Assembly (NCBI GenBank): GCA_030446485.1
Contig: JAUJNF010000011.1
Span: 1-64,000, forward strand
Length of the DNA stretch: 64,000 nt
Reading direction: 5' to 3'
Origin: Thermoleophilaceae bacterium
GTDB lineage: Bacteria; Actinomycetota; Thermoleophilia; Solirubrobacterales; Thermoleophilaceae
Positions 1-64,000 of the stretch are shown here, in pieces. Positions within the stretch are counted from its first letter, which is position 1. Each line of letters begins with the position of its first letter. The notes beneath the pieces were generated by a model. That model made no database searches. It had not been told where the DNA came from and worked only from the letters and a program-made list of their open reading frames with translations. A program made the position numbers and the translations under genes.

Positions 1-249
1 ATCAAGCGCGGCGGCAAGGTCTGGATCAACATCTTCCCGGACAAGCCGGTCACCGCCAAGCCCGCCGAAACCCGCATGGGCTCCGGCAAGGGCTCCCCGG
101 AGGGGTGGGTGGCGGTCGTCAAGCCCGGGCGCGTGATGTTCGAGCTCTCCGGCGTGCCCGAGCCGCTGGCCCGCGAGGCGATGCGCCTGGCCGGCCACAA
201 GCTGCCGATCAAGACGAAGTTCGTTACGCGTGAAGGGGTCGAGGCGTGA
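1..249 (+). CDS. rplP: 50S ribosomal protein L16, C-terminal part (cut by window edge)
   Basis: An open frame enters from the left edge and ends at TGA 247-249. Its 82 residues match the C-terminal two thirds of bacterial L16, including the segment [20 protein letters not shown] that reaches towards the tRNA sites of the large subunit, and the ending KLPIKTKFV. The start lies outside the window. The following rpmC starts at GTG 246 inside this stop codon, the usual L16-L29 coupling in the S10 operon. The identification rests on family conservation and gene order. Confidence 0.96.
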
Positions 250-470
250 AGCCGACCGAGGTGCACAGCATGGCCGACGACCAGCTCGTGCAGCACATCG
301 ACGAGGCGCGGAAGAACGCCTTCGGGCTCAAGTTCCAGCACGCGACTGGGCAACTTGAGAACACCGCGGGCCTGCGCAGCGCCAAGCGGGATGTCGCGCG
401 CGCGCTCACCGTGGCCCGCCAGCGGGGGATCGACGTCGAGCGCGAGCTTCGGAGGCAGCGCGATGAGTAA
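246..470 (+). CDS. rpmC: 50S ribosomal protein L29
   Basis: This 74-residue protein is L29, which sits near the polypeptide exit tunnel and forms part of the docking site for trigger factor and SRP. The two-helix signature is visible: [18 protein letters not shown] near the C-terminus corresponds to the conserved helix. Translation starts at GTG 246, overlapping the rplP stop, and ends at TAA 468-470, overlapping the rpsQ start at 463. The overlaps indicate translational coupling in the S10-spc operon. Confidence 0.95.
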
Positions 471-876
471 CGGGAACGCGCAGCGAACGCCGGAGGAGCG
501 GGCCGCCCAGCGCCTCGAGCACCGCCGCAAGAACGCGGCCGAGCGCCGGCGTTACCGGTTGAAGCAGCGGGAGAAGCGCGAGTCCGGCTCCGGCCCCGCG
601 GCTGAGCCGCCGGTCGAGGACCACGGCCCCGGCCGCCCGCGCGAGCGGCGCGGCGTGGTGGTGTCCGACAAGGCCGACAAGACGATCACCGTGCGCATCG
701 ATTCGGCGCGCATGCACCGGGTCTACGGCAAGGTGGTGCGCGAGTCCACGCGGCTGCACGCCCACGACGAGCGCAACGAGGCGGGCACGGGCGACACGGT
801 GCGCGTGGTCGAGAGCCGCCCGCTCAGCCGCACCAAGCGCTGGCGCCTGCTCGAGGTCCTGGAGCGCGCCAGGTGA
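463..876 (+). CDS. rpsQ: 30S ribosomal protein S17 with a long charged N-terminal extension
   Basis: S17 is a primary 16S rRNA binding protein of the small subunit. The OB-fold core begins near residue 60 with [15 protein letters not shown] and continues through the [20 protein letters not shown] stretch. At 137 residues it is clearly longer than the usual 80-90, because about 55 highly charged residues rich in Arg, Glu and Ala precede the core. ATG 463 is the only good start upstream of the core and overlaps the end of rpmC. The extension could be a lineage-specific rRNA-binding tail; this is inference. Confidence 0.94.
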
Positions 877-1241
877 TCCAGAACGAGACACGCCTGCGGG
901 TGGCCGACAACAGCGGCGCCCGTGAGATCCTCTGCATCCGCGTCAGCGGTGGCTCCCGGCGGCGCTACGCCGGCGTGGGCGACGTGATCGTCGGCACGGT
1001 CAAGCAGGCCATCCCGCACGGCTCGGTCAAGAAGGGCGAGGTGGTGCAGGCGGTGGTGGTGCGGACGCGCAAGGAGTTCGGCCGCGAGGACGGCACCTAC
1101 ATCTCCTTCGACGAGAACGCCGCCGTGCTGATCGACCCGCAGCGCAACCCGCGGGGCACGCGCATCTTCGGGCCGGTGGCCCGCGAGCTGCGCGACCGCA
1201 ACTTCATGAAGATCGTCTCGCTCGCCCCGGAGGTCCTCTAG
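873..1241 (+). CDS. rplN: 50S ribosomal protein L14
   Basis: The 122-residue protein is L14, located at the subunit interface. The family start ([19 protein letters not shown]) and end ([12 protein letters not shown]) are both present, and the length is normal. Translation starts with GTG 873 inside the rpsQ stop and ends at TAG. It is followed after three bases by rplX, as in the standard spc operon order S17-L14-L24-L5. Confidence 0.97.
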
Positions 1242-1244
1242 ACA

Positions 1245-1577
1245 ATGGCCGCAAAGGTGCGCCGGGACGACATGGTGAAGGTGATGGCGGGCAAGGCCCG
1301 TGGCCGCACCGGACGCGTTCTGCGCGTGAACCCCAAGAAGCAGCAGGTCTTCGTCGAGGGCTGCAACATGCAGAAGCGCCATCAGCGCCCGCGGACCATC
1401 GCCGACACCCAGCGCGGCGGCGAGGTGGGCGGCGTGATCGAGGCCGAGGGCCCGATCCACATCTCTAACGTGATGCTCCTCGATCCCACCAGCAACGAGG
1501 CCACCCGGGTCGGCATGAGCCGCGAGAACGGCCAGCGCACCCGGATCGCCCGGCGATCCGGAGAGGCCATCGACTGA
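1245..1577 (+). CDS. rplX: 50S ribosomal protein L24
   Basis: L24 helps to nucleate assembly of the large subunit and lies at the tunnel exit. The N-terminal KOW motif is visible as [19 protein letters not shown], followed by the conserved [13 protein letters not shown] segment. The 110-residue length is normal. ATG 1245 lies three bases after the rplN stop, and rplE starts one base after the L24 stop codon. Confidence 0.96.
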
Positions 1578-1578
1578 C

Positions 1579-2183
1579 ATGCCCCTCGCAACCGCCACCA
1601 TCACGCCGCGCTTCAAGGAGCGCTACCAGTCCGAGATCCGCCCCCAGCTGCACGAGCGCTTCGGCTACTCGAGCGTCATGCAGGTGCCGAAGCTCCAGAA
1701 GATCACCCTCAACATGGGCGTTGGCGAGGCCAAGCAGGACACCAAGATGCTGGAGGCCGCCGAGCAGCAGCTGGCCACGATCGCGGGGCAGAAGCCGAAC
1801 ATCCGGCGGGCCCGAAAGTCGATCGCCGCCTTCAAGCTGCGCGAGGAGATGCCGGTCGGCCTCGCCGTGACCCTCCGCGATGCGCGCATGTACGAGTTCC
1901 TCGACCGCCTGATCTCGGTGGCCATCCCGCGCATCCGCGACTTCCGCGGCCTCAACCCTCGTTCCTTCGACGGCCGCGGCAACTACTCGATGGGCGTCCG
2001 CGAGCAGATCATCTTCCCGGAGATCGACTACGACGCGATCGACCAGGTGCGCGGGCTCGACGTGAACATGACCACCACCGCGACCACCGATATCGAGGCC
2101 TTCGCCCTGCTCGAGGCCTTCGGCATGCCCTTCGCCCGCGAGGGCGACCGGGCGACGACGACGAATCAACCTTCCAGAGCTGA
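1579..2183 (+). CDS. rplE: 50S ribosomal protein L5 (C-terminus disturbed by a probable indel)
   Basis: L5 binds 5S rRNA and contacts the P-site tRNA. Conserved blocks are intact: [11 protein letters not shown] near residue 40, the [15 protein letters not shown] loop and the IIFPEIDYD strand. L5 is normally 180-190 residues. The literal frame instead runs to 2364, straight through the complete rpsN gene in another frame, which is not plausible. A stop at TGA 2181-2183 in the neighbouring frame, just before the rpsN ribosome-binding site, would end the protein at about 201 codons. I infer a small indel between about 2140 and 2180. Homology is solid; the last residues are uncertain. Confidence 0.85.
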
Positions 2184-2195
2184 CAAAGGACCCCA

Positions 2196-2381
2196 TTGGC
2201 CAAGACCTCACAGGTGGTGCGACAGCAGCGCCCCCAGAAGTACAAGACGCGCAACTACAACCGCTGCCGGCGCTGCGGGCGCCCGCGGGCCTACATGCGC
2301 AAGTTCGGCCTGTGCCGGATCTGCCTGCGCCAGGTGGCCCACGAGGGCTACGTGCCCGGCCTGACGAAGTCGAGCTGGTAG
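2196..2381 (+). CDS. rpsN: 30S ribosomal protein S14, zinc-binding (type Z)
   Basis: This 61-residue protein is the short zinc form of S14. Two CxxC pairs ([11 protein letters not shown] and [11 protein letters not shown]) form the zinc knuckle. It lies in the head of the small subunit. The start is TTG 2196, chosen because the sequence [13 protein letters not shown] begins there and AAAGGA lies a few bases upstream (about 2185-2190). No zinc-free S14 paralogue is seen in the window. Confidence 0.95.
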
Positions 2382-2391
2382 GTCAACGGCG

Positions 2392-2788
2392 ATGAGCATG
2401 ACCGACCCCATAGCGGACTTCCTGACGCGGATCCGCAACGCGCTCGTGGCCGAGATGGACATCGTCGACATGCCGGCCTCGCGCTTCAAGACAGAGATCG
2501 CCCGCATCCTCCAGGAACAGGGCTACATCGAGGGCTACTCGACCGAGCCGGCGCGCGTGGGCCAGACCCTGCGCGTGCGCCTCAAGTACACCGAGGACCG
2601 CCAGCCGGTGATCTCCGAGATCCGGCGCGTCCCGGCCAGGGCGGCGCACCTACGTCTCCGGCGCGCAGATCCCCAAGGTGCTCGGCGGCATGGGCACCGC
2701 GATCATGTCCACCTCCAGCGGCGTGATGACCGGCCACGACGCCCGCCGTAGCGGCGTCGGCGGCGAAGTGGTGGCCATCGTCTCCTGA
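2392..2788 (+). CDS. rpsH: 30S ribosomal protein S8 (frameshift near 2630)
   Basis: S8 is a primary 16S rRNA binder in the platform. The N-terminal half ([17 protein letters not shown] through [17 protein letters not shown]) is read from ATG 2392. The C-terminal half ([19 protein letters not shown], then [11 protein letters not shown] before TGA 2786-2788) is in another frame. The break lies at GTC-C-CGG around 2630, where the conserved Ser codon between Val and Arg appears to have lost two bases. Both halves are fully conserved, so a sequence error is likelier than a dead gene. The stop overlaps the rplF ATG. Confidence 0.9.
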
Positions 2789-3320
2789 TGAGCCGCATCG
2801 GCAAACAGCCCATTCCGCTGCCCACGGGCGTCGACGTGTTCATCGAGCCGGAGCTCGTGCGCGTGACCGGTCCGAAGGGCAACCTCGAGGAGCGGATCTC
2901 GAGCGCGATGGCCGTCGAGCAGAGCGACGGAGAGGTGCTGGTCAAGCGCCCGACCGACCGGGGGAGCACCGCGCGCTGCACGGGCTCACGCGCAGCCTGA
3001 TCTTCAACATGGTCCAGGGCGTGACCGACGGCTTCGAGAAGCGCCTGCAGATCCAGGGCGTCGGCTACCGAGCTGCGCTGCGGGGCAGCGACCTCGAGCT
3101 CAGCGTCGGCTTCTCGCACACCGTGCACATCCCGGCGCCGTCCGGCATCACCTTCGAGGTTCCGGTGCCCACGCAGATCACCGTGCGAGGCATCTCCAAG
3201 CAGGCTGTGGGCGAGGTGGCCGCTCGCATCCGCAAGGTGCGCCCGCCCGAGCCCTACAAGGGCAAGGGGATCCGCTACGAGGGCGAGCAGGTGCTGCGCA
3301 AAGTCGGGAAGCGGGCATGA
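2788..3320 (+). CDS. rplF: 50S ribosomal protein L6 (frameshift near 2958)
   Basis: L6 lies at the base of the L7/L12 stalk. Residues 1-58 are read from ATG 2788 ([15 protein letters not shown]...). The frame then breaks in a five-G run at about 2957-2961. Adding one G restores [21 protein letters not shown] and joins the C-terminal part ([15 protein letters not shown]), which carries the L6 signature. This is a one-base homopolymer deletion, most simply a sequencing error. The gene is coupled to rpsH (ATGA) and to rplR (ATGA at 3317). Confidence 0.91.
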
Positions 3321-3670
3321 GCACGACCACCAAGCCCGCCCAGCGCCTGCGCCGCCGCCGCCGCGTGCGCGCCAAGGTGCGCGGCTCGGCGGAGCGGCCG
3401 CGGCTGGCGGTCTTCCGCTCCAACCGCGGGATGGTCGCGCAGCTCATCGACGACGACAGCGCCCGGACCGTCGCGGCGGTGAACTGGACCGAGCAGGACC
3501 TGCGCGGCCTCGCGCCGATGGAGCAGGCCACCCGCGCCGGCGAGCTGATTGCCGCCCGGGCCAAGGAGGCCGGCACCGAGACCTGCGTCTTCGACCGCGG
3601 CGGCTACCGCTACCACGGGCGCGTGAAGGCCCTGGCCGACGCCGCCCGCACGGGCGGCCTGCGCTTCTGA
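3317..3670 (+). CDS. rplR: 50S ribosomal protein L18
   Basis: L18 binds 5S rRNA together with L5 and L25. The 117-residue protein has a strongly basic N-terminus ([12 protein letters not shown]), the conserved [20 protein letters not shown] strand and the ending [19 protein letters not shown] 3317 overlaps the rplF stop. A 64-base gap separates it from rpsE, the first real gap in the operon, and that gap contains a possible internal promoter. Confidence 0.96.
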
Positions 3671-3717
3671 TGCGGCGCGCGCACCCTCGAACCCCCTGGG
3701 CGGTAAGACCTCTCAGG

Positions 3718-3723
3718 TACCCT
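3718..3723 (+). promoter_or_regulatory. Possible -10 hexamer upstream of rpsE
   Basis: TACCCT lies 11 bases before the rpsE ATG, in the only sizeable gap of the first half of the ribosomal operon. It fits the TANNNT pattern seen upstream of many other starts in this window. A clear -35 box is not visible. It could give rpsE-rpmD-rplO-secY an internal promoter; this is inference. Confidence 0.35.
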
Positions 3724-3734
3724 CGGTCTGAACC

Positions 3735-4349
3735 ATGGCACGCGATCGAGGCTTCAGCTCACAATCTTCCGACCTCCAGGAGCGGGTCGTCGAGATCAAC
3801 CGGGTGGCGAAGGTCGTGAAGGGTGGCCGCCGCTTCTCGTTCACCGCACTGGTGGTGGTGGGGGACGAGCGCTCGATGGTGGGCGTCGGCTACGGCAAGG
3901 CCAACGAGGTGCCGCTGGCCATCCAGAAGGGCGTGGAGCGGGCGAAGAAGAACCTCTACAAGGTGCCGATGCACGGCTCCACGATCACCCACCAGACCAC
4001 CGGCGTGCACGGGGCCGGGCGCGTGTTCCTGAAGCCCGCCTCCGAGGGCACGGGGGTGATCGCCGGCGGCGGCGTGCGTGCGGTGCTCGAGCTGGCCGGC
4101 ATCCGCGACGTGCTCTCCAAGTCGCTCGGCAGCCAGAACCCGATCAACCTCGTGCGGGCGACGATGGCCGGCCTCGAGTCGCTCAGGCGGCCGGAGGAGA
4201 TCGCGGAGATCCGCGGGCTCACGATCGCTCAGGTCCTGGGCGTCGACAACCGGGAGAACGGGAAGTCCGGGTCCAACGGCTCGTCCGGCGGCAACGGTGC
4301 CCTGGAGCCCGCCGCCGCCGAGACGGCCGCCGCGGGAGACGCCTCCTGA
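3735..4349 (+). CDS. rpsE: 30S ribosomal protein S5
   Basis: S5 functions in decoding fidelity and lies near the mRNA entry channel. The N-terminal double-stranded RNA-binding fold ([32 protein letters not shown]) and the C-terminal fold ([31 protein letters not shown]) are complete. At 204 residues it is longer than the usual 165-175 because of a low-complexity tail of Gly, Ser, Asn and Ala from about residue 175. Its stop overlaps the rpmD ATG. Confidence 0.96.
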
Positions 4350-4525
4350 TGGCCGCGCTCAAGATCACCCAGTACAAGTCCTCGAACGGCGCCAACCCCA
4401 GGCAGCGCGCCGCGCTCCGCACCCTGGGCCTCGGGAAGATCGGCCGCACGGTCGAGCGCGAGGACCATCCCACCCTGCAGGGCACCGTGCACGCCGTTCG
4501 TCATCTGGTGAGGGTCGAGAGCTGA
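4349..4525 (+). CDS. rpmD: 50S ribosomal protein L30
   Basis: A 58-residue open frame between rpsE and rplO encodes L30: [14 protein letters not shown], then QRAALRTLGLGKIGRTV and the ending VRHLVRVES. The LGLGKIG turn and the RTV-x12-VHLV spacing are typical of the family. ATG 4349 overlaps the rpsE TGA, and the stop at 4523-4525 is one base before the rplO ATG. Length and gene order are standard. Confidence 0.95.
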   Translation: MAALKITQYKSSNGANPRQRAALRTLGLGKIGRTVEREDHPTLQGTVHAVRHLVRVES

Positions 4526-4526
4526 C

Positions 4527-5008
4527 ATGCCCGAGATCGGCCTTCACTCCCTGAAGCCGGCCGCCGGCTCGCGTCACCGCAAGAAGCGGGTCGGCCGCGG
4601 CGAGGGCTCCGGCCACGGCAAGACCTCGGGTCGCGGCCAGAAGGGTGCGGGATCGCGCTCGGGCTCGAAGAGCAACAGCGCCTTCGAGGGCGGGCAGATG
4701 CCGATCCACATGCGGATGCGCAAGCTGCGCGGCCCGCACATGAAGAAGTCGATGCCCTTCGAGATGTTCCGCACCCACACCCAGCCGGTGAACCTCCGCG
4801 ACCTCGAGGCGCGCTTCGACGACGGCGCCGAGATCACGCCCGACGAGCTCCAGCGCCGCGGCCTGGCCACGCGCAAGGGCGTGCCGGTGAAGGTGCTGGG
4901 CGACGGCGAGCTGTCGAAGCGGCTGACGGTGCACGCCCACGGCTCTCAAGCTCGGCGCGCGAGCGCATCGAGGCCGCCGGCGGCACGTGCCAGGTCGTGG
5001 GGGGCTAG
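4527..5008 (+). CDS. rplO: 50S ribosomal protein L15 (frameshift near 4945)
   Basis: L15 is a late assembly protein of the large subunit. The Gly-rich N-terminus (KKRVGRGEGSGHGKTSGRGQ) and the body up to SKRLTVHAHG are read from ATG 4527. One base, probably a T, is missing at about 4945. Restoring it gives [14 protein letters not shown], the conserved end of L15, followed by TAG 5006-5008. In the literal frame the protein runs wrongly into secY. The secY ATG follows directly at 5009. Confidence 0.9.
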
Positions 5009-6286
5009 ATGGGGCCGATCCAGACCTCTCCTCAGCGCGTTCCGCGCTGCGGACATCCGCCGAAAGATCCTCTTCACGATGGCGATGCTCGCCCTCTACC
5101 GCGTTGGGGCCTACATCCCGGCGCCGGGCATCAACATCGACGCCGTCGAGTCGATCGCCGAGAACTTCCAAGGCTCGAGCGTTCTCGGCTTCCTCAACCT
5201 CTTCTCGGGCGGCAGCCTCAGCGCTTCGCGATCTTCGCGCTCGGGATCATGCCCTACATCACCGCCTCGATCATCCTGCAGCTCATGCAGGTCGTGGTGC
5301 CGTCGCTGGAGAAGCTCCGCAAGGAGGGCGAGGTCGGGCAGCAGAAGATCACGCAGTACACGCGCTACCTCACCGTGGCGCTGGCCTTCGGCCAGTCGAT
5401 CGGCTACGTGTTCCTCTTCCGCAGCTTCTCGGCCGCCGGCGGGCAGGACGTGGTGGACGACTTCTCGTTCGCGCGCGTCTTCCTGATCGTGATGACCCTC
5501 ACGGCGGGCTGCGTGATGATCATGTGGTTCGGCGAGCTGATCACCCAGCGCGGCATCGGCAACGGCATCTCGCTGATGATCTTCGCGAGCATCGTCGCGG
5601 GCCTGCCCAACGGCATCACCGCCTGGTGGACCAACCCCGATCAGATCTTCAAGGTCATGATGCCGTTCCTCGCGCTGGGCATCATCGCGGCCATCGTCTA
5701 CATCCAGGAGGGGCAGCGGCGAATACCCGTGCAGTACGCCAAGCGCGTGGTCGGCCGCCGCATGTCCGGCGGCGGCTCCACCTACCTGCCGCTGCGCGTG
5801 AACATGGCCGGCGTGATCCCGGTGATCTTCGCGGCCTCGCTGATGGCCTTCCCGCCGACGGTCGGCGAGCTCAGCCAGGCCGATTGGGCGCGCGACTTCT
5901 CGGCGTTCTTCAGCCCGAACGGCGCGGCGTACCTCGTGGGCGAGTCGATCCTGATCGTGCTGTTCACCTACTTCTACACGGCGGTCACGTTCAACCCCGT
6001 GGAGCAGGCCGACAACCTCAAGAAGTACGGCGGGTTCATACCGGGGGTGAGACCCGGCCGGCCAACGGCCGAGTTCCTCGATCGCATCCTGGCCCGGCTG
6101 ACCTTTCCCGGAGCGCTCTACCTGGCGGCCGTGGCCGCGGTGCCCACCATCCTGATCAACCAGACCGGTGCGAACTTCTTCTTCGGCGGCACCTCGATCC
6201 TAATCGTCGTGGGCGTGGCGCTCGACACCATGAAGCAGCTCGAGGCGCAGCTGATGATGCGGAATTACGAGGGGTTCTTGAAGTAA
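5009..6286 (+). CDS. secY: Preprotein translocase subunit SecY (two frameshifts)
   Basis: SecY forms the protein-conducting channel of the Sec translocon in the cytoplasmic membrane. Family blocks are present in three frames. The N-terminus RRKILFTMAMLALYRVGAYI is followed, after a missing base near 5222, by RFAIFALGIMPYITASII and the rest through the C-terminal MMRNYEGFLK. An earlier break near 5030 separates the first eight codons from this. Ten hydrophobic segments can be traced. Both breaks are one- or two-base indels, most likely sequence errors because secY is essential. Position after rplO and before adk is canonical. Confidence 0.9.
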   Translation: MGPIQTSPQRVPRCGHPPKDPLHDGDARPLPRWGLHPGAGHQHRRRRVDRRELPRLERSRLPQPLLGRQPQRFAIFALGIMPYITASIILQLMQVVVPSLEKLRKEGEVGQQKITQYTRYLTVALAFGQSIGYVFLFRSFSAAGGQDVVDDFSFARVFLIVMTLTAGCVMIMWFGELITQRGIGNGISLMIFASIVAGLPNGITAWWTNPDQIFKVMMPFLALGIIAAIVYIQEGQRRIPVQYAKRVVGRRMSGGGSTYLPLRVNMAGVIPVIFAASLMAFPPTVGELSQADWARDFSAFFSPNGAAYLVGESILIVLFTYFYTAVTFNPVEQADNLKKYGGFIPGVRPGRPTAEFLDRILARLTFPGALYLAAVAAVPTILINQTGANFFFGGTSILIVVGVALDTMKQLEAQLMMRNYEGFLK

Positions 6287-6321
6287 GGAGCCGGTGCGGT
6301 CGCCGCGACCGCCGCTTGGGT

Positions 6322-6407
6322 CGGGTTGGCAGTTGGCGAGTTGGCAGATGGCGTTGCCCAACGGCCAGGTGGCGCCCGGAATTGGCCAACTGCCCACTGC
6401 GAACCCG
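6322..6407. repeat. Heptamer-type imperfect palindrome between secY and adk (locus A)
   Basis: The left arm reads as heptamers GTTGGCA GTTGGCG (A) GTTGGCA GATGGCG. The right arm, on the opposite strand, reads GTTCGCA GTGGGCA GTTGGCC. Both arms begin with CGGGTT at the outer ends and enclose about 30 bases, so the RNA could form a long interrupted hairpin. It begins 36 bases after the secY stop. It belongs to the same heptamer family as the arrays at 46174, 51697, 55927 and 58377. Confidence 0.7.
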
Positions 6408-6423
6408 TCGGTACTGCCCGCGA

Positions 6424-6429
6424 TAGCCT
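6424..6429 (+). promoter_or_regulatory. Possible -10 hexamer of adk
   Basis: TAGCCT lies 11 bases before the adk ATG and no Shine-Dalgarno is visible between them. This fits a short-leader or leaderless transcript starting after the heptamer palindrome. No convincing -35 box is seen. Confidence 0.4.
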
Positions 6430-6440
6430 CCCCGCTTCTC

Positions 6441-7109
6441 ATGAGCGAGCTCAACCTCATCCTGGTGGGACCACCCGGCGCCGGCAAGGGCACGCAGGCC
6501 GACCGGCTGCGCAAGGACCACGACCTGCCCTACTACTCCACGGGCGACATCCTGCGGGCCGCCGTGAAGGAGGGCTCGCCGCTCGGCAAGGAGGCCGGGG
6601 ACTACATGAAGCGCGGCGATCTGGTGCCCGACGAGGTCATGTGCGAGGTGATCATGGAGCGCGTGGACGGGGAGGAGGCGGCCGGCGGCTTCCTGCTCGA
6701 CGGCTTCCCGCGGACGGTGCGCCAGGCCGAGGTGCTGAGTGACCGGCTCGATGCCCGCGGGCGCGACCTGACCGCCGCCCTGCTCATCGACGCCCCGGAC
6801 GAGGAGGTCATCAAGCGCCTGTCCGGGCGGCGGGTCTGCGCCGAGAACCAGCACACCTACCACCTGCTATTCAACCCACCGAAGCGTGAGGGCGTCTGCG
6901 ATAGGGACGGCTCGCCGCTGCTGCAGCGCGACGACGACCGGGAGGAGACGGTGGCCTACCGGCTGCGCGTGTTCCACGACCAGACCAAGCCGCTGATCGA
7001 GTGGTACGAGTCGAAGGGGCTGCTGCGGCACTTCGACGGCAGCCGGGCGCCCGACGAGGTACACCAGCGGATCAGCGCGGCCCTCGCCGAGCTCGAGGAG
7101 GCGGCGTGA
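6441..7109 (+). CDS. adk: Adenylate kinase
   Basis: Adk interconverts ATP + AMP and 2 ADP in the cytosol. The P-loop GPPGAGKGTQ is at residues 10-19, the AMP-binding GFPRTVRQAE near 92-101, and the LID lies around 130-165. The LID is of the long type, but its zinc site looks incomplete: the first pair reads C-A-E-N instead of CxxC, and the second C-D-R-D. ATG 6441 gives 222 residues, the normal length, and excludes upstream in-frame sequence that lies in the repeat. The TGA overlaps the map GTG. Confidence 0.96.
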   Translation: MSELNLILVGPPGAGKGTQADRLRKDHDLPYYSTGDILRAAVKEGSPLGKEAGDYMKRGDLVPDEVMCEVIMERVDGEEAAGGFLLDGFPRTVRQAEVLSDRLDARGRDLTAALLIDAPDEEVIKRLSGRRVCAENQHTYHLLFNPPKREGVCDRDGSPLLQRDDDREETVAYRLRVFHDQTKPLIEWYESKGLLRHFDGSRAPDEVHQRISAALAELEEAA

Positions 7110-7900
7110 TCGTCCGCAAGACCCCGGCGGAGATCGAGCAGATGGCCGCCGCGGGGCGCATCCAGGCCCGAACGCTCAACCTGCTGCGTGCCAAGGCCCG
7201 CCCGGGCGTGGCCACCGGCGACCTCGACGAGGCGGCCGAGCGCTTCATCCGCTCGCAGGGCGCCGAGCCGGCGTTCAAGGGCTTTCGGGGGTTCCCGGGC
7301 TCGATCTGCGCCTCGCCGAACTCGATGGTGGTGCACGGCATCCCCGGGCCCTACGAGCTCAAGCGGGGCGACATCCTCTCACTCGACGTGGGCGTGATCC
7401 ACGGCGGCTGGGTGGCCGACGCCGCGATCACGGTCCCGATCGGCTCGGTCGGTCCGGTCGCGAGCCGGCTGATGGCCACCACCCGCGCCTCGCTGGACGC
7501 GGCGGTCGAGCAGTGCCGTCCCGGCAACCGCCTCGGCGACGTGTCGCACGCGGTGCAGGCGCGGGTCGAGGCGGACGGCTTCTCGATCATCCGGGCGCTC
7601 GTGGGTCACGGCGTCGGCCGCGACATGCACGAGGACCCGCAGATCCCGAACTACGGCGAGCCGGGCACCGGCGTCCGGCTCGAGGAGGGGATGGTTCTCG
7701 CCATCGAGCCCATGACCACGGCGGGCACCCATCCCATCCGTATGGGCGGCGACAACTGGGCCGTCTACTCGCAGGATGGGTCCCTGGCCGCCCACTTCGA
7801 GCACACGGTGGCGATCACCGCCGAGGGTCCGCGGATACTCACGCCGTGGCACCTCGAGGAGGCGCGACGGGCGCCGGCGGTCGAGGCGGGGGCGGCCTAG
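7106..7900 (+). CDS. map: Type I methionine aminopeptidase
   Basis: Map removes the initiator Met from nascent proteins and uses a two-metal centre. Ligands are visible: Asp in LSLDVGVI, Asp in VADAAITV, His in [12 protein letters not shown], Glu in LAIEPM and Glu in [12 protein letters not shown] 7106, overlapping the adk stop, is chosen because the family begins with [12 protein letters not shown]; the 264-residue length is normal. In many relatives infA follows map, but here a short gap leads directly to rpmJ. Confidence 0.95.
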
Positions 7901-7907
7901 GGTTTGC

Positions 7908-7913
7908 TACCCT
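7908..7913 (+). promoter_or_regulatory. Possible -10 hexamer of the rpmJ-rpsM-rpsK-rpsD-rpoA-rplQ block
   Basis: TACCCT lies in the 82-base gap between map and rpmJ, about 70 bases before the rpmJ ATG. A short hairpin (CGGACC 7927-7932 with GGTCCG 7941-7946) follows in the would-be leader. Together they could form an internal promoter and leader in the place where infA is usually found. No -35 box stands out. Confidence 0.3.
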
Positions 7914-7982
7914 ACGCGGTCGGCATCGGACCGACTCCTGGGTCCGAAGCTCTATCTCTCTACCAAGGTACCCCGCGGAGCG

Positions 7983-8096
7983 ATGAAGGTCCGAGCTTCA
8001 GTCAAGCCCATGTGCGAGAAGTGCAAGATCATTCGTCGTCACGGCGCGGTCTTGGTGATCTGCCAGAACCCCCGCCACAAGCAGCGGCAGGGCTAG
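7983..8096 (+). CDS. rpmJ: 50S ribosomal protein L36 (zinc form)
   Basis: The 37-residue protein starts [19 protein letters not shown] and ends [11 protein letters not shown]. The zinc ribbon ligands Cys11, Cys14, Cys27 and His32 are all present, so this is the C+ form. The length matches the family exactly. It is followed after 12 bases by rpsM, as in the alpha operon. Confidence 0.97.
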
Positions 8097-8108
8097 GGAA
8101 GGACGTCT

Positions 8109-8489
8109 TTGGCGCGAATCGCCGGCATCAACATCCCCCTCAACAAGCGCGTTGAGATCGGGCTCACCTACATATACGGAGTCGGCGCCTCGCGGGCCCG
8201 GCTCCTCACGCAGCAGACCGGCGTGGACCCCGACACCTACGTCAAGGATCTGACCGACGACGAGGTCATCCGCCTGCGCGAGGCCATCGACAACGACATC
8301 AACGTCGAGGGCGACCTTCGGCGCGAGCGCTCACAGAACGTCAAGCGGCTCCAGGAGATCGGCGCCTACCGCGGCCTGCGTCACCGTCGCGGCCTGCCGG
8401 TCGACGGGCAGCGCACGAAGACCAACGCCCGCACGCGCAAGGGACCCAAGCGCATGCAGGTGGCCGGCAAGAAGAAGGTGAGCAAGTAG
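8109..8489 (+). CDS. rpsM: 30S ribosomal protein S13
   Basis: S13 sits in the head of the small subunit and contacts the P-site tRNA and the B1 bridge. The family start [20 protein letters not shown] and the C-terminal signature [20 protein letters not shown] are intact; length 126. The start is TTG 8109, supported by GGAAGGA a few bases upstream and by alignment to the conserved first residues. rpsK starts one base after its stop. Confidence 0.96.
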
Positions 8490-8490
8490 C

Positions 8491-8892
8491 GTGGCCCAGC
8501 AGAAGCCGGGACGCGGGCGCGGCCGGGGCCGCAGGGTCCGCAAGAACATCCCCTTCGGCCAGGCGCACATCAAGACGAGCTTCAACAACACGATCGTCTC
8601 GCTCACCGACGACCAGGGCAACGTCATCGCCTGGGAGTCCGCCGGCGGGGCGGGGTTCAAGGGCTCGCGCAAGTCGACCCCGTTCGCCGCCCAGGTCACG
8701 GCCGACGCCGCCGCCAAGAAGGGCATGGAGCAGGGCCTCCAGCGGGTCGACGTGTTCGTGAAGGGTCCGGGCTCCGGTCGCGAGACGGCCATCCGCTCCC
8801 TGCAGGCCGCGGGGCTCGAGACGGGCTTCATCCGCGACGTCACCCCGCAGGCCCACAACGGCTGCCGTCCGCGCAAGCGGAGGCGCGTCTAG
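8491..8892 (+). CDS. rpsK: 30S ribosomal protein S11
   Basis: S11 lies in the platform near the Shine-Dalgarno helix. Conserved blocks are [20 protein letters not shown], the [19 protein letters not shown] loop and the C-terminal [20 protein letters not shown] 8491 starts one base after rpsM; length 133. The basic Gly/Arg-rich N-terminus is typical of actinobacterial S11. Confidence 0.96.
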
Positions 8893-9514
8893 ATGGCGCG
8901 CGATCGCGGGCCCCAGTGCAAGCAGTGCCGCCGCGAGGGCATGAAGCTCTTCCTCAAGGGCGAGCGCTGCCTGACCGACAAGTGCGGCGTCGAGCGCCGC
9001 GCGTACCCGCCGGGCGATCATGGCCGCGGGCGCGCCAAGCAGTCCGAGTACCGCGTTCAGCTGCGCGAGAAGCAGAAGGCGCGCCGCTACTACGGGGTGC
9101 TCGAGAAGCAGTTCCGCAACTACTACGACAAGGCCAGCCGCCAGCCCGGCGTGACCGGCGAGAACCTGCTGAGAATCCTGGAGACCCGGTTAGACAACGT
9201 GATCGTCCGCCTCGGCTTCGCCGGTCTCGCGGCGCCAGGCGCGCCAGCTCGTGCTGCATGGGCACTGGACCGTCAACGGCCGGCGCGTGGACATCCCGTC
9301 CTACCAGGTCAGGCCCAACGACGTGATCACGTTGAAGCCCGGCACCGGTGCCGAGCAGGTGATTCGCGACGCGACCGACCTTACGTCCGTCGTGCCGGCC
9401 TGGCTACAGGCCGATCACGACGGCCTCACGGCGAAGGTGCTGCGCCAGCCCGAGCGTCAGGAGATCGACGCCCCGGTGCAGGAGCAGCTCATCGTCGAGC
9501 TGTACCTGAAGTAA
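8893..9514 (+). CDS. rpsD: 30S ribosomal protein S4, zinc form (frameshift near 9225)
   Basis: S4 is a primary 16S rRNA binder and forms part of the mRNA entry helicase. The N-terminal zinc motif C-x2-C ... C-x4-C (CKQC and CLTDKC) is present. The first 112 residues are read from ATG 8893. After a break near 9225 (after RLGFA), the S4 RNA-binding domain [18 protein letters not shown] continues in another frame to the conserved end LIVELYLK and TAA 9514. The combined length of about 206 residues is normal. A one- or two-base sequence error is the simplest reading. Confidence 0.9.
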
Positions 9515-9578
9515 CCAGCCTCCGTCGGCCCGGCGCGTGCCGGGCGTGCGCGGTTTCCGCAACGCGAAGGAACCCCTC

Positions 9579-10547
9579 ATGCTCGACTTCCAGGCCCCTC
9601 ACATCTCCGCCGAGAACGTCAATGACAATCGCGGCAGCTTCACCATCGAGCCGCTCGACCGCGGCTTCGGCTACACCTTCGGCAACTCGCTCCGGCGCGT
9701 GCTGCTCAGCTCGCTCGAGGGCGCTGCGGTCACGAGCGTGCGCATCGAAGGGGTCGCGCACGAGTTCTCGACCATCTCGGGGTCACCGAGGACGTGACCG
9801 ACATCGTGCTCAACCTCAAGGACATCGTGTGCCGGATGCACTCCGACGCCGCCGAGGTGGAGGTGCCGCTCGTGGTCTCGGGCCCCAAGGACATCACCGC
9901 GGGTGACATCGACCTGCCCTCCGGCGTGGAGATCCTCAACCCGGACACCCACATCGCCACGCTCGAGAAGAAGACCAAGCTCGAGATGTACCTGACCGTG
10001 GGCCACGGCCGCGGCTACGCGCCGAGCGAGGAGAACAAGACCGAGGACCAGCCGATCGGCGTGATCCCGATCGACTCGATCTTCTCGCCCGTCAAGCGGG
10101 TGGCCTACCAGGTGGAGTCCGCGCGCGTCGGGCAGCGCACCGACTACGACAAGCTCACCCTCGACATCGAGACCGACGGCTCGGTCGAGCCGCACGCGGC
10201 GCTTCGCGAGGCGGCCGAGATCCTGATCAAGTACCTGGCCATCTTCACCGACGCCCAGCGAGGCCGGCGTCGATCCAGGGCAGTGCCATGGCCGGTGGCG
10301 ACCCCGGCGTGCCGGCCGGCCCCGCCGGGCCGGGCGCTCGGCCGACGGCATGGACGACATCCTCATCGAGGAGCTCGAGCTGGGCGTGCGGTCCTACAAC
10401 TGCCTCAAGCGGGCGGGCATCCAGAGCGTGGGCGACCTGCTGCAGAAGTCGGAGTCGGAGCTGAACGCGATCCCCAACTTCGGCCGCAAGTCGATCGAGG
10501 AGGTCATCGAGACCCTCGAGGCCCGCGGGCTGAGCCTCCGGGCCTAG
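9579..10547 (+). CDS. rpoA: RNA polymerase alpha subunit (frameshifts near 9781 and 10259)
   Basis: The alpha subunit dimerises to nucleate RNA polymerase and contacts promoter UP elements through its C-terminal domain. ATG 9579 follows GAAGGA. The N-terminal domain shows [18 protein letters not shown]. One G is missing in the run near 9781, where [18 protein letters not shown] should be continuous. A second break near 10259 lies in the interdomain linker; a third may lie near 10345. The C-terminal domain is intact ([18 protein letters not shown], then [13 protein letters not shown]). The total of about 320 residues is normal. Confidence 0.9.
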
Positions 10548-10557
10548 GGACAGTCCG

Positions 10558-10911
10558 GTGCGCCACCAGAAGAACCGCGGCAAGTTAAGCCGCACCTCCG
10601 CCCAGCGCAAGGCGCTGATGATGAACCTGTCGCGTCAGGTGCTCGACCACGAGCGGATCAAGACGACCGAGGCCAAGGCCAAGGCCGTGAAGCCCGAGGT
10701 CGAGAAGCTGATCACGCTCGCGCGGCGGGGCGACCTGCATGCGCGGCGGCAGGCGCTGGCCGCGCTCGGTCAGGACAAGTACGTGGTGTACAAGCTGTTC
10801 GAGGAGATCGCGCCGCGGTATGCCGAGCGGCCGGGGGGGTATCTGCGGATTCTGAAGCTCGGTCCGCGGAAGTCGGATTCTTCGGAGATGGTGTTCTTGG
10901 AGTTGGTCTAG
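10558..10911 (+). CDS. rplQ: 50S ribosomal protein L17
   Basis: L17 lies at the tunnel exit. The family start MRHQKNRGKLSRTSAQRKAL, the middle segment IKTTEAKAKAVKPEVEKLIT and the ending GGYLRILKLGPRKSDSSEMV are all present; length 117. GTG 10558 starts 10 bases after rpoA. This is the last gene of the ribosomal block. The third-position GC content falls slightly towards its 3' end. Confidence 0.96.
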   Translation: MRHQKNRGKLSRTSAQRKALMMNLSRQVLDHERIKTTEAKAKAVKPEVEKLITLARRGDLHARRQALAALGQDKYVVYKLFEEIAPRYAERPGGYLRILKLGPRKSDSSEMVFLELV

Positions 10912-10938
10912 AGGTTGGTGGCCTTCGGGCTTGCGCTC

Positions 10939-10989
10939 CGATGGAACTTTCGGAGCGCGCCTTAACGGCGACGCTCGAAAGTTCCATCG
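10939..10989. repeat. Long inverted repeat downstream of rplQ
   Basis: The arms at 10939-10961 and 10967-10989 share 14 perfectly complementary bases (CGATGGAACTTTCG) and pair almost throughout the rest, around a five-base loop. The left part also contains a second perfect stem (CGCTCCGA with TCGGAGCG). No T run follows, so it is not a textbook terminator. Its position after the last ribosomal gene suggests a role in 3'-end formation or mRNA stability. Confidence 0.55.
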
Positions 10990-11041
10990 TCGCCGCCCTA
11001 CGGAGGCACGTCTTTCTCATCTACCCCTTTGGTTTGCTGGA

Positions 11042-11097
11042 CGTAGGGTTCGGGCGTGCCTTCTCCTCGCGTTGGGTCCGCGTAGGGTTCGGGCGTG
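11042..11097 (+). repeat. Direct repeat with -10-like motifs at the methyltransferase start
   Basis: CGTAGGGTTCGGGCGTG occurs at 11042-11058 and again at 11081-11097, 39 bases apart. The second copy carries TAGGGT (11083-11088), a six-base spacer and the GTG start codon of the next gene. This is the arrangement expected of a leaderless promoter, and the duplication may create a second start point upstream. Confidence 0.5.
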
Positions 11098-11904
11098 GCT
11101 GACTTCTCGGAGCTGACGGCGCGGACTCGGGCCATGTGGTCCGAGGGGAACTATCCGGCGATTGCCGAGGTGCTGCTGCCCGTTGCCCGGGCGCTGGTGG
11201 ATGCCTGTGCCATCTCCGCGGGGCAGGAGTTGCTGGACGTGGCTGCCGGTACGGGGAACGTGGCCGTGCTCGCCGCGGAGGAGGGCGCGTCGGTGGTGGC
11301 CTCGGATCTGACTCCGGCTCTGATCGAGTTGGGCCGGGCGCGGTCGGCGGAGGCGGGCCTCGACATCGAGTGGGCGGAGGCCGATGCCGAGGCGCTGCCC
11401 TTCGAGGACGCCCGGTTCGACTGCGTGACGTCGTCGTTCGGGGCGATGTTCGCTCCGCGGCCCGAGGTGGTGGCCCGTGAGATGTTCCGCGTGGTGCGGC
11501 CGGGCAACACGGTGGGGATGGCCAACTGGACGCCGGAGGGCTTCCAGGGCCAGCTGTTCGCGCGGCGCTCCCGCTATGGGCCGCCGTTGCCGGAGGGCGT
11601 GCCCCCGGCGGGCGACTGGGGCCGGGAGGAGGTGGTGCGCGAGCGCTTCGACGGGCTTGCCGCGACCGTGGACCTCGAGCGGCGCACGGTGCCCTTCGAA
11701 GCGGAGTCGCCGGAGGCCCTGTGGAGCTTCTTCGAGGAGAACGCCGGCCCGGCCGTGATGGCCCGCAAGATGCTCCCCGAGACCACCTACGCGGAGATGC
11801 GCGAGGACGGTCTCGCGCTCGTGCGCGAGTGGAACACGGCAGGTGACCGCTCAGTCGTCATCGACGCCGAGTACCTGCTCGTGGTGGCACGCAGGCGCGG
11901 GTAG
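11095..11904 (+). CDS. Class I SAM-dependent methyltransferase
   Basis: This 269-residue protein has the Rossmann-type SAM-binding fold. Motif I is LLDVAAGTGNVAVLAAEEGA (residues about 47-66), the acidic end of strand 2 is VVASDLTPALIE, and motif III-like EALPFEDARFDCVTSSFGAM follows. It resembles the UbiE/type 11 group, but the substrate cannot be read from sequence. GTG 11095 lies in a direct repeat with a -10-like TAGGGT six bases upstream, so the mRNA may be leaderless. truA follows within a few bases. Confidence 0.85.
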   Translation: MADFSELTARTRAMWSEGNYPAIAEVLLPVARALVDACAISAGQELLDVAAGTGNVAVLAAEEGASVVASDLTPALIELGRARSAEAGLDIEWAEADAEALPFEDARFDCVTSSFGAMFAPRPEVVAREMFRVVRPGNTVGMANWTPEGFQGQLFARRSRYGPPLPEGVPPAGDWGREEVVRERFDGLAATVDLERRTVPFEAESPEALWSFFEENAGPAVMARKMLPETTYAEMREDGLALVREWNTAGDRSVVIDAEYLLVVARRRG

Positions 11905-11909
11905 ACGGC

Positions 11910-12629
11910 CTGAGCGCTCGGCTGCTCCTCGAGTACGACGGCACTCACTTCGCGGGGTGGGCCCGTCAGCCGGGCTACCGCACGGTGCAGGAGGTGCTCG
12001 AGCAGGGCCTCGCACAGGTGCTCGGGCGGGAGGTGGCGCTCACGGTCGCGGGGCGAACGGACGCCGGCGTGCACGCGCTCGGCCAGGTGGCGAGCCACAC
12101 GGGCGAGCCCGCGCCCGCATGGTCGCTGAACGCGGTGCTGCCCGCCGATGTTCGGGTGCTGGCGAGCGATCCTGCGCCCGCAGGCTTCGACGCCCGCCGC
12201 GATGCGCGCAGCCGCACGTACCGCTACCGGATCCTCACCCGGCGGGTGGCGAGCCCCTTCGAGCGTGGCCGTTCGCTGCACTGGCGCCACCCCATCGATC
12301 GGGCGGCCCTCGACGAGTGCGCGGAGGCTCTGCTCGGCACCCACGACTTCACCGCCTTCACCCCGACCAACACGGAGCACGTGCGCTTCCTGCGCAACGT
12401 GCTCCGCTCGGAGTGGATCGATAGCGAAGAGCATGTGCTTGAACTGTGGCTCGAGGCCGATGCCTTCATGCGCCGGATGGTGCGCATCCTCGTGGGCACG
12501 ATGCTGGCCGTTGCGGGGGGACGTTTCGAGGCCGAGCGCTTCCGCGAGCTCCTGCTCGGAGCACCCCGTGCCGAGGCCGGCGACACCGCCGCGGCGTGCG
12601 GCCTGTACCTGGAGCGCGTCAGCTACTGA
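11910..12629 (+). CDS. truA: tRNA pseudouridine(38-40) synthase TruA
   Basis: TruA makes pseudouridine in the anticodon stem-loop of tRNAs. The catalytic Asp lies in AGRTDAGVHALGQVASH, and the RRDARSRTYRYRI, HDFTAF and FMRRMVRILVGTML blocks are all present. The family start (ARLLLEYDGTHFAGWARQPG) lies upstream of the first ATG, GTG or TTG in this frame (GTG 11985), which would lose about 25 essential residues. The only sensible initiator is CTG 11910, giving 239 residues. Either a CTG start is used or the base is a sequence error for GTG. It probably shares a transcript with the methyltransferase. Confidence 0.92.
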   Translation: MSARLLLEYDGTHFAGWARQPGYRTVQEVLEQGLAQVLGREVALTVAGRTDAGVHALGQVASHTGEPAPAWSLNAVLPADVRVLASDPAPAGFDARRDARSRTYRYRILTRRVASPFERGRSLHWRHPIDRAALDECAEALLGTHDFTAFTPTNTEHVRFLRNVLRSEWIDSEEHVLELWLEADAFMRRMVRILVGTMLAVAGGRFEAERFRELLLGAPRAEAGDTAAACGLYLERVSY

Positions 12630-12666
12630 GCCGCCAGGCCCCTCACTACCATCCCCCGTCGCCCCG

Positions 12667-15550
<2,884 letters not shown>

Positions 15551-15563
15551 CGGATCCCGGGCG

Positions 15564-16151
15564 CTACGCGGGCTCTCGCCACATGCGCCACAGCGGCGGG
15601 CCGTCGTAGGGCAGCTCGAAGCGCTCCATCACCTCGAATCCGTGCCGGGCGTACAGGTCGCGGCTGCGGGGCGAGCCGGCGTTCAGGTATGCGGGTAGGC
15701 GCACGCGGTCACAGCGCTCGAGCACCGGTGCCAGCAGCGCCGCCCCGGCACCGCGACCCTGCGTCGCGGGCTCGACTCCGATGTAGTCGAGGTACCAATG
15801 GGGCTCGTGTGGATGCCTGCGCTCGATGGCACGCACACCGCGCGCCGCCCGCAGCGGATGCCGGCCGAAGACGCGCATCAGCGCGGGGAGAGCGGGCAGC
15901 TGCTCGGTGGTGGTGAACGGCCAGCTGCCGGGTTGCGCCCAGACGGCTGCTCCGGCCGGATCACCGGTCATCCAGATCTGACCGCGCGGCGGGTAGAGCG
16001 GTAGCAGCGCGCGGAAGTAACGGCGCAAGAGCGCCGGGCGCCGCTCCGCCTGGGGCAGGAACCAAGCGAGCGGCGGGTCTGTGCAGAAGGCCGCGGCCAG
16101 CACCTCGGCCAGCCGCTCCAGGTCGGTGGCGGTCGCCGGTCTGGCCTCCAT
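15564..16151 (-). CDS. GNAT-family N-acetyltransferase
   Basis: This 195-residue protein has the GNAT fold. The acetyl-CoA-binding motif A reads YIGVEPATQGRGAGAALLAP (residues about 124-143), and the C-terminal NAGSPRSRDLYARHGFEV segment is typical. The substrate is unknown. It is convergent with ligA. ATG 16151 is preceded by TAGCGT with a six-base spacer and no Shine-Dalgarno, suggesting a leaderless mRNA. Confidence 0.85.
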   Translation of the reverse strand: MEARPATATDLERLAEVLAAAFCTDPPLAWFLPQAERRPALLRRYFRALLPLYPPRGQIWMTGDPAGAAVWAQPGSWPFTTTEQLPALPALMRVFGRHPLRAARGVRAIERRHPHEPHWYLDYIGVEPATQGRGAGAALLAPVLERCDRVRLPAYLNAGSPRSRDLYARHGFEVMERFELPYDGPPLWRMWREPA

Positions 16152-16157
16152 GCCCGG

Positions 16158-16163
16158 ACGCTA
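16158..16163 (-). promoter_or_regulatory. Possible leaderless -10 hexamer of the acetyltransferase gene
   Basis: On the minus strand TAGCGT is followed by six bases and the ATG start. This is the spacing expected when transcription starts at the initiator codon. Confidence 0.5.
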
Positions 16164-16208
16164 CTGCGTTGCCGTCGTGCGCTCGTTCGGGATCACGGCC
16201 GCGGACCG

Positions 16209-17585
16209 TCAGCCGCGGTATCCGGCCATCGCCTGCGCCATGCGGTCCTGCAGGGTACGTGCGCCGCTCACGCTCACGCGGTTCATGAGGATCGAGAACA
16301 CGATCGTGTCGCCGCCGAGCGACTCGCAGTAGCCCGATAGGGCGCTCACGTCGGACAGGGTGCCGGTCTTCGCGCGGCAGCGACCGCGAGCCGGGCCCGA
16401 GCGCAGGCGGTCGAGCAGCGTGCCCGTGCGGCCGGCGATCGCCAGCGAGTCGAGGAAGGCGGGAAATTCGTCGCGGCGCCGCAGCCCGGTGAGCAGGCGT
16501 CCGACCTGGCGCGGAGCCGCCACGTTGCGGCGCGAGAGGCCCGACCCGTCGGCGAGGCTCGCGGAGGCGCCGACCGTGCGGGCGAAGGCCTCGGCCCGGC
16601 GGGCGCCCGCGGCGGTGGTGCCGTCGCCGACCTCGAGGGCGCCGAGGCCCTTCAGCAGGATCTCGGCGAAGAAGTTGTCGGAGCGGGTGTTGGCGATCTG
16701 CACCAGCCGCGCGACCGTGGGCGAGCGCACCGCCACCAGCTCGTGGGCCTCCTCGGGGCTCGAGCCGGCGGCCGGGCTTCCCGCCACGCGCACGCCGCGC
16801 TGCTCGAGCTCCTGATCCAGCCTCGCGGCCGCGAACAGCGGGGGATCGGACTGGAACGCGGTGCCGCGGTCATTCGCCAGGCCGCGGTCGTAGGCCAGTG
16901 CGCTCAGCGGGCCGACGTAGATGGAGGTCCGAAAGCCCGAGGCCGGCCCGCCGCGCCGCGAGTCGAACAGCGACTCGTCCCCCACCACCCGCCCGCTGAC
17001 CGAGCGGATTCCGTAGCCCCGCAGGCGGCGGGCGAGCGACTCGACGCTCGCGCTCGCCAGGTAGGAGCGCCGGGCGAAGGCCTCGGACCCGAAGGTCGGG
17101 TCCCCGCCACCGCGCAGGTAGAGGCTTCCGTGCCAGCGGCCGCGCTCGTCCAGCCTCCCGGCACCGATCACCCGGGTCTCGATCCGCTGGCGCGCGCCGC
17201 GGCGCCCGAGCACCGCGGCGGTGGTGAACAGCTTGGTGTTGGAGGCCAGGATCCGCCGCGTGTCGGCCTGGGCGGTGAACAGGGTCCGGCCCTCGGTCGC
17301 GTTGTAGGCGTACGCGCCGGAGGAGGAGCCGGCCGAGCGCATGGCGCCCGCGAGGGTGCGTCGCAGCCCGCGGTCCTCGGCGGTTCGTGCGGCCGTGACC
17401 CACCGGGCGCCCGCGCGCGCGGTGGCTGCGTGAGCCGCTCGCGCGCCCTCGCCGCCGCTCGTCGGGGCCGTCGAGCCGGCGGCCGCGACGGCCGGCGCGG
17501 GCGCGGCGGCAAGGGCCGCGAGCACCACCACCAGAAGGGCACGGACCGCCGCCGCGGGCGTGCTTCCTGCCGGCCGGCCGCTCAC
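16209..17585 (-). CDS. dacB: D-alanyl-D-alanine carboxypeptidase/endopeptidase (PBP4 type, peptidase S13)
   Basis: This is a low-molecular-weight penicillin-binding protein that trims peptidoglycan peptides outside the membrane. The serine active-site motifs are SNTK (in ILASNTKLFTT), SDN (in NTRSDNFFAE) and KTG (in RAKTGTLSDVSAL). GTG 17585 is chosen because it gives an n-region and a hydrophobic signal segment (VRALLVVVLAALAA) and does not overlap the divergent gene. A longer frame upstream to 17837 runs antisense to that gene. The length of 458 residues is normal for S13. Confidence 0.9.
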   Translation of the reverse strand: MSGRPAGSTPAAAVRALLVVVLAALAAAPAPAVAAAGSTAPTSGGEGARAAHAATARAGARWVTAARTAEDRGLRRTLAGAMRSAGSSSGAYAYNATEGRTLFTAQADTRRILASNTKLFTTAAVLGRRGARQRIETRVIGAGRLDERGRWHGSLYLRGGGDPTFGSEAFARRSYLASASVESLARRLRGYGIRSVSGRVVGDESLFDSRRGGPASGFRTSIYVGPLSALAYDRGLANDRGTAFQSDPPLFAAARLDQELEQRGVRVAGSPAAGSSPEEAHELVAVRSPTVARLVQIANTRSDNFFAEILLKGLGALEVGDGTTAAGARRAEAFARTVGASASLADGSGLSRRNVAAPRQVGRLLTGLRRRDEFPAFLDSLAIAGRTGTLLDRLRSGPARGRCRAKTGTLSDVSALSGYCESLGGDTIVFSILMNRVSVSGARTLQDRMAQAMAGYRG

Positions 17586-17593
17586 CGGACGCG

Positions 17594-17599
17594 AGGGTA
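17594..17599 (-). promoter_or_regulatory. Possible -10 hexamer of dacB
   Basis: TACCCT on the minus strand ends eight bases before the chosen GTG start. It lies in the 40-base gap between the divergent dacB and patatin genes. Confidence 0.4.
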
Positions 17600-17625
17600 G
17601 CGGCTGACCGGCCGCCCGCTCTGGG

Positions 17626-18904
17626 ATGATGGCGGTGCACATGGGCAAGGTGGTCAAGCTCGAGAAGCCCGCGCGGCGCACCGCCGCCGGCAACAGGGTG
17701 CCGCGGCGGCGGGCGAGCCAATCGCGCACGGCGCTCGTGCTCGGCGGCGGCGGGGTCACCGGCGGGGTGTACGAGATGGGCGCGCTGCGGGCGCTCGACC
17801 TCCTGGCCGTCAACCGCACGGTGAACGAGTTCGACATCTACGTGGGCACGAGCGCCGGCTCATTCGTGGCCAGCCTCGCCGTCAACGGCGTCACGCCCGA
17901 GGAGATGATGCGGGTGGTCAACCAGCAGGTGCCGACCCCCTTCCGGGACATCAACACCGGCACGCTGATGTCGCCCAACTACCTGGAGTTCGCCAAGAGC
18001 GCCGCCACCCTGCCGCTCCGGACCATCGGCATGGTGCGCACGGTGGCGGCCAACCTGCGGGCGAGCTCGATCATGGACGTGATCGTGGGCCTGGCCGAGG
18101 CGCTGCCGTCCGGCATCTACGACGGCTCGGGCATCGAGCGCTACATCGCCGAGGTCCTGAGCGATCCGGACCGCACCAACGACTTCCGCCTGCTGAAGAA
18201 CGAGCTCTACCTCACCTCCACCGATCTCGACACCTGCGAGCGGATCGTGTTCGGGGGAGGACTGGGACGACGTCCCGATATCCAAGGCGGTCGCGGCCTC
18301 CACCGCCCTACCGATGGTCTACAGGCCAGTCGAGGTGAAGGGCCGGCAGCTGATCGACGGGGGCATCCGCTCGACCACCAACGTGGACATCGCCGTCGAG
18401 CGCGGCGCCAAGTTCGTGATCGTGGTCAACCCGCTCGTGCCGTATGTGAACGACTTCCAAAAGGTCATTCCCACCATGCTCGGCAGCCGCACCCGGCGCG
18501 TCTCGGACATGGGCTTCCCGCAGATCGGCTACCAGACCTTCAAGCTGCTCGCTCACCAGCGCCTGCACGAGGCCGTCCAGCACTGGCAGGAGCGCTACCC
18601 GGGAGTGGACATCATCCTCATCGAGCCGGATCCCAACGACGAGCTGATGTTCGACACGAACGTCATGAACTTCACGAAGCGTGTCGAGATCGCCAAGCAC
18701 GGCTTCGAGTCGGTCACGCTCAGGCTGGCCAAGGACTACGACAACCTGCGTGATATCTGCGCGCGGCACGGAATCGAGATCTCGGCCACGCGCGTGCGGA
18801 AGGTGGTGAAGCGGTTCGCCGAGGAGCCGGAGAAGACGCGCGCGTGGCGGCGGATCCTGGAGCAGACCACCGGGACGCTGCTGCGGCAGTCCGAGGACGC
18901 CTGA
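17626..18904 (+). CDS. Patatin-like phospholipase family protein (frameshift near 18255)
   Basis: Patatin-like proteins are serine lipid acyl hydrolases with a Ser-Asp dyad. The oxyanion loop LVLGGGGVTGGVYEMGAL, the nucleophile GTSAG (in YVGTSAGSFVASL) and the DGG motif (QLIDGGIRSTT) are present. The two halves are in different frames. In the G run at about 18250-18255, dropping one G restores FGEDWDDVPISKAVAASTAL and joins them, giving about 425 residues. Three ATG candidates (17626, 17629, 17641) exist. The gene is divergent from dacB. A homopolymer error is likelier than a true pseudogene. Confidence 0.85.
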
Positions 18905-18926
18905 TCGGCTTGGAGGTTTGCTCGCG

Positions 18927-20620
18927 CTAGGCGACGGGGACTGGGGCGCCCCCGGCGTGTGCCGCCTTGGTGCCCGTTCCGTGTAGCAGGGTCTCCACCC
19001 CGCGCGGGCCGACGTCCCAGTGCAGCGCCCCGGCGTGCTGGCGGATCGACAGGATCGCGCCGCCCACCTGCTCGACCTCGGCCTCGCAGGCGGCGGCGGC
19101 CACGTCGGTCTCGGCGCCGGTGAGGCCGCAGTCGCTCAGGAAGCGCTTGAGGTGGGGGTGGCGGCCCTCGGGGCCCTCCAGCTCGAGCTCCTCGACCCAG
19201 AACGGGTGGGGTGACCTCGCGACGGTGGGCGACAGCACGCAGACGGCCATGTCGTCCGGAGTGCGGTCGGCCTCGCGGGTCAGGCGCTCGAGGAGGGCCG
19301 TGGCGGTCGGGCTCGGGCCCGACTCGCCGATCAGTGCGGCGAGCCGCTCGCGGCCCAGCAGCTCGTCGCCCACCCGGGCCTCGATCAGGCCGTCGGTGAA
19401 GAAGCAGGCCAGCGCGCCCGGCGGAAGCGCCAGCGTGGTCTGTCGCCGCCCCGTGGGCAGTCCGACGCCGAGAGGCGGCGAGGCGAACGTCGCGATCGGA
19501 TCGTGGGGCGGCGCTCCGCGAACGATCGGCGGGGGGTGTCCCGCCGACGCGTAGGTGAGCGTGCCGCTGCGCGAGTCCCACCGGGCCACCACAACCGTCG
19601 CGAAGTCGTTCCCCAGGTCGTCGCCGAGGGCGTGGCCGGCGAGCTGCAGCGCGGTGCGCGGCTCGAGCCCGGCCTCGAGGTAGGCGCGAAGGGTGTAGTG
19701 GACGAGGGTGGTGCGGCCGAGCGCCTTGCGGCCGTGCCCGGACACGTCGCCGACGATGACCGCCACCCGGTCCTCGTCCAGCGCGAAGGCGTCGTAGAAG
19801 TCGCCGCCCGCCCCCGGGCCGTCGGCCGGTTGGTAGGCCACCGACACGCCGACCTGGCCGAGCCGTTCCGGCACCTCGGGCAGCAGCGCGGCCTGGAGCA
19901 GCCCGATGTCCCTGAGCAGCTCGACCCGTTGGCGCGCCAGCCGGCGCGCCCGAAGGCCGGAGCGCGAGTAGGCGGCACCCAGCACCGCGGCGAGGGCGGC
20001 GAGGGCACCGAGCGCGATCTTCATCCACAGCGGCACCACCTCGACGATGTCGCGCACCGCGTCGCGCAGCGTCGGCTCGGGCGCCGGGGCCACCGGGCTG
20101 GCGCCCCTGGCCGGGCCGAGGCGGCCGAATCCGGCCGGTCCGCGGCCGGAGGCGGCGCCCCTTCGGGCGCGGCGCCCGCGCCCCCGCGCCGGCCGCGACC
20201 CGCGCGCGGGCCGGCGCCGCGGGCGGCGCGGCGGTCCGAGCGGCCGGTGTCGCGGGGAGACCCACCGCTCCGCGGGGGCGAACCCGAGCCGTCGCCTCTG
20301 TCCCGGGTGCCGCCGGACGGGCCAGGCGAGCGGCTCGAGCGCGGACGGTCGGCGCCTCCCGAGGAGCCGCCCCCCGAGGCGCTCGGCGGCGCGGCCGGTG
20401 CCGGTAGTAGCCTCCGCGCTGTGCCGTCGATCGTGCCCACCGGGTCCCGGGTCGCATCTCCCACGGGGTCTTGCGGAACGGCTCCGCCGCCCGGTACGTC
20501 GATCGGAGCCTGCGGCAGCTGCGCCTGCGCGAGCGCGCCGCCGGCACCGACCACGAGCAGCGCCAGCGCACACGCACCCGCGCGACACGCGCGCGCGCCG
20601 AGTCGGGCCCAGGGCGCCAT
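18927..20620 (-). CDS. Membrane-anchored SpoIIE-type serine phosphatase (frameshift near 20100)
   Basis: The mature part is a PPM phosphatase of the SpoIIE/RsbU group, which dephosphorylates STAS-domain anti-sigma factor antagonists. Motifs are PGAGGDFYDAF, VGDVSGHGRKAL, FFTDGLIEAR and DDMAV. ATG 20620 begins a signal-like hydrophobic stretch, followed by about 150 residues rich in Pro, Gly, Ser and Arg. After a break near 20100, a membrane segment (LWMKIALGALAALAAVLGAAY) leads to the phosphatase. A C-terminal stretch of about 80 residues resembles the start of an RsbW-like ATPase but lacks its conserved Asn. The STAS gene on the other strand is a natural partner. Confidence 0.82.
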
Positions 20621-20698
20621 GGCCGCTATATCGGCCTCCGGGGCGCCTCGCTCAAGCTGCGCTCGCAATCGCCGGCCCGTGCCGGCCGGCAGGCGCTG

Positions 20699-21040
20699 AT
20701 GGCCACGCTCGGGATCCGCTCCGAGGTCCACGGCGGCATACCCGCGCTGGCGCTCAGCGGGGAGCTCGACTTTGCCGGGCTCGACCTCCTCGAGAGCGAG
20801 CTCGCACCACTCGAGCGCGGGTCGCCGCCGATCCTCATCCTCGACCTCAAAGAGCTGTCCTTCCTCGACTCGAGCGGCCTCAACATCATCGTGCAGGCTA
20901 ACCGTCGCGCCGCCGACGAGGGCCGGCGGCTCGTGATCGTGCGGGGTGACCACCGCGTGCAGCGGGTCTTCGAGTGGACGGGAGTGACGCGATCGCTCGA
21001 GTTCGTGGACTCAGTGGAGGAGCTCCCCGAAGCGGGTTAG
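20699..21040 (+). CDS. STAS-domain anti-sigma factor antagonist
   Basis: The 113-residue protein is a single STAS domain. The phosphorylatable Ser lies in LSFLDSSGLNIIVQANRRA, and the VHGGIPALALSGELDFAGLD strand-turn and the FEWTGVTRSLEFVDSVEEL ending are typical of SpoIIAA/RsbV proteins. Such proteins release sigma factors from their anti-sigma kinase when dephosphorylated. ATG 20699 is the start that begins the domain. It is divergent from the SpoIIE phosphatase, and its end overlaps hisC by four bases, tail to tail. Confidence 0.9.
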   Translation: MATLGIRSEVHGGIPALALSGELDFAGLDLLESELAPLERGSPPILILDLKELSFLDSSGLNIIVQANRRAADEGRRLVIVRGDHRVQRVFEWTGVTRSLEFVDSVEELPEAG

Positions 21041-22152
21041 CCGACTGCCTGCACGAGAGCTGACAGCAGCCGCTCGGTGGCCGCGGGGCCACGTATCGAT
21101 GCCCGGACGTTGTGCTCGTCCCCGAGCGGACCACCCGGCGCGACGAGGACGCCGGCGCGCTCGAGGCGCGCCGTCAGCTCGGCGCCGGTCAGGCCGGTGG
21201 CGCGAAGCCACGCGAAGTTGGCCTGCGTATCGGGCGCCTCGACCGGCAGGTCGTGCAGCGAGGTCATCAGGCGCGACCGCTGGTCGACGACCAGCGAGCG
21301 GCGGCGCTCGACCTCGGGCTCGCCAATCTTGAGGACCTGCTCGATGCCCGCCTGGGTGAGCGTGTTCACCCCGTGCACAGGGGCGAGGGCCTCCAGCAGG
21401 GAGGCCGCCGTGCCCGAGCCGACGGCGTAGCCCGCGCGCAGGCCCGAGAGCCCGTATATCTTGGAGAACGTCCTGAAGACGAGCAGCCTGGGGAAGGCCT
21501 CGACCAACTGCAGGCAGGCGCCCGCGTCCTCCACGTCCTGGAACTGCACGTAGGCCTCGTCGAGCAGCACGTGCACGTGCTCCGGGAGCTCCGACAGGAG
21601 CCCACCGAGCGTCTCGGAGTCGAGGTAGGTGCCCGTAGGGTCGTTCGGGTTGCAGATGCAGACGACGCGCGTCGCGTCGGTGATCGCGTCGAGCAGCGCG
21701 GCCGGATCGCAGCGGCCGCTCGCCAGGTCGACGGCCACCGGACGCGCCCCGGCCCGAGACGCCATGAGCGGGTAGAGCGGGTAGGACGGCCAGGGGGTTA
21801 CCAGTTCGTCGCCCGGGGAGAGGAGCAGGTAGGCGGCGGTCTGCAGAAGCTCGGCCGCGCCGTTTCCCACCACGATCTGCTCCGGCTTCACGTCGTGGCG
21901 CTCGGCGAGCGCGCGCCGCACGGAGGTCGCATGCCGGTCGGGGTAGCCGTTCACGCGCCCCCGCGCCACGTAGATCGCGGCGTTCATCACCTCGGCGCTC
22001 GGAAAGTCTGGCCATTCGGCACTCGACAGGTCGAGCACCGGCACCTCGGCGAGCGCCGTCGCCCTCTCGCGCGCGCGCTGCTCCCTCAGGCCGCGGTTGA
22101 CCTCTTCCTGGTCGAGCTCCTCGAAGCGGCGGTAGTAGTCGAGCAGGCCCAC
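21037..22152 (-). CDS. Pyridoxal-phosphate aminotransferase, histidinol-phosphate aminotransferase-like
   Basis: This 371-residue protein is a class I/II aminotransferase. The PLP Lys is in FSKIYGLSGLRAGYAVG, the Asn and Asp contacts are in CICNPNDPTGTYL and LLDEAYVQF, and the C-terminal Arg is in NVRASIRGP. The overall pattern is HisC-like, acting on imidazole-acetol phosphate or an aromatic 2-oxo acid. It is not in a his operon, so another substrate is possible. GTG 22152 is preceded by TACCCT with a six-base spacer. Confidence 0.85.
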   Translation of the reverse strand: MGLLDYYRRFEELDQEEVNRGLREQRARERATALAEVPVLDLSSAEWPDFPSAEVMNAAIYVARGRVNGYPDRHATSVRRALAERHDVKPEQIVVGNGAAELLQTAAYLLLSPGDELVTPWPSYPLYPLMASRAGARPVAVDLASGRCDPAALLDAITDATRVVCICNPNDPTGTYLDSETLGGLLSELPEHVHVLLDEAYVQFQDVEDAGACLQLVEAFPRLLVFRTFSKIYGLSGLRAGYAVGSGTAASLLEALAPVHGVNTLTQAGIEQVLKIGEPEVERRRSLVVDQRSRLMTSLHDLPVEAPDTQANFAWLRATGLTGAELTARLERAGVLVAPGGPLGDEHNVRASIRGPAATERLLSALVQAVG

Positions 22153-22158
22153 GCGGGC

Positions 22159-22164
22159 AGGGTA
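22159..22164 (-). promoter_or_regulatory. Possible leaderless -10 hexamer of the aminotransferase gene
   Basis: TACCCT on the minus strand lies six bases before the GTG start and no Shine-Dalgarno is present. It is one of the clearest members of the TANNNT-start pattern in this window. Confidence 0.5.
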
Positions 22165-22189
22165 ATGCCCCCGCGAGGGCCCTACCGGG

Positions 22190-22660
22190 CTACTCTCGCG
22201 GCGCGAGCGTCGGCCCGGGGCCCTCGATGACGAAGAACCAGAACACGAAGACCGACACCACGAGGGCCACGCTGACCACGAAGATCCACTCGAGCGCTCC
22301 CTGCTTCTGCTCGTGGCCGGCGGCCCGGCGCGCCAGCTTCCACAGGTGGTCGAGGCGCTTGGCGATCGCCAGGGTGCCCACCAGCGTGATCATCATGCCC
22401 ACGAAGGCCGACAGGATGCCAAGGCTCACCGCGCCGGTCCAGTAGTCCACGTAGGAGCCCACCCACAGCCACGCCACCGGCTGAGGCCCCCACAGGCTGC
22501 AGCACAGGATGGTCTCGACGACGAGGATGAACGCCGCCACGACGCGGTGCACTCCCTGCCGTCCGTCGCTTCCCTGCGGCGCCCGGTACTTGAGTGGCGC
22601 CGTGCCCGGCCGGCGGCCGATGAAGAGCCCGCCGGTGTCTGTGGGGTCGTTGCGCGGCAT
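22190..22660 (-). CDS. Small membrane protein of unknown function
   Basis: A 156-residue protein that I do not recognise. It has a hydrophilic N-terminus of about 38 residues, a membrane segment at about 39-56, a second, long hydrophobic region at about 65-98, a short charged loop (AKRLDHLWKLARRAAGHEQK) and a final membrane segment at about 122-145, giving three predicted spans. It lies downstream of the acyl-CoA synthetase on the same strand, separated by a duplicated hairpin. Codon usage looks native. Confidence 0.7.
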   Translation of the reverse strand: MPRNDPTDTGGLFIGRRPGTAPLKYRAPQGSDGRQGVHRVVAAFILVVETILCCSLWGPQPVAWLWVGSYVDYWTGAVSLGILSAFVGMMITLVGTLAIAKRLDHLWKLARRAAGHEQKQGALEWIFVVSVALVVSVFVFWFFVIEGPGPTLAPRE

Positions 22661-22776
22661 ATGAAAGCGGCGGCCCCGCGGGCGCGGGGCCGACCCGACC
22701 GAGTGTAGGCATGACCAACAGCCAGCATGAAAGCGGCGGCCCCGCGGGCGCGGGGCCGACCCGACCGAGTGTAGGC
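22661..22776. repeat. Perfect 50-bp direct repeat with a GC-rich hairpin, probably a doubled terminator
   Basis: The 50 bases at 22661-22710 recur exactly at 22727-22776, separated by 16 bases. Each copy contains the palindrome GGCCCCGCG-ggc-CGCGGGGCC type stem. On the minus strand the stem is followed by GCCGCTTTCAT, a weak T run. The pair lies just after the stop of the acyl-CoA synthetase gene on that strand, so two consecutive terminators for it are plausible. Confidence 0.65.
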
Positions 22777-22784
22777 GCCCGGCC

Positions 22785-24575
22785 CTACGCGGCGTAGAGC
22801 GCGTCCACCTCGCCGGCGTACTTCTCGTTCACCACGTTGCGCTTGACCTTGAGCGTCGGCGTCAGCTCGCCCGTCTCCTGGGAGAGGTCGTGCGGCAGGA
22901 TCCGGAAGCGCTTGATCTGCTCCACCGGGCCGACCTTCGTGTTGACCGCATCGACGGCGGCCTGCACCTCGGCTTGCATCTGGTCGGACTCCGGCACGTC
23001 CGCGGCGCTCATGCCGTGCTGCTCGGCGAACTTGGGCACCTCCTCCGGATCGAGCGTGATCAGCGCGATGAGGTACGGACGCCGGTCGCCCACGACGACG
23101 GCCTGGGAGATCCAGCGGTTCTGCTTGAGGCCGTTCTCGAGGTTGGCCGGGGTGATGTTCTTGCCGCCCGCGGTGATGATGATGTCCTTCTTGCGCCCGG
23201 TGATGTACACGAAGCCGTCCTCGTCGACGCTGCCGAGGTCACCGGTGTGCAGCCATCCCTCCTCGAGTGTCTCCCGGGTGGCGTCCTCGTTCTTGTAGTA
23301 GCCCTGGAAGATGTTCGGGCCCCTGAGCAGGATCTCGCCGTCGTCGGCGATCCGCACCTCCTGGCCGGGCAGCGCCTTGCCCACCGAGCCGAAGCGGAAG
23401 TCCTCCAGCGAGTTGGAGGTGGCCACCGTCGAGGTCTCGGTCATCCCGTAGCCCTCAAGCACCGGAACGCCGCAGGCGTAGAAGAACTCGAGGATCTCCT
23501 TGGCGATGGGAGCCGCGCCGGTCTGGCACTGGCGGATCCGACCGCCGAAGATCGCCCGTACGTTCTTGAAGAGAGCCTCGTCGGCCTTGTCGAAGCCGGC
23601 CTGCAGCTCGGCTGGGACGTCCTCGCCGCGGGCCTGCATGGCGCGGACCTTCAGGCCCACCTGCACCGCCTGCTCGAGCTGAGCGCGGTCGGGCGCGGCG
23701 CTCGTGGCCATGGTGTAGATCTTCTCGAAGATCCGCGGCACCGAGGGGAAGTAGGTCGGCTTTACCTCCATCAGGTTGGGCACGATCTTCGTCGGGTCCT
23801 TCTGCCAGAAGGCGATCGTCCCGCCCAGGTCGATCGTCACGAACTGGACGAGCAGCGCGAAGGCGTGGGCGAGGGGGAGGAAGAGGTAGACCACGTCGCC
23901 CTCACTCACCACCGACTCGGCCTCCGCCATGCTGCACACGTTGCGGTAGTTGGAGTGCGTGAGGATGCAGCCCTTGGGCGGGCCAGTGGTGCCCGAGGTA
24001 TAGATGTAGACGCACGGGTCCTCGGGGGAGACTCCTTCGACGCGCTCCTCGTACTCGGAGTCGTCGCGTCCGCGCCCGCGCTCACGGAGGGCCTCGAGGG
24101 AGAGGGCATCGCCGATGTCTCCCTGCGGGTCCATCACGATGACGTGCTCGAGGTGCGGCAGGTCGGCTTCGACGGCGCGCACCTTGGCGAGCTGCTCCGC
24201 GTCCTCGACGAACACGGCGCGCGACTCGGAGTGGTGGAGCACGTAGTGGCACTCCTCGGGGGAGTTGGTCTGGTAGATCGAGACCGACGCCGCCCCGGAG
24301 GTGATGATGCCGAAGTTGACCTGCGTCCACTCCGGGCGCGTGTGGCTGAGGATCGACACCCGCTCGCCGCGCCCGATGCCCAGGTCGACGAGACCGAGGG
24401 CCACCTCCTTGACCGTCTGGCCGAGCTCCTCGTACGAGATGTCGACCCACTCCTCGCCGACCTTGTGCTTGAGCGCGGGCAGGGACGCGTTCTTGGCGGT
24501 GGCGAGCGTGACCATGTCGGCCATCGTCTTCGAGCCGGTGCTGGCCTCAGGGGCTGCGACCGTAGCTGCTTCCAT
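22785..24575 (-). CDS. Long-chain fatty-acid-CoA ligase (AMP-dependent synthetase)
   Basis: The enzyme activates fatty acids to acyl-CoA through an acyl-adenylate. The 596-residue protein has the AMP-binding motif YIYTSGTTGPPKGCILTHSN, the EGYGMTETSTVA motif, the LHTGDLGSVDEDGFVYITGR hinge and the C-terminal lid. It is of the bacterial FACL/FadD15 type. A strong GGAGGAGGAGAGG precedes ATG 24575. Many other acyl-CoA enzymes lie further along the window. Confidence 0.92.
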   Translation of the reverse strand: MEAATVAAPEASTGSKTMADMVTLATAKNASLPALKHKVGEEWVDISYEELGQTVKEVALGLVDLGIGRGERVSILSHTRPEWTQVNFGIITSGAASVSIYQTNSPEECHYVLHHSESRAVFVEDAEQLAKVRAVEADLPHLEHVIVMDPQGDIGDALSLEALRERGRGRDDSEYEERVEGVSPEDPCVYIYTSGTTGPPKGCILTHSNYRNVCSMAEAESVVSEGDVVYLFLPLAHAFALLVQFVTIDLGGTIAFWQKDPTKIVPNLMEVKPTYFPSVPRIFEKIYTMATSAAPDRAQLEQAVQVGLKVRAMQARGEDVPAELQAGFDKADEALFKNVRAIFGGRIRQCQTGAAPIAKEILEFFYACGVPVLEGYGMTETSTVATSNSLEDFRFGSVGKALPGQEVRIADDGEILLRGPNIFQGYYKNEDATRETLEEGWLHTGDLGSVDEDGFVYITGRKKDIIITAGGKNITPANLENGLKQNRWISQAVVVGDRRPYLIALITLDPEEVPKFAEQHGMSAADVPESDQMQAEVQAAVDAVNTKVGPVEQIKRFRILPHDLSQETGELTPTLKVKRNVVNEKYAGEVDALYAA

Positions 24576-24699
24576 CGATCCCTCTCCTCCTCCTCGACGA
24601 CCAGTGGGCGCGGGGAAGTTTACGCCTGCCGTCGCGACCGCGAAGCGATACCGCTGGCTGCCCGCGCGCGGCCGGCCGTGCCGATCAGCGCGGCGCGAG

Positions 24700-24876
24700 T
24701 CAGATCTTGGCGGCGGGTGCCTTCCTCTGCGCCTGCTTGACGGAGGCGAGGAAGAGCGTCTTGTCGATCCGGCCCTCGTAGATCGGGACTCCCAGCTGCG
24801 TGCACTTGACGATCACCTCCCGCCGATGCATTCCTGCTTCCCGGGCCAGCTCGGTGGGCGTCAGATGAATCGCCAA
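24700..24876 (-). CDS. Small HTH-like protein (58 aa), unknown function
   Basis: A TTG start at 24876 with AGGAGAGGG upstream gives 58 residues: MAIHLTPTELAREAGMHRRE and so on, ending in a basic tail QAQRKAPAAKI. The pattern TPTELAREAGMHRREVIVKC looks like a short helix-turn-helix of the type seen in IF2 N-terminal or MerR-like modules, but I cannot assign a family. It is divergent from the 89-residue hypothetical protein. A longer upstream frame is unlikely because the good ribosome-binding site is here. Confidence 0.6.
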   Translation of the reverse strand: MAIHLTPTELAREAGMHRREVIVKCTQLGVPIYEGRIDKTLFLASVKQAQRKAPAAKI

Positions 24877-24969
24877 AGGTCCCTCTCCTAGGTTCGCCTG
24901 TGCGGGAGTTCCCACAGTGTTACCGCTCGCGCCGGACGACGCAAGCCCGGCTTCGACGGAGGCGAGGTA

Positions 24970-25239
24970 ATGTCCGGCGGCATGGCCAGGTCGAAGCGCG
25001 CCGTGGTAGGTGCCGACGAGTTCCTCGAGTCTCTGATGGACACGAACCTCTACTCCATGGGGGCCTACTTCTCCGATCAGCATCCAGACCTCGTGGACGA
25101 GGTGATCGACCAGAGCGTGGCCATCGAGGAGCGCGGCATGCGCGGCTACGCGGACGATCAGCAGCTAACGCTCGAGGAGTGCTTCCACACCCTTTTGACC
25201 GGACTTGCCGTGCGGTACTACAAGGCCGTCGCCGCTTAG
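24970..25239 (+). CDS. Conserved-looking hypothetical protein (89 aa)
   Basis: The 89-residue protein is acidic, mostly helical in appearance and without membrane segments (FLESLMDTNLYSMGAYFSD, then DQSVAIEERGMRGYADDQQL). I do not recognise the family. GGAGGCGAGG lies upstream of ATG 24970; ATG 24982 is an alternative. Its stop overlaps the tail of the convergent NAD(P)-binding gene by four bases. Confidence 0.65.
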   Translation: MSGGMARSKRAVVGADEFLESLMDTNLYSMGAYFSDQHPDLVDEVIDQSVAIEERGMRGYADDQQLTLEECFHTLLTGLAVRYYKAVAA

Positions 25240-26156
25240 ACCGCCGTACGCTGCGCCGCCCGGTCGTCGGCCAGCGCCCGCTCGAGCGCCGTCGACAGCG
25301 GCAGCGGCTCGATGTCGAACAGCGCCGCGCCCGAGTGGTCACGGACGACGGTCTCGGTGGCCAGGCCCTCCACGAGCGGCCGTGCCACGCCGGCGTCGAC
25401 CGGGGTCACCAGGCCGATCCAGTGCGACGAGAGCCACGGCGTCAGGAAGGGCACCGGCAGCTTGGGCCGCGCGCGCGTGCCCAGGGCGTCGGCCATGCGG
25501 TCCAGCATGTCGCCGTAGCTCAGCACGTCCGGCCCGCCGATCTCGACATCGCGACCGACGGACTCCTCTACGTGCGGCGCCCGCGCCAGGTAGGCGAGCA
25601 CGTCGTCGATGCCGATTGGCTGCGTGGGGGTCTTCAGCCACGAGGGGGCGATCATGGCCGGCAGCCGTTCGACCAGGTAGCGCAGCGTGCGGTAGGACTC
25701 GCTCCCCGAGCCCACCACCATCGCGGCGCGGAAGTAGGTCAGGGGAGGCCCCTGGCGCCGGAGGATCTGGGCGGTCTCGTGCCGGCTGCGCAGGTGCTTC
25801 GAGCCGGCGTCCTCCCCCGCCAGCCCGCCGAGGTACACGACGTGGCGCACGCCCTCGCGGGCAGCCATCTGCGCGAAGGCGCTCGCGGCGGCGCGCTCGC
25901 GTGCGGCGAAGTCGCCACTGCCGCCACGACCCATGGCGTGGATCAGGTAGTAGGCGACGTCGATGCCCGCGCCCGCCCCCTCGAGGGTCTCGGGGTTGGA
26001 GACATCTCCCTGGTGCAACTCGTGCCCGCTGCGCTCGAGGTGGGCGGCGCGCCCCCGGTCGCGCACCAGGCAGCGGACCTCCGCTCCGCCCTTGGCCAGG
26101 GAGTCGACCAGCCGGCCCCCGACGAAGCCGGTGGCCCCGGTTACCAAGGCGCGCAT
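25236..26156 (-). CDS. NAD(P)-binding protein of the NmrA/NDUFA9-like atypical SDR group
   Basis: The N-terminus MRALVTGATGFVGGRLVDSL carries the GxxGxxG dinucleotide-binding motif. The VRHVVYLGGLAG strand and the TYFRAAMVVGSGS segment are typical of atypical short-chain dehydrogenases that lack a full YxxxK active site (complex I NDUFA9-like). The substrate is unknown. ATG 26156 has TAGTGT seven bases upstream. It is divergent from the sugar dehydrogenase. Confidence 0.8.
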   Translation of the reverse strand: MRALVTGATGFVGGRLVDSLAKGGAEVRCLVRDRGRAAHLERSGHELHQGDVSNPETLEGAGAGIDVAYYLIHAMGRGGSGDFAARERAAASAFAQMAAREGVRHVVYLGGLAGEDAGSKHLRSRHETAQILRRQGPPLTYFRAAMVVGSGSESYRTLRYLVERLPAMIAPSWLKTPTQPIGIDDVLAYLARAPHVEESVGRDVEIGGPDVLSYGDMLDRMADALGTRARPKLPVPFLTPWLSSHWIGLVTPVDAGVARPLVEGLATETVVRDHSGAALFDIEPLPLSTALERALADDRAAQRTAV

Positions 26157-26163
26157 TACCGCA

Positions 26164-26169
26164 ACACTA
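26164..26169 (-). promoter_or_regulatory. Possible -10 hexamer of the NAD(P)-binding protein gene
   Basis: TAGTGT on the minus strand ends seven bases before the ATG. It lies in the 64-base divergent gap shared with the sugar dehydrogenase gene. Confidence 0.4.
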
Positions 26170-26208
26170 CGGTCGCGACCCGGTCCGGGCGATCGCCCAA
26201 GTCGCCGC

Positions 26209-26214
26209 CATACT
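26209..26214 (+). promoter_or_regulatory. Possible leaderless -10 hexamer of the sugar dehydrogenase gene
   Basis: CATACT lies six bases before ATG 26221, with no Shine-Dalgarno in between, as expected for a leaderless transcript. Confidence 0.4.
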
Positions 26215-26220
26215 CGGACG

Positions 26221-27408
26221 ATGCGCGTCGCGATCCTGATCTCGCTCGCCGCGGCCCTCGCGCTCGCGTCCGGCGGCGGGCGGGCGAGCGAACGCGCGGA
26301 CGGGTCGGAGGTGCCGGCCCGGACCGAGGCGCCAAGCGCCGGCAGCGCCGGCGGAGGCGTCCGCCTCGTGCGTGTCGGAAGCTTTTCGAGCCCTGTCTAC
26401 GTGACCGCGCCTCCCGGGGACGAGCGGCGCCTCTTCGTGGTGGAGCGGGCGGGCCGCATCCGCGTGATGGAGGACGGGCGGAGGCTCGCGCGACCCTTCC
26501 TCGACCTGTCGGCGAGCGTCCGCACCGATGGAGAGCGCGGACTGCTGTCGCTCGCCTTCGCCCCGGACTACGCGCGGTCCGGGCGCCTCTACGTCTACTT
26601 CACCGACCGCCGCGGCGACATTCGCGTTCGCGAGTACCGGCGCTCGTCCCGGGGCGCCAACCGGGCGGACCCGGGATCGCGCCGCGACCTGATCGTGCAG
26701 CGTCACCGCTCGTACTCGAACCACAACGGCGGTCACCTGGCCTTCGGACCCGACGGCTTCCTCTACATCTCGACGGGCGACGGCGGGGGCGGCAACGATC
26801 CCCTGCGCAACGGCCAGAGCCGTGGCACCCTGCTCGGCAAGCTGCTGCGGATCGACCCGCGACGGGCGGGCCGGCGCGCCTACCGGGCGCCCCGCTCGAA
26901 TCCGTTCGCCGGTCGCGGGGGCCGCGACGAGATCTACGCCTACGGCCTGCGCAATCCCTTTCGCTTCTCGTTCGACCCCGTGACCGGCGACCTCTCGATA
27001 GGGGACGTCGGTCAGGACCAGGTCGAGGAGATCGACTTCGCCCGCGCCGGACGGGCTCGCGGCGCCAACTACGGCTGGCGGTGCTTCGAGGGCCGCCGCC
27101 GGGCCGCCTCGTGCCGAGCGCCCGGCCACGTGCCACCGGTGATCCAGCGCCGGCATCCGGGGAGCTGCTCGATCGTGGGGGGCTACGTGGTGCGCGACCC
27201 GGAGCTTGCCGCCCTGCGCGGGCGATACGTGTACGGCGACCTCTGCAACAGCACGCTGCGCTCGGCGCGGCTGCGGCCCGGCCGGGCGAGCGGCGACGGC
27301 GCGCTCGGGCTACGGGTCTCGAGCCTGGTGTCCTTCGGCGAGGACGCGCGGCGTCGTGTCTACGCCGTCTCGATTGCCGGCCCGGTGTACCGCCTCACCC
27401 GCCGCTGA
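26221..27408 (+). CDS. Exported PQQ-dependent sugar dehydrogenase (GSDH/sorbosone dehydrogenase family)
   Basis: The 395-residue protein begins with a signal segment (RVAILISLAAALALASG) and folds as a six-bladed propeller. Diagnostic blocks are RLFVVERAGRIRVMEDGR, GERGLLSLAFAPDY, NHNGGHLAFGPDGFLYISTG, EIYAYGLRNPFRFSFD and GDVGQDQVEEID. Family members oxidise sugars outside the cell with PQQ; whether this one does is not certain. ATG 26221 gives the signal peptide directly. It converges on the epimerase gene across a hairpin terminator. Confidence 0.88.
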   Translation: MRVAILISLAAALALASGGGRASERADGSEVPARTEAPSAGSAGGGVRLVRVGSFSSPVYVTAPPGDERRLFVVERAGRIRVMEDGRRLARPFLDLSASVRTDGERGLLSLAFAPDYARSGRLYVYFTDRRGDIRVREYRRSSRGANRADPGSRRDLIVQRHRSYSNHNGGHLAFGPDGFLYISTGDGGGGNDPLRNGQSRGTLLGKLLRIDPRRAGRRAYRAPRSNPFAGRGGRDEIYAYGLRNPFRFSFDPVTGDLSIGDVGQDQVEEIDFARAGRARGANYGWRCFEGRRRAASCRAPGHVPPVIQRRHPGSCSIVGGYVVRDPELAALRGRYVYGDLCNSTLRSARLRPGRASGDGALGLRVSSLVSFGEDARRRVYAVSIAGPVYRLTRR

Positions 27409-27437
27409 GCAGACCGTGGCGCTGGGCGGCCGGCGGC

Positions 27438-27468
27438 GACCCCGACCGCGTCGGCGCGGTCGGGGGTC
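27438..27468. terminator. Bidirectional hairpin between convergent genes
   Basis: GACCCCGACCGCG (27438-27450), loop TCGG, then CGCGGTCGGGGGTC form a 13-bp GC-rich stem with one bulged G. It lies between the sugar dehydrogenase stop and the epimerase stop, the classic place for a shared terminator. No long T run follows on either strand. Confidence 0.6.
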
Positions 27469-28498
27469 AGCTCACGCGCGACTCCTCCCGGTAGGCCTGG
27501 ACGAGCGCCGCGAGCGTCTGGCGCGAGGTGTGCTGAGGGCGCCAGCCGAGCAGCTTGCGCGCGCGGTCGGTGCGCATCAGCACCGGACCGCGCATGGCCT
27601 GGATCCAGCCGAGCTGCTCGGGAGCGCCCGGCAGGCGGGCTATCGCCCCGGCGGTGACGTTCACGGCCAGGTCGGGCACCGGGATCGAGTACCAGCCGAG
27701 CGCGTCCGCCAGGTCGCTCATCGCAAGCGTCCCGCTGGCGGCCAGGTTGTAGGCGCCCGGCTCGCCCTTCCCCAGCGCGCCCGCGAGGAACGCCGAGGCC
27801 ACGTCGTCCTCGTGCACGAGCTGGAAGCGCACGCCGGGATCCGGGATCACGGGTTTCAGCATCGGGAGCCAGGACACGACGCGGGAGACAGAGTCGGGCA
27901 CGGCCTCGCCGAGGCGGATGTACGGCAGCTCCTCGAGCAGCATCTGCGCCTTGGGACCGGCCACTATGCAGGGCCGGAACACGTAAGCGCTCGTGCGGGT
28001 CTGGCCGGCCAGCACGTCCTCGAGCACCCGCTCGACCTCGGCCTTCTGGCGCGAGTAGAAGTGCGCGGGCGTGCCGCGCGTGGGCACGTGCTCGTCGAGC
28101 CACGCCGGGTTGTCCTTGTGGAAGCCGTAGGCGGCGACGCTCGACGCGTAGCAGATGCGCTTGGCACGGGCGTCGACGGCGGCCTCGAAGACGTTTCGCG
28201 ACCCGTCCACGTTGATGGCCTGGCTGTCGCCGCCGCCGACGATCGCGAACGCCAGGTGCACGACCACGTCGGCCCCCTTCATCGCGTCGCGGACGCCCGC
28301 GGCGTCGCGCACGTCGCCTTGGCGGTATTCCGTCTTCTTCCAGCCGCGACTCGAGGGATCGAACGGCCGCCGGGCCATGCCGACGATGCGCTTGACCCGT
28401 CGCGAGCGCTCGAGCCCGTCGACCAGAGCGATGCCCAGGTCACCGGTCGGGCCCGTCACGGCCACGGTCAAGCCCTGCTGACGACCCTTTGCTGCCAC
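27467..28498 (-). CDS. NAD-dependent epimerase/dehydratase family protein (extended SDR)
   Basis: The 343-residue protein has the NAD-binding motif VTGPTGDLGIALVDGL (a GPTGxxG variant of TGxxGxxG), the INVDGSRNVFEAA helix and the active-site YSRQK (in HFYSRQKAEVERVL). Ser in CYASSVAAYG is the usual third member. The substrate is unknown; nucleotide-sugar epimerase or hydroxysteroid-type reactions are possible. GTG 28498 follows GAGGAGC. Confidence 0.82.
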   Translation of the reverse strand: MAAKGRQQGLTVAVTGPTGDLGIALVDGLERSRRVKRIVGMARRPFDPSSRGWKKTEYRQGDVRDAAGVRDAMKGADVVVHLAFAIVGGGDSQAINVDGSRNVFEAAVDARAKRICYASSVAAYGFHKDNPAWLDEHVPTRGTPAHFYSRQKAEVERVLEDVLAGQTRTSAYVFRPCIVAGPKAQMLLEELPYIRLGEAVPDSVSRVVSWLPMLKPVIPDPGVRFQLVHEDDVASAFLAGALGKGEPGAYNLAASGTLAMSDLADALGWYSIPVPDLAVNVTAGAIARLPGAPEQLGWIQAMRGPVLMRTDRARKLLGWRPQHTSRQTLAALVQAYREESRVS

Positions 28499-28572
28499 CT
28501 GTGAGCTCCTCTCGAGCCGAAGACGTGGGCCGTCTACCTACCCCGATCGGGGCCAAGGCTAAGCGCGCTGGG

Positions 28573-29157
28573 TCAGCGGTCCCCGGAGCGGCGGTTCGCC
28601 GGGGCCCCGCAGCCCTCGAGCACGTCCATACGGTCGGCCATCACCTTGTCACGACCGACGTCGCAGGTCACCACGTCGCGCTCGCCGTCGCGAACCTCGA
28701 TCGTGTCGTCGCCGGCGCCGCCGAACACGGTGTCCGAACCCTCGCCCCCGTAGATCGTGTCGTCGGCCGCCCCGCCGAGCAGAGTGTCGTCCCCGGCCTG
28801 GCCGAACAGGGTGTCCGCGCCGCCGCCTCCCGCCAGGCGGTCAGTTCCCGTGCCGGCGTAGATGAAGTCCGCGCCCGCGCCCGCGGCGGCGACGTCGTCC
28901 TCGGTCCCGGCCAGGAGCAGGTCGTCGCCGGGGCCGCCCTTCACGCGGTCGCTTCCCCCGCTCCCGTCGAGGTAGTCGTTGCCGGCCAGCCCCAGCAGCG
29001 TGTCGGGGCCTTCCCTGCCGAAGAGCTGGTCAGGCCCCTTCGACCCGAACAGGGTGCTCCCACGGGGGCTGGCCTCCTCGGTCTTCGCGCCGGCCAGGGA
29101 GGCGAACGAGCCGACGAGCAGTGCCGCTGCGGCTGTGATGAGGACGACTCTTCTCAT
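28573..29157 (-). CDS. Exported RTX-type calcium-binding repeat protein
   Basis: The 194-residue protein starts with a signal peptide (RRVVLITAAAALLVGSFASLAGA). Glycine/aspartate nonapeptide repeats of the hemolysin type follow from about residue 40 to 150 (for example GGAGDDTIEV, GQAGDDTLLGG, GGEGSDTVFGG), which fold as a calcium-bound parallel beta-roll. A short tail with two Cys (VVTCDVGRDKV, LEGCGAP) may form a disulfide. There is no type I secretion gene nearby. The function is unknown, perhaps an extracellular calcium-dependent protein. Confidence 0.85.
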   Translation of the reverse strand: MRRVVLITAAAALLVGSFASLAGAKTEEASPRGSTLFGSKGPDQLFGREGPDTLLGLAGNDYLDGSGGSDRVKGGPGDDLLLAGTEDDVAAAGAGADFIYAGTGTDRLAGGGGADTLFGQAGDDTLLGGAADDTIYGGEGSDTVFGGAGDDTIEVRDGERDVVTCDVGRDKVMADRMDVLEGCGAPANRRSGDR

Positions 29158-29237
29158 TAACGATTCTTACAACCCGCGCCGGGCCCGGAGGTTGCGGTCG
29201 CGGTGGCCGCGCCCCGCTCTCCGGATCCCGAGGCGCG

Positions 29238-29870
29238 TCAAGCGGGCGCCGGCGGGTCGTCGTAGCCGGGCTCGCCCGGCATCAGCACCTGCGCGCCGCC
29301 CTCGCCCACCACCACGCGCGGCTGGACGGCCACGACCTCACGGCCGCGCGCCTGGGCGAGCGTCTCGGCCACCGACGACATCTCGGCCAGGGCCTCGAGG
29401 TGCTTGATCGTCGGGAAGACCAGCAGCAGCTCGCCCCGCTCGCCGGCGTCGAGCGCGTCCTGCGGGCGCAGCCAGCGCACCTCCACGCACTCGGAGCCGT
29501 CGCACACCGCCTCCGCGCCCGCCGGCGCCTCGGTCACGAAGAACCACGTGTCGAAGCGCACCTTCACCTCGCTGGGCGTGATCCAGCGCGAGTAGGGCAC
29601 GAGCGCGTCCTCACCCGCGACGCTCAGGGCCGCTTCCTCCTCGAGCTCGCGCAGCCCGGCGCCGGCGGGGCCGCCGTCATCCTCGTGCACCGACCCGCCC
29701 GGGAACACCCACGCGCCGCCCATGAAGCGTGCGTCGGGGTTGCGCTTCACGAGCAGCACCTCCATGCCGCCGGGGGCGTCGCGCAGCACGATGGTCGAGG
29801 CCGCCTGGCGCGCGGCGGTGGCCTCTCCGGTGTTCAGCTCCTCGCCGGGTGGGGGCCTGTCCACGCGCAC
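29238..29870 (-). CDS. NUDIX hydrolase
   Basis: The 210-residue protein has a Nudix fold: [20 protein letters not shown], then [14 protein letters not shown] and the helix [12 protein letters not shown] with the catalytic Glu cluster. The Nudix box is slightly atypical in spacing, as in NUDT19-like proteins, and the C-terminal extension of about 60 residues is typical of that subgroup. The substrate (acyl-CoA or nucleotide diphosphate) cannot be told. It is divergent from rubredoxin. Confidence 0.82.
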
Positions 29871-29893
29871 CGGCTGACCTTAACGCGGCCGGT

Positions 29894-30088
29894 ATGGTTC
29901 GTCCCGTGGAAGCCGCCACCCAACAGACCGAGTGGATCTGCGAGTCGTGCGGCTACGTGTACGACCCCGCCGAGGGGGACCCCGACGGTGGCATCCCGGC
30001 CGGCACCGCCTTCGAGGACATCCCGAGCGACTGGTTCTGCCCCGTGTGCGGAGCGCGCAAGAAGGACTTCGTCGTCTACGAGGGGTAG
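29894..30088 (+). CDS. Rubredoxin
   Basis: Rubredoxin is a small iron electron carrier. Both CxxCG knuckles are present ([15 protein letters not shown] and [12 protein letters not shown]), with the conserved aromatic residues in between. The length is 64 residues from ATG 29894, or 60 from GTG 29906; the core is the same. Its partner, for example an alkane hydroxylase or a ferredoxin reductase, is not in this window. Confidence 0.95.
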
Positions 30089-30129
30089 ACCGCCGCGCCG
30101 AGCGGCACCGCGCTAGCTGGTCCCCCCGC

Positions 30130-31425
30130 TCAGGCGGCCACCGGCAACGGCGCGGCGGCCACGGCCGCCGCAATGGCGGCGCCGACGATCTCCACCAGCC
30201 GCGTGAGCTTCTCCGCGCTGATCGACAGCGGGGGCATGAGGATGACCACATCGCCGAGCGGCCGCACGATGGCCCCGCGGTCGCGCGCCTCCAGCGTGAC
30301 GCGGTGGCCCATGCGCTCCTCGATCGGGAAGCCCGCGAGCGCGATTCCGCACATGAGGCCGCGCTGGCGCACCTCGGCCACGCCGGGCAGAGCGGCGACG
30401 GGCCCGAGCAGGTCCTCGAGCAGCGCGATCTTCGGCTGCAGGCGCTCGAGCGTCTGCTCCTCCTCGAACACGTCGAGCGAGGCCAACGCCGCCGCGCAGG
30501 CCAGGGGGTTGCCCGTATAGGTGTGCCCGTGAAAGAAGGCGCGGAACTCCTCGAAGCGGCCGAGGAAGCCCTCGTAGATCCGCTCGCTGGTGAGCGTCGC
30601 GGCCAGCGGGAGGTACCCGCCGGTGATGCCCTTGGCGAGGCACAGGAAGTCCGGCGACACGCCCTCGTGCTCGCAGGCGAACATGCGCCCGGTGCGTCCG
30701 AAGCCGACGGCCACCTCGTCGCAGATCAGGAGCACGCCGTGCCGATCGCACAGATCGCGGACGTCGCGCAGGTAGCCCGGCGGGTGGAGGAGGATCCCGG
30801 CGGCGCCCTGCACGATCGGCTCGACCACCACCGCGGCCACCTCGTGGCCATGGCTGTCGAGGATCCGCTCGAGGTCGGCGGCGTCCCCCGGCTCGGCCGT
30901 GAGCGTGTCGAAGAGCAGCGGCCGGTAGATCGAGTGGAACAGGTCGATGCCGCCCACCGACACCGATCCGACGGTGTCGCCGTGGTAGGCGCCGCGCAGT
31001 GACACGAAGCGCGTGCGCCGGGCCGCCTCCCCGCCCTGCTGCTGCCAGAACTGAAAGGCCATCTTGAGCGCGACCTCGACCGCCGTCGAGCCGCTGTCCG
31101 AGTAGAAGACGCGCGCGAGCCCGGGCGGCGCGAGCCCCACCAGGCGGCGGGCTAGCTCCACGGCCGGAGGATGAGAGAGACCGAGCATGGTGGTGTGGGC
31201 CACACGCCCAAGCTGCTCGCGCACCGCCCGGTCGATGCTCGGGTGGCGGTGCCCGTGCACGGTGCACCACAGCGACGAGACGCCGTCGATGTAGTGCCGC
31301 CCCTCGGTGTCGAACAGGTCGGCGCCCTCGGCGTGCTCGATGAACAATGGCGCCTCCTCCTCCCAGCCGCGCTGCTGCGTGAACGGGTGCCACAAGTAGC
31401 GGTGATCCTGCTGCGCAAGGTCCAC
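30130..31425 (-). CDS. bioA: Adenosylmethionine-8-amino-7-oxononanoate aminotransferase BioA
   Basis: BioA makes 7,8-diaminopelargonate from KAPA, using SAM as amino donor, in biotin synthesis. The DAPA-aminotransferase features are HPFTQ near the start, DGVSSLWCTVHGHRHP, VFYSDSGSTAVEVALKMA, SLRGAYHGDTVGSVS, LICDEVAVGFGRTG and the PLP Lys in CLAKGITGGYLPLA. GTG 31425 is chosen: it precedes the conserved DLAQQDHRYLWHPF and does not overlap the divergent gene. TAGCGT lies seven bases upstream. It is separated from bioD by two genes on the other strand. Confidence 0.94.
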   Translation of the reverse strand: MDLAQQDHRYLWHPFTQQRGWEEEAPLFIEHAEGADLFDTEGRHYIDGVSSLWCTVHGHRHPSIDRAVREQLGRVAHTTMLGLSHPPAVELARRLVGLAPPGLARVFYSDSGSTAVEVALKMAFQFWQQQGGEAARRTRFVSLRGAYHGDTVGSVSVGGIDLFHSIYRPLLFDTLTAEPGDAADLERILDSHGHEVAAVVVEPIVQGAAGILLHPPGYLRDVRDLCDRHGVLLICDEVAVGFGRTGRMFACEHEGVSPDFLCLAKGITGGYLPLAATLTSERIYEGFLGRFEEFRAFFHGHTYTGNPLACAAALASLDVFEEEQTLERLQPKIALLEDLLGPVAALPGVAEVRQRGLMCGIALAGFPIEERMGHRVTLEARDRGAIVRPLGDVVILMPPLSISAEKLTRLVEIVGAAIAAAVAAAPLPVAA

Positions 31426-31432
31426 GAAAGGG

Positions 31433-31438
31433 ACGCTA
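31433..31438 (-). promoter_or_regulatory. Possible -10 hexamer of bioA
   Basis: TAGCGT on the minus strand ends seven bases before the GTG start of bioA. It lies in the 16-base divergent gap with the spermidine-synthase-like gene. Confidence 0.45.
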
Positions 31439-31441
31439 ACT

Positions 31442-32895
31442 ATGGTGAGAGACGGAATGCCGCCCCTTCCCCTGCTCGTGTTCGTGGTTGGCACGGGCTC
31501 GCTGGGTGCCGAGATCGCCGCCGTGCGGCTGCTGGCCCCCTACTTCGGCGCCTCCACGGTGGTCTGGGCCAACACGATCGGCATCGTGCTGGTGGCGCTG
31601 ACCGTCGGCTACTGGCTTGGCGGGCGCTTCGCCGACCGGCATCCGCACAGGCGCGGGCTCTGCCTGCTGACCCTGCTGGCCGCGTCGCTGCTCGCGCTCG
31701 TGCCCTTCGCCGCCGACCCGCTGCTCGACCTGGCGGTGAACGCGCTCGACGAGATCTCGGCCGGGGCGTTCCTCGGCTCGCTCGTGGGGGTGCTGGCGCT
31801 GGTGGCCGTCCCGGTGCTGCTGCTCGGTGCGGTGACGCCATGGGCGCTGCGCCTGGCCGTCGAGCGCGTCGAGCAGGCCGGCACGGTGGCGGGGCGGCTC
31901 TACGCGCTGTCCACCGCGGGAAGCCTGGCGGGCACGCTGCTCTCGGCGCTCGTGCTCATCCCGCTGGTGGGCACGCGGCGCACCTTCCTCGTGTTCGCCT
32001 TCGCGATCGCGGCGGTGGCCGTGCTCGGGCTGCGCCCGGCACGGCGCTTCGCCCTGGCGCCCGCGGCCATGCTCGTGCTGATCGCCCTGCCGGTGGGCAC
32101 GCTCAAGGCAAGCGACGGCGGGCGCGTGATCCACGAGAGCGAGACCGAGTACCAGTACGCTCAGGTGGTTGAGCGCTCGGACGGCAGCCGCGCGCTCGAG
32201 CTGAACGAGGGGCAGGCCCAGCACTCGATCTACAACCCCGACAGCGTGCTCACCGGCGACGTGTGGGACGGCCACCTGGTGCTGCCCTTCACCGTCCGGG
32301 ACACCCCGCCGCGGCGCGTGGCCATCCTCGGCAACGCGGCGGGCACCACCTCGCGCGCCTACGAGGAGTTCTTCCCGGACACGCGCGTGGACGGCGTGGA
32401 GAGAACCTGCACCTTTACCACGAGGATGCGCGGCCGTTCCTGCGGCGGGTCGACGCCGAGTACGACGTGATCTCCGTGGACGCCTACCGACAGCCCTACA
32501 TCCCCTTCTACCTGACGACGAAGGAGTTCTTCGAGACCGTGCGCGACCGCCTGGCGCCCGGCGGAGTGCTGATCGTGAACGCCGGGCACCCGGAGGGCCA
32601 GGACGACCTCGAGAAGGTGCTCACGGCGACGATCGCCGAGGTCTTCCCCAACCTGGCGCGGGATCCGATCGAGGCCACCAACACCCTGATCGTGGCCAGC
32701 GAGGCGCCGGTGAGCCGCGACCGCCTGAACGGCGCGGCCGCCACGCTTCCCGCCGAGCTGCGGCCGACCGCCACCGCGGCCGCCCGACGCCTTGCACCTC
32801 CGCTCGAGGGCGGCGAGGTGTACACCGACGACCGCGCGCCGGTCGAGTGGCTGATCGACAAGTCGATCGTGGAGTACGCCTCGGGCGACGAGTAG
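31442..32895 (+). CDS. Membrane-anchored spermidine-synthase-like protein, interrupted near 32403
   Basis: The first 215 residues hold about six membrane segments (PLLVFVVGTGSLGAEIAAVR, TIGIVLVALTVGYWLGG and so on). A spermidine-synthase-type Rossmann domain follows (PPRRVAILGNAAGTTSRAYE). At about 32403, after VDGVE, the sequence jumps frame to NLHLYHEDARPFLRRVDAEY and then runs to the stop at 32895. Compared with the family, roughly 18 residues after the acidic ligand-binding residue are absent as well as the frame, so this is a larger lesion than the other indels. It is either a real deletion (pseudogene) or an assembly collapse. Fused forms of this type occur widely; their reaction is uncertain. 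Confidence 0.75.
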
Positions 32896-32938
32896 GCGCC
32901 TTGGACGACGCGCGGCCTGCTCACAGCGGACTGGAACC

Positions 32939-33300
32939 ATGAGTGAGACCTACGTTCACGGCTATCAGCCGCGAGAGAACGAGCGCCTGCAGGATCAGGC
33001 CGGAACGCTGATCGACCTCCTGCACTCCGACACCGGATACCCGCGCGGGAGCTCGGTGCTGGAGGCCGGGTGCGGCGTCGGCGCGCAGACGCTCACCCTG
33101 GCCCGGCGAAGCCCGGATGCTCGATTCACGTCGGTTGACGTATCCGCAGACTCGATCGCCGAAGCCAAGCGGAGGGCCGACCGGACCGGACTCACCAACG
33201 TGGTGTTCCGGCAGGGGGACATCTTCGATCTGCCCTTCACCACCGAGTCCTTCGACCACGTGTTCGTCTCGTGGATCACACCCCCACGGCTCCATCGCCC
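32939..33300 (+). pseudogene. 5' fragment of a class I SAM-dependent methyltransferase
   Basis: ATG 32939 begins a recognisable methyltransferase: ETYVHGYQPRENERLQDQAG, motif I SVLEAGCGVGAQTLTLARRS, strand 2 FTSVDVSADSIAEAKRRAD, and VVFRQGDIFDLPFTTESFDH. After about 115 residues the homology ends abruptly near 33285. The frame then only reads the complement of bioD. A full protein of this family has about 270 residues, so the 3' half is missing. The break looks like a genuine rearrangement joint, because bioD is intact to its own stop at 33308. Confidence 0.8.
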
Positions 33301-33307
33301 GGCCCTA

Positions 33308-33982
33308 CTAGCCGAGCCAGTCGGCCAGCGGCAGGCCGTTACCCGCAACGGCGAGGCTCGCTGGGTCGCACGGAGGCAGCCCGGCCACCGGACAAGCGCC
33401 CAGGCGCTCGACGGTGCGGCGGTTCGAGACCTCGGCGGGCGACGGGCGCTCCGGCCAGGGGGTCATCACCACGCCGGCCGGCCGCAGCCCCGCCGCTCGC
33501 GCGGCCTCCAGGGTGAGCAGCGTGTGGGAGATCGTGCCGAGACCCGGTCGGGCGACGATCACGAGCGGGAATCCAAGCGCTGCGGCGAGGTCGCGCACGA
33601 GATGGCTGTCGGTGAGGGGCACCATCAGCCCGCCCACCCCCTCGCATACGAGGACGTCGGCTTCCGCCGCCGCCGCGGCGGCCAGCGCCTCGAGCCGCGC
33701 GAAGTCGATCGACGTGCCGGCCAGCTCGGCGGCGTAGTGCGGTGATACGGAGGGCCCGAAGCGGTAGGGCGCGACGTCCCCGGGGGCCTGTCCTGCGCTC
33801 GCGACCGAGGCCAGCAGCTCGTGATCGTGCGGCCAGTGCCCCGCCGGCGCGTCGAGCCCCGTGATCGCGGGCTTGAACGCCGCCACCCGCTGCGAGCGGC
33901 TTGCGAGCGCGGCGCAGATCGCGGCAGCCACCACCGTCTTGCCGACTCCGGTGTCGGTGCCGGTGACGAAGAGACCGCGCAC
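33308..33982 (-). CDS. bioD: Dethiobiotin synthetase BioD
   Basis: BioD closes the ureido ring of dethiobiotin using CO2 and ATP. The N-terminal P-loop LFVTGTDTGVGKTVVAAAI is typical, with VCEGVGGLMVPLTDSHLVRD in the middle and PLVIVARPGLGTISHTLLTL further on. The length of 224 residues is normal. It is the last gene of the bioB-bioF-bioD run, starting 22 bases after bioF. Its 3' end abuts the truncated methyltransferase. Confidence 0.95.
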   Translation of the reverse strand: MRGLFVTGTDTGVGKTVVAAAICAALASRSQRVAAFKPAITGLDAPAGHWPHDHELLASVASAGQAPGDVAPYRFGPSVSPHYAAELAGTSIDFARLEALAAAAAAEADVLVCEGVGGLMVPLTDSHLVRDLAAALGFPLVIVARPGLGTISHTLLTLEAARAAGLRPAGVVMTPWPERPSPAEVSNRRTVERLGACPVAGLPPCDPASLAVAGNGLPLADWLG

Positions 33983-34004
33983 GGCGCCGCGCGCGGTCAG
34001 CCGT

Positions 34005-35219
34005 TCAGGCGGCTTCGGCCAGGTCGTCGTAGAACCGCGCCGGGCGGGCGGGAGCGCGGGCCGCGATCGCCGGCCGGGCTGCGCTGGCCAGCGTGCGTGC
34101 GGCGGCGCGGAGCTCTGCCTTGGTGTGCGAGGCCATCACAGCGAGCCGCAACCTCGACGTGCCCTCGGCCACCGTGGGCGGCCTGATGGCCTGGGCGAAG
34201 ACCCCGGCGCCCAGTGCCTCGTCGCAGGCGGCCACCGCGGCCCGCGCGTCGCCGATCACGAGCGGCACGATCTGCGTCTCGGACCCACGCGTGTCGACCC
34301 CTTCGAGTGCCAGTGCCTCGCGCAGAACGCGCCCGTTGCGCTGCAGCTTGTCGACCCGGTCGGGCTGCTCACGCAGGAGGGCCAGAGCGGCCATCGCGCC
34401 CGCCGCGGCCGGAGGCGGGAGGCCCGTCGAGAAGATGAGCGTTCGCGCTGTGTTGATCAGGTAGCGGGCCATCTGCGCGTCGCAGCAGGCGAAGGCGCCG
34501 TAGGAGCCGAGGGCCTTGCCGAGCGTGCCGACCACGACGTCCACCTCGCCCTCCAGCCCCGCCGCCGCCACGGTGCCGCGCCCGCCGGGTCCTATGGCGC
34601 CCGTGGCGTGCGCCTCGTCGACCATCACGCGCGCGTCGTAGCGACCCGCCAGCTCGACGATCCTGTCGAGCGGCGCAACGTCACCATCCATCGAGAACAC
34701 GCCGTCGGTGACGATGAGGCTGCCGCGCCCCTCCGCCTCGCGCAGGCCCCACTCGAGGTGCTCCATGTCGCGATGGTCGTACACGAAGGTTCGGGCGCGG
34801 GACAGGCGGCAGCCGTCCACGATGCTCGCGTGGTTGAGCTCGTCGGAGAAGACGACGTCCCCCTCCTGCGCCAGCGCCGCCACTATCCCCGCGTTGGCGA
34901 GGTACCCCGATCCGAAGAGCAGGCAGGCCTCGGCCCGCTTGAAGTCGGCCAGCGCCTCCTCGAGGCGCCGGTGCACGGTCATGTTGCCCGACACGAGGCG
35001 GGAGGCACCGGCGCCGCAACCCCAGCGCATCGCCGCGTCGGCGGCGGCCTCGCGCACGCGCGGGTGGTCGGCAAGCCCCAGGTAGTTGTTCGAGCAGAGC
35101 AGCAGGACCGGGCGTCCGTCGAGCAGCACCGTCGGCCCCTGCGGCCCGGACACGAGCCGCATGCGGCGGTACAGACCGCGGTCGCGAAGGTCCTCGAGCC
35201 GCTCCTGGAGGTCGCTCAT
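34005..35219 (-). CDS. bioF: 8-amino-7-oxononanoate synthase BioF
   Basis: BioF condenses pimeloyl-CoA or pimeloyl-ACP with alanine, using PLP. Family blocks are LLLCSNNYLGLADHP, GCGAGASRLVSGNMTVHRRL, SDELNHASIVDGCRLSRA, MVDEAHATGAIGPGGRG and the PLP Lys in VVGTLGKALGSYGAF. ATG 35219 is chosen: a longer frame to 36281 exists but runs inside bioB in another frame and is a shadow. The start overlaps the bioB stop by four bases, indicating coupling. Length 404. Confidence 0.95.
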   Translation of the reverse strand: MSDLQERLEDLRDRGLYRRMRLVSGPQGPTVLLDGRPVLLLCSNNYLGLADHPRVREAAADAAMRWGCGAGASRLVSGNMTVHRRLEEALADFKRAEACLLFGSGYLANAGIVAALAQEGDVVFSDELNHASIVDGCRLSRARTFVYDHRDMEHLEWGLREAEGRGSLIVTDGVFSMDGDVAPLDRIVELAGRYDARVMVDEAHATGAIGPGGRGTVAAAGLEGEVDVVVGTLGKALGSYGAFACCDAQMARYLINTARTLIFSTGLPPPAAAGAMAALALLREQPDRVDKLQRNGRVLREALALEGVDTRGSETQIVPLVIGDARAAVAACDEALGAGVFAQAIRPPTVAEGTSRLRLAVMASHTKAELRAAARTLASAARPAIAARAPARPARFYDDLAEAA

Positions 35220-36409
35220 CTCCGGCCGCCTCCCGCAGCGCCTGCGGGCTCCGGGGAGACCTGGACCACCTGCGGCACGCCCGCGTTGGACGCGCCGTCG
35301 GGCCGGGCCGGCACCGCCGACTTCTTGCGGTGCCGCAGCTGGCGCGAGGGGTCCCAGAGGGGCGCCTCGTCGCGGCGGTCGATCAGCCGGTCGAGTGGCG
35401 TCTCCGGCGTCGAGCCCTCGAGCCACCCCGAGCGGTTGTCGGGTCGCGGCCGGGCGCCGTTGTCGGCCTGCCGGGCGGTGTTCAGGCCGAGCTCCTCGAA
35501 CATGCGCCGGTCGTCCTCGGGCTCCGACCCCAGCGTGGTGAGGAAGTTGCCCATCATCACGCCGTTGATGCCGGCCCTGACCGCGAGAGCGTGGAGCTCG
35601 CCGAGGTTCTCGACGCGCCCTCCGCACAGGCGAAACAGCGCCGACGGCAGGATCAGCCTGAAGATGGCGATCCACTTGACCGCCTCCCAGGGGTCCATGA
35701 ACTCCCGGTCGCCGAACTTGGTGCCCGGCCGCGGGTTGAGCATGTTGATCGGGACGCTCGTCGGGTCGATCTCCGCCAGCTGGAAGGCCATCTCCACCCG
35801 CTGTTCCCGTGACTCGCCCAGGTTGAGGATGCCGCCGACGCACGTCTCGAGCCCGGCCTCCTTGACCGCCGCGATGGTGCGCAGGCGCCCCTCGTAGCGC
35901 ACGGTGGTGGCCACCTCGTCGTAGTAGCTCTCGGCCGTCTCCACGTTGTGGTGGACGCGCTGGATGCCCGCTTCGCGGAGCTGCCTGGCCCGTTCGGCCG
36001 ACATGTGGCCGACCGAGGCGCAGCGCTTGAGCGATGTGCCGTCGGCCACGAGGCGCGCGCCCTCGAGGATGTTCGCGAAGTCGCGCTTCGACAGTCCCTG
36101 GCCCTGGGTGACCATGCAGAAGCGGTGGGCGCCGGCGGCCTCCGCGGCGCGCGCGTGCTCGAGGATCTGCTCGGGGGTCATCATCGCGTGCATCGGCGTG
36201 TCCGCCTCGGCGTAGCGCGACTGCGCGCAGAAGCCGCAGTCCTCGGCGCAGCCGCCCGACTTGGCGTTCACGAGCGAGCACATGTCGGTCGAGTCCTCGA
36301 AGCGCTCGACCCGCGCCCGCCAGGCCCGCTCGATCAGGGCCTCGATCTCGGCGCGGTCCTCGATCTCGCCTAGCGCGAGGGCTTCCTCATAGGTGATGAG
36401 CGACGGCAC
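35216..36409 (-). CDS. bioB: Biotin synthase BioB with a C-terminal extension
   Basis: BioB is the radical-SAM enzyme that inserts sulfur into dethiobiotin. The CxxxCxxC cluster motif is in GGCAEDCGFCAQSRY. The conserved HRFCMVTQGQG, VHHNVETAESYYDEV, GGILNLGESREQRVEMA, PINMLNPRPGTKF and NFLTTLG segments are intact. The core ends near residue 325; about 70 residues of charged, low-complexity sequence follow, beyond the usual length. It is preceded by the enoyl-CoA hydratase gene 61 bases upstream on the same strand. Confidence 0.96.
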   Translation of the reverse strand: MPSLITYEEALALGEIEDRAEIEALIERAWRARVERFEDSTDMCSLVNAKSGGCAEDCGFCAQSRYAEADTPMHAMMTPEQILEHARAAEAAGAHRFCMVTQGQGLSKRDFANILEGARLVADGTSLKRCASVGHMSAERARQLREAGIQRVHHNVETAESYYDEVATTVRYEGRLRTIAAVKEAGLETCVGGILNLGESREQRVEMAFQLAEIDPTSVPINMLNPRPGTKFGDREFMDPWEAVKWIAIFRLILPSALFRLCGGRVENLGELHALAVRAGINGVMMGNFLTTLGSEPEDDRRMFEELGLNTARQADNGARPRPDNRSGWLEGSTPETPLDRLIDRRDEAPLWDPSRQLRHRKKSAVPARPDGASNAGVPQVVQVSPEPAGAAGGGRR

Positions 36410-36470
36410 CCCGGTGACTCCCCCAGCGGTCGGGTGCGCCGGAAGGTACGGGGAGGGTCGGACGGCTGGG

Positions 36471-37283
36471 CTAGCGGCCTTTCCACTCGGGCGTGCGCTT
36501 CTCCCCGAACGCCGCTATGCCCTCGCGGAAGTCCTCGGTGCGGAAGCAGGCCTCTCGCAGCTCCACGAGCTGGCGCTCGAGCTCCTCGGGCAGCTCGGCA
36601 GCGGAGGAGCGCAGCTCGCGGATCACCCGCTTGTTGCCGGCGAGCGACAGCGGCGCCCCGGCCGCGATCTCTCGAGCGAGGGCCAGGACCACTCCCTCCA
36701 GACCGCCGAGCTCGACCACGCGGTTCACGAGACCCATCTCGGCGGCCCGGTCGGCGTCGACGTTGCGGGCGGTGAAGAAGAGCTCGTTGGTGTGGGCCAC
36801 GCCGCACGTGTCGATGAAGCGCCGTAGACCCGTGTGCGAGTACACGAGCCCGATCTTCGCGGGCGGCATGCCGAGCTTCGCTGTGCGCGCGGCCACCCTG
36901 ATGTCGCAGGTGATCGCTAGCTCGAGGCCACCGCCGATGGCGTGCCCGTTGATCTGGGCGATCACCGGGTAGGGGTAGCGGTCGAGCGCCTCGATCGCGG
37001 CGTGGAAGGGGTGGGCGACGAGCTTCTCGGCGGCCTCGGCGAAGGCCTCGGGATCGTCGAAGGCCCCGATGTCGTAGCCCGCGGAGAACACCGGGCCGTC
37101 GCCGGTGAGGATCAGGCAGCGGGCGTCGAGCTCGGACACCGCCTGTGCGAGGGCGTCGAGGATCTCGTGGTCGAGCGCGCCGCGCTTGGCCGGGTTGGCG
37201 ATCCGCAGCCGCGCGACGTGCTCGGCCGGCTCGTCGAGCAGGAGCTTCCCAGAGGCGAGCTCGCGCGCGGGGGCGCTACTCAA
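36471..37283 (-). CDS. Enoyl-CoA hydratase/isomerase family protein
   Basis: A crotonase-fold protein of 270 residues. The oxyanion-hole regions are FSAGYDIGAF and INGHAIGGGLELAITCDIR, followed by GMPPAKIGLVYSHTGLRRFI. Only part of the canonical catalytic Glu pair can be placed with confidence, so hydratase, isomerase or decarboxylase activity is possible. The gene overlaps the end of the biotinyl-domain gene by eight bases and precedes bioB on the same strand. Confidence 0.85.
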   Translation of the reverse strand: MSSAPARELASGKLLLDEPAEHVARLRIANPAKRGALDHEILDALAQAVSELDARCLILTGDGPVFSAGYDIGAFDDPEAFAEAAEKLVAHPFHAAIEALDRYPYPVIAQINGHAIGGGLELAITCDIRVAARTAKLGMPPAKIGLVYSHTGLRRFIDTCGVAHTNELFFTARNVDADRAAEMGLVNRVVELGGLEGVVLALAREIAAGAPLSLAGNKRVIRELRSSAAELPEELERQLVELREACFRTEDFREGIAAFGEKRTPEWKGR

Positions 37284-37488
37284 GGACGACCAGCGTCTCG
37301 CCCTCCGACACCGACTGTCCCTCCGAGCACTTGATCTCCTTGACGGTGCCCTCGTCCTCGGCCTCGACGGGCATCTCCATCTTCATCGACTCCAGGATCG
37401 CGACCGTGTCGCCCTCGGAGATCTGCTGGCCGACCTCGCACTCGATCTTCCACACGGTGCCGGTGATGTGGGCTTCGACGTTGGGCAA
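37276..37488 (-). CDS. Biotinyl/lipoyl attachment-domain protein (free-standing BCCP-like)
   Basis: The 70-residue protein is one biotinyl domain: PNVEAHITGTVWKIECEVGQ, the biotinylation site ESMKMEMPVEAEDEGTV and the ending SVSEGETLVVLE. TTG 37488 is chosen because AAGGAG lies seven bases upstream and the domain begins at once; a longer frame adds non-homologous residues. It could be the carrier subunit of an acyl-CoA carboxylase, such as the one whose carboxyltransferase is at 56802. It is the first gene of the strand run leading into bioB-bioF-bioD. Confidence 0.9.
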   Translation of the reverse strand: MPNVEAHITGTVWKIECEVGQQISEGDTVAILESMKMEMPVEAEDEGTVKEIKCSEGQSVSEGETLVVLE

Positions 37489-37562
37489 TGGGCTTCTCCT
37501 TGTCGTCGGGGAATCAACGGCGGGGACGATATCCACCGGCGTAGCCGGAGCGACAGCGCGGC

Positions 37563-37568
37563 TAGGCT
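37563..37568 (+). promoter_or_regulatory. Possible -10 hexamer of glpK
   Basis: TAGGCT lies nine bases before GTG 37578. It is in the 89-base divergent region shared with the biotinyl-domain gene, and no Shine-Dalgarno is visible. Confidence 0.4.
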
Positions 37569-37577
37569 GCCCGCCTC

Positions 37578-39032
37578 GTGATCCTCGCCATCGACCAGGG
37601 CACGACCGGCACCACCTGCATCGTGTTCGACGAGCGCGGACAGGTGGCCGGGCGCGCCTACCGGGAGTTCACGCAGCACTTCCCGCGCCCCGGCTGGGTG
37701 GAGCACGATGCGGGCGAGATCTGGGAGGTCACGCGCGCCGTGGGCCACGAAGCGCTGGCCGACGCGGGCGTCGACGGAGCAAGCCTCCAGGCCATCGGCA
37801 TCACCAACCAGCGCGAGACGGCGGTCGCGTGGGACCGCTCGACCGGTGAGCCGCTCCACAACGCGATCGTCTGGCAGGACCGCCGCACGGCCGAGCGCTG
37901 CGACGAGCTTCGGGAGGCCGGTCACGATCCCCTCGTGCGCGAGCGCACCGGGCTCGTGATCGACTCCTACTTCTCGGGCACCAAGTTCGAGTGGCTGATC
38001 GCCAACGGCGTCGACCCGGGCAGCGCGGCCTTCGGCACCGTCGACTCCTGGCTGCTGCAGAAGCTCACCGGCCGCCACGCAACCGACTACTCAAACGCCA
38101 GCCGCACCATGCTCTTCGACATTCGCCGACTCGGATGGGACGAGGAGCTGTGCGCGCTGATGAGCGTGCCGATCGAAAGCCTCCCCGAGCCGCTGCCGAG
38201 CGCGCACGTGTACGGAGAGACGACCGAGTTCGGCGGGCGTGTGCCGGTGGCCGGCGTGGCGGGCGACCAGCAGGCGGCGCTCTACGGACAGGCCTGCCAC
38301 GAGCAGGGCCTCGGCAAGAACACCTACGGCACCGGCAACTTCTTCCTCCAGAACGCCGGGGCCGACCCGCCGGCGGTTCACGAGGGCCTCATTACCACCG
38401 TCGCCTGGGGCATCGACGACCGGGTCGACTACGCGCTCGAGGCCAGCATCTTCGTGACCGGCGCCGCGGTGCAGTGGCTGCGCGACGGACTCGGCCTGAT
38501 CGAGCACGCCGCCGAGACCGAGCAGTTGGCCGCCTCGTTGGAGTCGAACGACGGCGTGTACTTCGTGCCCGCCCTCACGGGACTCGGCTCGCCGCACTGG
38601 GACCCATACGCGCGCGGGACGATCGTGGGGCTCACGCGCGGCGCCGGCCGGGCTCACCTGGCGCGCGCCGCGCTGGAGGGCATCGCCCATCAGTCGGCCG
38701 ACGCGGTGCGGGCCGCGGAGGCGGCCTCGGGCGTCGCCCTCGAGGAGCTGAGGGCCGACGGCGGCGCGACCGCCAACCACTGGCTGATGCAGTTCCAGGC
38801 CGACCTGCTGCAGGTGCCGGTGGTGGTGCCCGCCATCGCCGAGACCACCGCCCTGGGCGCGGCCTACCTCGCGGGCGTGGCGGTCGGGGCCTGGAGCGAG
38901 GCCGACACGCGGGCGATGTGGCGCGAGGCGGCGCGCTACGAGCCGCTCCTCTCGGCCGACGAGAGCGGCGCGCTCGCGGCCGACTGGACCCGCGCGCTCG
39001 AGCGCTCGCGCGGTTGGGCGCAGGGCGCGTAA
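37578..39032 (+). CDS. glpK: Glycerol kinase
   Basis: GlpK phosphorylates glycerol to glycerol-3-phosphate. The N-terminal phosphate loop LAIDQGTTGTTCIVFDERG and the ITNQRETAVAWDRSTG, SGTKFEWLIANG, VAGDQQAALYGQ, NTYGTGNFFLQNAG and LRADGGATANHWLMQFQADL blocks are all present. The length of 484 residues is normal. GTG 37578 gives the family start. plsC-type acyltransferase follows 14 bases later, so the pair may make glycerol-3-phosphate-derived lipids. Confidence 0.96.
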   Translation: MILAIDQGTTGTTCIVFDERGQVAGRAYREFTQHFPRPGWVEHDAGEIWEVTRAVGHEALADAGVDGASLQAIGITNQRETAVAWDRSTGEPLHNAIVWQDRRTAERCDELREAGHDPLVRERTGLVIDSYFSGTKFEWLIANGVDPGSAAFGTVDSWLLQKLTGRHATDYSNASRTMLFDIRRLGWDEELCALMSVPIESLPEPLPSAHVYGETTEFGGRVPVAGVAGDQQAALYGQACHEQGLGKNTYGTGNFFLQNAGADPPAVHEGLITTVAWGIDDRVDYALEASIFVTGAAVQWLRDGLGLIEHAAETEQLAASLESNDGVYFVPALTGLGSPHWDPYARGTIVGLTRGAGRAHLARAALEGIAHQSADAVRAAEAASGVALEELRADGGATANHWLMQFQADLLQVPVVVPAIAETTALGAAYLAGVAVGAWSEADTRAMWREAARYEPLLSADESGALAADWTRALERSRGWAQGA

Positions 39033-39046
39033 CCTACCCGTCGCTC

Positions 39047-39832
39047 ATGGGTAAGAAGCCAGCGTTGAAGCCCCAGGTCTACAAGGACGCCCGGCCCGCC
39101 GAGCACTTCCAGCGCTTCCACGAGCGGGTGCGCCGCGGGCGTCCGGACTGGATGTACGAGGTCGTGCGGCTCGTGCTCACCCCCTACCTGCTGGTGTTCT
39201 TCCGCACGCGGGCCATCAACACCGACAAGGTGCCCACGCACGGCCCGGCGATCGTCGCGCCCAACCACTTCTCCTTCCTCGACCACTTCTTCGTGTCCGT
39301 CTACCTGCGACGGAAGGTCCAGTTCATGGCCAAGTCGCAGCTCTTCAAGCCGCCGCTCCAGTTCATCTACACCCACGGCGGCGTGTTCCCCATCCGCCGT
39401 GGCCAGCGCGACGACGAAGCCTTCAAGACGGCCCACGCCGTCCTCGCGCGCGGAGGCATCGTGGTGATGTACTGCGAGGGGGGCCGCTCGCGCACCGGCG
39501 ACCTGGGCGAGCCCAAGCCGGGGATCGGGCGCCTGGCGCTTGAGTCCGGTGTCCCGGTGGTGCCCGCGGCAATAGCGGGATCGGCGGGCGTGCGCAACTG
39601 GAAGCGGCTGCGCTTCCCGAAGGTCACCGTTCAGTACGGCGACGCCTTCCGCTTCGAGCGCGCCGTGGAGCCGACGCGCGACCAGTCCCAGGCGGCGTCG
39701 GAGATCATCTTCGACCGCATCAAGGAGCAGTACTACGGCCTCCGCCAGGCCGGGCGGTCGCGGGCGGTACGCGCCGCACGCGCGGCCCGGCGCGCGGCTG
39801 AGTCGGCGGGCCGTCACCACGCCACGCCGTAG
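39047..39832 (+). CDS. 1-acylglycerol-3-phosphate O-acyltransferase family protein (PlsC-like)
   Basis: This 261-residue protein acylates a lysophospholipid-type acceptor. The HX4D motif is NHFSFLDHFF, and the EGGRSRTGDLG motif further on corresponds to the conserved EGTRS block. The region VPVVPAAIAGS is also conserved. ATG 39047 is chosen; the open frame extends upstream only as a shadow of glpK. The C-terminus is a basic Ala/Arg-rich tail. It follows glpK closely, probably on one transcript. Confidence 0.88.
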   Translation: MGKKPALKPQVYKDARPAEHFQRFHERVRRGRPDWMYEVVRLVLTPYLLVFFRTRAINTDKVPTHGPAIVAPNHFSFLDHFFVSVYLRRKVQFMAKSQLFKPPLQFIYTHGGVFPIRRGQRDDEAFKTAHAVLARGGIVVMYCEGGRSRTGDLGEPKPGIGRLALESGVPVVPAAIAGSAGVRNWKRLRFPKVTVQYGDAFRFERAVEPTRDQSQAASEIIFDRIKEQYYGLRQAGRSRAVRAARAARRAAESAGRHHATP

Positions 39833-39887
39833 CCGGTCCGGGCTGCGTCCGTCGGGAGCGCGGGTCAGCACACCGCGACGGTGCGCG

Positions 39888-40295
39888 TCAGGCCAGCAGC
39901 CGCCGCACGATCTCGCGGTCGCGCTCGTGGGTCAGCAGGTCCGCGGCGGCAGCGACCGGGACCCAGCGCAGCTCGTCGACCTCCCGGTTGGGAGCGAAGG
40001 CGCCGCCCTCGACTGCCATCTCCCAGTAGTGCACGGTCTTCGGCCGGCCCTTGGGATCGACGTACTCCACGACTCCGAGCGGTCGCCCCAGGCGGCAGCG
40101 GAAGCCGGTCTCCTCCTCGACCTCCCTCAGGGCGGCCTGCTCCTCGGTCTCGCCGGGGTCGAGCTTGCCCTTGGGGAGCGACCAGTCGCTGTACTTCGGG
40201 CGGTGCACGATGGCGATCTCCTCGGCCTCGCCGCCGCCCCTCAGGACTAACCCGCCCGCGGCGCGCACCAGGCGCGACCGGTCCGGCTCAGCCAT
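39888..40295 (-). CDS. NUDIX hydrolase
   Basis: The 135-residue protein has a perfect Nudix box (GKLDPGETEEQAALREVEEE followed by TGF). It resembles small Nudix proteins that hydrolyse diadenosine polyphosphates or oxidised nucleotides (AP4A/MutT group): the AGGLVLRGGGEAEEIAIVHR strand and PKGKLDPGE are typical. ATG 40295 overlaps the end of the metallo-hydrolase gene by eight bases, suggesting coupling. Confidence 0.9.
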   Translation of the reverse strand: MAEPDRSRLVRAAGGLVLRGGGEAEEIAIVHRPKYSDWSLPKGKLDPGETEEQAALREVEEETGFRCRLGRPLGVVEYVDPKGRPKTVHYWEMAVEGGAFAPNREVDELRWVPVAAAADLLTHERDREIVRRLLA

Positions 40296-41196
40296 ACGAC
40301 GGTTCGAGGCTGCGCCAGGCCCGCATGTCGTGGCCCGGGACGACCACGGCATCCGGCGTCTGCTCCCGGTAGAGCTGGATTTCGCGCAGCGAGCGCCGGA
40401 AGAGGTGCTCGTCCTCCATGCGGGCCGGGAGGTCACCCGACTCGATCGCACGCCGGGTGTAGGCGGCGTCGCCCACGATCAGCACCTCGGCACCGGCCGC
40501 CCGGGCCACTACCGACAGGTGGCCGTGCGTGTGACCCGGAGTCGACACCAGCCGCACGCTGCCGTCGCCCAGCAGGTCGAGGGAGCGGCCGAAGCTCGCG
40601 AACGAGCCGGTGCCCTCGGACTCGAAGTCCACGGTTCGGTAGTCGAAGCCGTGGTCGAACTGCGACCGCACGTACCCGTGCAGCGCCGCGCGCGGCGCGG
40701 TGGCCGCCGCCCACTCCCGCCGGTCGAAGACGAACCGGGCGTCCGGGAAGTCCGACATCGCGCTAGCGTGATCGAGGTGGAGGTGGGTCATGACCACCAC
40801 GCGCACCGATGCGGGCTCGATGCCGCGCGCCCGTAGCTGGGCCGTCACGGCCTGGGCGGGCTCGGTCTTCAGCTCCTTGAATATGAGCTTGCCGAGCCGA
40901 CCGAGGTTCTGCTGTGGATCGATGGCCACCGAGGGGTGGAGCCCGGTGTCCACCAGCACCGGCCCGGCGCTCGGGTGCTCGAGCACAAAGGCCACGATCG
41001 GAAACGTGGCCCATTGATCTCGTGGCACCCTCACGCCCATTGCCTTGAGGGTGGCGCCGCGGCCCTCGACGCGGTGGAAGTAGGCGGCCGGGCCGAGGGC
41101 GGTGCCGCAGAGCAGCGGATGGACCTTCACGGTCGCACCGGCGCGGGCGCCGGGTAGGGGCAGCTCGGCCGGCTGCGGATCGGCGACGGTGGCCAT
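40288..41196 (-). CDS. MBL-fold metallo-hydrolase (lactonase-like)
   Basis: The 302-residue protein has the metallo-beta-lactamase fold. The HxHxDH motif is THLHLDHASAMS, followed by VSTPGHTHGHLSVV, the bridging Asp in VLIVGDAAYTRR and the final His in VVVPGHDMRAW. The arrangement resembles N-acyl homoserine lactonase-type enzymes, but the substrate is open. ATG 41196 has TATGGT eight bases upstream. A longer frame is a shadow of the SDR on the other strand. Confidence 0.88.
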   Translation of the reverse strand: MATVADPQPAELPLPGARAGATVKVHPLLCGTALGPAAYFHRVEGRGATLKAMGVRVPRDQWATFPIVAFVLEHPSAGPVLVDTGLHPSVAIDPQQNLGRLGKLIFKELKTEPAQAVTAQLRARGIEPASVRVVVMTHLHLDHASAMSDFPDARFVFDRREWAAATAPRAALHGYVRSQFDHGFDYRTVDFESEGTGSFASFGRSLDLLGDGSVRLVSTPGHTHGHLSVVARAAGAEVLIVGDAAYTRRAIESGDLPARMEDEHLFRRSLREIQLYREQTPDAVVVPGHDMRAWRSLEPSYG

Positions 41197-41204
41197 GCTT
41201 CTCG

Positions 41205-41210
41205 ACCATA
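41205..41210 (-). promoter_or_regulatory. Possible -10 hexamer of the metallo-hydrolase gene
   Basis: TATGGT on the minus strand ends eight bases before ATG 41196 in the divergent gap. Confidence 0.4.
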
Positions 41211-41260
41211 ACGGCGCCCGCCCGTCCCAGACCGGCGACGACCTGCTCCGGGCGCGCGGA

Positions 41261-41266
41261 TAACCT
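41261..41266 (+). promoter_or_regulatory. Possible -10 hexamer of the SDR gene
   Basis: TAACCT lies nine bases before ATG 41276. The gap to the divergent metallo-hydrolase gene is 79 bases and holds both -10-like hexamers. Confidence 0.4.
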
Positions 41267-41275
41267 GCCGCCCCC

Positions 41276-42109
41276 ATGCCCTCGCGCATCTTCGCCCCGG
41301 GCCTGCTCGACGGCCAGGTGATCGTGGTCACGGGCGGTGGCTCGGGCCTCGGCCGGGCCACGGCGCTGGAGCTGGCGGCCTGCGGCGCACGAGTGGTGGT
41401 GGCCGGCCGGCGGCAGGAGCCCCTCGACGAGACGGCGGCGTTGTGCGAGAGCGGGCGCGGAGAGGCGGTGGCCTGCGATATCCGCGAGGAGGACCAGGTC
41501 GGCTCGCTGATCGACGGAGTGCTCGAGCGCCACGGGCAGATCGACATGCTCGTGAACAACGCCGGCGGGCAGTACATGACCCCCGCGGAGGACATCACGC
41601 CCAAGGGCTTCCGGACGGTGGTGCGGCTGAACCTCGAGGGCACGTGGCTGATGACCCACGCCGTCGCCACGAAGGCCATGATCCCCGGCGGCGGCGGCAA
41701 GATCGTGAACGTGACGCTGTCGCCGCACCAGGGGCTGCCCGGCATGGCGCACTCGTCGGCCGCCCGGGCGGCGGTCGAGAACCTGACGCGCGTCCTGTCG
41801 ATCGAGTGGGCTCGCTACGGCATCCGGCTGACCGCCCTCGCCGCGGGGCACTTCGCCACCGAGGCGATCAAGAAGTACCCGAAGCCCGTCTCCGAGGGGG
41901 TGGCCCGGACGGTGCCGATGCAGCGCCTCGGCGAGCCCGACGAGCACGCCTGGCTCGTGGCCTACCTGGCCTCACCAGCCGGCGACTACCACTCGGGCTC
42001 GGTGCTCACCGTCGACGGGGCGAGGGACAACTGGCTCGGCCCGTGGCCGCCCGAAGCGCTCACCGACGCCGGCGGCGATCCGCTGAAGGAGGAGCGCAGG
42101 TCGAAGTAG
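41276..42109 (+). CDS. Short-chain dehydrogenase, 2,4-dienoyl-CoA reductase-like
   Basis: The 277-residue protein has the cofactor motif VTGGGSGLGRATALEL and the NNAGGQYMTPAEDI segment. The canonical YxxxK is replaced by HSSAARAA, so the catalytic Tyr is absent and the Lys is Arg. Loss of the Tyr is known in 2,4-dienoyl-CoA reductases, which use other residues, and the LSIEWARYGIRLTALAAG region also resembles them. That would fit the many acyl-CoA genes in this window. The exact substrate is an inference. Confidence 0.82.
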   Translation: MPSRIFAPGLLDGQVIVVTGGGSGLGRATALELAACGARVVVAGRRQEPLDETAALCESGRGEAVACDIREEDQVGSLIDGVLERHGQIDMLVNNAGGQYMTPAEDITPKGFRTVVRLNLEGTWLMTHAVATKAMIPGGGGKIVNVTLSPHQGLPGMAHSSAARAAVENLTRVLSIEWARYGIRLTALAAGHFATEAIKKYPKPVSEGVARTVPMQRLGEPDEHAWLVAYLASPAGDYHSGSVLTVDGARDNWLGPWPPEALTDAGGDPLKEERRSK

Positions 42110-42132
42110 GGCGCCGCGCCTGCGGTCGCGCT

Positions 42133-43955
42133 CTAGCGAGCCCGCCGGAGCCTGAAGGTTCGGCGGAAGGCCGTTACCTCGGACTCGCCGAAGCGCACGT
42201 ACGCGGCGGGCGGGCGCGCGTGGTCCGCCGCTTCCCGACAAGGCGAAGCGCCCGGTCCGAGAGCTGCACCGTGAGCACCTGCTGCCTCTTGTTCGCGGAG
42301 AGGAGAACGGCTCGCGTCCGAGCCGGAGGTACCTGACACGGCTGGACCCCTTGCGACGCACGCGCTTGACATGCAGCGTCAGCACGCCGGTACAGCGAAT
42401 GGTTTGCCTGCAGATCACCCGTACGCGCGCCACTCCCGACCGGCTCGGCGTGATCGGCCTACCGGAGAGGCGGAAGAAGGGGGCCGCCTCACCTGACGGC
42501 TCCTGGGGCTGCGGTGGCGGCTGCGACGTGCCCGGACCCTGACCGGGCGCGACGGCCACTCCCCTGCTCCTCGGCGCGCTGCACTTCAGCGGGTCCGGAC
42601 GTGGTGGGCCAGCGGTTGCCGCTCTCGCCCGTGTAGCGAAGTACGTCCATGCCGCGGACGATGTCGCCGGTGAAGATGTAGCCGTTGTGGGGCTTTGCGG
42701 CCCAGGTGTCGGCGCCGGTCGGAATGAAGAACCCGAGTTGCTTGGCCTTGGCGGCGTTCGAGTAGTCCACCACGCGCGTGCCGCGGCCGTACCAGGCGGT
42801 GACCAGGCGGTTCTCGGCGGGGGCCTGCCAGAGCACGTGGATGGTGCAGGCCTTCTCGGGATCGTCCTGGGCCTGCGCCGGGATGTTGAACGTGGAGATC
42901 TTGGGCTGGCCGTTCACGCCGGCAACCGTTCCGTCGGGCCTCAGGCCGTAGAAGTGCAGGGCGCCGATGTCCGCCGCGTCGCCCGTCGGGCCCGTGACCG
43001 GTATCTCGCCACCCACCGTCGTAGCGCCACCCTTCCCGCAGCCGGGACCGGCGGCTCCGCCTGCGAACTCGTCGGTCACGAGCAGGAGGCTGCGATCGAA
43101 GTTGGGCTCGGCCTGGTGAGAGATCGACACGCCGGGGTCGGTGATCCGCTGCAGCCGCTTGGGCTTGGTGGGGTCGGTGAGGTCGAGCACGTCGTGCCCC
43201 GTGATCGACGCCGCGTAGCCGAGATCACGGCCATCGGGACGGTGGTCGATGATCAGGTCATGCGGTGAGTTCTCCCGGCCGTAGTCCAGGTTGCCGACCT
43301 TCTTGGCGAACCCCTTCTCCGGCTTCGAGAGGTCGAAGATCTCGAGCTTCGAGTAGTCGTTCACCCAGTTGTCGACGTAGAGGATCGGGTAGTTCAGCGT
43401 GGTGTTGTGGGCACCGATCTGCGTCGGGATGAAGTCGAGCTCGACCGGATTGGCGGGGTTCGAGACGTCCAGGTAGACGGCGCCCTCCTGGCCCCTGTGG
43501 CAGCCGTTGTTCTTGGTGTCGATGGCCATGACCGCAAAGCGCCCGTCGGGGGAGAGCTGGATGTCGTTCTGGCCGCCGGGGCAGGCGAACTTGCCGACAC
43601 GCTTCGGCTGTCGCGGGTCCGAGATGTCGATCACGACCATGCCCTCGCCGTAAGAGCCGACAAAGGCGTGGTTGCCGTGCAGCTCCAGGTCTGATGCGGC
43701 TACGCCCTGCGTGCCGGGGTCGATCGGCACGTTGGCCACGAGCTCGAAGTTCTCGCCGACGCCGGTGAGCGGTTGCGGCTCAGGCGCAGCGATCATCGCC
43801 GTCTGGCGCACCTCGGCGAAGCGGTTGAAGGCGCCGAAGCTGTCGGAGGCGCCCGGGTGATCGGCTACCGCCGCGGGGGCCAAGGCGAGCAGTGTCGCGA
43901 GCAGTCCCGCGCTCGATGCCCCCAGGCGACCCGACTTACCCCCGCGAAGACCCAC
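42133..43955 (-). CDS. Exported LVIVD-repeat beta-propeller protein with C-terminal domain (three frame breaks)
   Basis: The main part is a propeller with repeats such as GMVVIDISDPRQPKRVG and GAVYLDVSNPANPVELDF, preceded by a signal segment (SSAGLLATLLALAPAAVA). GTG 43955 places this signal at the N-terminus; 44027 is an alternative. After a break near 42548 the frame continues as a Pro-rich linker and a beta-rich tail (FFRLSGRPITPSRSGVARVR, then VLTVQLSDRALRLVGKRR and VTAFRRTFRLRRAR), with two more breaks near 42300 and 42215. Sequence errors seem likely because each piece is conserved-looking. Role: probably an extracellular scaffold or sensor; not known. Confidence 0.75.
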
Positions 43956-44027
43956 AGCCCGCCCCTTCCCGAAACGGCTCGACGGTAAACCTCCCGCCCG
44001 TTGGCACCTGCCCGCTCGCGCCTTCAC

Positions 44028-46088
44028 CTAGCGGCCCCGCCTATGGCACTGCTGCCGCCCGGCGCGCCGGGCGCTCTGGTGCGAGCGCTGGTTGGGACCG
44101 CCACCGCAGTGAACGCCGCTCCGCCGCTTGGGCCGCGGGCGGGAGCGCGGCTTGGGACGCGGACGAGGGCGCGGCTTGGGCTGCGGGCCCGCCTGCGACG
44201 GGAACGGATTGGCCACCAGCAGCTCGACGTTGCGGTCCCTCGGCTTCCCGCGCGACGAGTTCGCCGCCTCCTCTGTCCCCGGGTCGGGGTCTTCATCGGC
44301 GTCCGGATCGTTGAAGGCGAGCTCGCGTGAGATCGAGGCCAGCAGGTCGGGCAGCCGCCCGGGTGACAGGGCCAGCCCGGGATCCGGCGCCGCGGCGTGG
44401 TCGATCACCGTGCCGAAGATCGACACCGTGCCGTCGCGGTTGTCGACCAGGTCGATGAGCCGCGACTGCTGCGGGAAGTCGATGTGCGAGGCGGTGTTCA
44501 CCTCCCAGAAGCCGTGCCGGCTCGAGGTCCCCGCTCGCGTGGCGCCACCGGCCGGTCCGAAGGGCGTGATGCGGTTGTTGTGCTCGTGGCCGTTCACGTA
44601 GGCGATCACGCTCGGATGGCGCAGGAAGAGGCACCGCACCGTCTCGTTCGACGTGGGCTCGGCCGTGGCGCTGTTGGTGGGGCAGGCCCCGCCGCTCGCG
44701 CCACCGAAGTGCACCTCGCGAGTGTCCTCACCGCCCTGGTCGCCGGGGGGGAAGGGGCTCTCGGCCTCCTGGTCCATCGTCCGAAGCGAGTGGTGCGCGA
44801 AGAGCATCACGAGCTCCCTGGCCTTGTCGGCCTCCAGCAGCTGGCGGTGCATCCAGCGGAACTGCGGGTCGTCGATGTTGCCGCCGGCGCCGCCGCCCTC
44901 GTTGATCGAGTCGAGCACGATGAAGCGCAGGCCCTTCCGTGGCTTGAGCACGAAGTTGCCCTGGCCGCTCTCGATGTTGGCCTGAGTGAATCCGTGGCCG
45001 CGAGGTGCGCCCGTGCTCGAGAAGTGCTCGCGGATGTAGTCCGCCTTCTTGAGGGGTACGCGCGCCGGGTCGCTCGGGACCTTCATGAACGAGCCGCCGA
45101 AGTTCTGTGGGTTGCCGGCAAGTAGCGGCGCGATCTCGGCGAACAAGATCTGGTTGACACGGCGCAGGTCCTCCTCGGTCACCCCGCCCTGCCCGATCAT
45201 TGCCAGCTCGGCCTGCGCGGCAGGGGACAGGTTGCTCGGCTTGTTGCAGCCGGTGGCGATGGCCTCGAAGGCGGCATTGCGCGGCTGGTTGCCCTGCACC
45301 AGGCCGTCGTGGTTGCCGAAGATGCCGTACCACGGCACGCCCAGGCCGGTGGCCGCGAAGGGGCGGTTCATGTCCTCGTAGAGGCCCGGGAAGTCGCGCG
45401 ACTGGATGCGCTTGCCCTCGGACATCACGTTGTCCGCCTCGTTGGGCGAGTAGCCACGCCCGTCCACGCCCGGCCCGCTCGCGTCCGGCTCGTAGTACTC
45501 GTTGCCACCGCGCACGCCGTCGTACAGGCCGTCGCGCGGCTCGCCGCACTCGTCAAAGCCCACGCCGGAGTCGGGGTTCACCTGCTTGCCGCCGTCCAGG
45601 AGGTCGATGTACCAGCGCGTCTCGTTGAGCTGGGTGTTGTCGGTGTTGTCGCCGGTGGTCATCACGAGCTCCACCGCACGGCCGTCGACCGGGCTGCGAG
45701 CCGTGCGGACCTGGTTGACCATCTGCTCGAGCACCTGCGCGGTGATGCCCTCCTGGGGCCGCCAGGCGGAGGTGAACGGGGCGCCGAGGCGATCGAGGAA
45801 CTCCACGCGCAGGGGCGACTCCTCGTCGATCACGTGGGTGTCGGTCAGCTGGCCGAAGAAGATCCGCTGACGGCGCCGGGCCTCGCGCCCGGCCCTGGCC
45901 CTGGCCAGCTCCTCACGGACGAGGTGACGCTCGCCCGGCCCCGGCTCGAGGCGGTTGTCCCCCGCGGCGTCCACCAGCGTCTGCTCGAGCGTGGTCACGG
46001 CAGAGGCCGGTCCCGCGCTGCAGAGCGCCACGACGACAAAGGCGACCATCCCGGCCGGCGCCAGGCGCCTGCGCCCCCCTCGAACCAC
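44028..46088 (-). CDS. Exported metallophosphoesterase
   Basis: The 686-residue protein has a signal segment (AGMVAFVVVALCSAGPASA) and a calcineurin-like phosphoesterase domain. Metal ligands are in GQLTDTHVIDE, MTTGDNTDNTQ, YGIFGNHDGL, LFAHHSLRT and YVNGHEHNNRI. The C-terminus is a basic Pro/Arg tract (PKPRPRPRPKPRSRPRPKRR) of about 50 residues. GTG 46088 follows AGGAGG. It is transcribed towards the LVIVD gene. The substrate is unknown; a phosphodiester outside the cell is likely. Confidence 0.88.
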   Translation of the reverse strand: MVRGGRRRLAPAGMVAFVVVALCSAGPASAVTTLEQTLVDAAGDNRLEPGPGERHLVREELARARAGREARRRQRIFFGQLTDTHVIDEESPLRVEFLDRLGAPFTSAWRPQEGITAQVLEQMVNQVRTARSPVDGRAVELVMTTGDNTDNTQLNETRWYIDLLDGGKQVNPDSGVGFDECGEPRDGLYDGVRGGNEYYEPDASGPGVDGRGYSPNEADNVMSEGKRIQSRDFPGLYEDMNRPFAATGLGVPWYGIFGNHDGLVQGNQPRNAAFEAIATGCNKPSNLSPAAQAELAMIGQGGVTEEDLRRVNQILFAEIAPLLAGNPQNFGGSFMKVPSDPARVPLKKADYIREHFSSTGAPRGHGFTQANIESGQGNFVLKPRKGLRFIVLDSINEGGGAGGNIDDPQFRWMHRQLLEADKARELVMLFAHHSLRTMDQEAESPFPPGDQGGEDTREVHFGGASGGACPTNSATAEPTSNETVRCLFLRHPSVIAYVNGHEHNNRITPFGPAGGATRAGTSSRHGFWEVNTASHIDFPQQSRLIDLVDNRDGTVSIFGTVIDHAAAPDPGLALSPGRLPDLLASISRELAFNDPDADEDPDPGTEEAANSSRGKPRDRNVELLVANPFPSQAGPQPKPRPRPRPKPRSRPRPKRRSGVHCGGGPNQRSHQSARRAGRQQCHRRGR

Positions 46089-46173
46089 CCCTCGACCTCC
46101 TGGTTACCGAACTGTGAAAAAGCTGTGAACGAGGAATGGTGCCAGAGGCGGGGTGTGGGAGCGCCAGGCGGAA

Positions 46174-46244
46174 CGGGTTGACAGCGGACAGTTGAGCCCG
46201 CCTTCGGTCCGCCCTGTCAACTGTCAACTGTGAACCGTCAACCG
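46174..46244. repeat. Heptamer-type palindrome downstream of the SDR gene (locus B)
   Basis: On the minus strand, five bases after the SDR stop, the sequence reads GTTGACG GTTCACA GTTGACA GTTGACA GGGC. On the plus strand the other arm reads GTTGACA GCGGACA GTTGA. The arms are inverted around a loop of about 17 bases and can pair. It is of the same family as the arrays at 6322, 51697, 55927 and 58377. Confidence 0.7.
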
Positions 46245-46248
46245 CAGT

Positions 46249-47076
46249 TCAGCTCGTCATCCCCGTAAATTGCCCGCCGGTCACGTTGAGCACCTGCCCG
46301 TGCACGTAGTTCGACCACGGTGAGCACAGGAAGAAGATGCCTCCGGCGGCCTCCTCCGGGGTGGCCGGGCGGCCGATCGGGATGAGCATCGCGGCCATCT
46401 GGCGCATCTGCTCGGGGATGCCGAGCTTGATCGACTCGCCATCGCGCTCGATCGTGCCGGCGTCCTCCTTCGCGGCCGTGAGGCGCGTCTCGACGAAGCC
46501 GAAGGCGATGGCGTTCACGTTGATCTTGAACTGGCCCCACTCCTTAGCGAGCGTCTTGGTGAGGCCCACGACGCCGGACTTGCCGGACGAGTAGTTGGCC
46601 TGGCCCGCGTTGCCCATCGTCCCGGAGATCGAGCTCACGTTCACGACCTTCCGGAACACCTCGCGGCCCTCCTCCCGCTCCTTCTTGGCCGGCTCGCGCA
46701 TGTGGGGGGCGGCGGCGCGCAGCACCCGGAACGGCACCACGTTGTGGATGTCGAGCATGGCCTGGAACTGCTGGTCGGACATCTTGTGGATGGGGCCGTC
46801 CCAGGTGTAGCCCGCGTTGTTCACGACGATGTCGACGGCGCCGAAGGCCTCGACCGCCCGCGCCACCATGGCGTCGGGCACGCCGTCCTTGGTGAGGTCG
46901 CCGGCGAACGACACCGTCTCGCCGCCGATCTCGCCGGAGGCCTGCTCGGCCACGTCGCCGTCCAGGTCGTTGATCAGGACCCGGGCGCCCTGCTCCGCGA
47001 GCAGCTCGGCCGTGGCGCGGCCGATGCCGCGGGCCGATCCGGTGACGATCGCCGCCTTGCCGTCGAGTACTCCCAC
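46249..47076 (-). CDS. Short-chain dehydrogenase/reductase (FabG-like)
   Basis: A classical SDR of 275 residues. The cofactor motif is VTGSARGIGRATAELLAEQG, the NNAG motif is in VVNNAGYTWDG, and the catalytic triad Ser-Tyr-Lys is in NVSSISGTMG and ANYSSGKSGV. It resembles 3-oxoacyl-ACP or 3-hydroxyacyl-CoA reductases. GTG or ATG at 47076 is the family start. The neighbouring acyl-CoA dehydrogenases suggest fatty acid metabolism. A heptamer palindrome lies just after its stop. Confidence 0.88.
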   Translation of the reverse strand: MGVLDGKAAIVTGSARGIGRATAELLAEQGARVLINDLDGDVAEQASGEIGGETVSFAGDLTKDGVPDAMVARAVEAFGAVDIVVNNAGYTWDGPIHKMSDQQFQAMLDIHNVVPFRVLRAAAPHMREPAKKEREEGREVFRKVVNVSSISGTMGNAGQANYSSGKSGVVGLTKTLAKEWGQFKINVNAIAFGFVETRLTAAKEDAGTIERDGESIKLGIPEQMRQMAAMLIPIGRPATPEEAAGGIFFLCSPWSNYVHGQVLNVTGGQFTGMTS

Positions 47077-47177
47077 TGGTGCTGCCTCCTTAGCCGGAAT
47101 CGAATGGAGGCGGCATTGTGACGACCCGGCCCCGCGGGCGCGTCCCGGCGCGGAGGAGCGGTTCGGCTACTCCTCTG

Positions 47178-50100
47178 CTACTCCTCTTCGGGCTCGAGGC
47201 CGAGCTTCTCGCGGGCCTCTTCCTCGGCCTCCTCGGCCGCCGCCGGGAGGCCCTTGCGGCGCCAGTCCGCTTCGTCGAGGCCCGAGGCGTTGGGACCCGG
47301 CGGCGGGGGCTCGCTGTCGGGGCCGTGGACCGACTGCCACAGGATCCGGTCCAGTATCCGCTGGGGGGTCCGGTCGGTGTACTCGAGCGGCAGCTGGGCC
47401 GACAGGCGAGCGTTGGCCGCGCGCGGCCCGTTGCGCTCGGTGAGCGACTGCTCGGGCGTGATCGCCTCGTAGGGCTCGCTGTTGTCGCTCGGGTCGGAGT
47501 CGAAGGCGTCGTACATCGGCACGGCGGTGGCGTCGAAGAGGTTGAGCGGCTTCATGCCGATCACGATCTCGAGCGTGCGGATGAACGAGAGGAAGTCGTA
47601 GCGGGTGTGCACGACCGCGCCCCTGCGGGTCCAGGGGCTGATCACGAAGGCCGGGATGCGATGGGCGTCCACGTGGTCGGCGCCGTCCTGCGAGTCGTCC
47701 TCGATGACCATGATCAGCGACTTGCCCCAGATCGGGGAGTTCGAGATCAGCTCCACCACCTCGCCGAGCGCCAGGTCGTTCTCGGCGATCATGGCCTGCG
47801 GCGTGCGCTGGCCGGGTGTCGTGCCGTTGGTGTGGTCGTTCGGGAGCGTGATGTAGTTGAACTTGGGCACGGCGTTGCGCGAGAGCTGGCGCTCGAAGTG
47901 CTGGCGGAAGCAGTCGAAGCGGCTCTCGGTGTTGAGCGGGTTGACTCCCGGCGGACGGCTCGAGTCGTATACGTCCTGGCGGGTGATCACGTTGGTACCG
48001 CCCGACGAGGCGTCGTTCGAGAAGCAGCCGAGCGGGCCGTTCTCCGGGGCGGGGGGTGGCGGCCCGGGGTTGAGCGGCCCGAGGTCCGACTTGACCGCCT
48101 TGGTCACCACCTGGCGCGTGTCCTCGGGGGTACGGTCGATGTCGTTGAGGGGGACGGTGCCGGCGATCGCCTCGCCGTAGTTGAAGTAGGAGATCGGCTT
48201 GCAGCCGGGGAAGTCGGCGGGGCCCTGACACTCGGCGCGGTCGAACAGGAAGCGCTGCGAGGGCCACGTGACCGAGTACACGCCGAAGTCGAAGGGGCGC
48301 TTGCGGTCGGCGTAGTTCTGGTGCCAGTTCTTCACCACGTAGTCCGAGACCGCCGCCGCCGAGGTCCAGAAGTGGCCGTCGATCGAGGCCTCGGAGTTGG
48401 CGTACACGTGGTCGAGAAGGGGGAAGCGCCGGGCCAGCGCGTGGGCGTTCGGCGTGGTCTTGCTGTCGAACAGGTTCAGGTTTGGGTCGCCGTCCCCGCG
48501 CGGATCGTCGCCCAGGATCTGGTCGTAGGTGCGGTTCTCGCGCACGATGTAGAAGACGTGCTCGATCTTGCCGCCGCCCGGCGCGTCCGGCGCCGCGATA
48601 GGCGTGCCCGGCGGCGGCGGCTGGTCGTTAACCGGGCGGATCTGCCGCGAGGCCCTGGGGGGTGAGCTTGCGCACCGCGTCGTCGGTTGGATAGGCCAGC
48701 ACGCCCGAGGCCCCGAACACGTTGCGCGGGAGGTACTTGAAGCGGAACTTGGGATCCTGGCCGGCGGTGGCCGACCCCGCGTCCTCGGCGATCACCGGCT
48801 CTGGGCCTCCCCCCGTCCCGGTCCCGCCGGCGTTCGGCCCGACACCCAGTCCCTTGGCGGCGATCCACACGAGGCTCTTGCGGCCCGGGGTGGCGGCGGC
48901 GAACGTCGGATAGGAGCCGACGGGGATGCGCCCCATCAGCTGGAAGGCCTGGGAGTTCTTCTGGGCGGGCCGCGCCGCGGTCTTCTCCTCCTCGGCCTCC
49001 TCGGCCTCCTCGCCGTAGAACTCGGCGGCCTCCGCCTTCGCGGACTTCGAGAGGTCGACGCCCTTGCGTCCCTCGTGCTGCAGGATGCGGTCGGCCGCCT
49101 GGGCGGCGGGTGCCCTTCTCGACGACGACCTGCGGGCGGTCTGGCGGCAGCGCTGTCGGCGCCCGGTGGTTCGCTGCCGGCCGTTCCGGCAGCCGTTGCG
49201 GCGCTTGGCCTTGCCGCGCGGCTTCCCGTTCGGGCCCCTGCCGGGCCGGTTGGGGCGGTTCGGACGGTTCGGACGGGGCCGCGGCTTCGGTCGCGGCTTC
49301 GGTGCCTGGGCCTTGCGCGCGCAGGCGGGGTCGTCGGTGAGCGCGAACACGGCCACGGCGTCCTCGCCGGAGTTGGCCGAGAGCAGGTTGCACCCGTCCG
49401 AGGTCACGCTGAGCGCCGTGGGGGCGGTGCCGATGCCCTGGGGGCGCTCGACGGACATCGTGCGCTCGACCTCGAGCGTGTTCGTGTTGATCACCGCGAT
49501 GAGGTCCTGGTGCGTCACGGCCACGTAGGCGCGCGGCTGCTTGGGGTCGATCGCGATGCCCTCCGGGTGAGACAGGTTGGGACCGACCTGGATGTCCTTG
49601 ATCTTGCTGGCGCCGGCGAGATCGATCACCGAGACCGTGCCGGTGGCCTCGTTGGAGACCAGCCCGCGCTTGCCATCGGAGGTGATCGCGGCGCCGTAGG
49701 GATAGCGCCCCGTCTGCACGTAGCGCACCTGCTTGGTGGCCGTGTCGATCACCGCCGCGCGATCGCCCAGGTTGAGGGCCGCGAGCAGCGTCCTGCCGTC
49801 GGGGCTGATGGCCAGGTCGCGCGGCCAGTTGCGCTGGTCCCTACCCGGCGGGAACGACTGCACCGGCGGGTTATCCGGCTGGGGCGGCACCGCGATCAGC
49901 TCTCCGCGGGTGGCAGTGCCGGTCTGCGCGTCGAGGCGGAAGGAGTGGATCACGTCGCCCTGCTTGCCGGGCACCGAGGCGTCCTCCTTCTGGTCGTCCA
50001 CCCCCGACTCGGGCACGCCGGACACGTACGCCGTCCGGCCGTCGGGCGCCATGACCATCCCGCCGGTCACCCCCGGCATCGGGATCTGCTGCACCACTCG

Positions 50101-50430
50101 TCCGGTGCGCGCGGCGCGCTCGGCACGGCACGTCTTGCCGGCGGATCCCCTCGGGCAGGTCCCGCGCGGCTCAACCTCGACGATGCGGATGTCGTTGCGC
50201 CCGCGCCCGGCCGAGAGCGTCCACAGGAAGCGGCCGTCGGTGGTCAGCGCGCCGCCTGTCGGCAGGTTCCCGAGCCCCGTGATCTTGCCGACCGGGTCAA
50301 GCTTGCGGCCGCTCGGCTGAATGCGGTTCTCGGGACCGATCCGCCCCTCTTCCTTCGAGTCCTGAGCGATCGCGACGCCGGTGGCCAGCCCGGCGACGGC
50401 GAGTACCAGAACGAGCAGTCGGCGCCTCAC
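47178..50430 (-). CDS. Exported bifunctional YncE-like beta-propeller / alkaline-phosphatase-like protein (frameshift near 48655)
   Basis: GTG 50430 begins a signal peptide (RRRLLVLVLAVAGLATGVA). A YVTN/YncE propeller follows (AISPDGRTLLAALNLGDRAA, RAYVAVTHQDLIAVINTNT). It is interrupted by a basic tract (PRPNRPNRPNRPGRGPNG) around 49130-49290. In a G run near 48655 one base is missing. Restoring it gives LTPQGASRQIRPVNDQPPPP and leads to the phosphoesterase domain (HVFYIVRENRTYDQILGDD, SLIMVIEDDSQDGADHVDAH, PAFVISPWTRRG). This two-domain protein family is known in actinobacteria; its substrate is not. Total length is about 1080 residues. Confidence 0.83.
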
Positions 50431-50545
50431 GGCGGCTATCTAACCACGGGAGCGGTCAGGCGCGCGCCGCTGGTAACCGGATCTACACAAGCCCCCTCCG
50501 CGAGCGGCGGCGCCGTCGCCGGTCTGGCGACCGCCGCCGGCGCGC

Positions 50546-51739
50546 TCACAGCCCGATCTGCTTGACGAGGATCTCCTTCATCACCTCGTCGGTCCCGCCG
50601 CCGATCGGGCCGAGTCGCGCATCGCGGGCCGCGCGCTCGAGGCCCGCATCCTGGCCGTAGCCCGCGAGCCCGCGCAGCTGCAGCGCCATGTCGGCCACCT
50701 CGAAGCAGTCGCGCTGGGTCTTCAGCTTGGCGATCGTGACCTCGCGCACCGCGTCGTGGCCCCCGGCGAACAGCCGCAGGGCGTTGTAGGTCACGGCCCG
50801 GGCCGTCTCCAGGCGAGTGGCCATGTCCGCCACCGCCCGCCGTGCGTCGCGCCCGCCGCCGTTCCCCGACAGTGGCTCGACCGTGTCCTCAAGCAGCCTC
50901 TGCATCGCGCCCACGGCGCCCAGCGCCATCAGCAGGCGCTCCCACTGGAAGTTGGCCATGATCAGGTAGAAGCCGCCGTTCTCCCTCCCGAGCAGGTTCT
51001 CCTCGGGCACGAAGACGTCGTCGAAGGCCAGCTCCCCGGTGTCGGAGGCGTGCCAGCCCATCTTCTTGAGGGCCTTCGACTGGTCGAAGCCCTCCATGCC
51101 CTTCTCGACCACCACGAACGACAGCCCGTGGTGGCCTCCCTCCTGCGTCGTCTTCACCGCACACACCACGAAGTCCGCGCGCACGCCGTTGGTGATGTAG
51201 GTCTTGGAGCCGTTCACCACGTAGCCGCCGTCCACGCGCCGGGCGAAGGTGCGGATGCCGGCCACGTCGGAGCCGGCGCCGGGCTCGGTGATCCCCAGGG
51301 CGGCGATCTTCTCCCCCCGGATGGCCGGCACCAGGAAGCGCTCCTTCTGCTCCTCGGTGCCGAACTTCCACACCGGCGGCGTGGCGATCCCGATGTGGGC
51401 CCCGATGCCGGCCGCCAGCCCACCCGACCCGCAGCGCGACAGCTCCTCGGTGAAGACGGCGTCGTCGAGGAAGTCCCCCGCCTGGCCGCCGTACTCGGAC
51501 GGGTACTTCAGCCCCAGGTAGCCGCGCTCGGCCAACCGCTCGAACACCTCATGCGGGAACCAGCGCGCCTCCTCCCACTCCTCGGCGTGCGGCTGAAGCT
51601 CACGCTCCACGAACTCCCGGACTTCGGCGCGGAGCGCCTCGTGCCTGTCCAAGAACGGAGGGCAGGGCCGGCGAGGCGAAGGCTCGAAGGCTGCCCCGGC
51701 CAACTGCCAACTGCCAACTGCCAACTCAGGCGACGCCAC
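50546..51739 (-). CDS. Acyl-CoA dehydrogenase
   Basis: The flavoenzyme introduces the trans-2 double bond in acyl-CoAs and passes electrons to ETF. Signatures are GYLGLKYPSEYGGQAGDFLD, ALGITEPGAGSDVAGIRTFA and the C-terminal AGYGQDAGLERAARDARLGP / GGTDEVMKEILVKQIGL block. GTG 51739 gives 397 residues, but its first 14 or so are the translation of the heptamer array (locus C), and the family start is nearer residue 28 (FLDRHEALRAEV). A TTG within or after the array may be the true start. It follows the SnoaL gene on the same strand. Confidence 0.88.
   Translation of the reverse strand: MASPELAVGSWQLAGAAFEPSPRRPCPPFLDRHEALRAEVREFVERELQPHAEEWEEARWFPHEVFERLAERGYLGLKYPSEYGGQAGDFLDDAVFTEELSRCGSGGLAAGIGAHIGIATPPVWKFGTEEQKERFLVPAIRGEKIAALGITEPGAGSDVAGIRTFARRVDGGYVVNGSKTYITNGVRADFVVCAVKTTQEGGHHGLSFVVVEKGMEGFDQSKALKKMGWHASDTGELAFDDVFVPEENLLGRENGGFYLIMANFQWERLLMALGAVGAMQRLLEDTVEPLSGNGGGRDARRAVADMATRLETARAVTYNALRLFAGGHDAVREVTIAKLKTQRDCFEVADMALQLRGLAGYGQDAGLERAARDARLGPIGGGTDEVMKEILVKQIGL
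51697..51727 (-). repeat. Heptamer array (locus C)
   Basis: On the minus strand the array reads GTTGGCA GTTGGCA GTTGGCA GTTGGCC, starting about 16 bases after the stop of the SnoaL gene. Only one arm is present; no inverted partner was found in the adjacent 60 bases. It lies inside the nominal N-terminus of the acyl-CoA dehydrogenase frame. Confidence 0.75.
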
Positions 51740-51742
51740 GAA

Positions 51743-52156
51743 TCACAGCACGGTGTGCCCGCGCCCCGCATGATCGAACTCGATCAGGTCCCCGCTGCGG
51801 TTGCGCTTGCCACCGTGGAAGTAGGCCCGCACCTCGGCGATCTTGCCGTCTCGGAACAGGAACCACTCGGAGCCACGGTCGAGGCGGTGCTCTCCCGTCT
51901 CGGGGTCGCGCCAGGTCATCGACCACTCGATGCACGCCTGGTCGCCCTCCTCGATGCCGTTGGCCACCTGCCACTGCCCGGCGAGTGTTTCGACGGCCCA
52001 CTTCGTATGCTCGCCGATCGTCCGCGCCCCGCGATGGGGACTGAGCCGGGTGTAGTAGTGCACCGCGTCGTCGGTGAAGTGCGCGGCCACGAGGTCCGGA
52101 TCGCCCGTGTTGAGGGCGTGGTAGTAGCTGCGGACGTGGTCGAGCCGCTCGCCCAT
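51743..52156 (-). CDS. SnoaL-like / nuclear transport factor 2-like domain protein
   Basis: The 137-residue protein has the alpha+beta cone fold of SnoaL-like proteins: DHVRSYYHALNTGDPDLVAA, HFTDDAVHYYTRLSPHRG, CIEWSMTWRDPETGEHRLDR, EWFLFRDGKIAEVRAYFHGG. Family members are isomerases, hydrolases or binding proteins. ATG 52156 overlaps the tail of the metallo-hydrolase gene (two bases apart), so they are probably one transcript. Confidence 0.82.
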   Translation of the reverse strand: MGERLDHVRSYYHALNTGDPDLVAAHFTDDAVHYYTRLSPHRGARTIGEHTKWAVETLAGQWQVANGIEEGDQACIEWSMTWRDPETGEHRLDRGSEWFLFRDGKIAEVRAYFHGGKRNRSGDLIEFDHAGRGHTVL

Positions 52157-52158
52157 GC

Positions 52159-52944
52159 TCAGGCCACGGCGGCGTGCTCGAGCTGGCGCCGCACGTCGCC
52201 GGTGACCGGATCGGCGTGACCGGCCCACACCTCGCGCGGATCGAGCGCCGCCAGCTTGCCGATGCTCTCCCGCGCCTGCGGCGTGTCCTGGGTGTAGAAG
52301 GGATGGGGCACCCGCGCCTCCCCGAACTTGCCGGTCTGCGGGTCGAGGGTGTAGATCGTGTCGCTCACGAGCGCCAGGCGGTCGGACTCCCGCCACAGGC
52401 CGATCAGCCCGGGAGCGTGGCCCGGGAGGTGCCGGACCTCGAAGCCCGCCACGTCGTCGCCCTCCGAGACGGTGCCCGCAACCTTCACGGGCCCGCCGTC
52501 CCACTTCTTGATCAGCGCCGGCATGGCCTTGCGGGTGAGCGGGCTCTCGAGCTTCTCGTAGTCGACGTAGTCCGGCTCGGTCGGGCTCTCGGCCTCCGCC
52601 ACCTCGTCGGGATGGCAGTAGACGGGCGCCCCCAGCCCCGGCGCGGAGCCGCGGTGGTCGGCGTGGCCGTGCCCGAGCACGATGCGCTTGAGACCGCCCA
52701 TGCGCGCCGTGATGTCGCCGATCCACGGGGTCATCTCCTGCACGCCGGCGTCGAACATCGTCACCCCGCCGTCGTCCTCGAGCAGGTAGACGTTCATCGT
52801 GCGCTTGGGCAGGTGGCCGCGCAGCGCCTGCAGACCAATCGCCCCGGCGTCCGCGCCGCCGCGCAGGCACCAGACCCCGGGGGCGACCGGCTCGAGGGTG
52901 GGCTTGGCCAGCACGCTGGCCGCGCGGTAGGGAAGCTTCGCCAT
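52159..52944 (-). CDS. MBL-fold metallo-hydrolase
   Basis: The 261-residue protein has the HGHADH motif (VLGHGHADHRGSA), then VRHLPGHAPGLIGLWRES, the bridging Asp in LALVSDTIYTLD and the last His in EVWAGHADPVTG. It is a glyoxalase II/lactonase-type metallo-hydrolase of unknown substrate. AGGAGG precedes ATG 52944. With the SnoaL and acyl-CoA dehydrogenase genes it forms a run on the minus strand. Confidence 0.88.
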   Translation of the reverse strand: MAKLPYRAASVLAKPTLEPVAPGVWCLRGGADAGAIGLQALRGHLPKRTMNVYLLEDDGGVTMFDAGVQEMTPWIGDITARMGGLKRIVLGHGHADHRGSAPGLGAPVYCHPDEVAEAESPTEPDYVDYEKLESPLTRKAMPALIKKWDGGPVKVAGTVSEGDDVAGFEVRHLPGHAPGLIGLWRESDRLALVSDTIYTLDPQTGKFGEARVPHPFYTQDTPQARESIGKLAALDPREVWAGHADPVTGDVRRQLEHAAVA

Positions 52945-53009
52945 GCTGCCTCCTAGAGGGTTGGTTCCGAGTCAATCATGCCGCAGGCGCGGGAATGAGG
53001 AGATGACGT

Positions 53010-54215
53010 CTACAGCCCGTAGGAGCGGCCGATGACGTCGAGCATGACCTCGTCGGTGCCCGCCCCGATGCGGTTGAGTCGCATGTCCCGCCACACGCGC
53101 TCGATCCCGTACTCGGTCATGTAGCCGGCGCCGCCGTGGATCTGGATGCACTCGTCGGCCACCTCGACGGCGATCTGCGAGGCGTACAGCTTGGCCATCG
53201 AGATCTCGCGGACCGGGTACTCCCCGTTGTTGAAGCGCCAGGCGGTGGTGTAGACCATCTGGCGCGCGGTCTCGATCTTGGTGGCCATCTCGGCGAACTT
53301 GTGCCGGATCGCCTGGAACTTGCCGATCGAGCGCCCGAACGCCTGGCGCTCCTTGGCGTACTCGAGCGTCATGTCGAAGGCCCCCTTGGGCGCCCGCCAC
53401 GCAGCCCGCCGCGCCGATCAGCCGCTCGCCCTGGAGCTCCCACATGATGTGGTAGAAGCCCTTGCCGACCTGCCCGAGCACCGCGTCGGCCGGCACGCGC
53501 ATGTCGTTGAAGGCCAGCAGCGCCGTGTCGGACGCGTGCATGCCCAGCTTCTTCAACTTGTTCTCGACGATGAAGCCGGGGGTGTCGGTGTCCACCAGGA
53601 ACAGCGTGAAGCCGTCGTAGCCGGCGTCGGGGTCGGTCTTGGTCACGAGCACGATGTAGTCGGCGCGCGTGCCGTTGGTGATGTAGGTCTTCGAGCCGTT
53701 GATCACGTAGTCGTCGCCGTCGCGCACCGCGCGCGGGTCTTGATGCCCGACACGTCGGAGCCGGCGTCGGGCTCGGTGATTCCCAGGCATGAGATCTTCT
53801 CGCCCTTGATCGAGGGCACGAGGTAGCGCTGCTTCTGCTCCTCCGTGCCAAAGAGGTGGATCGGCGGGGTGGCCATGTCGGTGTGCACGGCGATGCCCAT
53901 GGCGGTGCCGCCGGAGTGCGAGTGGGCCATCTCCTCGGAGAGCACGATGTTGGCGTAGTAGTCCCCGCCCTGGCCGCCGTACTCCTCGGGATACGAGAGG
54001 CCGAGGAAGCCGAGCTCGCCCATGCGGGTGAAGACCCAGTCCGGGAAGGTCGTCTCCTCCCACTCCTCGGCGTGCGGCTGCAGCTCGCGCACCACGAAGC
54101 TGCGGATCGACTCCCGCAGCTGATCGTGCTCGTCGGTGAAGATGAAGTGACGCTTCTTGGACTGGAAGTCCGGCTTGATGACGGCGTCGACTGCGGGGCT
54201 CACGGCGCTTGACAT
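53010..54215 (-). CDS. Acyl-CoA dehydrogenase (two frameshifts)
   Basis: ATG 54215 after GGGAGGA starts a second acyl-CoA dehydrogenase. The first 160 residues (FLGLSYPEEYGGQGGDYYAN, CLGITEPDAGSDVSGIKTRA) are followed, after a break near 53735, by GDDYVINGSKTYITNGTRAD in another frame. A second break in a G run near 53395 (one G too many) leads to MTLEYAKERQAFGRSIGKFQ and the conserved end GGAGYMTEYGIERVWRDMRL. Length of about 400 residues is normal once corrected. Both breaks look like sequence errors. Confidence 0.88.
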
Positions 54216-54367
54216 ACGGGTCCTCCCTGGGGCCTCGGCGGTTGCCTACCTCGCGCAACGCTAGCGGAGCTGCGCGCTCAAGTAAACAGTGGCGCTTCCT
54301 ACTTCTCACCCGGCGAGCGGCAAGGCCCGGTCGTCACCCGGGCCGCCGCGGCCCCAGGGCGCCGCGG

Positions 54368-54826
54368 CTACCGACGGCCCACATGCACGACCCAGATGCC
54401 GGCCCTGCGCCCATGAAAGCGCCCGCGTACGTAGCCCGCCCCTATGTTGCGGACGCGCCGTGAGAGCAGCACCGACCGGTGGCTTCCGGAACGCTTCCAA
54501 GAGCGCAGGGTGCGCCGGTAGCGCGCGGGCCGGCCGCGATGGATCTCCAGCACCTCTCCCCTCACCGTGAAGCGGCGGCTCGCACGGATGCCGCGAGCGG
54601 AGTGCCCGAAGCGGCCGGTTCGCATCATCGACCGGGCGTACGCGACGGCCGAGCGGTTCAGGCTCCGCGAGGCGCGCAGCCGCGGGAGCCCCTGGCCGGC
54701 GCGGTAGTCGTTGATGCCGGCGATCATGACCGCGCGCGCGGGCGGTCCGGCCGTCGCGGAGCCGGCGGGAAGCAGCAGTGCCCCGGCGAGGACCGGGCAC
54801 AGGAGCAGCATGCGGACGCGGGACAT
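54368..54826 (-). CDS. Exported CAP-domain (SCP/PR1) protein
   Basis: The 152-residue protein starts with a signal peptide (VRMLLLCPVLAGALLLPAGSATA). The CAP domain follows: INDYRAGQGLPRLRASRSLN, AVAYARSMMRTGRFGHS, GEVLE and the WKRSGSHRSVLLSRRVRNIG block with the His, Glu and Ser positions typical of bacterial SCP proteins. It is very rich in Arg. The function is unknown; such proteins are often cell-wall associated. Confidence 0.8.
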   Translation of the reverse strand: MSRVRMLLLCPVLAGALLLPAGSATAGPPARAVMIAGINDYRAGQGLPRLRASRSLNRSAVAYARSMMRTGRFGHSARGIRASRRFTVRGEVLEIHRGRPARYRRTLRSWKRSGSHRSVLLSRRVRNIGAGYVRGRFHGRRAGIWVVHVGRR

Positions 54827-55140
54827 CGGTACCTCTTTCGAAATTGAGCCGTGCGGTTCGCTGTTGCCGACGGGGTGAGCTGTCGGACTCGGGCCACCTG
54901 CCGCGGCCCTACGACCGCGGTGATGCGGCCGATTCGCCCCAGCCGGAATTCCGGCAATGGGTCCCCCGTGCGCCCGAAGATGCTCCGAGCGCTTAGGCGG
55001 GCCGGACTATACAGCGGTCACAGACGGCCACTCGTTCCGCCGAGCGGACGCGCCGAAGGGACGCGCCGCCGCAGGTTGACGCGCCGCGCCGCCATCCGTC
55101 ACAGTGGCGAGTAGGACTTCCCACTACCCGGAGGCGAGCC
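54827..55140. other. Non-coding region between the CAP gene and enoyl-CoA hydratase
   Basis: No convincing open frame was seen. It contains a short palindrome (CCGCGG ... CCGCGG around 54900-54920) and a TATAGT-like hexamer on the minus strand at 55006-55011. GGAGGCGA at about 55130 serves as the ribosome-binding site of the next gene. Divergent promoters for the two flanking genes are expected here. Confidence 0.5.
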
Positions 55141-55926
55141 CTGTCCTACGAGACCATCCTGTACCACGTGGCGCCGAACGGAGTGGCCACCATCACGCTC
55201 GACCAGCCCGACACGCGCAACGCGCTGTCGAACGAGCTCCTCGGCGAGCTGATCGACGCCTTCACGGGTGCGCGGGCCGACGACGCCGTGCGCTGCGTGG
55301 TGCTGACCTCTTCGCACGAGAAGGTCTTCTCCTCCGGCGGAAACCTGTCGGGCTTCGCCGGGGAGGTGCCGCTCGTGCACAAGCACTTCGGCTCCGAGCG
55401 GTTCGTGCGCCTCTTCAGGCTGATCGGCGAGCTCGGCAAGCCCTCGCTGTGCGCCGCCAACGGGCACGTGCTGGCCGGCGCCCTCGGCATTGCGCTGGCC
55501 TGCGACCTCGTGATCGCGCGGGAGGGAGCCACCTTCGGCACGCCGGAGATCAACGTCGGGCTCTTCCCGTTCATGATCATGGCCCTGATCTACCGCAACG
55601 TGCCGCGCAAGAAGACGAACGAGCTGCTGCTGCTCGGCGAGCGCCTCAGCGCCGGCGAGGCGCTCGCCGCGGGGATCGTGAACCGGGTCGTGTCCGCGGA
55701 GGACTTCGGCGCGGCGGTCGACGACTGGTCGGCCAAGCTCGCTGGCAAGTCGCCGGCCCTGATGCGCCTCGGCAAGGACGCGATCTTCCGCCAGCAGGAC
55801 ATGGCTTTCCACGACGCGCTCGAGTTCCTCCACGCCCAGCTCACAATCGCCCTCTCCACCGAGGACGTGGTCGAGGGCGTGACGGCGTTCTTCGAGAAGC
55901 GGGAGCCGAGGTGGGTCGGGAGATGA
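55141..55926 (+). CDS. Enoyl-CoA hydratase/isomerase family protein (probable CTG start)
   Basis: A crotonase-fold protein. The oxyanion-hole segments are FSSGGNLSGFAGE and ANGHVLAGALGIALACDLVI, followed by FGTPEINVGLFPFMIMALIY. The family usually begins with a sequence like SYETILY-V, and here this is coded from CTG 55141, five bases after GGAGGCGA. The first ATG, GTG or TTG in frame lies further in (GTG 55168) and would delete the first strand. The CTG start gives 261 residues. It is followed by an arginase-like gene after a heptamer array. Confidence 0.88.
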   Translation: MSYETILYHVAPNGVATITLDQPDTRNALSNELLGELIDAFTGARADDAVRCVVLTSSHEKVFSSGGNLSGFAGEVPLVHKHFGSERFVRLFRLIGELGKPSLCAANGHVLAGALGIALACDLVIAREGATFGTPEINVGLFPFMIMALIYRNVPRKKTNELLLLGERLSAGEALAAGIVNRVVSAEDFGAAVDDWSAKLAGKSPALMRLGKDAIFRQQDMAFHDALEFLHAQLTIALSTEDVVEGVTAFFEKREPRWVGR

Positions 55927-55969
55927 GTGGACCGCGGACGGTGCACGGTGGACGGGTTGACAGTTGACG
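55927..55969 (+). repeat. Heptamer array (locus D)
   Basis: Immediately after the stop of the hydratase gene the sequence reads GTGGACC GCGGACG GTGCACG GTGGACG (G) GTTGACA GTTGACG. Both heptamer flavours (GTGGAC and GTTGAC) occur side by side, which ties the 58377 element to loci A, B and C. The array occupies the intergenic space up to six bases before ATG 55976. Confidence 0.75.
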
Positions 55970-55975
55970 GGGTCC

Positions 55976-56815
55976 ATGGGCGTATCTCTCATCTCGCTTT
56001 CCTGCCGTATCTCCGATCGTGCGCTCGGGCCCGTGCGGGGTGTCGAGGCGTTCAGTCCGCTCGTGGCCGAGCGGCTCGGCGAGGTGCCGCGGAAGATCGG
56101 TTCGGCGGTCGAGCCGTTCGAGGCGGGCTGGGCCGATGACCTCGCCGCTGCCCGGGGCTGCCTGCTCGAGGCCGGTGGGCAGGTCGAGGACGCTCTGGCC
56201 GCGGGACGCGTGCCGGTGCTGGTGTCGAGCGACTGTGCCCTGGCGCTCACCACGCTGCCCACGGTCGCGCGACTGCGGCCCGACGCGCGCGTGCTGTGGC
56301 TGGACGCGCACGGGGACTTCAACACCCCGGACACCACGGCCAGCGGCTACCTGGGCGGCATGGCCCTGGCCGGCGCCTGCCGAGCCTGGGAGAGCGGCTT
56401 CGACGGGGAGATGCCGGCCGAGCGAGTGGTGCTGGCCGGCGTGCGAGACCTCGAGGCCGGCGAGCGCGAGGCGCTCGAGCGGAGCGCGGTCACCGTGATC
56501 GGCTCGAGCCTCGAGACGCTCGTGTACGTGAAGAACGCCCTCGACCGCGCCCCGGTGTTCGTGCACCTCGACCTCGACGTGCTCGACCCCCAGGACTTCC
56601 CGGCGTGGATCCCGGCCGAGGGAGGGCTTCGCGGGGAGAAGCTCTACGACCTGCTGGAGGCCGTCTGCGACGAGTGCGAGCTGGTCGGCCTCGAGGTCAC
56701 CGTCACCTGCGGCCCGACGGACCGGCTGGAGATCCAGGCCGCCACCTCCACGGCCCTGCACGCGATGGGTCCCTTGTTCGACGCCGTCAAGAGAGGAGCC
56801 CGTGTCAGCCACTGA
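55976..56815 (+). CDS. Arginase/ureohydrolase-family protein
   Basis: The 279-residue protein has the ureohydrolase fold. Metal-binding motifs are VLWLDAHGDFNTPDTTASGY and FVHLDLDVLDPQDFP; the first motif is SSDCAL, where Cys stands in place of the usual His of GGDH. Such a change is seen in some arginase-family branches of unknown substrate. ATG 55976 is chosen because an upstream TTG lies inside the heptamer array. No Shine-Dalgarno is present. It overlaps the carboxyltransferase gene start by 14 bases. Confidence 0.85.
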   Translation: MGVSLISLSCRISDRALGPVRGVEAFSPLVAERLGEVPRKIGSAVEPFEAGWADDLAAARGCLLEAGGQVEDALAAGRVPVLVSSDCALALTTLPTVARLRPDARVLWLDAHGDFNTPDTTASGYLGGMALAGACRAWESGFDGEMPAERVVLAGVRDLEAGEREALERSAVTVIGSSLETLVYVKNALDRAPVFVHLDLDVLDPQDFPAWIPAEGGLRGEKLYDLLEAVCDECELVGLEVTVTCGPTDRLEIQAATSTALHAMGPLFDAVKRGARVSH

Positions 56816-58376
56816 TACCACGCAGTCGATCCTCCGCCCCCTGGTCGAGGAGCTCCACGAGCGGCGGGAGCGCGCGCGGCTCGGCGGAGGCGAGGAGAAG
56901 ATCGCCAAGCAGCACTCGCGCGACAAGCTCACCGCCCGCGAGCGGCTCGCGCTGCTGATCGACGCCGGCACCTTCGTCGAGCTCGGCATCCACGGGCGGC
57001 CGCACTTTTCGCAGGCCTCGATGCAGGGCGTCGACGCGCCGGCCGACGGGGTGATCACGGGCTACGGGAAGGTCGAGGGTCGCCTGGTGGCCGTGTGCGC
57101 CTACGACTTCACGGTGATGGCGGGCTCGATGGGCATGACCGGCGAGCTGAAGGTCACCCGGCTGCGCGAGCTCGCGCTCGGCAAGCGCATCCCGTTCGTC
57201 TGGCTGCTCGACTCCGCCGGCGCGCGGATCCAGGAGGCGGTCGGCTCGCTGTTCGCCGGCTCGGGCCACCTCTTCCGCGAGGAGGTGACGATGAGCGGGG
57301 TGATCCCGCAGGTGGCCGCGCTGATGGGGCCGTGCGCGGCGGGCACCGCCTACATCCCGGGTCTCGCCGACTTCGTGCCGATGGTCCGTGGCCGGGGCTC
57401 GATGGCGCTGGCCGGGCCCCACCTCGTGCGCGCCGCCACCGGCGAGGACGTGACCCAAGAGGAGCTCGGCGGCTCGCGCGTGCACTGCCGCAAGTCGGGC
57501 GTCGGCGACCTCGAGGTGGGCTCCGACGAGGAGTGCATCCAGTCGGTGAAGGACTACCTGTCGTTCTTCCCCTCGAACTGCGAGGAGAAGCCCCCGCTGC
57601 GGGAGAGCGACGACCCCGTCGACCGCATGGACGAGGAGCTGCTCGACGTTATCCCCGAGTCCAACCGCAAGCCCTACGACATGTACGAGGTGATCGGCCG
57701 GATCGTGGACGACGGCTGGTGGTTCGACATCAAGCCGCAGTTCGCGAAGACCGTGATCACCTGCCTCGCCCGCATGGGCGGCCGGCCGGTGGGCATCGTG
57801 GCCAACCAGCCGAGGCAGCTCGGCGGCATCCTCGACAACGACTCGGCCGACAAGGCCGCGCGCTTCATCAACCTGTGCGACGCCTTCGGGGTTCCGCTCC
57901 TCTTCCTCCAGGACGTGCCCGGGTTCATGGTCGGCACCAAGGTCGAGGAGGCGGGCATCATCCGCCACGGGGCCAAGATGCTCTACGCGGTGTCCCGCGC
58001 GACCGTGCCCAAGGTGACGGTGATCCTTCGCAAGGCCTACGGCGCCGGCTACTACGTGATGTGCGGGAAGGCCTACGAGCCCGACCTGATCGTGGCCTGG
58101 CCGAGCGCCGAGATCTCGGTGATGGGCGCGGAGGGGGCGGTGGAGATCATCTTCCGCAAGCAGGTCGACTCGGCCGAGGACCCCGCGGCCAAGAAGGCCG
58201 AGCTGATCGACGGCTTCCGAAAGATCATCGACCCCTACATCGCCGCGGGCAACGACCTGATCGACGACATCATCGACCCGCGCGAGACGCGCCCGACGGT
58301 GATACGGGCGCTGGAGATGGCGGCCACGAAGAGGGTGGAGAGGCCGTGGAAGCGGCATGGGGTGATGCCGGTATGA
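56802..58376 (+). CDS. Acyl-CoA carboxylase carboxyltransferase subunit (PccB/MmdA-like)
   Basis: The 524-residue protein carries the carboxyltransferase domains: the KLTARERLALLIDAGTFVEL start, LLDSAGARIQEAVGSLFAGS, VAALMGPCAAGTAYIPGLAD and the C-terminal KAYGAGYYVMCGKAYEPDLI with MGAEGAVEIIFRK. It transfers CO2 from biotin to propionyl-CoA or a similar acyl-CoA. The biotinyl protein at 37276 could be a partner; a biotin carboxylase is not in this window. GTG 56802 starts inside the arginase-like gene. The stop TGA at 58374-58376 is directly followed by the inverted heptamer element. Confidence 0.94.
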   Translation: MSATDTTQSILRPLVEELHERRERARLGGGEEKIAKQHSRDKLTARERLALLIDAGTFVELGIHGRPHFSQASMQGVDAPADGVITGYGKVEGRLVAVCAYDFTVMAGSMGMTGELKVTRLRELALGKRIPFVWLLDSAGARIQEAVGSLFAGSGHLFREEVTMSGVIPQVAALMGPCAAGTAYIPGLADFVPMVRGRGSMALAGPHLVRAATGEDVTQEELGGSRVHCRKSGVGDLEVGSDEECIQSVKDYLSFFPSNCEEKPPLRESDDPVDRMDEELLDVIPESNRKPYDMYEVIGRIVDDGWWFDIKPQFAKTVITCLARMGGRPVGIVANQPRQLGGILDNDSADKAARFINLCDAFGVPLLFLQDVPGFMVGTKVEEAGIIRHGAKMLYAVSRATVPKVTVILRKAYGAGYYVMCGKAYEPDLIVAWPSAEISVMGAEGAVEIIFRKQVDSAEDPAAKKAELIDGFRKIIDPYIAAGNDLIDDIIDPRETRPTVIRALEMAATKRVERPWKRHGVMPV

Positions 58377-58410
58377 GGTGGACGGTGGACGGTGGACGGT
58401 GGACAGGGCT
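58377..58410 (+). repeat. Left inverted arm of locus E
   Basis: (GGTGGAC)x4 plus AGGGCT, starting right after TGA 58374-58376 of the carboxyltransferase gene. The four units are exact. Confidence 0.85.
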
Positions 58411-58413
58411 GCG

Positions 58414-58755
58414 TTATGGCAGCTTCCTGATCAATCCGTTCAACATGCGGCCCAGCCGATCGAGGTCGTCGGCGTGATCGTCGTCGGTGAGGCCGCGGGC
58501 GTTCGCTCTGAGCAGCCAGTGCTCGGCTTCGTAGAGGGATCCACGAGCGATGAACAGGAACCGTCGCCTGTCGGCACGGTGCCAGCGACCGGCGCCTTCG
58601 GCGATGTTCGCCCCGATCGAGTCGGCTGCACGAACGAGCTGGAGACCCGCGGACCATCTGTCGAACGCCTGCCAACGAAGCACGTCGACTCGGACCTCGT
58701 CAGCAAAGGCTACCGCGTGCTTGTAGACGTCGAGGTCATGAAAGTCACTGGCCAT
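58414..58755 (-). CDS. Four-helix-bundle protein of the 23S rRNA intervening-sequence (S23/IVP) family
   Basis: The 113-residue protein matches the family throughout: DLDVYKHAVAFADEV, then LVRAADSIGANIAEGAGRWH, FLFIARGSLYEAEHWLLRA and the ending LGRMLNGLIRKL. The four helices are easily traced. Family members were first found in 23S rRNA intervening sequences of Leptospira and others, and related proteins (Avd) serve diversity-generating retroelements; no reverse transcriptase is here. ATG 58755 is preceded by a perfect GCTGCTT-C-AAGCAGC hairpin. Both flanking genes are on the plus strand, so this gene is inserted against the run. The function is unknown. Confidence 0.88.
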   Translation of the reverse strand: MASDFHDLDVYKHAVAFADEVRVDVLRWQAFDRWSAGLQLVRAADSIGANIAEGAGRWHRADRRRFLFIARGSLYEAEHWLLRANARGLTDDDHADDLDRLGRMLNGLIRKLP

Positions 58756-58784
58756 GCTGCTTCAAGCAGCAACGGACCAGTAAT

Positions 58785-58819
58785 AGCCCCTGTCCACCGT
58801 CCACCGTCCACCGTCCACC
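58785..58819 (-). repeat. Right inverted arm of locus E
   Basis: AGCCCCT followed by (GTCCACC)x4, the reverse complement of the left arm with one extra base. It replaces the place where a Shine-Dalgarno for the following BKACE gene would lie. Confidence 0.85.
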
Positions 58820-58823
58820 AGAC

Positions 58824-59762
58824 ATGACCGACCCAACCATCATCACCTGCAGCATCAGCGGCGCCGTCGCCAATCGCGAGCAGTGCCCGGCGATTCCGTA
58901 CACGCCGGAGGAGTACGCCGCCGAGGCGCGGCGGATAGTCAACGAGGGCGGCGCCATGATCCACATCCACGCGCGCACGCGCGAGGGCGTGCCGTCCTAC
59001 GAGGTCGAGGACTTCGCGGCGATCACCGAGGCCATCCGTGCGGAGGTCGACGACGTGATCGTGAACTACTCGACCGGCGCGATAGGGGTGCCGCTCGAGA
59101 AGCGGCTCGAGTACCTGCGCGCGCTCGAGCCCGACGTGGCCGCGCTGAACATGGGCTCGATGAACTACGCCAAGTACTCGCGCAAGCGGCGGGACTTCGT
59201 GTTCAAGGCGGTGTTCGAGAACAGCTTCGACACGATCATCGCGCTGCTCGAGGTCATGAACAAGCACGGGATACGGCCGGAGCACGAGTGCTTCGACACC
59301 GGGCACGTGGCCAACCTCGATCCGCTGATGGACATGGGGCTGCTTCGCGAGCCGCTGCAGATCTCGTGTGTGATGGGCGTGACCGGCGGCATCCGCCCGA
59401 GCGTCCGCAACCTCGCCCACATGGCCGACCAGATTCCCGGCGGTGCCGACGGTCCCAACAACTGGGGCGTGATCGGCATCTCGCGCGATCAGTGGATGCT
59501 GGTGGCCGCGGCGCTGACCCTCGGGGGCAACATCCGCGTCGGCCTAGAGGACAACTTCTACCTCCCGAACGGGGAGATGGCGCGCTCGAACGGCGACCTG
59601 ATCGCAAAGGCTCGCCAGATGACCGAGGACGTCGGCCGGCGGCCGGCCACGGTGGCCGAGGCGCGCGAGCTTCTCGGCGTGCCGAAGCGCGGCGAGGTCA
59701 GCAGGCGAGACGTCCTTCGGCACCCGCTGCAGGCTGCCGAACGGGCGGCGGGGGACGCGTGA
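58824..59762 (+). CDS. 3-keto-5-aminohexanoate cleavage family protein (BKACE)
   Basis: BKACE enzymes condense a beta-keto acid with acetyl-CoA and cleave it to acetoacetate and a CoA ester. The 312-residue protein has the zinc-binding MIHIHARTREG, the VNYSTGAIG strand, HECFDTGHVANL and IRVGLEDNFYLPNGEMA near the end. ATG 58824 lies four bases after the inverted arm, and no ribosome-binding site is visible. The substrate specificity cannot be read. A CoA-transferase gene follows 13 bases later. Confidence 0.92.
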   Translation: MTDPTIITCSISGAVANREQCPAIPYTPEEYAAEARRIVNEGGAMIHIHARTREGVPSYEVEDFAAITEAIRAEVDDVIVNYSTGAIGVPLEKRLEYLRALEPDVAALNMGSMNYAKYSRKRRDFVFKAVFENSFDTIIALLEVMNKHGIRPEHECFDTGHVANLDPLMDMGLLREPLQISCVMGVTGGIRPSVRNLAHMADQIPGGADGPNNWGVIGISRDQWMLVAAALTLGGNIRVGLEDNFYLPNGEMARSNGDLIAKARQMTEDVGRRPATVAEARELLGVPKRGEVSRRDVLRHPLQAAERAAGDA

Positions 59763-59775
59763 GGGAGCTGCGCAC

Positions 59776-60999
59776 TTGAACGGACCGCTCACCGACCTGC
59801 GCATCCTCGACCTCTCGCGCCTCCTGCCCGGCGGGTTCTGCTCCCTGCTGCTCGCGGACTTCGGCGCCGAGGTCCTGAAGGTCGAGGACACCGGGATGGG
59901 CGACTACGTGCGCTGGGCGCCGCCCCACTACGAGGGCGCAGACGAGTCGGCGCGGTCCTCGCTCTACCTGGCGCTCAACCGCGGAAAGCGCTCGATCAGG
60001 GTCAATCTCAAGGAGGAGGCCGGCCGCGAGGTGCTCCTGCGCCTCGTCCGCGACTACGACGTGCTGCTCGAGTCTTTCCGGCCCGGTGTGCTCGACCGGC
60101 TGGGCGTCGGCTACGAGCGGCTTCGCGAGGAGAACCCGGGCCTCGTGTACTGCGCGATCTCGGGCTACGGGCAGGACGGCCCCTACCGAGACCGCTCCGG
60201 GCACGACATGAACTATCTGGGGCTGATCGGCATGCTCGGCCTGACCGGAGATCGCGATGGCCCGCCGGTGCAGTCCGCCGGCCAGATCGCCGACCTCGGC
60301 GGCGGCGCGCTCATGGCCGCGTTCGGGATCATGACCGCCCTGCGCGAGCGCGAGCGCTCCGGCGCGGGGCAGTTCGTGGACGTCTCGATGGCCGACGGCG
60401 CGCTCTCGTGGATGGCGATGATCGCCGGCCGCTACTTCTGCGACCGGGTGGTGCCCGAGCGGGGTGGCCTCGAGCTGGCGGGCTCGCTCCTCTGCTATCG
60501 GCCCTACGCGTGCCGCGACGGCCATGTGACGCTCGGCGCCCTCGAGCCCAAGTTCTGGTCGGCGTGGTGCCGCGGTGTCGGGCGCGAGGACCTCGTCGAG
60601 AAGCAGTTCGAGTCGCCGGGGTCGGAGGCCCACGCCGAGGTCGAGCGCATCTTCATGGAGCGCACCCGCGACGAGTGGCAGGCCTTCGCCTCCGAGCACG
60701 ACTGCTGCCTCGAGCCGGTGCTGGGCCTCGGCGAGGCGCTCGACTCGGAGCTCGTGCGCGCGCGCGAGATGGTGGTGGAGCTCGACCAGCCGGGCGCCGG
60801 GCCGGTGCGCCAGCTCGGGGTGCCGGTCAAGCTCAGCCGGACCCCCGGCGCACCACAGGGCCCGGGGCCGGCGCTCGGGGAGCACACCGACGAAGTGCTC
60901 GCCGCCGCGGGCTACTCCGCTGACGAGATCGCAGAGCTGAAGGACTCCGGCTCGGTGGCCGGTCCCGCCGCGGGCGCGGCCGGCAGCTTCATGGCGTGA
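59776..60999 (+). CDS. CaiB/BaiF family (class III) CoA-transferase
   Basis: The 407-residue protein is a class III CoA-transferase: LRILDLSRLLPGGFCSLLLA at the start, EVLKVEDTGMGDYVRW, LNRGKRSIRVNLKEEAGR, the catalytic Asp in RSGHDMNYLGLIGM and VSMADGALSWMAMIAG. It may also be an alpha-methylacyl-CoA racemase, which has the same fold and Asp. TTG 59776 follows GAGGGAG. It overlaps the MerR gene (GTGA) at 60996, so the three genes from BKACE on are likely one transcript. Confidence 0.9.
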   Translation: MNGPLTDLRILDLSRLLPGGFCSLLLADFGAEVLKVEDTGMGDYVRWAPPHYEGADESARSSLYLALNRGKRSIRVNLKEEAGREVLLRLVRDYDVLLESFRPGVLDRLGVGYERLREENPGLVYCAISGYGQDGPYRDRSGHDMNYLGLIGMLGLTGDRDGPPVQSAGQIADLGGGALMAAFGIMTALRERERSGAGQFVDVSMADGALSWMAMIAGRYFCDRVVPERGGLELAGSLLCYRPYACRDGHVTLGALEPKFWSAWCRGVGREDLVEKQFESPGSEAHAEVERIFMERTRDEWQAFASEHDCCLEPVLGLGEALDSELVRAREMVVELDQPGAGPVRQLGVPVKLSRTPGAPQGPGPALGEHTDEVLAAAGYSADEIAELKDSGSVAGPAAGAAGSFMA

Positions 61000-61745
61000 G
61001 CCGCGCGGACCCCATCGACGGGGCGAGTGCCGACGGTCACAACGGCTTCGCCGCCGGCGAGGGCCTGCTCAAGATGCGCGACCTCGCCGCCGCGAGCGGC
61101 GTGAGCGCCGGCACGATCAAGCACTACCTGCGCGAGGGGCTCCTCCCCGACCCGGTCAAGACCTCGCGCAACATGGCGTACTACCCGTCCGAGTTCGTCG
61201 AGCGCATCAGGCTGATCAAGCAGCTGCAGGAGGAGCGCTTCATGCCGCTCAAGGTGATCAAGGGCGTGCTCGACACCGGGCCCGAGCGCGCGCGGGCGCT
61301 TATCGAGCTCGAGGACCGGGTGCTCGAGCGCGCGCTCGCGGGCGAGCACCCCCGGCTGTCGGCGGCCGAGGTGAGACGCCGCTACGGCGTGCCCAAGGAG
61401 GTGCTCGACCGCCTGGCCGAGCTGGAGGTCCTCACGCCCAACACGCGCGGCTACTCGCCGCTCGACGTGCAGGTGGTCGAGGCCATCAGCCGCTTCCGCG
61501 CCGGCGGCTACGACGAGCGGATCGGCTTCACTGTGTACGACACGCTGCGCTACAAGCGCGCGCTCGAGCAGCTGGTGAAGGAAGAGGTGGGGGTGCTGAT
61601 GGAACGGCTGGCCGGGGAAGTCCACCCCGACCGGGCGGTCGAGCTGATCGAGAACGGAGCCGAGCCGCTCGGCAACCTGATGGCCGCCCTGCACTCGAAG
61701 CTGCTGGTGGCCGAGCTGCAGCGGCAGCGCGCCGCGCGAGGGTAG
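60996..61745 (+). CDS. MerR-family transcriptional regulator
   Basis: The 249-residue protein has an N-terminal MerR-type winged helix: LLKMRDLAAASGVSAGTIKH, YLREGLLPDPVKTSRNMAYY and FVERIRLIKQLQEERFMPLK, followed by a long helical region. It lacks the Cys residues of metal sensors and probably binds an organic or CoA ligand through its C-terminal domain. GTG 60996 overlaps the CoA-transferase stop. Control of the BKACE-CoA-transferase operon is a reasonable inference. Confidence 0.88.
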   Translation: MSRADPIDGASADGHNGFAAGEGLLKMRDLAAASGVSAGTIKHYLREGLLPDPVKTSRNMAYYPSEFVERIRLIKQLQEERFMPLKVIKGVLDTGPERARALIELEDRVLERALAGEHPRLSAAEVRRRYGVPKEVLDRLAELEVLTPNTRGYSPLDVQVVEAISRFRAGGYDERIGFTVYDTLRYKRALEQLVKEEVGVLMERLAGEVHPDRAVELIENGAEPLGNLMAALHSKLLVAELQRQRAARG

Positions 61746-61825
61746 GGAAGCCCAAAAGCGCATCTTCACCGGCACCTCCCGCGGCGTCTCAGCCGGCGGC
61801 TCCGCGAGAGGGACCCGACGCCGCC

Positions 61826-62071
61826 GTGGCAGAACATCCTGCTCGTGGCCTCTACGAGTACCGGCGCAGGCGCTTCGGCATCCGTGTGGACGGCGGCGAC
61901 GTAGGCGACATCGAGCACCGCTCCTTGGCCTTCCAGCGACTCCAACGCGAGATCTTCGATTCCCAGCGCGCGGCGCTCGTGCGGCTGCGCAACGAGCGCG
62001 TGATCAGCGACGAGGTGTTGCGGCGGGTGGAGCGCGACCTCGACCTGGAGGACACGCGCCTCGAGATCTGA
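61826..62071 (+). pseudogene. Orphan C-terminal tail of an NhaP-type Na+/H+ antiporter (81 aa)
   Basis: The sequence LAFQRLQREIFDSQRAALVR, then NERVISDEVLRRVERDLDLE matches the cytoplasmic C-terminal tail of actinobacterial NhaP-type antiporters. None of the membrane domain is present upstream; before 61826 there is only an 80-base gap after the MerR gene. GTG 61826 could allow it to be expressed as a small soluble protein. It is most simply the remnant of a deletion, but an active stand-alone tail cannot be excluded. Confidence 0.55.
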
Positions 62072-62198
62072 GCGCGGACGTCGAAGCCTGCGCGGGAATC
62101 TTTCGACATTGGGATAGTGCCCGCTCGCCGTGAGCCCGTAGTGTGGACTGGTCGTAAACCACGCCGGCCCCACCCGACCGAAAAGGACCCGCCAAAGC

Positions 62199-64000
62199 AT
62201 GGCCAGAACCAGTGAGCTCAACCTGACTGCCGCCCAGTGGAGCCCCAACGGGGGGACGCTCGGACGCACCGACCTGACCAGTGCCTCCAACTTCACCTTC
62301 GGCCAGAAGGTCTTCAGCCCCGCCCTCCAGCGCCAGCGCCTGCCCAAGACCGTCCTCCAGCAGCTGCACCGGACGCTGGACAACGGCGAGCCCCTCGCTC
62401 CGGGCCTCGCCGACATGATCGCCTCGACGATGCGGGAGTGGGCGCTCGAGAACGGCGCGACGCACTTCACCCACTGGTTCCAGCCGCTAACCGGCTCCAC
62501 CGCCGAGAAGCACGACTCCTTCTTCTCCGACGCCGGTGACGGCACCGCGATCACCGACTTCTCGGGCAAGGACCTGATCCGGGGCGAGCCCGACGCCTCG
62601 AGCTTCCCCACCGGCGGCATCCGCTCGACCTTCGAGGCTCGCGGCTACACGGCCTGGGACCCGACGAGCCCGGCGTTCATCCTCGACAACCCCAACGGCG
62701 CGGTGCTCTGCATCCCGACGGCCTTCACGTCTTGGACCGGCGAGGCCCTCGACATGAAGATCCCGCTGCTGCGCTCGATGGACGCGCTCAGCCGTGCCGG
62801 CATCCGGGCGCTGCGGCTCTTCGGCAACGAGTCGGCGCGGCGGATCTTCACGACGATCGGCTCGGAGCAGGAGTACTTCCTGATCGACGAGGCCTACTAC
62901 TTCGCCCGTCCGGATCTGGTGAGCTCGGGGCGCACGTTGTTCGGAGCCAAGCCGGCCAAGGGCCACGAGCTCGACGACCACTACTTCGGGTCGATCCCGG
63001 AGCGGGTGCTGGCCTACATGCTGGACGTCGAGCGTCAGCTCGCCAAGATCGGCGTGCCGATCAAGACCCGCCACAACGAGGTCGCGCCCGCGCAGTACGA
63101 GATCGCGCCGATCTTCGAGAACACCAACGTGGGCGTGGATCACCAGCTGATGACCATGCAGCTGCTGAAGAGCGTGGCGCGCAGCTACGACTTCGTGTGC
63201 CTGCTGCACGAGAAGCCCTTCGCGGGCGTGAACGGCTCCGGCAAGCACAACAACTGGTCGATGGGCACCGACCTCGGTGAGAACCTGTTCGACCCGGGCG
63301 ACAACCCGCGCCAGAACCTGCAGTTCCTGTTCATGTGCACCGCGGTCATCCAGGCCGTGAACCGGCACCAGGGCCTGTTGCGGGCGGCCATCGCCGGCCC
63401 CGGCCAAGACCATCGCCTCGGTGCCAACGAGGCGCCGCCCGCGATCATCTCGATCTTCCTGGGAAGCGAGCTGGGGGAGATCTTCGAGCAGCTCGAGAAG
63501 GGGAATCTCACCGGCGGCGGGGAGAGGGCCACGATGGGCCTCGGCACGGCGACCCTGCCCGAGCTCCCGAAGGACACGGGCGACCGCAACAGGACCAGTC
63601 CGTTCGCCTTCACGGGCAACAAGTTCGAGTTCCGGGCCGTCGGGTCAAGCGACTCGCCGAGCTTCCCGAACACGGTGCTGAACACGATCGCCGCCGAGGC
63701 GGTCTCCGACCTGTGCGACAAGCTCGAGGCCGCGATGGACGGCGGCTCCTCCCTCGAGGAGGCGCTGCCCGGCGTGCTGCGCGAGAGCTACGCCGCCAAC
63801 AAGCAGGTGGTGTTCAACGGCGACAACTACTCGGAGGAGTGGCACGCCGAGGCCGAGCGCCGCGGGCTGCTCAACCTGCGCACCACGCCCGACGCGCTGC
63901 CCCAGCTCACGAGCGAGCGGACGGTCGAGCTCTTCGGCAGCCAGGGCGTGCTGTCGGAGCGCGAGCTCGAGGCCCGCTTCGAGGTCTACGCCGAGCAGTA
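62199..64000 (+). CDS. Glutamine synthetase type III (cut by window end)
   Basis: The frame is open from ATG 62199 to the window edge, 600 codons. It is a GSIII (GlnN): the catalytic-core blocks are [58 protein letters not shown] and [25 protein letters not shown] makes glutamine from glutamate, ammonia and ATP and is longer (about 700 residues) than GSI. AAAAGGA about 15 bases upstream serves as ribosome-binding site. No frame breaks are present. The 127-base gap before it should hold its promoter, but no clear boxes were identified. Confidence 0.96.

Follow-up and report, generated by a model that had tools for sequence, protein, structure and literature searches.

Why should a single small gene, read against both of its neighbours, lie between two matching arrays of a seven-letter word in the gap between a carboxyltransferase (pccB-like) gene and a BKACE gene? 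The question is raised by positions 58377-58819 of the window, i.e. the whole 64,000-nt stretch of Thermoleophilaceae DNA that was analysed. The arms of this unit (58377-58408 and 58788-58819) are a 32-nt inverted repeat, 100% complementary, composed of (GGTGGAC)x4 + AGGG and spaced 379 nt apart (Table 1). An earlier note on this DNA, made from the letters alone, was right about the inverted (GGTGGAC)x4 arms; the pairing it described as near-perfect and as including AGGGCT is exact and runs over 32 nt, ending with AGGG. Between the arms there is one ORF only, at 58414-58755 on the minus strand. The left arm begins immediately 3' of the carboxyltransferase TGA (58374-58376) and the right arm stops 4 nt short of the BKACE ATG at 58824, so that the note's placement of the unit, flush with a stop on the left and four bases before a start on the right, stands. 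Its claim that a plus-strand transcript could form a duplex of at least 30 bp is likewise borne out by the 32-nt exact arms and by fold prediction, which gives the plus-strand RNA a long unbroken basal stem (MFE -246.8 kcal/mol, z = -8.95 against shuffles).

Table 1. Features of the unit, its host genes and the heptamer features without IVP in the window.
Feature	Coordinates	Strand	Basis or remark
Upstream host gene, carboxyltransferase (pccB-like)	56802..58376	+	PF01039, E=2e-168
Left arm, (GGTGGAC)x4 tandem array	58377..58404	+	Flush with the pccB TGA stop
Left arm, inner end, AGGGCT	58405..58410	+	58405-58408 pair with the right arm
IVP / S23 four-helix-bundle gene, 113 aa	58414..58755	-	PF05635, TIGR02436, AlphaFold2; antisense to both neighbours
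Leader, IVP start codon to 5' array	58756..58787	-	Sequence
Right arm, CCCT + (GTCCACC)x4	58788..58819	+	Exact reverse complement of the left arm
Downstream host gene, BKACE	58824..59762	+	PF05853, E=4e-92
IVP-less degenerate GGTGGAC/GGTTGAC array	55926..55970	+	Begins within the TGA that closes an ORF at 55926; fills the gap towards the next gene
IVP-less short inverted heptamer hairpin, GGTTGAC.. / ..GTCAACC (GGTTGACAGCGGAC.. / ..GTGAACCGTCAACC)	46176..46244	+	In a gene gap
Single array (GCCAACT)x4	51699..51726	+	No obvious inverted partner

The enclosed gene is a member of the intervening-sequence protein (IVP) or S23 family, in agreement with the earlier note, which had recognised a single IVP-family gene within the arms and antisense to the plus-strand genes on either side. 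In profile searches the ORF scores well above the curated cut-offs of both PF05635 (E=1.3e-22, 80.5 bits, cut-off 33.8) and TIGR02436 (E=6e-23, 81.1 bits, cut-off 24). Its AlphaFold2 model, from a 25-row alignment, is a confident four-helix bundle (pLDDT 93.6), and the best match in the PDB is 2GSC, the S23 protein of Xanthomonas (TM 0.84-0.91), followed by 2RLD. A remoter structural match is Avd of the diversity-generating retroelements (DGRs) (4DWL, TM 0.67-0.71; also the DGR RNP-RT entries 8ub7 and 8ube). To our knowledge IVP has neither a catalytic domain nor a nuclease motif. Pairs of IVP genes give dN/dS values of 0.05-0.18, and the protein is thus maintained by purifying selection. Genomes outside the source family carry 3-14 IVP copies each, some truncated or with stops, as expected for mobile genes.

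A known system of similar build is the 23S rRNA intervening sequence (IVS) of Coxiella burnetii, in which an S23/IVP ORF lies in a ~28-bp inverted-repeat stem that is cut by RNase III, 2-3 tandem heptamers GACAGAT are found in the stem 5' of the ORF, and S23p is apparently not expressed (PMC4990558). The window unit resembles it in having a lone S23/IVP ORF within an inverted-repeat stem that contains heptamers, and its terminal repeats form such a stem in prediction, as those of an IVS should. It differs in that it sits between the pccB and BKACE protein genes and not inside a 23S rRNA gene, in that its arms are nearly all heptamer array, and in that its gene is antisense to the host operon; furthermore, the IVP genes of heptamer-armed units show purifying selection and not decay. 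Compared with insertion sequences and MITEs, the unit has IVP alone as its protein-coding content.

Whether heptamer arms are a property of this locus or of IVP genes at large was examined with 80 IVP homologues from genome contigs of many phyla, of which 79 loci were usable. All tandem-repeat periods from 3 to 14 were scored within 180 nt of the IVP gene and in windows of the same contigs as controls; the score thresholds are arbitrary, the controls are matched, and the sampling of homologues favours query-like loci. At a score of at least 10, period 7 is found on one side or more in 77% of the 79 loci and on both sides in 59%, as against 2.9% of control windows (61/79 loci, Fisher P about 1e-66), and a score of at least 12 leaves 75%. 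Other periods from 3 to 13 reach 5% at most, period 14 being the double of 7. Pruning of near-duplicate loci leaves period-7 arrays at 51/74, and in an independent sample of 30 IVP loci from 369 Gammaproteobacteria they are present at 25 (controls 2.3%), with zero for every other period; an artefact of near-duplicates was rejected on these two counts. About 31% of the non-redundant IVP loci fall below the array threshold, some of these having 8-mers or short arrays. The intergenic, heptamer-array-bounded form that the earlier note took to be new, and its kinship with IVP, are right, but other loci have this form too: it accompanies most of the IVP genes tested across many phyla and is found in most of the bacterial phyla sampled. 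The unit is thus confirmed as real and is more general than first noted.

The two arms of a unit match each other far better than they match those of other units. When the 3' arm is reverse-complemented, its word agrees with that of the 5' arm (0-1 mismatch) in 47/65 loci, as compared with 11% between loci, and the same word in same-strand orientation occurs in only 2/65. From locus to locus the words vary widely, with only a loose GT/AC-rich composition in common across phyla, and a search for a fixed sequence motif within the arms common to all phyla gave none. Words in other phyla can be AT-rich, on which ground heptamer arms as an oddity of the source genome or of high-GC DNA were rejected. 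A typical unit consists of an array, a leader (median 31 nt), the IVP gene and an array nearly touching the IVP stop codon, ~534 nt overall. Some units have words of 8 nt instead of 7 (L338 in genome G516, L090 and possibly L029 and L034). A location of IVP inside rRNA genes was also considered and rejected, an Rfam search of 20 Gammaproteobacterial IVP loci returning tRNAs only and no rRNA. A plasmid search gave one distant match.

Gain of units at gene junctions, and exchange of one whole unit for another, are evident from comparisons of related genomes. Across units, 53/116 outer array ends lie at most 12 nt from the stop codon of a gene reading towards the unit, as against 2.4% of random positions outside long ORFs, which makes the window unit typical in its stop-to-start span. 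The orthologous pccB-BKACE gaps, whose comparison the earlier note had recommended, are empty in three families (G004 and G025; G060; G049, G044 and G055), where stop and start overlap (ATGA) or nearly so. The junction is filled in G000, G014, G022 and the L036 contig, and the four units there each have their own self-complementary heptamer (GGTGGAC, GTGACTG, GTGCCCA and CAGCTNC), that of G022 holding only an internally deleted IVP remnant. Far from having the same gene and arms at this locus throughout and no copy elsewhere, the relatives include some with an empty junction and some with arms of another word, and further copies exist among them. Because the empty state recurs across sister families, it looks ancestral and the insertion at pccB-BKACE derived. 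Flanking repeats could be made out at two of the four filled sites, on both sides of the unit in G000 (ATGA) and L036 (ATGAGCT), with a single ATGAGC in the empty relatives. A target-site duplication is only suggested by these repeats, since they would also result from selection to preserve the stop as well as the start codon.

Other junctions hold different units or hairpins in different genomes. In the Nostoc gap upstream of an obg-like gene, some genomes have a complete unit, its arms being GTCATTA arrays, others have deleted units with the arms retained, and most have IVP-less hairpins of other words. At a second Nostoc gap the alleles L091 and L190 have flanks ~96/91% identical, IVP proteins 69% identical and different heptamers, and identity breaks at the arrays. 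A Mucilaginibacter gap has 7-mer arms with IVP in L112, 8-mer arms without IVP in L338 and neither in L351; the 8-mer word of L338 has the same extra base in both arms when compared with its 7-mer relatives. Over eleven hand-chosen alleles of four junctions the pairing score of an arm with its own partner averages 22.3, as against 6.1 across alleles (P=4e-6). Arms at one junction match themselves while differing in word from allele to allele, a pattern in which turnover in place is not distinguishable from re-insertion. Separate insertion events, instead of turnover of the arms, could account for a junction having different words in different genomes; on the question of a single insertion, the IVP tree of same-junction units gave a polytomy in which same-junction proteins were not separated.

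Heptamer arrays also occur away from IVP genes, mostly in genomes that have IVP. In the 2.6-Mb source assembly GGTGGACGGTGGAC occurs 32 times and its backward control once, which is beyond chance; PF05635 is present there as a single copy (assembly 76% complete). The other GGTGGAC arrays are dispersed across the source genome, many in gene gaps and several as short inverted pairs around tens of bases, and the window itself has three additional heptamer features without IVP (Table 1). Counted in sampled genome stretches away from IVP genes, period-7 arrays number 14 in 400 kb of IVP+ and 2 in 400 kb of IVP- relatives from the source family, and 8 in 289 kb and 0 in 300 kb, respectively, among Gammaproteobacteria (pooled, 22 in 689 kb vs 2 in 700 kb, P=1.5e-5). 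Dispersed heptamers have been described as GGGAATC in Xanthomonas, with 70+ close inverted pairs, and as GGGGA(C/T)T in Nostoc (PMC4692102), and TAACTGA heptamers in Beggiatoaceae, cyanobacteria and Bacteroidetes, the spread of which MacGregor considered to look horizontal by a mechanism not evident (PMC4679880). These families and the cyanobacterial STRRs resemble the present arrays in being intergenic, often in close inverted pairs and patchy across phyla; the difference is that the arrays described here are the boundaries of IVP units. Among the 369 Gammaproteobacterial genomes, (GGGAATC)3 occurs in G493 only, one of the 77 with IVP, and the IVP gene of G493 lies in an accB-accC-like junction flanked by inverted GGGAATC copies. 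Neither PMC4692102 nor PMC4679880 mentions S23, intervening-sequence protein or four-helix protein, and no paper on a general IVP-heptamer link was found among the open-access papers searched.

Taken together, the feature at 58377-58819 is probably one copy of a widespread miniature mobile hairpin unit in which IVP acts on heptamer hairpins. Mobility of the unit is well supported by the comparison of genomes, transposition itself not having been observed. Such a unit, ~450-620 bp in all, would consist of the IVP gene alone between two inverted arrays, the tandem word of which is mostly 7 and sometimes 8 nt long, and would insert at gene junctions, typically between the stop codon of one gene and the start of the next. 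Its RNA, and possibly also its single-stranded DNA, would fold into a long stem, and a hairpin may be the intermediate in its spread. By analogy with the 23S rRNA IVSs the RNA stem is a putative substrate of RNase III, the trimming of which could make insertion into operons and rRNA tolerable. IVP, related in fold to Avd and to the pentameric S23 protein, would most likely bind the folded arms and may promote the spread, upkeep or repair of hairpins, the dispersed IVP-less ones included. Likeness of the arms could be kept by one arm templating the other or by replacement of whole units. A more tentative proposal, slightly short of an even bet, is that IVP genes and tandem-word hairpins make up a distinct class of mobile element, in which a non-enzymatic pentameric four-helix protein spreads hairpins and inserts them at stop/start junctions while the 7-/8-nt word of the arms changes and yet stays complementary; 23S IVSs, STRRs, GGGAATC and TAACTGA would then all be its products.

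The alternative that fares best places everything at the RNA level. The unit would be an IVS-like passenger, harmless because its arms fold and are cut by RNase III. Horizontal transfer, together with homologous recombination between junctions, would account for its spread, and the function of IVP would be an unrelated one in the host or the ribosome. The very stable predicted stem, the RNase III-cut 28-bp heptamer stem of the Coxiella IVS (PMC4990558) and the purifying selection on IVP all fit this account. It is nevertheless somewhat doubtful, as arrays bound the units exactly while flanks stay nearly identical, occupied sites of different phyla have no flanks in common, and dispersed IVP-less hairpins follow the presence of IVP.

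Another trans-acting enzyme, such as a reverse transcriptase, a RAYT/IS200-like Y1 or other transposase, would also account for moving hairpins, with IVP as an accessory. REP hairpins moved by RAYTs are an established precedent, and REP/BIME systems resemble the present one in having dispersed hairpins and one encoded protein tracking them. Avd, the fold of which IVP shares, is a nucleic-acid-handling accessory protein of DGRs. Unlike in those systems, neither the reverse transcriptase PF00078 nor the Y1 transposase PF01797 had a match in the IVP+ relatives G000, G014, G018 and G022 (assemblies 76-95% complete; the search covered these two families), and, compared with REP/RAYT, the arms are heptamer arrays of changing sequence. 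Neither a DGR-like nor a RAYT-like engine therefore explains the units in these relatives; reverse-transcriptase and RAYT/Y1 mobilisation were both rejected for the source lineage, and an enzyme other than IVP as the mover is considered unlikely overall.

Still less probable is an indirect link, in which slippage-prone heptamer microsatellites or terminator hairpins arise alone and IVP genes come to lie in them or simply tolerate them. In several bacteria no other longer simple repeats are as common as heptamers, for which polymerase slippage is the explanation given (see PMC4679880 and PMC4692102), and IVP-less hairpins do stand at the same obg-like junction of Nostoc; against this, the association is period-specific, involves inverted arrays on the two sides and recurs in independent samples, arrays are scarce in the sampled IVP- genomes, and slippage alone gives no shared word in two distant arms. 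Equally improbable is that the arms are operators to which IVP binds for autoregulation or control of the flanking operon, the unit being a domesticated regulatory cassette: arrays adjoin start codons and TAACTGA repeats have been proposed as translational regulator sites (PMC4679880), but words differ at the same junction even among relatives, and related families manage without a unit at pccB-BKACE.

A mobile unit served by IVP would have consequences beyond this locus. S23/IVP, a protein the function of which is not known, and several unexplained families of heptamer repeats have a common genomic context. If IVP is the factor, the origin of 23S rRNA intervening sequences can be put to the test, as operons appear to house most units and those in rRNA would be special cases. 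The matching of distant arms in spite of word change also bears on template switching or hairpin-copying in replication.

Two further observations concern IVP-like proteins in other settings. A small Gammaproteobacterial genome (G451:C1, loci L331 and L332) has 11 PF05635 matches, of which 10 score weakly (30-35 bits). These 10 seem to be full-length and almost identical to one another; they have no heptamer arms, lie each after a coding segment that is itself repeated, and possibly belong to a different system, DGR-like or cassette. A CRISPR survey names the 23S rRNA IVP as one of the partners newly associated with CRISPR adaptation modules (PMC10910872), and it is worth checking whether arrays flanking IVP might have fed that signal.
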